DNA from: a virus
Length of the DNA: 22,227 nt
Direction: 5' to 3' (one strand)
Virus record (IMG/VR): IMGVR_UViG_3300034957_000006
Span: 1 to 22,227 of that record
Shown in pieces: positions 1 to 22,227 of this stretch (positions are counted from its first letter, which is position 1; each line of letters opens with the position of its first letter). The position numbers and the translations under genes were made by a program. The notes under the pieces are model-generated. The model had not been told where the DNA came from, did not search any database, and worked only from the letters and a program-made list of their open reading frames with translations.

Positions 1-213
1 TACGACTCGCAGGATCGGCTTATTGATGGATATGCGGTTCAGGACACCGGACAAGACCCTGTCAAAGTCGTCGCGACCGCGCGCATGGATGGGAGCGGTC
101 AAAAGTTCTACGTCTCGCTCCCAGTTACGCGCGCAATCATCGAACACGATTCACAGACTATCGAGGAACGATTGAAGTACGCCGCGCTCAATTGGGAGCG
201 GGAACACGCATGA
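1..213 (+). CDS. 3' end of a small phage gene of unknown function (5' truncated)
   Basis: The reading frame is open from base 1 and stops at TGA 211-213, leaving 70 residues with the start outside the window. The visible part reads like one compact domain: a beta-rich stretch (VKVVATARMDGSGQKFYVSLP) followed by a helix ending in EERLKYAALNWEREHA. I do not recognise a family. The final TGA shares bases with the ATG of the next gene (ATGA), so the two are probably translationally coupled and belong to the same late operon. The gene is real by its clean open frame and coupling, but its function cannot be read from this fragment. Confidence 0.6.
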   Translation, partial: YDSQDRLIDGYAVQDTGQDPVKVVATARMDGSGQKFYVSLPVTRAIIEHDSQTIEERLKYAALNWEREHA

Positions 214-431
214 CCTGCACGCACGAATCCTTCAGCGGCTCGGTCGAAGTGGGACGGATCATCGATCGCTCCCCGATTGAGTTCGTCGCTGAAGTGACAA
301 TTCACTGTGACGAGTGCGGGTTGCCGTTCACCTTCGACGAGAACCGCTTCGCAGTGAGCGCAGACAGGTTACGACTGAGGTATAAGTTGAAGCCCGCATC
401 GATAGGAGTAAGTAATGGAAAACTAAACTAA
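210..431 (+). CDS. small Cys/His phage protein, probably zinc-binding
   Basis: This 73-residue protein starts at ATG 210, inside the stop of the previous gene. An ATG-like start 18 bases further upstream is possible but less well placed. It begins MTCTHESFSGSVEVGRI and has a second cluster HCDECGLPF near residues 32-40. Together C3/H5 and H32/C33/C36 could bind one zinc ion. From memory, the pattern CxH-F-V-VgRI followed by CxxCGxPF is common in small proteins of late operons in actinobacterial and environmental phages, usually with no assigned function. It lies between the truncated first gene and the glycosyltransferase-methyltransferase gene. Its role is unknown; a structural or regulatory zinc-knuckle protein is a guess. 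Confidence 0.75.
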   Translation: MTCTHESFSGSVEVGRIIDRSPIEFVAEVTIHCDECGLPFTFDENRFAVSADRLRLRYKLKPASIGVSNGKLN

Positions 432-440
432 GGAGACTAA

Positions 441-1760
441 ATGTCAGCTAAGATCGGCTACCCACACTACACAAACCTGATGATTGCGGTTCCACTCACC
501 GGACGGCCCCTTGTTCCCTACTTTACGTACGCATTCCAGAACCTTCATCCGCCGATGAATCACAACTGCATTTATGCCACTAACTTCGATCAGCGGCACG
601 TGCCAATGCCGGGCGGGGTAGCAGATCTTCGCAACTGGTACGTGGAGCAGGCGATTGCGAACGGCTGTAAGTTTATTATGTTCATCGATGAAGACGTGAC
701 TGGCCCACCGCACGGCCTTCGTCAACTCATTTTCCAGATGGAACACCATCCCGAAGCATGGGCCATTGGAGGTGTTGTCTGTCATAAGGCTAAGCCTACC
801 GCGCCTATGATCTTTCGCGGGAATGGCAATGGACCATACTGGGACTGGAAACTGGGTGAGTTCTTCGAGGTGTCAGGCATAGGCATGGGGTTCACGCTGT
901 TGAGAGTAGAACCATTCAAGACACTTGAAAAGCCGTGGTTCAAAACTGTCGATAACATGGAAGCGTTCTGGGATGGAATTCCAAAGGCTGAAGTGTGGAC
1001 AGAAGATTTATATTGGGCCGACAAAGCAATCAAAGCAGGTGGGAAGATCTACGCCGACACTTCTGTCCTGTGCGATCACTGGGATATGACGACTGGACTG
1101 CCAACCTCACTGGAGCCGAATTCGTTTCCTTTACGTCGTGCCACTACGCAAACAAAAGGACAGAAGAAAATCGTAGACCTCGGCTGTGGTGAATCCCCCT
1201 ACGAGACAGATGAAGGGGACGTGCTAACTGTTGACGTACGCGACGAAGTGAAGCCGGATTATCGCTGCGATCTGCGCAAGTTACCTTTTGCCAATGGTGA
1301 ATTTTCAGTGGTCTATTCGAGTCACTGCTTGGAGCATTTCCCCCGCGCGGATACGGGCAAGGTGCTGGACGAATGGATTCGTATCCTTGCACCGGAAGGT
1401 GAATTGCGCTTGATCGTCCCCAACCTCGAATGGGCCGCAGATCAGATCAAGCTCGGCGCGATGAATGACGATGTCCTCAATGTTCTCTACGGAGCGCAGA
1501 CCTACGGCGAGAATTTTCATCAAATGGGATTTACACCTGCCGCACTTACGTCTATGCTAAAAGAGCGCGGGTTCAAGCGCATGGATGTCGAGACAGTTGG
1601 ATATAACCTGTGCGTGCGCGCATGGCGACAACCACCCGCCGACTTGCCGAGTCTGGGCCAACCGCCTGCGGAAGTAGTAGCGGCGACGAACGGACATCGG
1701 AATGGGCAGAGGAAGCGGAAGATGAAAGTTACAGCTAAGACTATTAAGAAGCGACGATGA
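441..1760 (+). CDS. glycosyltransferase-like / SAM-dependent methyltransferase fusion protein
   Basis: The 439-residue product starts at ATG 441, with AGGAG at 431-435 as ribosome binding site. Residues 1-230 look like a GT-A fold glycosyltransferase: a first strand NLMIAVPLTGRP, then FIMFIDEDV with a DxD-type metal/sugar-nucleotide motif at D83-E84-D85, then a TEDLYWADKA segment (E188, D189) and H213 as a likely late metal ligand. Residues 243-390 look like a class I methyltransferase: KIVDLGCGESPY (SAM motif I, 245-250), an acidic VLTVDVRDE strand, and FSVVYSSHCLEHF typical of type 11 methyltransferases. The C-terminus (about 395-439) is a basic, low-complexity tail. The substrate is unknown; capsid, tail or cell-surface sugars are possible. 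Fusion of two modifying enzymes just upstream of the portal gene is unusual. The domain calls are firm; the biological role is inferred. Confidence 0.85.
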   Translation: MSAKIGYPHYTNLMIAVPLTGRPLVPYFTYAFQNLHPPMNHNCIYATNFDQRHVPMPGGVADLRNWYVEQAIANGCKFIMFIDEDVTGPPHGLRQLIFQMEHHPEAWAIGGVVCHKAKPTAPMIFRGNGNGPYWDWKLGEFFEVSGIGMGFTLLRVEPFKTLEKPWFKTVDNMEAFWDGIPKAEVWTEDLYWADKAIKAGGKIYADTSVLCDHWDMTTGLPTSLEPNSFPLRRATTQTKGQKKIVDLGCGESPYETDEGDVLTVDVRDEVKPDYRCDLRKLPFANGEFSVVYSSHCLEHFPRADTGKVLDEWIRILAPEGELRLIVPNLEWAADQIKLGAMNDDVLNVLYGAQTYGENFHQMGFTPAALTSMLKERGFKRMDVETVGYNLCVRAWRQPPADLPSLGQPPAEVVAATNGHRNGQRKRKMKVTAKTIKKRR

Positions 1761-1912
1761 TTGACTATCAGGGACTTTACGAGGATCTACTCTCAATGCA
1801 ACGTCACGCCTTAGACGCTAACAGGATTGATTTTGCGGATTTGTGCAGAGAATTTCGCATGGACCTGTTGTTACGTTTCCATAATCCGGTCGGGTATTTC
1901 ACAAACTACTGA
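1757..1912 (+). CDS. small protein of unknown function (51 aa)
   Basis: A 51-residue frame starts at ATG 1757, overlapping the stop of the methyltransferase fusion gene (ATGA), and ends at TGA 1910-1912, which shares its last base with the next ATG. Overlap at both ends supports a real, coupled gene. The product (MIDYQGLYEDLLSMQR at its start) is mostly helical and charged, with no cysteine pair, signal peptide or membrane segment apparent. I do not recognise it. It is too short for confident fold assignment; a small phage helical protein fits best. Confidence 0.6.
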   Translation: MIDYQGLYEDLLSMQRHALDANRIDFADLCREFRMDLLLRFHNPVGYFTNY

Positions 1913-2190
1913 TGACCCCCTTCATCCAAGATCCGCAAGCGACACTGGACTATCCCTTTGATTGGTCCGACTATCTGGTCCAGCTTGGTAACGACACAAT
2001 TCAGACGAGTGCGTTTACCGTCGATAGCGGCATCATGGTCGAATCGGACGCGATTCTCGATCCCTCCAACACCGTCGTCTGGTTGTCAGGTGGAGTGAAA
2101 GGGAAGCGCTACGCAGTGACAAATCATGTGCTGACCGCTGGTGGAAGAGAGGACGACTGGACGATCTACGTACTAGTGAAGGAGCGGTGA
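1912..2190 (+). CDS. phage fibre-tail adaptor-like protein
   Basis: The product has 92 residues and starts at ATG 1912, sharing a base with the upstream stop. The layout is typical of a widespread small phage/prophage family annotated as fibre-tail adaptor: an N-terminal DPQATLDYPFDWSDYL, then GNDTIQTSAFTVDSGI, then VVWLSGGVKGKRYAVTNHV, then a C-terminal strand after GGREDDW. It is expected to be a small beta-sandwich that attaches to the virion. Here it sits upstream of the portal gene rather than among the distal tail genes, so the adaptor role is a family inference, not something the neighbourhood shows. It is coupled on both sides by overlapping stop/start codons. Confidence 0.7.
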   Translation: MTPFIQDPQATLDYPFDWSDYLVQLGNDTIQTSAFTVDSGIMVESDAILDPSNTVVWLSGGVKGKRYAVTNHVLTAGGREDDWTIYVLVKER

Positions 2191-2405
2191 TGGAGGCTAT
2201 AGAAATCATTCCCGTTGGATCTAAGGTGTTCCTTGACGGGGAAATCGCAGCTACGGTGCAAGCCGTGGAAATTCGCGGTCAGCCGCATTCATTGACTTAT
2301 CAATGTATCTGGTGGGATGACCGGGTTCGTAAATCGGAATGGGTCAGGCCAGACGAAATCCAACTGGAGAAGCAGAAGACTCCGCAGTGGTCCATCGCTA
2401 AATAA
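2190..2405 (+). CDS. small protein of unknown function, possible SH3-like fold (71 aa)
   Basis: Starts at ATG 2190 within the upstream stop (TGATG). A GTG three bases earlier is in frame but less well placed. The 71-residue product begins MEAIEIIPVGSKVFLDGEI and continues with alternating short strands including LTYQCIWWDD and SEWVRPDEI. The pattern (a G-x-K-V-x-L-D-G turn, then strands ending in W-D and E-W-V) resembles small SH3/KOW-like barrels found in phage late operons, but this is only a fold impression. The stop at 2403-2405 is directly followed by the portal start, so the two are probably translated together. Confidence 0.6.
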   Translation: MEAIEIIPVGSKVFLDGEIAATVQAVEIRGQPHSLTYQCIWWDDRVRKSEWVRPDEIQLEKQKTPQWSIAK

Positions 2406-2406
2406 T

Positions 2407-3813
2407 ATGGGCTTTTTAGACCGACTATCGTCAGCTTTCAAGTCACTCCGCTTCCCCGCGCCTTCCCCACCGAATCTCGTCTCCGTCTTCCCGACATGGG
2501 CCGACTTCGACACGGCTGTCAATCAACTCCTCATCGGCTTCAAAGGAACTGAGCGCGACTACGCCTCCGCGGTCGGCGATCTCACGATGTCGTCGTTGAT
2601 GATGGCCGCAGTGACAGCGGTAGGTAACTCTGCCTCGGAAGCTGAGCTGCAAGTCCGTGAGCAACAAGGCAACGAGGAAGTGATTGTCGATAACCACCCG
2701 CTCGTCAAACTCTGGTATCGGCCCAACGACTTCTACGATGCCCCGACAATGCTCAAAGCAGTCTCAACGAGCTGGGTCATCACTGACAACGCTTATCTCA
2801 TCAAGCAGCGCAACCAAGACGGGTTAGTCAAAGAACTCTGGTACGAGCCGCATAACACGATTCGCGCCGTCTACCCCGCTGACGGTTCAGTCTTCATCTC
2901 CCACTATGAAATCCAGCGCGGCCCAGACTGGTTGCCGATCCCTGTCACCGATGTCATACATTTCCGCAATGGCCTAGACCCCGCCAACCCCCGCTATGGA
3001 CTCGCGTCCACCCCCGCCATTTTCCGCGAGATCTTCGGTGACAATGAATCGGCAAACTGGTATGCGAATTTGATGGCGAACGATGCTGGATTCAGGTACT
3101 TCCTGTCGATCGATAATAAAGCTGGTGAACTTGGCCAAGAGGACATCAACAACATCAAGAAGCTGCTGATGGCGCAGATCTCCGGTGACAAGAAATTCAC
3201 CCCGCCCATCATCACCAACGCTGAGCCGAAGAAGTTGCAGTTCTCGCCACAGGAGCTGGACTTGAGATTGCAGCGTTATCTCGCTGAGGAACGTTTCTGC
3301 GCGGTGAAGGGGATTCCGGGAATCGTCATGGAGTATGGCTCCGCTGGGGAGCACGCGATTTATAACAATGTTGATCAGGGGCAGAAGAGATTTACTAACA
3401 ACTATCTCTCTCCATTCTGGAAACATATCGCGGAGACGCTGACGCATTCGCTCCTGCCTGACTTTGACAATCAACCCAACCACTACGTCTTCTACGACAC
3501 TGCTGATGTCAAAGCGTTGCAAGAAGACGAGAGCAGTCGTCACAAGCGCTGGCGCGAGGATTATCTAGGTGGGGGGATCACTCGTGCTGAGTATCGCCGC
3601 GCGATCGGACTGGACGCAACTGAGGCTGACGACGTATATTTCGTCCCGAGAGGTGGAGCGACACAGGCGCGGGATGCGGCACCACCACAGGACGCCGCTG
3701 CTCCTGCGACTACGACATCTACCCCGAGCAGTAACGGGAATAGCGCAGGTGACAACGGCACAAGTGGAGTAAAACCCAGTCCGGCAATTTCAACAGCGAG
3801 GTTGGTTTCGTGA
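2407..3813 (+). CDS. portal protein (HK97/lambdoid-type family)
   Basis: The portal forms the dodecameric ring at one capsid vertex through which DNA is packaged and ejected, and to which the connector binds. The 468-residue product begins MGFLDRLSSAFKSL, a typical portal N-terminus. Family-like blocks follow: HPLVKLWYRPNDFYDA, then DNAYLIKQRNQDGLVKELWY, then VTDVIHFRNGLDPANPRYGL with ESANWYANLMAND, and late KGIPGIVMEYGS with YLSPFWKHIAETL. The length fits the family. I chose ATG 2407 rather than an in-frame ATG at 2317 because the extra 30 residues would overlap the upstream gene by 89 bases and are not portal-like. No strong ribosome binding site is seen, so coupling to the gene ending at 2405 is likely. 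The C-terminus from about residue 415 is low-complexity (Ala/Pro/Thr/Ser). Confidence 0.93.
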   Translation: MGFLDRLSSAFKSLRFPAPSPPNLVSVFPTWADFDTAVNQLLIGFKGTERDYASAVGDLTMSSLMMAAVTAVGNSASEAELQVREQQGNEEVIVDNHPLVKLWYRPNDFYDAPTMLKAVSTSWVITDNAYLIKQRNQDGLVKELWYEPHNTIRAVYPADGSVFISHYEIQRGPDWLPIPVTDVIHFRNGLDPANPRYGLASTPAIFREIFGDNESANWYANLMANDAGFRYFLSIDNKAGELGQEDINNIKKLLMAQISGDKKFTPPIITNAEPKKLQFSPQELDLRLQRYLAEERFCAVKGIPGIVMEYGSAGEHAIYNNVDQGQKRFTNNYLSPFWKHIAETLTHSLLPDFDNQPNHYVFYDTADVKALQEDESSRHKRWREDYLGGGITRAEYRRAIGLDATEADDVYFVPRGGATQARDAAPPQDAAAPATTTSTPSSNGNSAGDNGTSGVKPSPAISTARLVS

Positions 3814-4067
3814 GTACATCGCAAGCACTTTGCCCGTGGCTACACCCAGCACCCGATCGGATATGGTGGGGCCATTGTCCGAAAGGACACGGTCTTTACT
3901 TGACTAAAGATGAAACACAGACGCACCGAAGTGCTACGCAAAAGGTTGATGTTGTTTCACCGGAACATGCAAGAAGGATTGTTCCGTTAATGCTTCCATG
4001 TGGTCATCAATGGAACGTGACGATGCAGTTATATAAGCAGACGGACGGATCTTTCTTTTACCAATGA
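3810..4067 (+). CDS. small Cys/His protein of unknown function (85 aa)
   Basis: Begins with GTG 3810, overlapping the portal stop (GTGA), and ends by overlapping the next ATG. The 85 residues hold several potential zinc ligands: C8, C23 and H27 (HCPKGHG), and C63 and H66 (LPCGHQW). The spacing suggests one zinc-ribbon-like site made from two knuckles. No family is recognised. Position directly after the portal does not identify the role, because a run of small unknown genes follows. The coupling at both ends makes it a convincing gene despite the GTG start. Confidence 0.65.
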   Translation: MSTSQALCPWLHPAPDRIWWGHCPKGHGLYLTKDETQTHRSATQKVDVVSPEHARRIVPLMLPCGHQWNVTMQLYKQTDGSFFYQ

Positions 4068-4243
4068 GTGAAGTTGTTTACAGCACGATCGCAGATGATG
4101 ACATCGGAAAACTTATCTCGGTGTCAGTTCCTTACGATCTGTCTACGCTAAACACGGAAGACGATCTCGCATTTGCGCGTGCGATCCATGACGACCTTCA
4201 GCAACGCTTGCAACAGTGGTTTGAGGAAGAGTTTGAGCGATAG
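4064..4243 (+). CDS. small acidic helical protein of unknown function (59 aa)
   Basis: A 59-residue frame from ATG 4064 (overlapping the preceding TGA) to TAG 4241-4243. The N-terminal half (VVYSTIADDDIGKLISVSVP) looks beta-rich and the C-terminal half (FARAIHDDLQQRLQQWFEEE) is a strongly amphipathic, acidic helix that could pair as a coiled coil. No family is recognised. Its last 11 bases overlap the TTG start proposed for the next gene. Within this overlap, GAGG at 4223-4226 can serve as that gene's ribosome binding site. Confidence 0.6.
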   Translation: MSEVVYSTIADDDIGKLISVSVPYDLSTLNTEDDLAFARAIHDDLQQRLQQWFEEEFER

Positions 4244-4424
4244 TAACCTGACATTATTCGGATTCCCGGTTGTAATCACTGACGCCGTACCGCAAGGCGA
4301 GATTCTATTTGGCCGCTTGCCAACGTGGCAGGAGGTGGTTCTGTACGGCTCACTCGAAGCTGCAATCGAAGCGCGGAAGGAGCAATGGGCCAAGGTTAAG
4401 GACATCCCAATCGAGGAAAACTAG
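4233..4424 (+). CDS. small protein of unknown function (63 aa, TTG start)
   Basis: I place the start at TTG 4233, preceded by GAGGAAG at 4223-4229 with good spacing. The frame is open further upstream (TTG 4173) but that would overlap the previous gene by about 70 bases. The product reads LTLFGFPVVITDAVPQGEILFG, then a helix GSLEAAIEARKEQWAK. The phrase G-P-V-V-x-T-D-A-V-P-x-G-E-I-x-F-G is one I associate with short phage proteins of unknown function. It also resembles the beta-strand part of some capsid proteins, so a diverged or fragmentary relationship is possible but unproven. It ends immediately before the next gene. Confidence 0.55.
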   Translation: MSDSNLTLFGFPVVITDAVPQGEILFGRLPTWQEVVLYGSLEAAIEARKEQWAKVKDIPIEEN

Positions 4425-5162
4425 ATGCATGATCCGATGACAGTGGCGCATGAGATTCACGGTCCGCGCGGCCTGCTCCATAAGTGGAGACGTGATCACG
4501 TTGACAGGTATAATCATCGCGATAAACGTTTCTCCTATCTCTCACCACTTATAACTATCTGGCATAACGATCCTGAAACTGACGGTTCCGACGACTCGTG
4601 CGGCTACTCGTATCCGAAAGTTCCGCGCGAATTGAGAGAAAAGGCCGAGAAGATTGCCGCTGACGAGTGGACCTACATGTTTGGTAAGTACGCCTACAAG
4701 TACCAGCAGCCCTCGGCGTTTGAGGTTATTCACGCACTCTGGAGTATTTATGCTTGGCGGTTATTCAAGCGCAAACGTTTAACCTTGCTGGAGATGGACG
4801 AGATTGCGGGATTGGCGTCAAACCCAAACAACAACCTACGTGCGGTGATTTTTGATGCCTCTCGAAGTGAAGATGAGATGAGGCGCTTAGGCGCGTTGAT
4901 CTTGCGTTGCTACTTTCGCGTTCATCGCAAGTGGTACCAGCATCCGAAGTGGCATGTTCACCATTGGAGTATTCAGGTTCATAGCGTCCAAGCGTTTAAG
5001 CGCTGGGTCTTTAGTCGATGCGAAGGATGCGGTGAGAGATTCAGGTGGAAATACTCACCTACGTCTACGTCGTGGCACGGCACTGGCCCACGCTGGTTCA
5101 GAAAAGAGACTGGTGTTTACCATACGGAATGTCTCCCGAATCGGCAGGTAAAGGCAGCGTAA
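4425..5162 (+). CDS. protein of unknown function with C-terminal Cys/His cluster (245 aa)
   Basis: Starts at ATG 4425, directly after the previous stop, with GAGGAAAA about 10 bases upstream. An in-frame ATG at 4437 is an alternative. The N-terminal part (MTVAHEIHGPRGLLHKW) is basic and His-rich. The middle is helical with many aromatic residues (EWTYMFGKYAYKYQQPSAF, ALWSIYAWRLFKRKRL). The C-terminal 50 residues carry C199 and C202 (CEGC), then H218, H233 and C236 (YHTEC), likely one zinc site. I do not recognise the family and see no nuclease HNH signature despite the histidines. It is the largest gene in the unassigned stretch between portal and protease. A nucleic-acid-binding accessory role is possible, not shown. 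Confidence 0.75.
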   Translation: MHDPMTVAHEIHGPRGLLHKWRRDHVDRYNHRDKRFSYLSPLITIWHNDPETDGSDDSCGYSYPKVPRELREKAEKIAADEWTYMFGKYAYKYQQPSAFEVIHALWSIYAWRLFKRKRLTLLEMDEIAGLASNPNNNLRAVIFDASRSEDEMRRLGALILRCYFRVHRKWYQHPKWHVHHWSIQVHSVQAFKRWVFSRCEGCGERFRWKYSPTSTSWHGTGPRWFRKETGVYHTECLPNRQVKAA

Positions 5163-5172
5163 ACTTGAGCGA

Positions 5173-5376
5173 ATGAGCACCGAATCCATCCCCCGTCTGA
5201 TAAAACCTGTTGCAACCGAGCCAATCGGTGATAGAATCCGGCTAACTGATGAGCTTGAGGTGCAAGTTCGTCGCATCGTACAAGAGGAATTAAGAGAGTT
5301 TTTACTGGTTGAAAGACGTGCCGCGAGGTTAATTGATTCCTACGTGGCCCAGCGTTTAGGACTGAATACGACTTGA
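5173..5376 (+). CDS. small protein of unknown function (67 aa), N-terminus resembling the 5685 gene product
   Basis: Starts at ATG 5173, ten bases after the previous stop, with only a weak ribosome binding site. Residues 8-29 (LIKPVATEPIGDRIRL followed by an acidic ELEVQ) resemble the start of the fibre-like protein at 5685, which has IKPTAPVVTDEIGDTIHL and EMQ. The rest is a charged helix (VRRIVQEELREFLLVERR). The shared N-terminal motif could be an attachment or oligomerisation module, or the trace of a duplication. No family name can be given. Confidence 0.6.
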   Translation: MSTESIPRLIKPVATEPIGDRIRLTDELEVQVRRIVQEELREFLLVERRAARLIDSYVAQRLGLNTT

Positions 5377-5383
5377 TAACTTT

Positions 5384-5581
5384 ATGGGCTGGGAAGAAGC
5401 AATACGAAGCGAACGGCAGCACGGTGAGATTATCCACCTACGCCGAGAACTTGAATTAGCGCGTCAACAAATCGCGCGACTGGAACAGAAATCCAATGAG
5501 GCCGATCCCCAGTTCTACGAACGTGAGTCAATGGATAGCACCAGCCCACACTGGCTGAGTATGAATTTCATTAGCAATTAA
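5384..5581 (+). CDS. small coiled-coil protein of unknown function (65 aa)
   Basis: Starts at ATG 5384, seven bases after the previous stop; no clear ribosome binding site, so coupling is assumed. Residues 15-39 form a regular heptad-like helix (IIHLRRELELARQQIARLEQK), consistent with a short coiled coil, followed by a polar tail. Such short coiled coils are common in phage late operons and say little about role. The gene ends immediately before the first structured leader element, so it is probably the last gene of the portal-proximal unit. Confidence 0.6.
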   Translation: MGWEEAIRSERQHGEIIHLRRELELARQQIARLEQKSNEADPQFYERESMDSTSPHWLSMNFISN

Positions 5582-5582
5582 C

Positions 5583-5680
5583 TTGACAATCTAAGGTCGC
5601 AACTCTAACCGAGTCCCGCCCGTCGTTTCTGGATCGCGTTCAACCCGTCCAGTAGCGGCGGGCTTTCTTTTTCAGGAGAC
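5583..5680 (+). ncRNA. structured leader element, copy 1 (terminator/attenuator-like)
   Basis: About 98 bases between two genes. In order: TTGACA (5583-5588), GGTCGCA (5595-5601), a small hairpin ACTC/GAGT (5602-5605 with 5611-5614), an outer helix CCCGCC/GGCGGG (5615-5620 with 5657-5662), an inner helix CTGGA/TCCAG (5629-5633 with 5648-5652), then a T-rich tract (5664-5672) and AGGAG (5674-5678) before ATG 5685. A second copy is at 7110-7215, with the same helices but different pairs. GC-rich helices followed by a U tract resemble an intrinsic terminator, yet the tract runs straight into the ribosome binding site of the next gene, which suits an attenuator or regulated leader. TTGACA could be a -35 box, but the -10 candidate (TAACCG, 17 bases on) is poor. 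I cannot name a known RNA family for it. Confidence 0.65.
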
Positions 5681-5684
5681 ACCA

Positions 5685-6212
5685 ATGGCAAAACGTAAGC
5701 CGATTAAACCAACCGCTCCCGTCGTCACAGATGAAATCGGCGATACGATACATTTAAGGGGGTGCATTGAGATGCAACTCCACAACGCCTTCAACGGTGA
5801 GCCAGTTGGCGATCGTATGCGCATGAACACGGTAGTGACCGCTGGACGCCGCTGGGTGCTGGAGAAGATTGGCTCATTCTCAAACCAGACAAACTCGATC
5901 AATGCGATCGCGGTCGGAACCTCGACTACTGCGCCTGCGACGAGTGATACCGCGCTCGGCTCCGAGATTACTGCCTCAGTGGGACGCAAGACGATCGGCA
6001 CATTCACCACGACGAATCTGACGAGTAATCCTCCCTCTTGGCGCGCGGAGGTGAGTTTTGCGACTGATGAAGCAACCGGGACGCTGGGTGAGGCGGGGTT
6101 GTTTAATACGTCGAGTGCGACGGCAGGCACGCTCCTGTCACACGTGACGTTCAGCACAATAAACAAATCAACTTCAAATACACTTTCCGTGAGTTATACG
6201 ATATCAGGATAG
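5685..6212 (+). CDS. putative tail fibre / virion appendage protein
   Basis: The 175-residue product starts at ATG 5685, seven bases after AGGAG. After an N-terminal IKPTAPVVTDEIGDTIHL segment it follows a pattern common in small phage fibre or collar proteins: VVTAGRRWVLEKIG, then INAIAVGTSTTAPATSDTAL, then GEAGLFNTSSATAGTLLSHV and a terminal beta strand NTLSVSYTISG. The family usually forms beta-rich virion appendages. The position, between portal and protease rather than in the distal tail, leaves open whether it decorates head or tail. It follows structured leader copy 1 and precedes the endonuclease gene; the pair sits between the two leader copies. Its start resembles the small protein at 5173. 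Confidence 0.6.
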   Translation: MAKRKPIKPTAPVVTDEIGDTIHLRGCIEMQLHNAFNGEPVGDRMRMNTVVTAGRRWVLEKIGSFSNQTNSINAIAVGTSTTAPATSDTALGSEITASVGRKTIGTFTTTNLTSNPPSWRAEVSFATDEATGTLGEAGLFNTSSATAGTLLSHVTFSTINKSTSNTLSVSYTISG

Positions 6213-6215
6213 TGT

Positions 6216-6245
6216 TTGCGGCAATGTAGCATCTTGTGGTATACT
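6216..6245 (+). promoter_or_regulatory. candidate promoter for the endonuclease gene
   Basis: An extended -10 element TGGTATACT (TATACT at 6240-6245, TG at 6237-6238) lies 18 bases downstream of a partial -35 box TTGCGG (6216-6221). It is placed just after the fibre-like gene and 24 bases before ATG 6269. A separate promoter suits a free-standing selfish endonuclease gene. The call is by eye only. Confidence 0.4.
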
Positions 6246-6268
6246 CCATTTCAAGGAGGAATTACAAG

Positions 6269-7105
6269 ATGGAAGAAAGATGTACCAGATGCAGATCTTT
6301 GAATCATACGTCCGGGGAACACGCTGAGAAGCTAGCGGAAGGGCGTCGTAATAGTAGTAAGTGGCGAGAAGCGGTTGCGGCTGCCAATACGAGAACGAAA
6401 AAGGGAAAGCCAGCTCGTTTTCGCGATCCGATAGCACGCGGTAAGGCGATAGCCCACGGTCTTAGTAGACCGGAAACCAAAGCGTTACGGGTAAAGGTAC
6501 TCAAGGAAGTATGGGCCAAGCGCTCCGAGGAAGAACGGCAAGCTATTGGTGCCAAAAGTTCAGCGAGCCAAAAAGGCAAGGAGTTTACCCCTGAGCACTT
6601 AGCCAATCTGCAAGCCGCAAACGCAAAACCACGCAGCGAGACACATCGACAAAAGTTGTCAGAGGCCCGAAAAGGACAGTCGTCATGGAACAAAGGCTTA
6701 ACTAAATTTACCAACGCCTCAGTGGCGGCGATGTCGGCCAAACAGGTTGGACGTATCCCGGACTACAACAAGTATCGAGCGCACTACGATGGCCCAAAAG
6801 GAAAATATCTCATGCGCTCGCGTTGGGAAGTGGCTTACGCAGAGTGGTTGGATGAACAGGGAATTGATTGGCGGTACGAGCCACGCTGGTTCAATCTTGG
6901 CGGCACGAGCTACACACCAGACTTCTACTTGCCTGCCGAAGATCGCTACGTGGAGATCAAAGGACGGATGACTGAAGAGAACGCAAAGAAGTTGAAAAGA
7001 TTCGCGGAACGCTATCCGCATGTTAATCTAACTGTTCTGCAACGAGCGGAACTAACTGCGATAGGTTTACTGGACAAGCATTGTCGATTGGTGAAACGTC
7101 AGTAG
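6269..7105 (+). CDS. free-standing homing-type endonuclease (NUMOD3 + PD-(D/E)XK)
   Basis: The product (278 residues) starts at ATG 6269, eight bases after a strong AAGGAGGA (6253-6260). An upstream in-frame start at 6236 would skip this site. Order of parts: a CxxC knuckle (C5, C8; CTRC), a basic helical region, NUMOD3-like DNA-binding repeats at about 98-145 (ASQKGKEFTPEHLANLQAAN, then SETHRQKLSEARKGQ and NKG), and a PD-(D/E)XK nuclease core: E187 in MRSRWEVAYAEWL, D218 in YTPDFYLP, and E229-x-K231 in YVEIKGRM. All key residues of the core are present, so it is probably active. NUMOD3 is typical of homing endonucleases, which cut related genomes and spread their own gene. There is no intron or intein around it. 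Target site unknown. Confidence 0.88.
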   Translation: MEERCTRCRSLNHTSGEHAEKLAEGRRNSSKWREAVAAANTRTKKGKPARFRDPIARGKAIAHGLSRPETKALRVKVLKEVWAKRSEEERQAIGAKSSASQKGKEFTPEHLANLQAANAKPRSETHRQKLSEARKGQSSWNKGLTKFTNASVAAMSAKQVGRIPDYNKYRAHYDGPKGKYLMRSRWEVAYAEWLDEQGIDWRYEPRWFNLGGTSYTPDFYLPAEDRYVEIKGRMTEENAKKLKRFAERYPHVNLTVLQRAELTAIGLLDKHCRLVKRQ

Positions 7106-7109
7106 CTTT

Positions 7110-7215
7110 TTAACAATTTAATCAGGGTCGCACGCTGAGCAATCAGCCCCGCCCGCTATTTACCGGATCGCGTAACAGCCCGTCCGGTGAGTGGCGGGTT
7201 TCTTTGTTTGAGGAC
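7110..7215 (+). ncRNA. structured leader element, copy 2 (terminator/attenuator-like)
   Basis: This is the second copy of the element at 5583-5680, in front of the protease gene. Conserved blocks: TTAACAATTTAA (7110-7121), GGTCGCA (7126-7132), GGATCGCGT (7165-7173), CCCGTCC (7179-7185), TTTCTTT (7199-7205). Helices: CTGA/TCAG with a GCAA loop (7135-7138 with 7143-7146), outer CCCGCC/GGCGGG (7148-7153 with 7193-7198), inner ACCGGA/TCCGGT (7162-7167 with 7183-7188). The small hairpin and the inner helix use different base pairs from copy 1, yet pairing is kept. A ribosome binding site (GAGGA, 7210-7214) follows the T-rich tract, nine bases before ATG 7224. It probably controls protease and capsid expression, either by attenuation or as a binding site; that function is inferred. 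Confidence 0.65.
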
Positions 7216-7223
7216 TCATCAAG

Positions 7224-8348
7224 ATGCCGTGGCGAGTGGAAGAGAGAGACGGTCGTTTCTGTGTTGTGAAAATCACAGACGGTAGTACCGTCCACTGCCA
7301 CGACACGCGCGCAATGGCCGAAGCCCAAGTCCGCGCCTTATACGCAAGTGAGGGTAAGTCCTTCTCCTATCTCGACATTGAAAGCGAGGGTAAACCGCCA
7401 ATGGATAATGCGACAGATGCGCTGGTTTTCTATGGCGGCGCGGTGAAGGCACTGGGCAATGGAAAGCTCGGCGGCTACCTCGTGGAGTTTGCTGATCCAG
7501 CGACATTCAAGGGCTCACCGGACCTTGAGCAAGAGTTCTTCGCAAAAGACACTGATTACGATTTGGAAGAAGGCAAGAGTGCGACGGTCTACTACGATCA
7601 CGGCAGAGATCCAGTCCTGAAACGCCGCAAGCTCTCTCGCGGAAAGATGCGAACTGACGATGTTGGGGTGTGGATCGAGACGCAGCTTGCGCTCAGAGAC
7701 GATTATGAGAAAGCTGTTTATCGACTTGCTGAACTCGGCAAGCTGGGATGGTCGTCAGGCTCAGCTCCACATCTCGTCGAGAAAAAGAGCGTCGGCGGCT
7801 TTACCAAGATCGTCTCGTGGCCTCTTGGAGATGACGCATCACTGACAGTCCAGCCCGCCAATCATCGCAGTCAGGCAGTGACGCTAAAGTCAGTCGAAGC
7901 GCTCACGCTGGACAGTCTGATTGAAGAACTGGAAAAACCAGATCTCCCTCCATTCACTACCAAATCGTTAGAAGAGGCGCTTAGTGCCGCTTATGACGAC
8001 GATCTTGATACCCACTCCCTCAAAGTGGCGACCGCTGTTGAGGAGTTGATTGCCCACTACACCAAAGCTGCTACCGCACTCGACGTGCTTAGTGGCCGCT
8101 TGGCAAGGAAGCAGGAGTTTCGCGCTATCAAGGATGGCCGTGCTTTCTCGCAACGGAGAGTCGATAAGATGAACGAGTTGATTGCTCAACTGAAGAAGTT
8201 AGCTGAGCATCCACTTGCACTCGCCTCCGAGTTCGAGAAGATGGTCAAAGAAGCAGTTACGACGAGAGATCAGCGTAACGCGCTCCAGCAAGCTGCGGAA
8301 TTCCAGTACAACCAATTCCAACAGTTAAAGGAGTCACACAATGGCTGA
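7224..8348 (+). CDS. prohead (head maturation) protease with scaffold-like C-terminus
   Basis: The 374-residue product starts at ATG 7224, behind GAGGA at 7210-7214. Residues 1-45 form a small N-terminal domain (MPWRVEERDGRFCVVK; AMAEAQVRALYASE) often found ahead of phage proteases. The protease domain spans about 65-210: FYGGAVKALGNGKLGGYLVEF, then VYYDHGRDP with the likely catalytic H126, WIETQLALRDDYEKAV, and LGKLGWSSGSAPH with the likely nucleophile S177 or S178. This matches the herpesvirus-assemblin-like HK97 gp4 family. The C-terminal part (about 240-374) is helical and charged and could act as the scaffold (delta-like) region. Its stop overlaps the capsid gene start by eight bases. 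The expected role is to cleave capsid and scaffold during prohead maturation. Confidence 0.88.
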   Translation: MPWRVEERDGRFCVVKITDGSTVHCHDTRAMAEAQVRALYASEGKSFSYLDIESEGKPPMDNATDALVFYGGAVKALGNGKLGGYLVEFADPATFKGSPDLEQEFFAKDTDYDLEEGKSATVYYDHGRDPVLKRRKLSRGKMRTDDVGVWIETQLALRDDYEKAVYRLAELGKLGWSSGSAPHLVEKKSVGGFTKIVSWPLGDDASLTVQPANHRSQAVTLKSVEALTLDSLIEELEKPDLPPFTTKSLEEALSAAYDDDLDTHSLKVATAVEELIAHYTKAATALDVLSGRLARKQEFRAIKDGRAFSQRRVDKMNELIAQLKKLAEHPLALASEFEKMVKEAVTTRDQRNALQQAAEFQYNQFQQLKESHNG

Positions 8349-9642
8349 CACGCAAGTTAATACTTTTGAGAACTTGAGTTTCAATGAACTCGGAGCGTTC
8401 AAGGATCTAAAGATCGCTGAATTGGATTCCTATTTCAAGGCTCATACCAAAGACGGCCAGATCGTCATGGATTCGGACGAAGTAGAAATCGTTCGCATGA
8501 AGAACCGGGAGATCACCGAGGCCACTAAGCGCTGGGAGAACCTGCGCGAGATGGATGAAGTGTTCAAGCAGACGGTGGAGAAGCATACGAAGGCGAATAC
8601 GGTAGATCGTAAGGTGCCATTCATCGTCGATGGCGCAAACGGGTTTCAGCAATCCGCCGCCGCATTGAAGTCTATCGGCGAGATGTTCACCGACTCTCCT
8701 GCGTACAAAGCTGCACGTGGACTGCATGATAGAGGTATTCCGAACTATAACGTTACCATCGGCGAAAATCTCGATGCCCGTGCGATGAAGACGCTGATGA
8801 CGACGAGTGCGGGGTTCGCGCCTCCGAATGATCGTACAGCGCGAGTGGTGGATTTTGCCCTTCGTCGTCCGACTGTGGCCGATCTGATTCCGACTGATCC
8901 CACAACTCTCTCCACGATCAAGTACATGGAGGAAACCACTTGGGGTACAGCGTCAACTAATGCTAACCCCGCTGCGGCTGTAGCTGAAGGTGATCCCAAA
9001 CCCGAAGCTGAACTCGTCTTCACTGAGCAATCGGTTGACGTGGAGAAAGTGGCGGTCTGGATTCCGGTCACTGCCGAGCAGTTGGACGACGTTCCGGGAA
9101 TTCAGGGCGTGATCAATAACCGACTCAGCATGATGCTCCAGTTAAAAGAGGAAGACTACTTACTGAATGGCACGGGTACGCCGCCGCAAATCCTCGGGTT
9201 CCTCGTTAAGTCAGGCGTGCAGACGCAAGCTGCTGCTGGTGACACTAACATCGACACGATTTACAAAGCGATGACGAAGGTGCGAACGACAGGATTCGCC
9301 GAACCGACTGCGGTAGTCGTCCATCCGAACAACTGGACGCCGATTCGACTCGCCAAGACCCTCGACGGCATCTACATCTGGGGTGCGCCGAGCGATCCCG
9401 GCCCCGAGCGCATCTTTGGCAAGTCGGTAGTCGTCACGACTGCGATGACTGCCGGAACCGCACTCACTGGCGACTTCCAACTCTACTCGCACATCAGCCG
9501 TCGGCAAGGAATCACGATTATCGTTGGCACGATTGGTAATCAGTTGATCGAGAACAAGAAGACGATCGTGGCTGAGATGCGCGAGTCACTGGAAATTTTC
9601 AGGGCGTCAGCATTTTGTAAAGCGACCGGATTGGCGTCGTAA
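8341..9642 (+). CDS. major capsid protein (HK97 fold)
   Basis: The main shell subunit, 433 residues. It starts at ATG 8341, seven bases after AAGGAG (8328-8333) and inside the protease stop. The first 120 or so residues are helical and charged (FKDLKIAELDSYFKAH, TEATKRWENLREMDEVF), a typical delta/scaffold segment removed by the protease. The HK97 core then begins: MKTLMTTSAGFAPP, FALRRPTVADLIPTDPTT, KYMEETTWGTAS, VEKVAVWIPVTAEQLDD, EEDYLLNGTGTPPQILGFL, VVVHPNNWTPIRLAKT and, near the end, GFLVK to LIENKKTIVAEMRESLEIF. All these blocks fit the family and the order protease-capsid is classic. No self-crosslinking pair can be claimed from sequence alone. It is followed by a perfect hairpin. Confidence 0.95.
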   Translation: MADTQVNTFENLSFNELGAFKDLKIAELDSYFKAHTKDGQIVMDSDEVEIVRMKNREITEATKRWENLREMDEVFKQTVEKHTKANTVDRKVPFIVDGANGFQQSAAALKSIGEMFTDSPAYKAARGLHDRGIPNYNVTIGENLDARAMKTLMTTSAGFAPPNDRTARVVDFALRRPTVADLIPTDPTTLSTIKYMEETTWGTASTNANPAAAVAEGDPKPEAELVFTEQSVDVEKVAVWIPVTAEQLDDVPGIQGVINNRLSMMLQLKEEDYLLNGTGTPPQILGFLVKSGVQTQAAAGDTNIDTIYKAMTKVRTTGFAEPTAVVVHPNNWTPIRLAKTLDGIYIWGAPSDPGPERIFGKSVVVTTAMTAGTALTGDFQLYSHISRRQGITIIVGTIGNQLIENKKTIVAEMRESLEIFRASAFCKATGLAS

Positions 9643-9653
9643 GTGGACTAAGC

Positions 9654-9679
9654 GGAGGACTGGCTCATGCTGGTCCTCC
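9654..9679 (+). terminator. hairpin after the capsid gene (terminator-like or mRNA-stabilising)
   Basis: GGAGGAC (9654-9660) and GTCCTCC (9673-9679) form a perfect 7-bp stem, extendable inward by two G-U pairs and one G-C pair to a six-base loop. The sequence after it is AT-rich (TAATTAAAA) but lacks a U tract. It may act as a weak terminator, or as a 3' stabiliser that raises capsid mRNA over downstream genes. Confidence 0.55.
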
Positions 9680-9703
9680 TAATTAAAAGGGAGATTCAAA
9701 GCA

Positions 9704-10210
9704 ATGGCATCAACCCCAAACAGGCTACGCGATCTAGGCACCTTGACAGCAGGGACCAGCGAGGTGCAAACGCTCACGATTGGCGGCACTCCGACAGGTG
9801 GAACTTTCATTCTCAGGTTCGAGGGTAACAACACTTCCGCGATCACGTGGTCAGCGACGAACAACACCCTACTCGCAAATATCCAAGCAGCCCTTGATGC
9901 CCATCCTTCGCTTGGCACGAATGGGTGTGTTGCGAGTGCGGGAACGGTGACTGCGGGTATCGGCACAGTGCTCCTGACTTTTGGTGCAATCCGTGCGAAA
10001 GAGAACGTTGAGCTGATGACCGTGTTCAAAAACAGTCTGACAGGCTCGTCCCCAACTCTCGCCATTGCCACTACTACGCCGGGAGTGAATGCAAGTGGTC
10101 GATATGCGCAGCCGAAGGAAATGGGCGTGGACTCTGCGGGCACGGTGTACGTGAACACTGCGACCAGTGGCCCAGTGGCTACGTGGACAGTTGTGGGCAG
10201 TCAGACATGA
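9704..10210 (+). CDS. putative capsid decoration / head fibre protein with Ig-like domain
   Basis: The 168-residue product starts at ATG 9704, with AGGGAG at 9688-9693. Residues about 20-127 form a beta-rich repeat-type domain: EVQTLTIGGTPTGGTFILRF, then NTLLANIQAALDAHPSLG, then VLLTFGAIRAKENVELMT. The same domain type appears inside the tail tube protein at 13067. The last 30 residues (GVDSAGTVYVNTATSG to ATWTVVG) form a short terminal module that also resembles the end of the 10557 protein. No signal peptide or membrane helix is seen. The position right after the capsid gene and the Ig-like surface domain suggest a decoration protein on the capsid, but there is no direct proof. Confidence 0.65.
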   Translation: MASTPNRLRDLGTLTAGTSEVQTLTIGGTPTGGTFILRFEGNNTSAITWSATNNTLLANIQAALDAHPSLGTNGCVASAGTVTAGIGTVLLTFGAIRAKENVELMTVFKNSLTGSSPTLAIATTTPGVNASGRYAQPKEMGVDSAGTVYVNTATSGPVATWTVVGSQT

Positions 10211-10224
10211 GAATTGGAGACTGA

Positions 10225-10560
10225 ATGGGCTTAACCATTGTTAAAACCGATGCACGAGGCGCATACCGAATGGTGGCGCAGGAGGATCTTTATCTCAACG
10301 AGGACCAGACGAAGGTGATCGTCGTTAAACAAGGCGAGGAAGTGCCGAAAGAGGCTGCGTTCGTGCTCGCTGGGAGAGGTGGGACGATTCCAGTGCGATA
10401 TGCGGAGATGCTCAAAACTCTCGATGCGCCAGTTGAAGTAAAGTCTGAGGTGAAGGAAGTTAAAGTAGAACCTGAGACTAAGCCAAGTGCGGAAGCTAAA
10501 GTGAAACCTCAGGCTGCTCCATCTAAGTCCAAGCCAATTGAGGAGACTCCGGCTCAGTGA
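10225..10560 (+). CDS. small phage protein with charged Lys/Glu/Pro tail
   Basis: Starts at ATG 10225, after GGAGA (10215-10219), and overlaps the next GTG start. Residues 1-70 form a small domain (LYLNEDQTKVIVVKQGEEVP, AAFVLAGRGGTIPVRYAEML) of a type I recall after capsid genes in many phages, with no firm function. Residues 70-111 are low-complexity, alternating K, E, P, V and A (VEVKSEVKEVKVEPE), probably a flexible tail. In similar positions such proteins are sometimes called head-tail connector or head accessory proteins; I leave it unnamed. Confidence 0.65.
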   Translation: MGLTIVKTDARGAYRMVAQEDLYLNEDQTKVIVVKQGEEVPKEAAFVLAGRGGTIPVRYAEMLKTLDAPVEVKSEVKEVKVEPETKPSAEAKVKPQAAPSKSKPIEETPAQ

Positions 10561-11072
10561 GCACGAGATTTAGAAACTTCGGAGCGGCGTTGACGAAGGC
10601 TGGCGTGCCTACGAGTGGGGTGTATCAGGTTGAGACTGCGGTGATTGTCGGGACGATTACACTCGCCGGGAATATGTCGGTCACAGTGACTGCCGCAGGG
10701 ATGACTGGATCGCCGAAGACGCTGACAGTGGCGGTGGCATTGAACGATACCGCGACTCAAGTTGCAACGAAAGTTCGAGCAGCCCTCGCAGCGGATGTAG
10801 ATGTCATGGCGATGTTCTCAGTTGGGGGTACGGGAGCGAATGTTGCACTGACTGCTCTCCAATCGGCGGCTAATGACGCAACTCTCAACATCGCTTATGA
10901 CAACGACACTTGCACAGGACTGACTGGGGATGCGTCGTCGAATAACTCCACTGCGGGAGTGAAAGGTGATTACAAGGGAGTTATCACCGGGAACTGCTGT
11001 GTTGACACGACGAACCACGACATCTACGAGAATACGGGAGATGATTCGCGCCCGGTGTGGACGGTGATATGA
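10557..11072 (+). CDS. putative capsid decoration / head fibre protein with repeat-type beta domain
   Basis: Starts at GTG 10557, within the stop of the previous gene. The 171 residues carry a beta domain of a type common in phage surface proteins: VGTITLAGNMSVTVTAAGMT, SPKTLTVAVALNDTATQVA, VRAALAADVDVMAMFSVGG, and SAANDATLNIAYDNDTCTGL. The C-terminus (VDTTNHDIYENTGDDSRPVWT) resembles that of the 9704 protein. Two surface-type proteins with different core domains but related ends, both just after the capsid gene, suggest a shared attachment or trimerisation module. Decoration protein or head fibre is the best guess. It could also be an unassigned virion protein. Confidence 0.6.
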   Translation: MSTRFRNFGAALTKAGVPTSGVYQVETAVIVGTITLAGNMSVTVTAAGMTGSPKTLTVAVALNDTATQVATKVRAALAADVDVMAMFSVGGTGANVALTALQSAANDATLNIAYDNDTCTGLTGDASSNNSTAGVKGDYKGVITGNCCVDTTNHDIYENTGDDSRPVWTVI

Positions 11073-11596
11073 CGTTGATTGCGACCATTGGTGGGGCGAA
11101 TTCTAACTCCTACCCAACCCTCGCCTACGCCAACTCGTTCTTTGAAAACATGCTCTTGCCGAATGCGTGGGACAGTGCGGTTCCAGATGATCAGGAACGC
11201 GCGCTGATGACGGCGACGCAGTGGTTGGAGGAGTACGACTACGTTGGTCGAGCGGCGACTCTGACTCAAGCATTGAAATGGCCGAGGTTTGGGATTGAGG
11301 ACGAGCTGATTCTCGGGCTGTACGATGAGACTGAGACGCCTATACCGTTACTGAATGCGACTTGCGAGTTAGCTTTCTACTTACTGACGTTAGGACCAGC
11401 GGGAGGAGCCGCTGCACTCACGACCGGACTCGGACCAGTCAGCTCGCTGAAGATCGGAAACTCAGTCGAGGTGAAGTACCAGCAGCAGTCGGCATCAGGT
11501 AGCGCGACTTCCGTAGCGACAACCGACACGAGTGGCTTGCCCATTCACGTGGCACGACTGTTACGAGGACTGAGATTGCCAGTGGTGATTGCATGA
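11069..11596 (+). CDS. head-tail connector (adaptor) protein, DnaT-like family
   Basis: I take ATG 11069, which overlaps the previous TGA (ATGA); a GTG at 11057 is in frame but would only add four residues. The 175 residues match a common phage family often annotated as DnaT-like ssDNA-binding protein: MTLIATIGGANSNSYPTLA, ANSFFENMLL, ERALMTATQWLEEYDYVG, and QALKWPRFGIED. In siphophage gene order this family sits where the head-tail adaptor under the portal is encoded, so I read it as the connector. The DnaT name comes from remote similarity and probably does not reflect a replication role here. The helical N-terminal part and the Ser/Thr-rich C-terminal part fit the family length. Confidence 0.72.
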   Translation: MTLIATIGGANSNSYPTLAYANSFFENMLLPNAWDSAVPDDQERALMTATQWLEEYDYVGRAATLTQALKWPRFGIEDELILGLYDETETPIPLLNATCELAFYLLTLGPAGGAAALTTGLGPVSSLKIGNSVEVKYQQQSASGSATSVATTDTSGLPIHVARLLRGLRLPVVIA

Positions 11597-11994
11597 CGCC
11601 TGCGATTCTGATAGCTCAGGCGAAAGTATTAGCTGAGCAATATCTCCCTGATTCATGTGCGATTCAGGAATTGACAACGACGAACGATGGCTCAGGTGGA
11701 TTTGGTGAGAGTTGGAACACGATCGAAACAGTTCCCGGCTTAGTCGAAGCAGTCGATGACATGGAAGCAATTGTCGGTTCCGCTCCCCGAGGCGCAGTGA
11801 CCCAGAAACTCTACTTGCGAGTGACTACAGTGACACAAGCGCTCAAGCCTAGTCAGCGGGTAGTAGTTGCTCCACGGGATGGGAAAGGTGAACTGATATT
11901 CACGCAGTTGAAACGATTGGATGAATCGTTTGAGACGTTGATCACAGTCGCCGGAGTCTTAGATGTCAGCAACCCTGAAGAGTCGAATTCCTGA
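11593..11994 (+). CDS. head closure / head-tail joining protein
   Basis: Starts at ATG 11593 over the previous stop. The 133-residue product contains a beta-barrel-like pattern: CAIQELTTTNDGSGGFGESW, TVPGLVEAV, QKLYLRVTTVTQAL and SQRVVVAPRD. This fits the phage head-tail joining family (stopper, HK97 gp7/SPP1 gp16-like), in which the short barrel closes the portal channel after packaging. The position between connector and gp10-like genes agrees. Its 3' end overlaps the next gene by 32 bases. The match is by pattern and order, not by a strong motif. Confidence 0.7.
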   Translation: MTPAILIAQAKVLAEQYLPDSCAIQELTTTNDGSGGFGESWNTIETVPGLVEAVDDMEAIVGSAPRGAVTQKLYLRVTTVTQALKPSQRVVVAPRDGKGELIFTQLKRLDESFETLITVAGVLDVSNPEESNS

Positions 11995-12409
11995 AATTCG
12001 CCAGCGAATGCACCGCGCAACGGGCGTGGGTTTGCATCGTGCGGCGGACTCACACGTGGCAGTAGCTCAACAACTTGCTCCGCGCGACACGGGATTGATG
12101 GCTGATACGACACATAAAGAGCCCGAGGAGCTGTCACCTACTGATTCATCCAGTGTTCGAGTTGATGTCATCGCACCCCAACCCTACTCGGGATTCGTGG
12201 AGTTCGGCACCGTGGGACAGGAAGCGCAGCCGTGGTTCTTACCTGCGTTTGAGTCAGCCAAGCGTCAGTACAAGGCAGAAGCTAAGCAAGTGACTGAGAC
12301 GGTGCTGAAAGGTGGAACGCCACCAACAACGACAATCGGAGTCCGACGTTCAGTGACACAGCGACAAGGTCCGACAGCGGGCGTTGTGCGTAAAGTGAGA
12401 GAGCCGTGA
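11963..12409 (+). CDS. HK97 gp10-like neck / tail completion protein
   Basis: The 148-residue product starts at ATG 11963, inside the previous gene. The signature block of the gp10-like family is present: HRAADSHVAVAQQLAPRDTGLM (R/D-T-G-x-L), then VDVIAPQPYSGFVEFGTVGQEAQPWFLPAFESA. The phrase YSGFVEFGT followed by QPWFLPA is especially typical. Such proteins connect the closed head to the tail terminator. The C-terminus is basic and Thr/Arg-rich (VLKGGTPPTTTIGVRRSV). Its stop overlaps the GTG of the 48-residue gene that follows. Confidence 0.85.
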   Translation: MSATLKSRIPEIRQRMHRATGVGLHRAADSHVAVAQQLAPRDTGLMADTTHKEPEELSPTDSSSVRVDVIAPQPYSGFVEFGTVGQEAQPWFLPAFESAKRQYKAEAKQVTETVLKGGTPPTTTIGVRRSVTQRQGPTAGVVRKVREP

Positions 12410-12552
12410 GCGGGTCTATCTACGACAAACTGACATGGATTGAAGCTATTGAAGTAGCGCGATTCCTTAGCTTGCCAGTAATTGATCTGGTTAACGTTCC
12501 GGCTAGATATATCGAGCAGGCTTTGATGATCATCAGGGCGAGGCGACAGTGA
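12406..12552 (+). CDS. 48-aa protein resembling the C-terminus of the frameshifted tail chaperone
   Basis: Starts at GTG 12406 (GTGA overlap) and ends at TGA 12550-12552, which overlaps the next GTG. The core VARFLSLPVIDLVNVPARYI closely follows the chaperone C-terminal part VARFLQVPVWLLSRVPLHYQ encoded at about 15290-15349. The shared pattern is ARFLxxPVxxLxxVPxxY, followed by a helix with I/A spacing. The gene is too short to hold a full chaperone. Coupling on both sides makes it likely to be expressed. It may be a helper of chaperone-type function, or a duplicated piece; neither is shown. Confidence 0.6.
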   Translation: MSGSIYDKLTWIEAIEVARFLSLPVIDLVNVPARYIEQALMIIRARRQ

Positions 12553-13049
12553 ATGAACTACCCGCAGCGGAGAACTGGTTACATGACAAGCTTGCCAATG
12601 ACAGCGAGATTACGTCAGTTGTCGGCGGGCGAATCTACAAGTATGCTCTCCCCCAGTCACCAATCTACCCCCTCGTCATCTACTCCCTCGCTTCCGACTC
12701 CGACTTTCAGGGACTGGGCACAGTACGGATTCTTACTCGTCCGCTCTACCTCGTCAAAGTCATCTCGCGCGGCAGTCCATCTTCTCTTGTCAATCTGGCA
12801 GCAGATCGCATCGATGAGATCGTGGGCAAGACGACTAAAGACAGTTTCATCTCCACCGCTGGCGATATGTTCGCTGTCAGCTCGCGACGGGAAGCTGCCG
12901 TACAGTTCATGGAACGAGATCCAACTGTGCAAGGCACACTCTACTTCCACCTCGGCGGGTTGTATCGACTGGAAGTGTTCAGTCTGGGACGCAAGGTAGT
13001 AGAGATGGGTGATTCAGTGAATTTGAATGACGCAGTAAACGTAGTCTAA
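12549..13049 (+). CDS. tail terminator protein (tail completion, DUF3168-like)
   Basis: The 166-residue product starts at GTG 12549 over the previous stop. The family pattern is present: NWLHDKLANDSEITSVVGGR, IYKYALPQSPIYPLVIYSLA, then RPLYLVKVISRG and, after helices, a late strand GGLYRLEVF. Tail terminator proteins cap the tube at the head end and set tail length with the tape measure. The gene order (closure, gp10-like, terminator, tube) is the usual one. A competing frame starting at ATG 12553 is a shadow. The last 15 or so residues are variable and repetitive in D, N and V. Confidence 0.75.
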   Translation: MNELPAAENWLHDKLANDSEITSVVGGRIYKYALPQSPIYPLVIYSLASDSDFQGLGTVRILTRPLYLVKVISRGSPSSLVNLAADRIDEIVGKTTKDSFISTAGDMFAVSSRREAAVQFMERDPTVQGTLYFHLGGLYRLEVFSLGRKVVEMGDSVNLNDAVNVV

Positions 13050-13066
13050 CTTGGAGACGATAACCG

Positions 13067-14410
13067 ATGGCCCTACTTGATGTCAGAGCGGCAGTTGATA
13101 CGATCCTGCAAATTGGCGTGGAGCACGACTACGGCGTGAGAGTCGCGGCTACTCGACGACTGCCCGGCGTCAACATCTCGCTCAATCCGCAGGCTGAGTT
13201 TCAACTGTTCCGTGCGCGCGGCTTCAATATTCCCACCACTTCAGTCCCGCAGAAGATGTGGGCGAATGGAACGTGGAATGGAATCGCTGATTACAATCAA
13301 GTGATCTACCCGTTAAGTGGACTGATTGGACTCCAGACCGCGAGTGAGCCCGCCACTCCGCTCGGTGCGACAAACGCACGGAGCTGGTTATTTGCACCAG
13401 TGTCGTCCGGGGCTGATCCTCTACCTAAATCATTCACGATCGAGGAAGGCGATAGTGACGCAGTGCAGGTTGGGGAGGGGTTGAAATTCTCCTCGTTCGG
13501 CTTGGAGTGGACGAACGATGCGTCGAACATGACTGGTAATTTGTTTGCGCGTTTCCCGGTGGATAATGAACCGCTCACGACCAAGACCGACGAGGAACAA
13601 ACGATCACCAAGTCCGGCACTGTCACGGCTGGAACTTTCACGATCACCTACTCCGCTCAGACTACTGCGGCAATTAACTTTGACGCCACTGCCGCGCAAA
13701 TCCAGACTGCGTTGGAAGCGCTCTCCAATCTCGCTCCGGGAGACGTAGTAGTCAGTGGCGGACCAATCAGTACCACGCCGATCACGATCATCTTCCAAGG
13801 TACGCTGAAAGGAACAAATGTCAGCGCGATCACCGTGGACTCAACTGGACTGACTGGAGGTGGAACTTACGTCGTTGCGACGGCGATTGCAGGTGGAGCG
13901 GATATCAGCTCAATTGCACAATCCCCTGTCAGTCGTATGCATGTGGATATTTTTGTCAACGATACGTTTGGCGCGATCGGTACAACGAAGGTAGCACAAG
14001 CCTACGCAGGCGACTTTCGCATCGGAGACAAAGTGCAACCCTTCTGGGCATTGAACACCGACTACGATTCGTTCCAATCGACAGTGCGAATTGCCGCCGA
14101 TGTCACTTGCTCGTTCTCTACTCCACACAACGCTCAGTCCCGCGCGCTGTACAACGCAGTGAAGACGAATCCGTGGAAATGGGTGAGATTACTCGCAACT
14201 GGGAATGAGATTGATGTCGGCGTGAACAACGAGACGATTCGCGTCGATGTGGCGGCGAAGTTCGGTAATCCCGAGAAGCAGGAAGATGCGAATGGCGTGT
14301 TTGGTTACAAGTTCAATTTCAACTCGCTACACAATGCGGATATGACTTCTGAGCACGCAAGCGGAGCAGCGTATGAGATCGAAGTGATCAACTCGCTGAC
14401 GGCACTCTAA
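13067..14410 (+). CDS. tail tube (major tail) protein with inserted Ig-like domain
   Basis: The 447-residue product starts at ATG 13067, after GGAGA (13052-13056). It is built as: a tube-like N-terminal half (VNISLNPQAEFQLFRARGF; LEWTNDASNMTGNLFARF), an inserted beta domain at about 176-277 (EEQTITKSGTVTAGTFTITY; AAQIQTALEALSNL; PITIIFQGTLKGTNVSAIT), then a tube-like C-terminal half (VDIFVNDTFGAIGTTKVAQA; RALYNAVKTNPWKWVRLL). Tail tube subunits stack as hexameric rings around the tape measure. The insertion would face outward and could bind cell-surface sugars; this is inferred from other phages. The domain is related to that in the 9704 protein. A 447-residue length is long for a tube protein because of the insertion. 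Confidence 0.85.
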   Translation: MALLDVRAAVDTILQIGVEHDYGVRVAATRRLPGVNISLNPQAEFQLFRARGFNIPTTSVPQKMWANGTWNGIADYNQVIYPLSGLIGLQTASEPATPLGATNARSWLFAPVSSGADPLPKSFTIEEGDSDAVQVGEGLKFSSFGLEWTNDASNMTGNLFARFPVDNEPLTTKTDEEQTITKSGTVTAGTFTITYSAQTTAAINFDATAAQIQTALEALSNLAPGDVVVSGGPISTTPITIIFQGTLKGTNVSAITVDSTGLTGGGTYVVATAIAGGADISSIAQSPVSRMHVDIFVNDTFGAIGTTKVAQAYAGDFRIGDKVQPFWALNTDYDSFQSTVRIAADVTCSFSTPHNAQSRALYNAVKTNPWKWVRLLATGNEIDVGVNNETIRVDVAAKFGNPEKQEDANGVFGYKFNFNSLHNADMTSEHASGAAYEIEVINSLTAL

Positions 14411-14580
14411 TGCTTACACTGGTTATTACAATTCTGGCGCTGGCGGGATTTCTCGTCCTGAATGACTCATACGTCAGGTTGCGAGAAGTATGCCGACTCA
14501 CGTATTTCGCAGCGCTACTCATCCTCCTACTCCAGTATGGTGCTTATCTCAACTCGATGATCAAAGAGGTTGCTCGCTGA
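14410..14580 (+). CDS. small membrane protein, two predicted helices (56 aa)
   Basis: Starts at ATG 14410, sharing a base with the stop of the tail tube gene (TAATG), and its stop overlaps the next ATG. The 56 residues carry two hydrophobic segments: MLTLVITILALAGFLVL (1-17) and YFAALLILLLQYGAYL (32-47), separated by a short polar loop with charges (NDSYVRLREVCR). A two-helix membrane protein is not a normal part of tail assembly. A holin-like protein is possible on size and topology but lacks support from neighbours. An unassigned membrane protein is the safer name. Confidence 0.65.
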   Translation: MLTLVITILALAGFLVLNDSYVRLREVCRLTYFAALLILLLQYGAYLNSMIKEVAR

Positions 14581-14765
14581 TGGTGAACGTCGCGCCAAGA
14601 CCGCGCTATCGAATGATTGGCTGTATCCGATGCGGCAAGCTACTTGAATGGAAGCCACCCGAGGGACGTGCGCGGATGGCTCGGCCTCGCTGTTCCGATT
14701 GCGTGAAACTTTTACTACAACCGAGAAAGAGCGAAACAGATGGACGTACTCCAATTTCAAGCTAA
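14580..14765 (+). CDS. small zinc-ribbon protein of unknown function (61 aa)
   Basis: I place the start at ATG 14580, inside the stop of the membrane protein gene, not at the in-frame ATG 14490. The 61 residues contain CIRCG (C15, C18) and CSDC (C38, C41), a standard four-cysteine zinc ribbon, in a basic surrounding (EGRARMARPR). The 3' end overlaps the chaperone gene by 26 bases. The protein may bind nucleic acid or be structural. A small zinc-ribbon protein between tube and chaperone genes is not a standard component, so no role is assigned. Confidence 0.65.
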   Translation: MVNVAPRPRYRMIGCIRCGKLLEWKPPEGRARMARPRCSDCVKLLLQPRKSETDGRTPISS

Positions 14766-15291
14766 TCCCCAGACTGAGACTTTCACTCGTCACGGCAAGT
14801 CGATGGAGGTAACGTTCAATACTGACGCCTTCACGCCTGACTTCTTTCGCAGTGCCGCGCAGATGTTTCGCGAGATTCACCAGCAGGCTAAGGACGGCGA
14901 TGCGCAAGCAACTGAAGCATTCAAGAAGGCGAAAAAAGACGACAATGAACGAGTGGCATTGAACTTCGATGCGCGAGCGCGACAGTTGGAAATTCAGCGT
15001 GAGATCTACGCGCGGCTCCTCGCAGGTACACCTGACACTCCCGTGCTTATGGGCTGGGAGTTGACACGAGATGGTGAGACGATTCCGATCACCCTCGACG
15101 AGTTGAACCGACTACATCCCGACTTTGTCACCGACTTGTACAGCTTCTGCTTGGAGCACTCAGTCCCAAAATCGCCGGAGATCCCAACGACAGCAGCCAG
15201 CCCGACGATCTCCGAGACTACCGACGCTGGCTCACCCACCCCGGCAACCCCGCTGGAAGAAAACCTGCATACATCGACAAGCATCTCGTAG
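14740..15291 (+). CDS. tail assembly chaperone, short (G-type) product
   Basis: The 183-residue in-frame product starts at ATG 14740, inside the zinc-ribbon gene, and stops at TAG 15289-15291. It is the G-type partner of the G/GT chaperone pair found before tape measure genes. Its helical core (FFRSAAQMFREIHQQAKDGD; FDARARQLEIQREIYARLL; LDELNRLHPDFVTDLYSF) fits the family. After the slippery site the in-frame residues become a low-complexity Thr/Ser/Pro tail (TAASPTISETTDAGSPTP), as expected where the -1 frame carries the conserved sequence. Chaperone subunits coat the tape measure and recruit tube protein. Confidence 0.85.
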   Translation: MDVLQFQANPQTETFTRHGKSMEVTFNTDAFTPDFFRSAAQMFREIHQQAKDGDAQATEAFKKAKKDDNERVALNFDARARQLEIQREIYARLLAGTPDTPVLMGWELTRDGETIPITLDELNRLHPDFVTDLYSFCLEHSVPKSPEIPTTAASPTISETTDAGSPTPATPLEENLHTSTSIS

Positions 15292-15452
15292 CACGGTTTC
15301 TCCAAGTTCCAGTCTGGTTGCTAAGTCGCGTGCCCCTTCACTATCAGGAGGAGGCGCGAATCATCCTACAAGCTAAGCACGGCGCGCGTATGCACGCACT
15401 AGGGAGTAACAAACTTATGGCTACGTTCCCCGTTGACCCGTATGAGATGTGA
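14740..15452 (+). CDS. tail assembly chaperone, long (GT-type) product by -1 frameshift
   Basis: Reading shifts by -1 at CCCAAAA (15165-15171): codons to AAA 15169-15171, then from ATC 15171-15173 in the -1 frame to TGA 15450-15452. The result is 237 residues: 144 shared with the short product, then 93 new ones. The new part is protein-like and ordered (DDLRDYRRWLTHPGNPAGRK, then KHLVARFLQVPVWLLSRVPL, then QEEARIILQAKHGARMH). Its end lies 12 bases before the tape measure start. Frameshifted GT chaperones are known in many siphophages. The 48-residue gene at 12406 resembles part of this extension. Confidence 0.85.
15165..15214 (+). promoter_or_regulatory. -1 ribosomal frameshift signal (slippery heptamer plus stem)
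   Basis: C CCA AAA (15165-15171) is in the correct phase for -1 slippage: in the 14740 frame it reads GTC CCA AAA. A perfect 8-bp stem, CGGAGATC (15176-15183) with GATCTCCG (15207-15214), begins four bases later with a 23-base loop. This is the standard layout of a stimulatory hairpin or pseudoknot downstream of a slippery site. Confidence 0.85.
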
Positions 15453-15463
15453 GGTGAGTTACT

Positions 15464-15646
15464 TTGGATGTGGCAGAACTGAGGGCGGTCTACTCCGCCA
15501 CGTCGGCTGACTTTGATCGGGTAACGGATCATGTTCAGAAGCGGCTGAAAGAGACTCAGGCGCAAGCCAGTGGTCTAGGCTGAGCCTCGCAAACAGTTGC
15601 GAATGAAGCGAAGAGGATTGAATCAGCTCTCACCTCGCGTGCACCT
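15464..15646 (+). other. N-terminal part of the tape measure reading frame, broken by an in-frame TGA
   Basis: This frame starts at TTG 15464, six bases after the GAGGTGA at 15451-15457 (GTG 15470, giving MAELRAVYSA, is the alternative). It reads MAELRAVYSATSADFD, RVTDHVQKRLKETQAQASGL, G, then TGA at 15581-15583. It then continues in the same frame as ASQTVANEAKRIESALTSRA into the main tape measure frame. The sequence on both sides of the stop is tape-measure-like. So the true N-terminus of the protein is here, and the TGA is a nonsense mutation, a sequencing error or a recoded codon. The UGA lies in a small AGGC-TGA-GCCT palindrome. Confidence 0.7.
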
Positions 15647-18600
15647 GTGCGATTCCTCGGAATTGATGCCGCAAGTGAGAAGAAGGCTGCGGCTGAAGTT
15701 GTCAGTACTGCGCAGAATACTGTTAAGCAAGTCGAGCAGGCTACGTCGAAGTTTGATCGTACTGCATTCTGGGCGCGACAAGGAACACAGGCTACTAATG
15801 CGGCTAAGACCGTTGAGAAAGCGTGGTCGTTGGCTGATACTGAGCAAGCCCGCGCAGCTAGCAGGCTGGCCGCAGCGGAGGAGCAGGTGCTGGCGCGTCG
15901 AGTGACAAACGCCGCCAAGGCTACCTCGACTGTTATCCGCGACGCTAAAACAGGCGCAACTCTCACTCAGGCCGAACTCGCAAAGATCATCAGTGGCGGC
16001 TCAAAAGTAGTCGAAGCTGAAGCGAAGAAAGTCGGCGCGGCTACAGGTGGGGTGTTTGCAAATCTCCAGAAACTATTCCTGCAAAACAACTTCCTCTTTC
16101 GTCAATTAGGTCAACGAGTAGCAGGCGATCTCGGATTTGCCGCAGTTGGCGCAGGTAAGCTCGCCCTCAACTTCGAGCAACTCGCCGCATCCTCGGGCGG
16201 TGCAGCGGCAGGAGTGGGTAGTGTCGTTAGTGGCGCGGGTGCGGCGCTCGGCGTGCTTGGACCAGTCGGCGTAGCGATTGGCGCGGTCACGGTTGCGATG
16301 CTGGCCTTGACAGCAGCGTCGATTGGCGCGGGGGCGGGGCTATTGTTCATTGCGAAGTCCATCTCCGATACCGAAGAACACTTTGACGATCTTAGTCGGC
16401 AGACCGGGCTCAGCACCGACAACCTGCAAGCGCTGGACATTACTACACAGCAAGCCGGAACTACGCTAGATAAATTCGTCGGCTCCGTGGGCCAGTTGCA
16501 GCGGAAGCTGATTGATGCGAGCGAGGGCGGCACGTCTCGACTTAGCATCGGACTAAAGAAACTCGGGATCGATCTGGACGATCCAAACGTCGCTCTTAGC
16601 CAGCTCATCGATCTCCTCGCCAAACTTCCCGCAGGCACGGTGCGCACAGGTGCAGCGATGCAGATCTTTGGACGTGGTGGGAGAGACGTTGCGGGGGTTG
16701 TAGATCAGATCGTTGAGAATGTCGGCAACGCTGATGGCGCACTGGATCGACTTAAGAAGCAGTTTATCGAGAGCGGGATTCGCATTGATAAAGACGGCGT
16801 ACAAGCCGCCGCCAGATTCCATGATCAGCTTATTAAAATCGAAGCACAGGCTAACTCTGTTAAGCGCGTACTTGGCGAAGAGGCGCTACCAGTCGTTCTT
16901 GAAGCGGCCACAAAGTTTTCTGACTGGATTGCGCGTAACAAAGGAGAGATCGCCGACTGGGCGCGAACAGTCGAGCACGCTGCGGAACAGGTGGCTGGAT
17001 TAGCGGGCTGGCTACTGGAGATAACTAAGTTCTCTACAATTCCGATTCGTTTCGCAATCAGCGGACTGGAAAAGGTAGGTGAATTCTTCGGGATTGGAAG
17101 TGGAGAGAAGCAGCTACCCGAGCAAACATTTGCACGACGTACCTTCACGCAGGATCGTCAGGCTCAACAAACAGCGGAAGACGCAGCCAAGAGAATTCGC
17201 AGTGCCTTCGCACCGAAAGGTCGAGGTGGACATAAAGGAGAAGATCCAGCGGAGACCGCGCGACGACTGGCGGAGATCTCACTACAGGAGACGTTGAAAG
17301 GACTACAAGCTGAGCATGACGCACTGGAGCGACAGTTAGACCAGAACCTTGTCTCACGCAATCGCTATACGCAGGATGCAATCAATCTCGAACTCCGTCG
17401 TCGTCAGGAGACGATTGCGGGCTTACAAAAGGAGTTAGACGAAGCTGAGAAGATTCGCAAACCCGGTCAGCGTGCGATTAAAGTTGCGGAGATCAATGCG
17501 CGGATTAAGGAAGAGGAACGTCGCAGTGCGAAGGAAGTGCAGCAGATTACAGATGATTCTGCGGCTGAGCAACTGCGCATCGGACAAGCTACGGCGAATT
17601 CACAACTGAGGATCATTGAAACCCAGACCGATCAAGTCAAGGCGCGCATTCGCGAGCAGGCCGACTTCCGTATAGTCACCGAGCAGCAAGCGGCTGAATT
17701 CGAGGAGAATCAAGTCCTGCGCGTGTTCAACGCGAGAGAGCAACTCATTCGACAAGAGTTAAGGGAAGCTGGTGACAATGCTGAGAAGCGCAACGAGGCG
17801 CGGAATAAGCTCGATGAGTTAAACGCTGAGCGGAAAGCGTTCCTCGAAGGTAGTAGTCGCGCGATTGCCGCTGCGATTCGTTCTGACGCCGAGCACGTGA
17901 TTCAGTTCGCCGCACAGATTAGAGACGCATTCCAACGTGCAAGTGATGTTCGACTTGAAGCAGGCGAAGCAAGTCTCGAACCTTTGCGTAACTCGATTCT
18001 TACTCGTCACCAGCTCTGGGATGCGGAGTTGAAGTTTGAGATCGAGCGTGAGCGACAACGACATGCCGCAGTCGTTAACGGGTTTGAAGATGAAGAGAAG
18101 CGGGCAAGGATTGAAACGCTGAATGCGCAAGAACTAGCACAGAAGCTCGCTGCGATTGGAGCGCAGTCCGAAGCTGAAGAAGAACTCCATCAAGCCCGCC
18201 TCGGTCAAATTACCACGCAAGCCGCTGAGCAACGTCGTCAGGAGATGCTGCAAGTGGCGGATGATCTCGCTTCGATTGCGTCTGACATCTTTGACGCGAT
18301 TGGTAAGTCGAGCGACGAGTTCTGGAAGTCGTTGAAACAATCCGCGACGAGCTTTGCCAAACAGATTCGCGACGAGTTGTTCAAAGGATTTCTTGAGAAA
18401 CTAATCACTGGACAAGCTCAAGGTGCAGAGGGGTTGATTGGCGCAATCGTTAACCCACTGCTACGCGCCCGGGAGCCGAACTCCGCAGTTGCAGACAATA
18501 CAAAAGCCACGCAAGCCAACACTGCCGCGATTCACGCTCTCACTCGTTCAATGGGCGGAACGGCTCCACTCGACATTGAGAGCGGGTTGAGTTCAGCGCT

Positions 18601-18937
18601 CCATGAAGTTGGGCATGGAATCGGTCAAGTCTCGGACGTGCTCGGTGGACTGTTCGGAGGCGGACGCGCGACAGGCGGTCCAGTGAATGCGGGACGAATC
18701 TACCAAGTCCACGATAACGAGTTCTTCCGTCCGAATGTTAGTGGGCAGATCTACAACTTGGATCAAATGAGCGCAGTGTTAAGCAAGTCGAGCGGGGAAG
18801 TGCGCACGATTGTCGCGCTCGGGGATGACGCGGTGGGGGAGGCAATGGAGTCACATCGATTGACGCCGCAGGGAAGACGAGCAGCGATCGTACGGGGTAG
18901 GTGGAATCGTAAGACAGGAGGATTGCAGTTTGCATGA
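15647..18937 (+). CDS. tape measure protein (main uninterrupted part)
   Basis: The tape measure sets tail length and passes through the tube during DNA ejection. The uninterrupted frame from GTG 15647 gives 1096 residues, but this GTG has no ribosome binding site, and the natural start is probably 15464 or 15470, upstream of the in-frame TGA at 15581. With that part the gene has 1157 codons. Visible features: Ala-rich helices early on, a strongly hydrophobic stretch at about 16210-16360 (GAALGVLGPVGVAIGAVTVA, then MLALTAASIGAGAGLLFIAK), a conserved DLSRQTGLSTDNLQAL segment, long charged coiled coils at about 17280-18240, and a typical C-terminal end (GGGRATGGPVNAGRIYQVHD). At the roughly 1.5 angstrom per residue known for tape measures, the tail would be about 170 nm. 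No lysozyme or peptidase domain is seen. Confidence 0.9.
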   Translation: MRFLGIDAASEKKAAAEVVSTAQNTVKQVEQATSKFDRTAFWARQGTQATNAAKTVEKAWSLADTEQARAASRLAAAEEQVLARRVTNAAKATSTVIRDAKTGATLTQAELAKIISGGSKVVEAEAKKVGAATGGVFANLQKLFLQNNFLFRQLGQRVAGDLGFAAVGAGKLALNFEQLAASSGGAAAGVGSVVSGAGAALGVLGPVGVAIGAVTVAMLALTAASIGAGAGLLFIAKSISDTEEHFDDLSRQTGLSTDNLQALDITTQQAGTTLDKFVGSVGQLQRKLIDASEGGTSRLSIGLKKLGIDLDDPNVALSQLIDLLAKLPAGTVRTGAAMQIFGRGGRDVAGVVDQIVENVGNADGALDRLKKQFIESGIRIDKDGVQAAARFHDQLIKIEAQANSVKRVLGEEALPVVLEAATKFSDWIARNKGEIADWARTVEHAAEQVAGLAGWLLEITKFSTIPIRFAISGLEKVGEFFGIGSGEKQLPEQTFARRTFTQDRQAQQTAEDAAKRIRSAFAPKGRGGHKGEDPAETARRLAEISLQETLKGLQAEHDALERQLDQNLVSRNRYTQDAINLELRRRQETIAGLQKELDEAEKIRKPGQRAIKVAEINARIKEEERRSAKEVQQITDDSAAEQLRIGQATANSQLRIIETQTDQVKARIREQADFRIVTEQQAAEFEENQVLRVFNAREQLIRQELREAGDNAEKRNEARNKLDELNAERKAFLEGSSRAIAAAIRSDAEHVIQFAAQIRDAFQRASDVRLEAGEASLEPLRNSILTRHQLWDAELKFEIERERQRHAAVVNGFEDEEKRARIETLNAQELAQKLAAIGAQSEAEEELHQARLGQITTQAAEQRRQEMLQVADDLASIASDIFDAIGKSSDEFWKSLKQSATSFAKQIRDELFKGFLEKLITGQAQGAEGLIGAIVNPLLRAREPNSAVADNTKATQANTAAIHALTRSMGGTAPLDIESGLSSALHEVGHGIGQVSDVLGGLFGGGRATGGPVNAGRIYQVHDNEFFRPNVSGQIYNLDQMSAVLSKSSGEVRTIVALGDDAVGEAMESHRLTPQGRRAAIVRGRWNRKTGGLQFA

Positions 18938-19314
18938 GTATAAGTGATGCAGCGGGGGCAGATCTGCTCAACTTGGATTTCAATGGGGCGAGCTATAGTC
19001 CACCCGCGACGTGGTATGTCGGCTTTCGCGGGAATGGTAGCGAACTCAGCGGCAACGGCTACGCACGCATTCCACTGACTGCGAATTCCACCAACTTCCC
19101 TGTCACCACGACGAAGGTCATTAGCAATGGAGTGGAATTTGAGACACCGAGTGCGTCGGGTGGGGACTGGAGTCAGGCTGATGAAGTGGGACTGTGGACT
19201 GCGTCAACTGGGGGAGATCCGAGGTATTACGATTTGTTGGACGCGCCGTTTACGTTACTCAATGGACGCAAGCGCACGTTCGAGATCGGGGCGTTGCAGA
19301 TTAGGATGATATGA
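18934..19314 (+). CDS. small tail fibre-type / distal tail protein
   Basis: The 126-residue product starts at ATG 18934 over the tape measure stop (ATGA). It follows the pattern of a common small phage protein annotated as tail fibre protein: LLNLDFNGASYSPPATWYVG, then GNGYARIPLTANSTNFP, then NGVEFETPSASGGDWSQADE, VGLWTASTGGDPRYYDLLD, and a terminal beta strand IGALQIRMI. Such proteins lie next to the tape measure in many environmental siphophages and are thought to belong to the tail tip. Function is by family and place only. Its stop overlaps the next ATG. Confidence 0.7.
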   Translation: MSISDAAGADLLNLDFNGASYSPPATWYVGFRGNGSELSGNGYARIPLTANSTNFPVTTTKVISNGVEFETPSASGGDWSQADEVGLWTASTGGDPRYYDLLDAPFTLLNGRKRTFEIGALQIRMI

Positions 19315-19499
19315 CAAGTTTCTCGAATGGGTTTAGTGATGGAACAATGGGTTCGTCTCGTCCGTTTGGACCAGCCTTGAAAGGCGTGTCTAAATACGAT
19401 CCAAACTTTCCACAATCATCGTCAATGGTATGTTCACAGACAGTTTGTGAGCTATGGAGGGCGGGCAAGTCCCTGAAAGGGCACGAGTCATTCGGATGA
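19311..19499 (+). CDS. possible small protein of unknown function (62 aa)
   Basis: A 62-residue frame from ATG 19311 (overlapping the previous stop, ATGA) to TGA 19497-19499, 22 bases before the next gene. The product (MTSFSNGFSDGTMGSSRPFG, then SSMVCSQTVCELWRAGKS) is Ser/Gly-rich at the start, has no recognisable domain and carries two nearby cysteines. The only support is the coupled start and the lack of any other gene in the stretch. It could be noise in an intergenic region. Confidence 0.4.
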   Translation: MTSFSNGFSDGTMGSSRPFGPALKGVSKYDPNFPQSSSMVCSQTVCELWRAGKSLKGHESFG

Positions 19500-19521
19500 T
19501 CTGAGTTCATAGAACTATTAT

Positions 19522-20370
19522 ATGTCCTATCTAAGTATTGAACAATCCGAATACTCCGCCGCGCAAACATTCCTATATCAGTTTGTCGGCGCATTTGGTA
19601 CTTTCCGCTGGACCTCGGCCCCACTTGCTATCGACGCTACGATCGCCACTGTCTCCACTCGCTTCCTTCACCCACGCGGCGGCATCTCACACAACGATCC
19701 GACGATGTCCCCACAGGCGGATCGGGGGAACTTGGAAATCACTGTCAGTCATCGCAACCCAATTATCCGCGCGCACCGAGAATTCCCTCCCGCTGGCGAT
19801 ACTGAAGTAACAGTGTGGCGACAGAACGAGATCGGTGGGGACGTGTTTGAGATCTGGTCCGGAGTGGTGATTGAGACACCGATCGTTGGCTCAGTTGGGA
19901 TTATTCGTTCCCATCATTGGGCAGCGGTAGTCGCAGGGAGTGAAGGACTGAGTGAGAAGTGGGCTCCGACGTGCCCGTTTATGACTTACCAGTTTCCGTG
20001 TCCGGCGCAGGTGGCGAATCACTCGACTGCGGTAGTGGTGAGTGCGATCGATACTGAGAACTTCACGGTGGAAGTGACAGGAATTACGCAGATCGATCAC
20101 TGGTTCAATGCGGGGGTGTTTGCGGTTGCGAATGGTGATAAGCGGTTTATCTTAGACCACACTGGCGATGTGCTTACATTGCTACAGAACTTTCCCGTGT
20201 CATCGTTGAAGGTGGGGGATTCAGCAACTCTCATCGACGGGGATGATCATCTCTACCAGACGTGCAGAGATAAATTCGGTGGAGAGACTGGGAATGGAGC
20301 AGCTTTCGGCGGTAATCACTTGCAGGCGAATAAGAATGTTCATGCGATTGGGAGGATTGAGGTGTCATAA
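19522..20370 (+). CDS. distal tail / baseplate hub protein, BR0599 (DUF2163)-like
   Basis: The 282-residue product starts at ATG 19522. No ribosome binding site is obvious. The family pattern is clear at both ends: an N-terminal FLYQFVGAFGTFRWTSAPLA segment and a C-terminal block CPFMTYQFPCPAQVANHS, then DHWFNAGVFAVANGDKRF, DHTGDVLTLLQNFP, and a Cys-containing end CRDKFGGETGNGAAFGGNHL. This matches the phage BR0599 C-terminal domain seen in distal tail proteins of siphophages and gene transfer agents. It is expected to join tail tube and tip. The position between the tape measure region and the tip gene is the usual one. Confidence 0.8.
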   Translation: MSYLSIEQSEYSAAQTFLYQFVGAFGTFRWTSAPLAIDATIATVSTRFLHPRGGISHNDPTMSPQADRGNLEITVSHRNPIIRAHREFPPAGDTEVTVWRQNEIGGDVFEIWSGVVIETPIVGSVGIIRSHHWAAVVAGSEGLSEKWAPTCPFMTYQFPCPAQVANHSTAVVVSAIDTENFTVEVTGITQIDHWFNAGVFAVANGDKRFILDHTGDVLTLLQNFPVSSLKVGDSATLIDGDDHLYQTCRDKFGGETGNGAAFGGNHLQANKNVHAIGRIEVS

Positions 20371-20562
20371 CAGACGATGACGAATGCGTCCTATAGAGGA
20401 ACGGAGTAGCAGCCACGCCTCAAACCAACGGGGTGGATGTAGCCAGTGCTCATACATCATGTTCCGCTCCCACTGCCACATGACAAAGGGAAAGAATCTT
20501 ACGTCGGCTACTTTACCTGTCCACATGACGCAAGTATACAACACATTGTCAAGAGGTGATCA
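20371..20562. other. 192-base gap with two competing small reading frames
   Basis: No convincing gene can be chosen here. On the + strand a 60-residue frame runs from ATG 20384 to TGA 20564-20566 (overlapping the next start), with a CSQC/HCH cluster but no ribosome binding site and an unlikely composition. On the - strand a 53-residue frame (MWTGKVADVRFFPFVMWQWE at its start, rich in Trp) reads more like a protein; a TATACT box lies six bases before its ATG with a TTGATC-like -35 box 19 bases further up. The strong GAGGTGAT (20553-20560) belongs to the next gene. Confidence 0.45.
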
Positions 20563-22227
20563 ATGAGCGGCGGCGCGTTAGGCCGAGCGTCGGGCAGCGC
20601 CCTCAATCGTGGGCCGACGAACTCGTCTGTCCTCTCCTCGACTCTCCTACTGGCTGGCTCACAAGCTCTCGGCATCTTACTCGAACCCACTGGAGTCAAA
20701 CGCGCCACTTTCAACGACTTCAGTGTGTCGCCGGGGGAAGCCTCCGACACCGTCTCCTACATCGCAGGCACGGTCGAAACAGTCCCGCATCTCATCTCCT
20801 ACTTCGACTTTCATAGCAAGAAGGTGAAGAACGATGTCTCAGTTGCGCAGATGTTGATTAGCGCAGGACTGGATGGGCTGGCGGGCTATGTCGCAGGGGG
20901 AGGGACGTTTGGGCTCGCGCCTGATCCACCGACTGCGTTCATTGGACTAGCTGAAGGAGCGGTGCTGGGTGCGATTGTAGCGGGACTAGGCCAGCTCCGT
21001 ACGGCCTCATATCGCTACTACTGTGGATTCTTGTATGGCATTTGTCATGGGGTGATTGATTCGATTGAAGCGGTGAAAGTAGATGAGCGCATCGTCAGCT
21101 TCGGCGCTCCGGCTGGTAATCAATTCCTCATCGACGATCCGCAGGCATGGGGCGGGGATCATGTCGACGGCGGGGTATATGCGCTGGCTAAAGCAGTCCC
21201 CGGCCACTTCTGGCCGACGCAGGGGATTGATCCGTACGTTGCAGCGCAATTGGGGGCGAACACATCGTCGTGGAGTGGGAAGGCGTTGTTTCTCGTCTAT
21301 GGATTCTCCGGCTATCCCGAGTCAGGCTACTTCGCTGCGACTCCACAAGGAGCACCAGCAGTCAGGCCGATCAAGTTGCGAGTGAAGCGTCTCCCAAACA
21401 ACCTCGGCGTGACGGCGTATCACGACATCGATGGAGACGCAAACATCGCTGAGTGCTGCTACGAGTGGTTGACCTCGCCTACCTTCGGCGTGAAGAAGCT
21501 GCCATTGAGTAAGATCGACCTCGCTTCATTCCAGCTCGGTGCGCAGACGCATCACACGCGCGGGTTGGGAATCTCGATTGAAATGAACGCAGACACGGAT
21601 GTCGAAACGGCGCTCGACAAGTTCACCGCCCTCGGAGACTCGATCATCTACTACTCGTTCAACTCAGGAATGATTCGTTACAAGGTGATTGAGCGGGATT
21701 ACTCGTTTGGTTCTCTTCCAGTGTTCAGACGTGGACCGGATGGCTCATCACCTGAGTTGTACAACGTCATCAAAGTCGATGGCTTCACTCCGGGGACATG
21801 GGCCAGCACGGCAAATGACTTTAGTTTCGACTACGTTGATCGGGACAACAACTATCTCAAAGCGACGAGATATGTGCAGGACACCGCGAATAAGATGCTC
21901 ACCGGGCGCACGAGATCGCTCTCCCAGTCGTTGGATGGAGTGAGCAATGGAGCGAGTGCGGCACTGGTTGGGACGAGAGAGCTGCGCGCGGGTTCATATC
22001 CACGTCCACCTTTCAGTCTCACGGTGAATCGCGATGGCTACACACTGGAGCCGGGCAGCGTCATCAAGTACATCGACAATGTTGATAACTTCGTCAAAGT
22101 GCTGCGCGTGGCTGAAGTTCAAGCACTTGCTACGGATGAGACGACGCAAATCCAACTCAATTGTACGGAGGATCAGTACGGGGTAGGCGCACGTGCATTC
22201 GAGCCCTATGTCGCGCCCGGATTCTCG
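20563..22227 (+). CDS. tail tip / central hub protein (lambda J or GTA gp15-like), 3' truncated
   Basis: Starts at ATG 20563, five bases after a strong ribosome binding site GAGGTGAT, and stays open to the window end: 555 residues, no stop. Typical parts include the segment SYRYYCGFLYGICHGVIDSI with EAVKVDDR-like continuation, VRPIKLRVKRLPNNLG, YEWLTSPTFGVKKLPLSK, ATDVETALDKFTAL, and LYNVIKVDGFTPGTW. These fit the large tail-tip proteins that form the central spike/hub and bind the host. An unusual hydrophobic, Gly/Ala-rich stretch covers about residues 95-142 (ISAGLDGLAGYVAGGG; FIGLAEGAVLGAIVAGLG). It is the most distal tail gene visible; receptor-binding parts would lie downstream. Confidence 0.8.
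   Translation, partial: MSGGALGRASGSALNRGPTNSSVLSSTLLLAGSQALGILLEPTGVKRATFNDFSVSPGEASDTVSYIAGTVETVPHLISYFDFHSKKVKNDVSVAQMLISAGLDGLAGYVAGGGTFGLAPDPPTAFIGLAEGAVLGAIVAGLGQLRTASYRYYCGFLYGICHGVIDSIEAVKVDERIVSFGAPAGNQFLIDDPQAWGGDHVDGGVYALAKAVPGHFWPTQGIDPYVAAQLGANTSSWSGKALFLVYGFSGYPESGYFAATPQGAPAVRPIKLRVKRLPNNLGVTAYHDIDGDANIAECCYEWLTSPTFGVKKLPLSKIDLASFQLGAQTHHTRGLGISIEMNADTDVETALDKFTALGDSIIYYSFNSGMIRYKVIERDYSFGSLPVFRRGPDGSSPELYNVIKVDGFTPGTWASTANDFSFDYVDRDNNYLKATRYVQDTANKMLTGRTRSLSQSLDGVSNGASAALVGTRELRAGSYPRPPFSLTVNRDGYTLEPGSVIKYIDNVDNFVKVLRVAEVQALATDETTQIQLNCTEDQYGVGARAFEPYVAPGFS

Follow-up and report, generated by a model that had tools for sequence, protein, structure and literature searches.

Intrinsic (rho-independent) terminators serve as attenuators, the late terminator tR' of phage lambda is passed with Q, and the nut site of the same phage consists of a boxA and a boxB. 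The put RNA of phage HK022, which belongs to early operons, has two long bulged stems, suppresses terminators lying far downstream and contains no terminator of its own (PMC9378689). Where endonucleases drive gene conversion, co-converted flanks are expected (PMC2988022). The RNA systems among these resemble in part a structured RNA leader occurring twice in the stretch of viral DNA analysed here (IMG/VR virus record IMGVR_UViG_3300034957_000006, 22,227 bases; hereafter, the window), with copy 1 at 5583-5680 and copy 2 at 7110-7215. Protein searches identified three relatives in IMG/VR, phages B (IMGVR 3300010397_000005, 72.9 kb), C (IMGVR 3300005293_000071, 14.4 kb) and D (IMGVR 3300032075_000001, 75.4 kb), whose capsid proteins are 84-89% identical. 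The leader is present in all of them, giving, together with the window, five distinct sequences from four genomes, pairwise 44-84% identical over the leader.

The sequence blocks that an earlier, sequence-only reading of this DNA had listed as common to both copies were all found where it had placed them, and the pattern CCCGCCCG-N-GGATCGCGT-N-CCCGTCC occurred exactly twice in the window and in 0 of 100 shuffles. Each copy folded into a small hairpin of 4-5 bp followed by one nearly perfect hairpin of 16-18 bp and a U-tract, neither forming a multi-helix junction, and the folding z values against dinucleotide shuffles were -3.0 (copy 1) and -4.4 (copy 2). In copy 1, on the plus strand, an unpaired GGTCGCA (5595..5601), identical in all five sequences, precedes hairpin P1 (ACTC-TAACC-GAGT, 5602..5614), whose pairing is kept despite a different sequence in copy 2 and in phages C and D. 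Then comes the long terminator-type hairpin (5618..5663; -27.2 kcal/mol, d = +13.8), made up of a 5' arm A starting at 5618, a loop segment B (5644-5650) and a 3' arm C ending at 5663, and after it the U-tract TTTCTTTTT (5664..5672), a Shine-Dalgarno AGGAG (5674-5678) and an ATG at 5685. Copy 2, on the same strand, shows in its sequence and in the five-sequence comparison the GGGTCGCA block (7125..7132), and folds into a P1 of GCTGA-GCAA-TCAGC (7134..7147) and a long terminator-type hairpin of 18 consecutive pairs (7151..7199; -34.1 kcal/mol, d = +12.3), followed by the U-tract TTCTTTGTTT (7200..7209), GAGGA and an ATG at 7224. The 5' arm starts with GCCCG in both copies (at 5618 and 7151), and a T-rich tract lies 3' of the hairpin in all five sequences.

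This layout shares with lambda tR' and with attenuators a GC-rich hairpin and U-tract ahead of late genes needing read-through, but differs from them in abutting a ribosome site, in its invariant GGTCGCA and extra hairpin, and in the lack of a recognised Q-like protein (neither of the two large relatives showed a recognisable lambda-Q-type antiterminator, PF03589). Like the nut site, it has a T-rich stretch and then a small hairpin with a loop of 4-5 nt, ahead of terminators; however, the TTGAYAAY upstream in the leader is only loosely like boxA and no N-like partner is known. The put RNA is likewise a phage cis-acting RNA of less than 100 nt with two stem-loops that acts on elongation (PMC9378689), whereas, judging from its description, the present leader departs from it in ending in a terminator-type hairpin of its own and in preceding virion genes.

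Comparison of the five sequences gave good support for a structure conserved under selection, the sample of five sequences from four genomes being below that of an R-scape-grade test. Each of the five keeps standard pairing at all 10 positions of the lower stem; both sides have changed at pair 4 (C-G to U-A) and pair 8 (G-C to A-U), and others pass via G-U. RNAalifold found both-side changes in 5 of 21 pairs. The mean duplex energy of the long stem was -27.1 kcal/mol with native arms versus -17.1 kcal/mol when arms were swapped between copies, and that of P1 was -3.4 versus -0.4 kcal/mol. The paired base changes noted by the sequence-only reading are thus real, and hold also in the three relatives, where further homologues with compensatory changes lie upstream of virion genes, in line with its proposal of a selected RNA structure. 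What it had separated into an outer and an inner helix is one continuous hairpin in each copy (5618-5663 and 7151-7199). Its outer register, CCCGCC/GGCGGG, was misplaced by three bases at the 5' arm and breaks in phages C and D, whereas the register in which GCCYGYYRUU pairs with RRYGRCRGGY is intact in all five sequences, which is why the correction matters; nor is the outer helix identical, as had been said, since it varies with compensation across the five. In every one of the five leaders, arm C can also pair with the loop segment B, which is a repeat of arm A, and in phage D the segments A, B and C have all changed together. A switch between A:C and B:C pairing was considered and set aside; no switch is claimed, because the swapped-arm energies show little covariation apart from that in D and because both folds are terminator-like.

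An initial covariance model made from four copies recovered every leader of these genomes, one of them new (phage D, 2e-12), and detected no further leaders over the whole B and D records; a second model with all five sequences gave the same outcome. A covariance-model search of the window against Rfam 15 returned no family above the gathering threshold, and what appeared when E was allowed up to 10 was at chance level, in keeping with the earlier reading, which knew of no RNA family with this layout. Among 50,697 cultured-phage records there was no leader match, and cultured phages gave no DNA match to the region and none meaningful to either leader. In an IMG/VR pattern scan, all of the matches listed looked like chance on inspection, and further scans returned only the three relatives and unrelated stretches, as checked by covariance model or by eye; one weak match (L233) was rejected as a plain terminator. 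No leader was found with distant fibre relatives (63-78% identical), and in bacterial genomes neither the capsid nor the fibre protein had relatives and, by the patterns and proteins tried, no leader was found. The leader RNA appears to be undescribed, having no relatives among the catalogued RNAs searched. Its carriers are a small group of uncultured phages of about 75 kb, a very narrow distribution that limits generality. A tRNA-Ile of phage D has GGTCGCA in its T-arm region as well, but the leader adopts no T-arm fold; the resemblance is taken as coincidence, and a tRNA origin was rejected. A repeated phage promoter was also rejected, GGTCGCA with the upstream TTGAYAAY not recurring in such a context elsewhere in the genomes.

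In the window, virion genes follow both copies. Copy 1 directly precedes a fibre-like gene (5685..6212, plus strand; PHROG 4176, tail fiber protein, 2.9e-9; PHROG 5417, 1.1e-19), and copy 2 an ORF (7224..8348, plus strand) without a family match that, from its position and a YDHG...WSSGS motif, is probably the prohead protease gene; the major capsid gene comes next (8341-9642; Phage_capsid PF05065, 5.8e-36). All leaders have stable GC-rich hairpins (-24 to -34 kcal/mol) and positive d terminator scores (+4.9 to +23 in the five sequences, by a published formula). In a scan for hairpins with T-tracts in the window, B (73 kb) and D (75 kb), the leader copies (-27 to -34 kcal/mol) surpassed in strength every other hairpin lying directly ahead of a start site. 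From the start of the U-tract to the ATG there are 21-25 nt in both window copies and in B, the sequence of phage C gives a similar spacing, and after leader 1 of phage D an HNH gene intervenes before the fibre gene. This gap holds no recognisable promoter, and the ribosome site, unblocked after the long stem, lies within a few bases of the hairpin, so that any promoter for the next gene must lie upstream of the hairpin and the capsid genes would need transcripts that pass it. The claim of a terminator-like leader which the capsid operon would have to read through is supported.

Upstream, a candidate promoter, TTGCAA-16-TAGAAT with an extended -10 TG (5210..5237, plus strand), lies inside a small ORF (5173-5376); the window, C and D share this consensus match, identically placed, and B has it in weaker form. 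Codons 10-23 of that ORF, which overlap the candidate, are identical at 12 of 14 positions in the window, C and D, and the codons after that stretch at 8 of 44; synonymous change is unusually low over the candidate promoter, which is only suggestive, the stretch having been picked after seeing the data. Just before this ORF, at 4425-5162, the window has a 245-aa ORF with CxxC-type residues and no family match, not found at this place in the relatives examined, which is likely another insertion.

Between the fibre-like and protease genes the window contains an endonuclease gene of NUMOD3 plus PD-(D/E)XK type (6236..7105, plus strand; likely start, an ATG at about 6269), with endonuclease/resolvase matches to PHROG 9019, 945 and 29037 and weak, sub-threshold Pfam matches to NUMOD3 and Phage_endo_I. 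It is present in the window and D and absent from B and C, where the protease gene lies some 15-25 bases 3' of the fibre-like gene with neither endonuclease nor leader between them. Copy 2 is found only where this gene is inserted (window and D). The earlier statement that each copy precedes a virion gene therefore holds for the window, but copy 2 is tied to the endonuclease gene and does not precede the protease gene in relatives that lack it. From 6085 to about 7300 (about 1.2 kb) the window and phage D (piece L125) differ by one mismatch, and the flanks are strongly diverged, with up to 33 differences per 50 bases on the right side, a pattern that marks this block, with the endonuclease gene inside it, as recently transferred. 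Presence or absence at a single site together with a co-converted flank is, at the sequence level, the signature of a free-standing homing endonuclease cassette, and copy 2, lying inside the near-identical block, travels with it.

As in the T-even cassettes mobE, segD and seg43, a free-standing endonuclease gene sits here between structural or neighbouring essential genes and is accompanied by a terminator-like hairpin, such terminators or stable hairpins and flank co-conversion being known from those cassettes (PMC2988022). The present cassette differs from them in carrying a relative of the operon's own leader and in its nuclease, which is of PD-(D/E)XK type with NUMOD3 rather than HNH or GIY-YIG. 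Copy 1, ahead of the fibre-like/protease/capsid operon, is probably the ancestral one, and copy 2 probably arose from a leader of that type by duplication or by capture from another phage. In the inserted sequence before the endonuclease gene (6224-6248) we noted a TGG-TATACT, extended -10-like, followed by AAGGAGG; the cassette may thus bring its own promoter. In phage D, an HNH endonuclease gene (L125:4375-4977, minus strand) has been inserted right behind the U-tract of leader 1 and ahead of the fibre-like gene, and leader 1 keeps its structure although it is now parted from that gene. This argues for a role at the level of transcription over one at the ribosome site, unless the HNH gene was inserted very recently.

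Taking these observations together, we lean, with slightly better than even confidence, towards the leader being a leaky or regulated attenuating terminator of the late virion operon, with copy 2 borne by the endonuclease cassette. Host RNA polymerase would start the leader transcript at a promoter probably about 100-370 nt upstream, and GGUCGCA, the small hairpin and the long hairpin with its U-tract would emerge in that order. Some polymerases would stop at the U-tract and others continue into the ribosome site a few bases on, so that how much fibre, protease and capsid is made, and perhaps when, would be set by the leader. At copy 2 much of the endonuclease transcript would end, and the protease-capsid genes would take their 5' leader from this copy. 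We infer termination, read-through and any regulation here from the conserved structure and its placement. An attenuator is favoured over a simple transcript end because polymerase must pass the hairpin to make capsid. Capsid is usually needed in abundance, and a strong terminator ahead of its genes counts against this reading. GGTCGCA and P1 may have a role in relieving termination. No sigma factor scored above the cut-off, and no phage RNA polymerase was matched, a search in which the control genomes were silent too. If true, this reading would mean that an uncultured phage lineage controls capsid expression by an RNA switch. It would also provide a clear example of a homing endonuclease that brings along a relative of the leader next to it, and this would account for the way in which insertions of this kind leave essential virion genes unharmed.

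Part of the same evidence would fit plain, unregulated leaky terminators, with enough polymerase leaking through for capsid synthesis, copy 1 trimming read-through from the portal region and copy 2 being the transcription end of the endonuclease cassette. The terminator-like hairpin and U-tract of all five leaders, the candidate TGG-TATACT promoter ahead of the endonuclease gene, and the case of T4, where a terminator within the homing endonuclease gene mobE stops about 30% of transcripts (PMC2988022), all suit this explanation, which we regard as a real though lesser possibility: it has no need for the invariant GGTCGCA and the conserved P1, and a hairpin of -24 to -34 kcal/mol would be odd before the most needed proteins unless relieved. 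The sequence-only reading had named a match to plain intrinsic terminators as grounds for abandoning a leader role; the terminator shape is there, but its position directly before start codons of essential genes partly excludes that outcome. A bolder extension of the attenuator, which we consider rather unlikely, is an antitermination leader of a new class, in which GGUCGCA and P1 would recruit a phage or host factor, or act on RNA polymerase, and relieve the adjacent terminator late in infection, the homing endonuclease having captured a copy so that its insertion spares capsid expression.

The long hairpin could instead protect or mature the capsid mRNA, as a 5' stabiliser or RNase III processing site with an incidental U-tract. 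We think this unlikely, given that none of the five sequences has lost the U-tract, not even the phage D copy parted from its gene, although a near-perfect stem of 16-18 bp immediately upstream of an unblocked ribosome site is what such a role would ask for, and a very stable hairpin to which no function was assigned likewise precedes seg43 in Aeromonas phage 25 (PMC2988022). That two unrelated endonuclease genes abut leaders (PD-(D/E)XK before copy 2, HNH after copy 1 of D) would also agree with a DNA-level site, the conserved block being a target or footprint of homing endonucleases; this is very improbable, as it leaves the compensatory changes in two hairpins and the kept U-tract unexplained, and B and C carry the leader with neither endonuclease at this place.

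Other features of the relatives were observed in passing. The portal-like protein of phage B (L185:1211-3892) has 893 aa, versus 470-498 aa in relatives, and portal profiles match it up to about residue 335 in the best stretch; it possibly contains another intein or insertion. The same phage encodes a 1457-aa protein without a family match (L184:13329-17702). In phage D, a terminase-like protein (L187:11891-14290) shows Hint and intein-splicing domain matches, so that its large terminase likely holds an intein, and on the minus strand (L186:7519-10194) a uracil-DNA-glycosylase-superfamily match is joined to DNA polymerase A.
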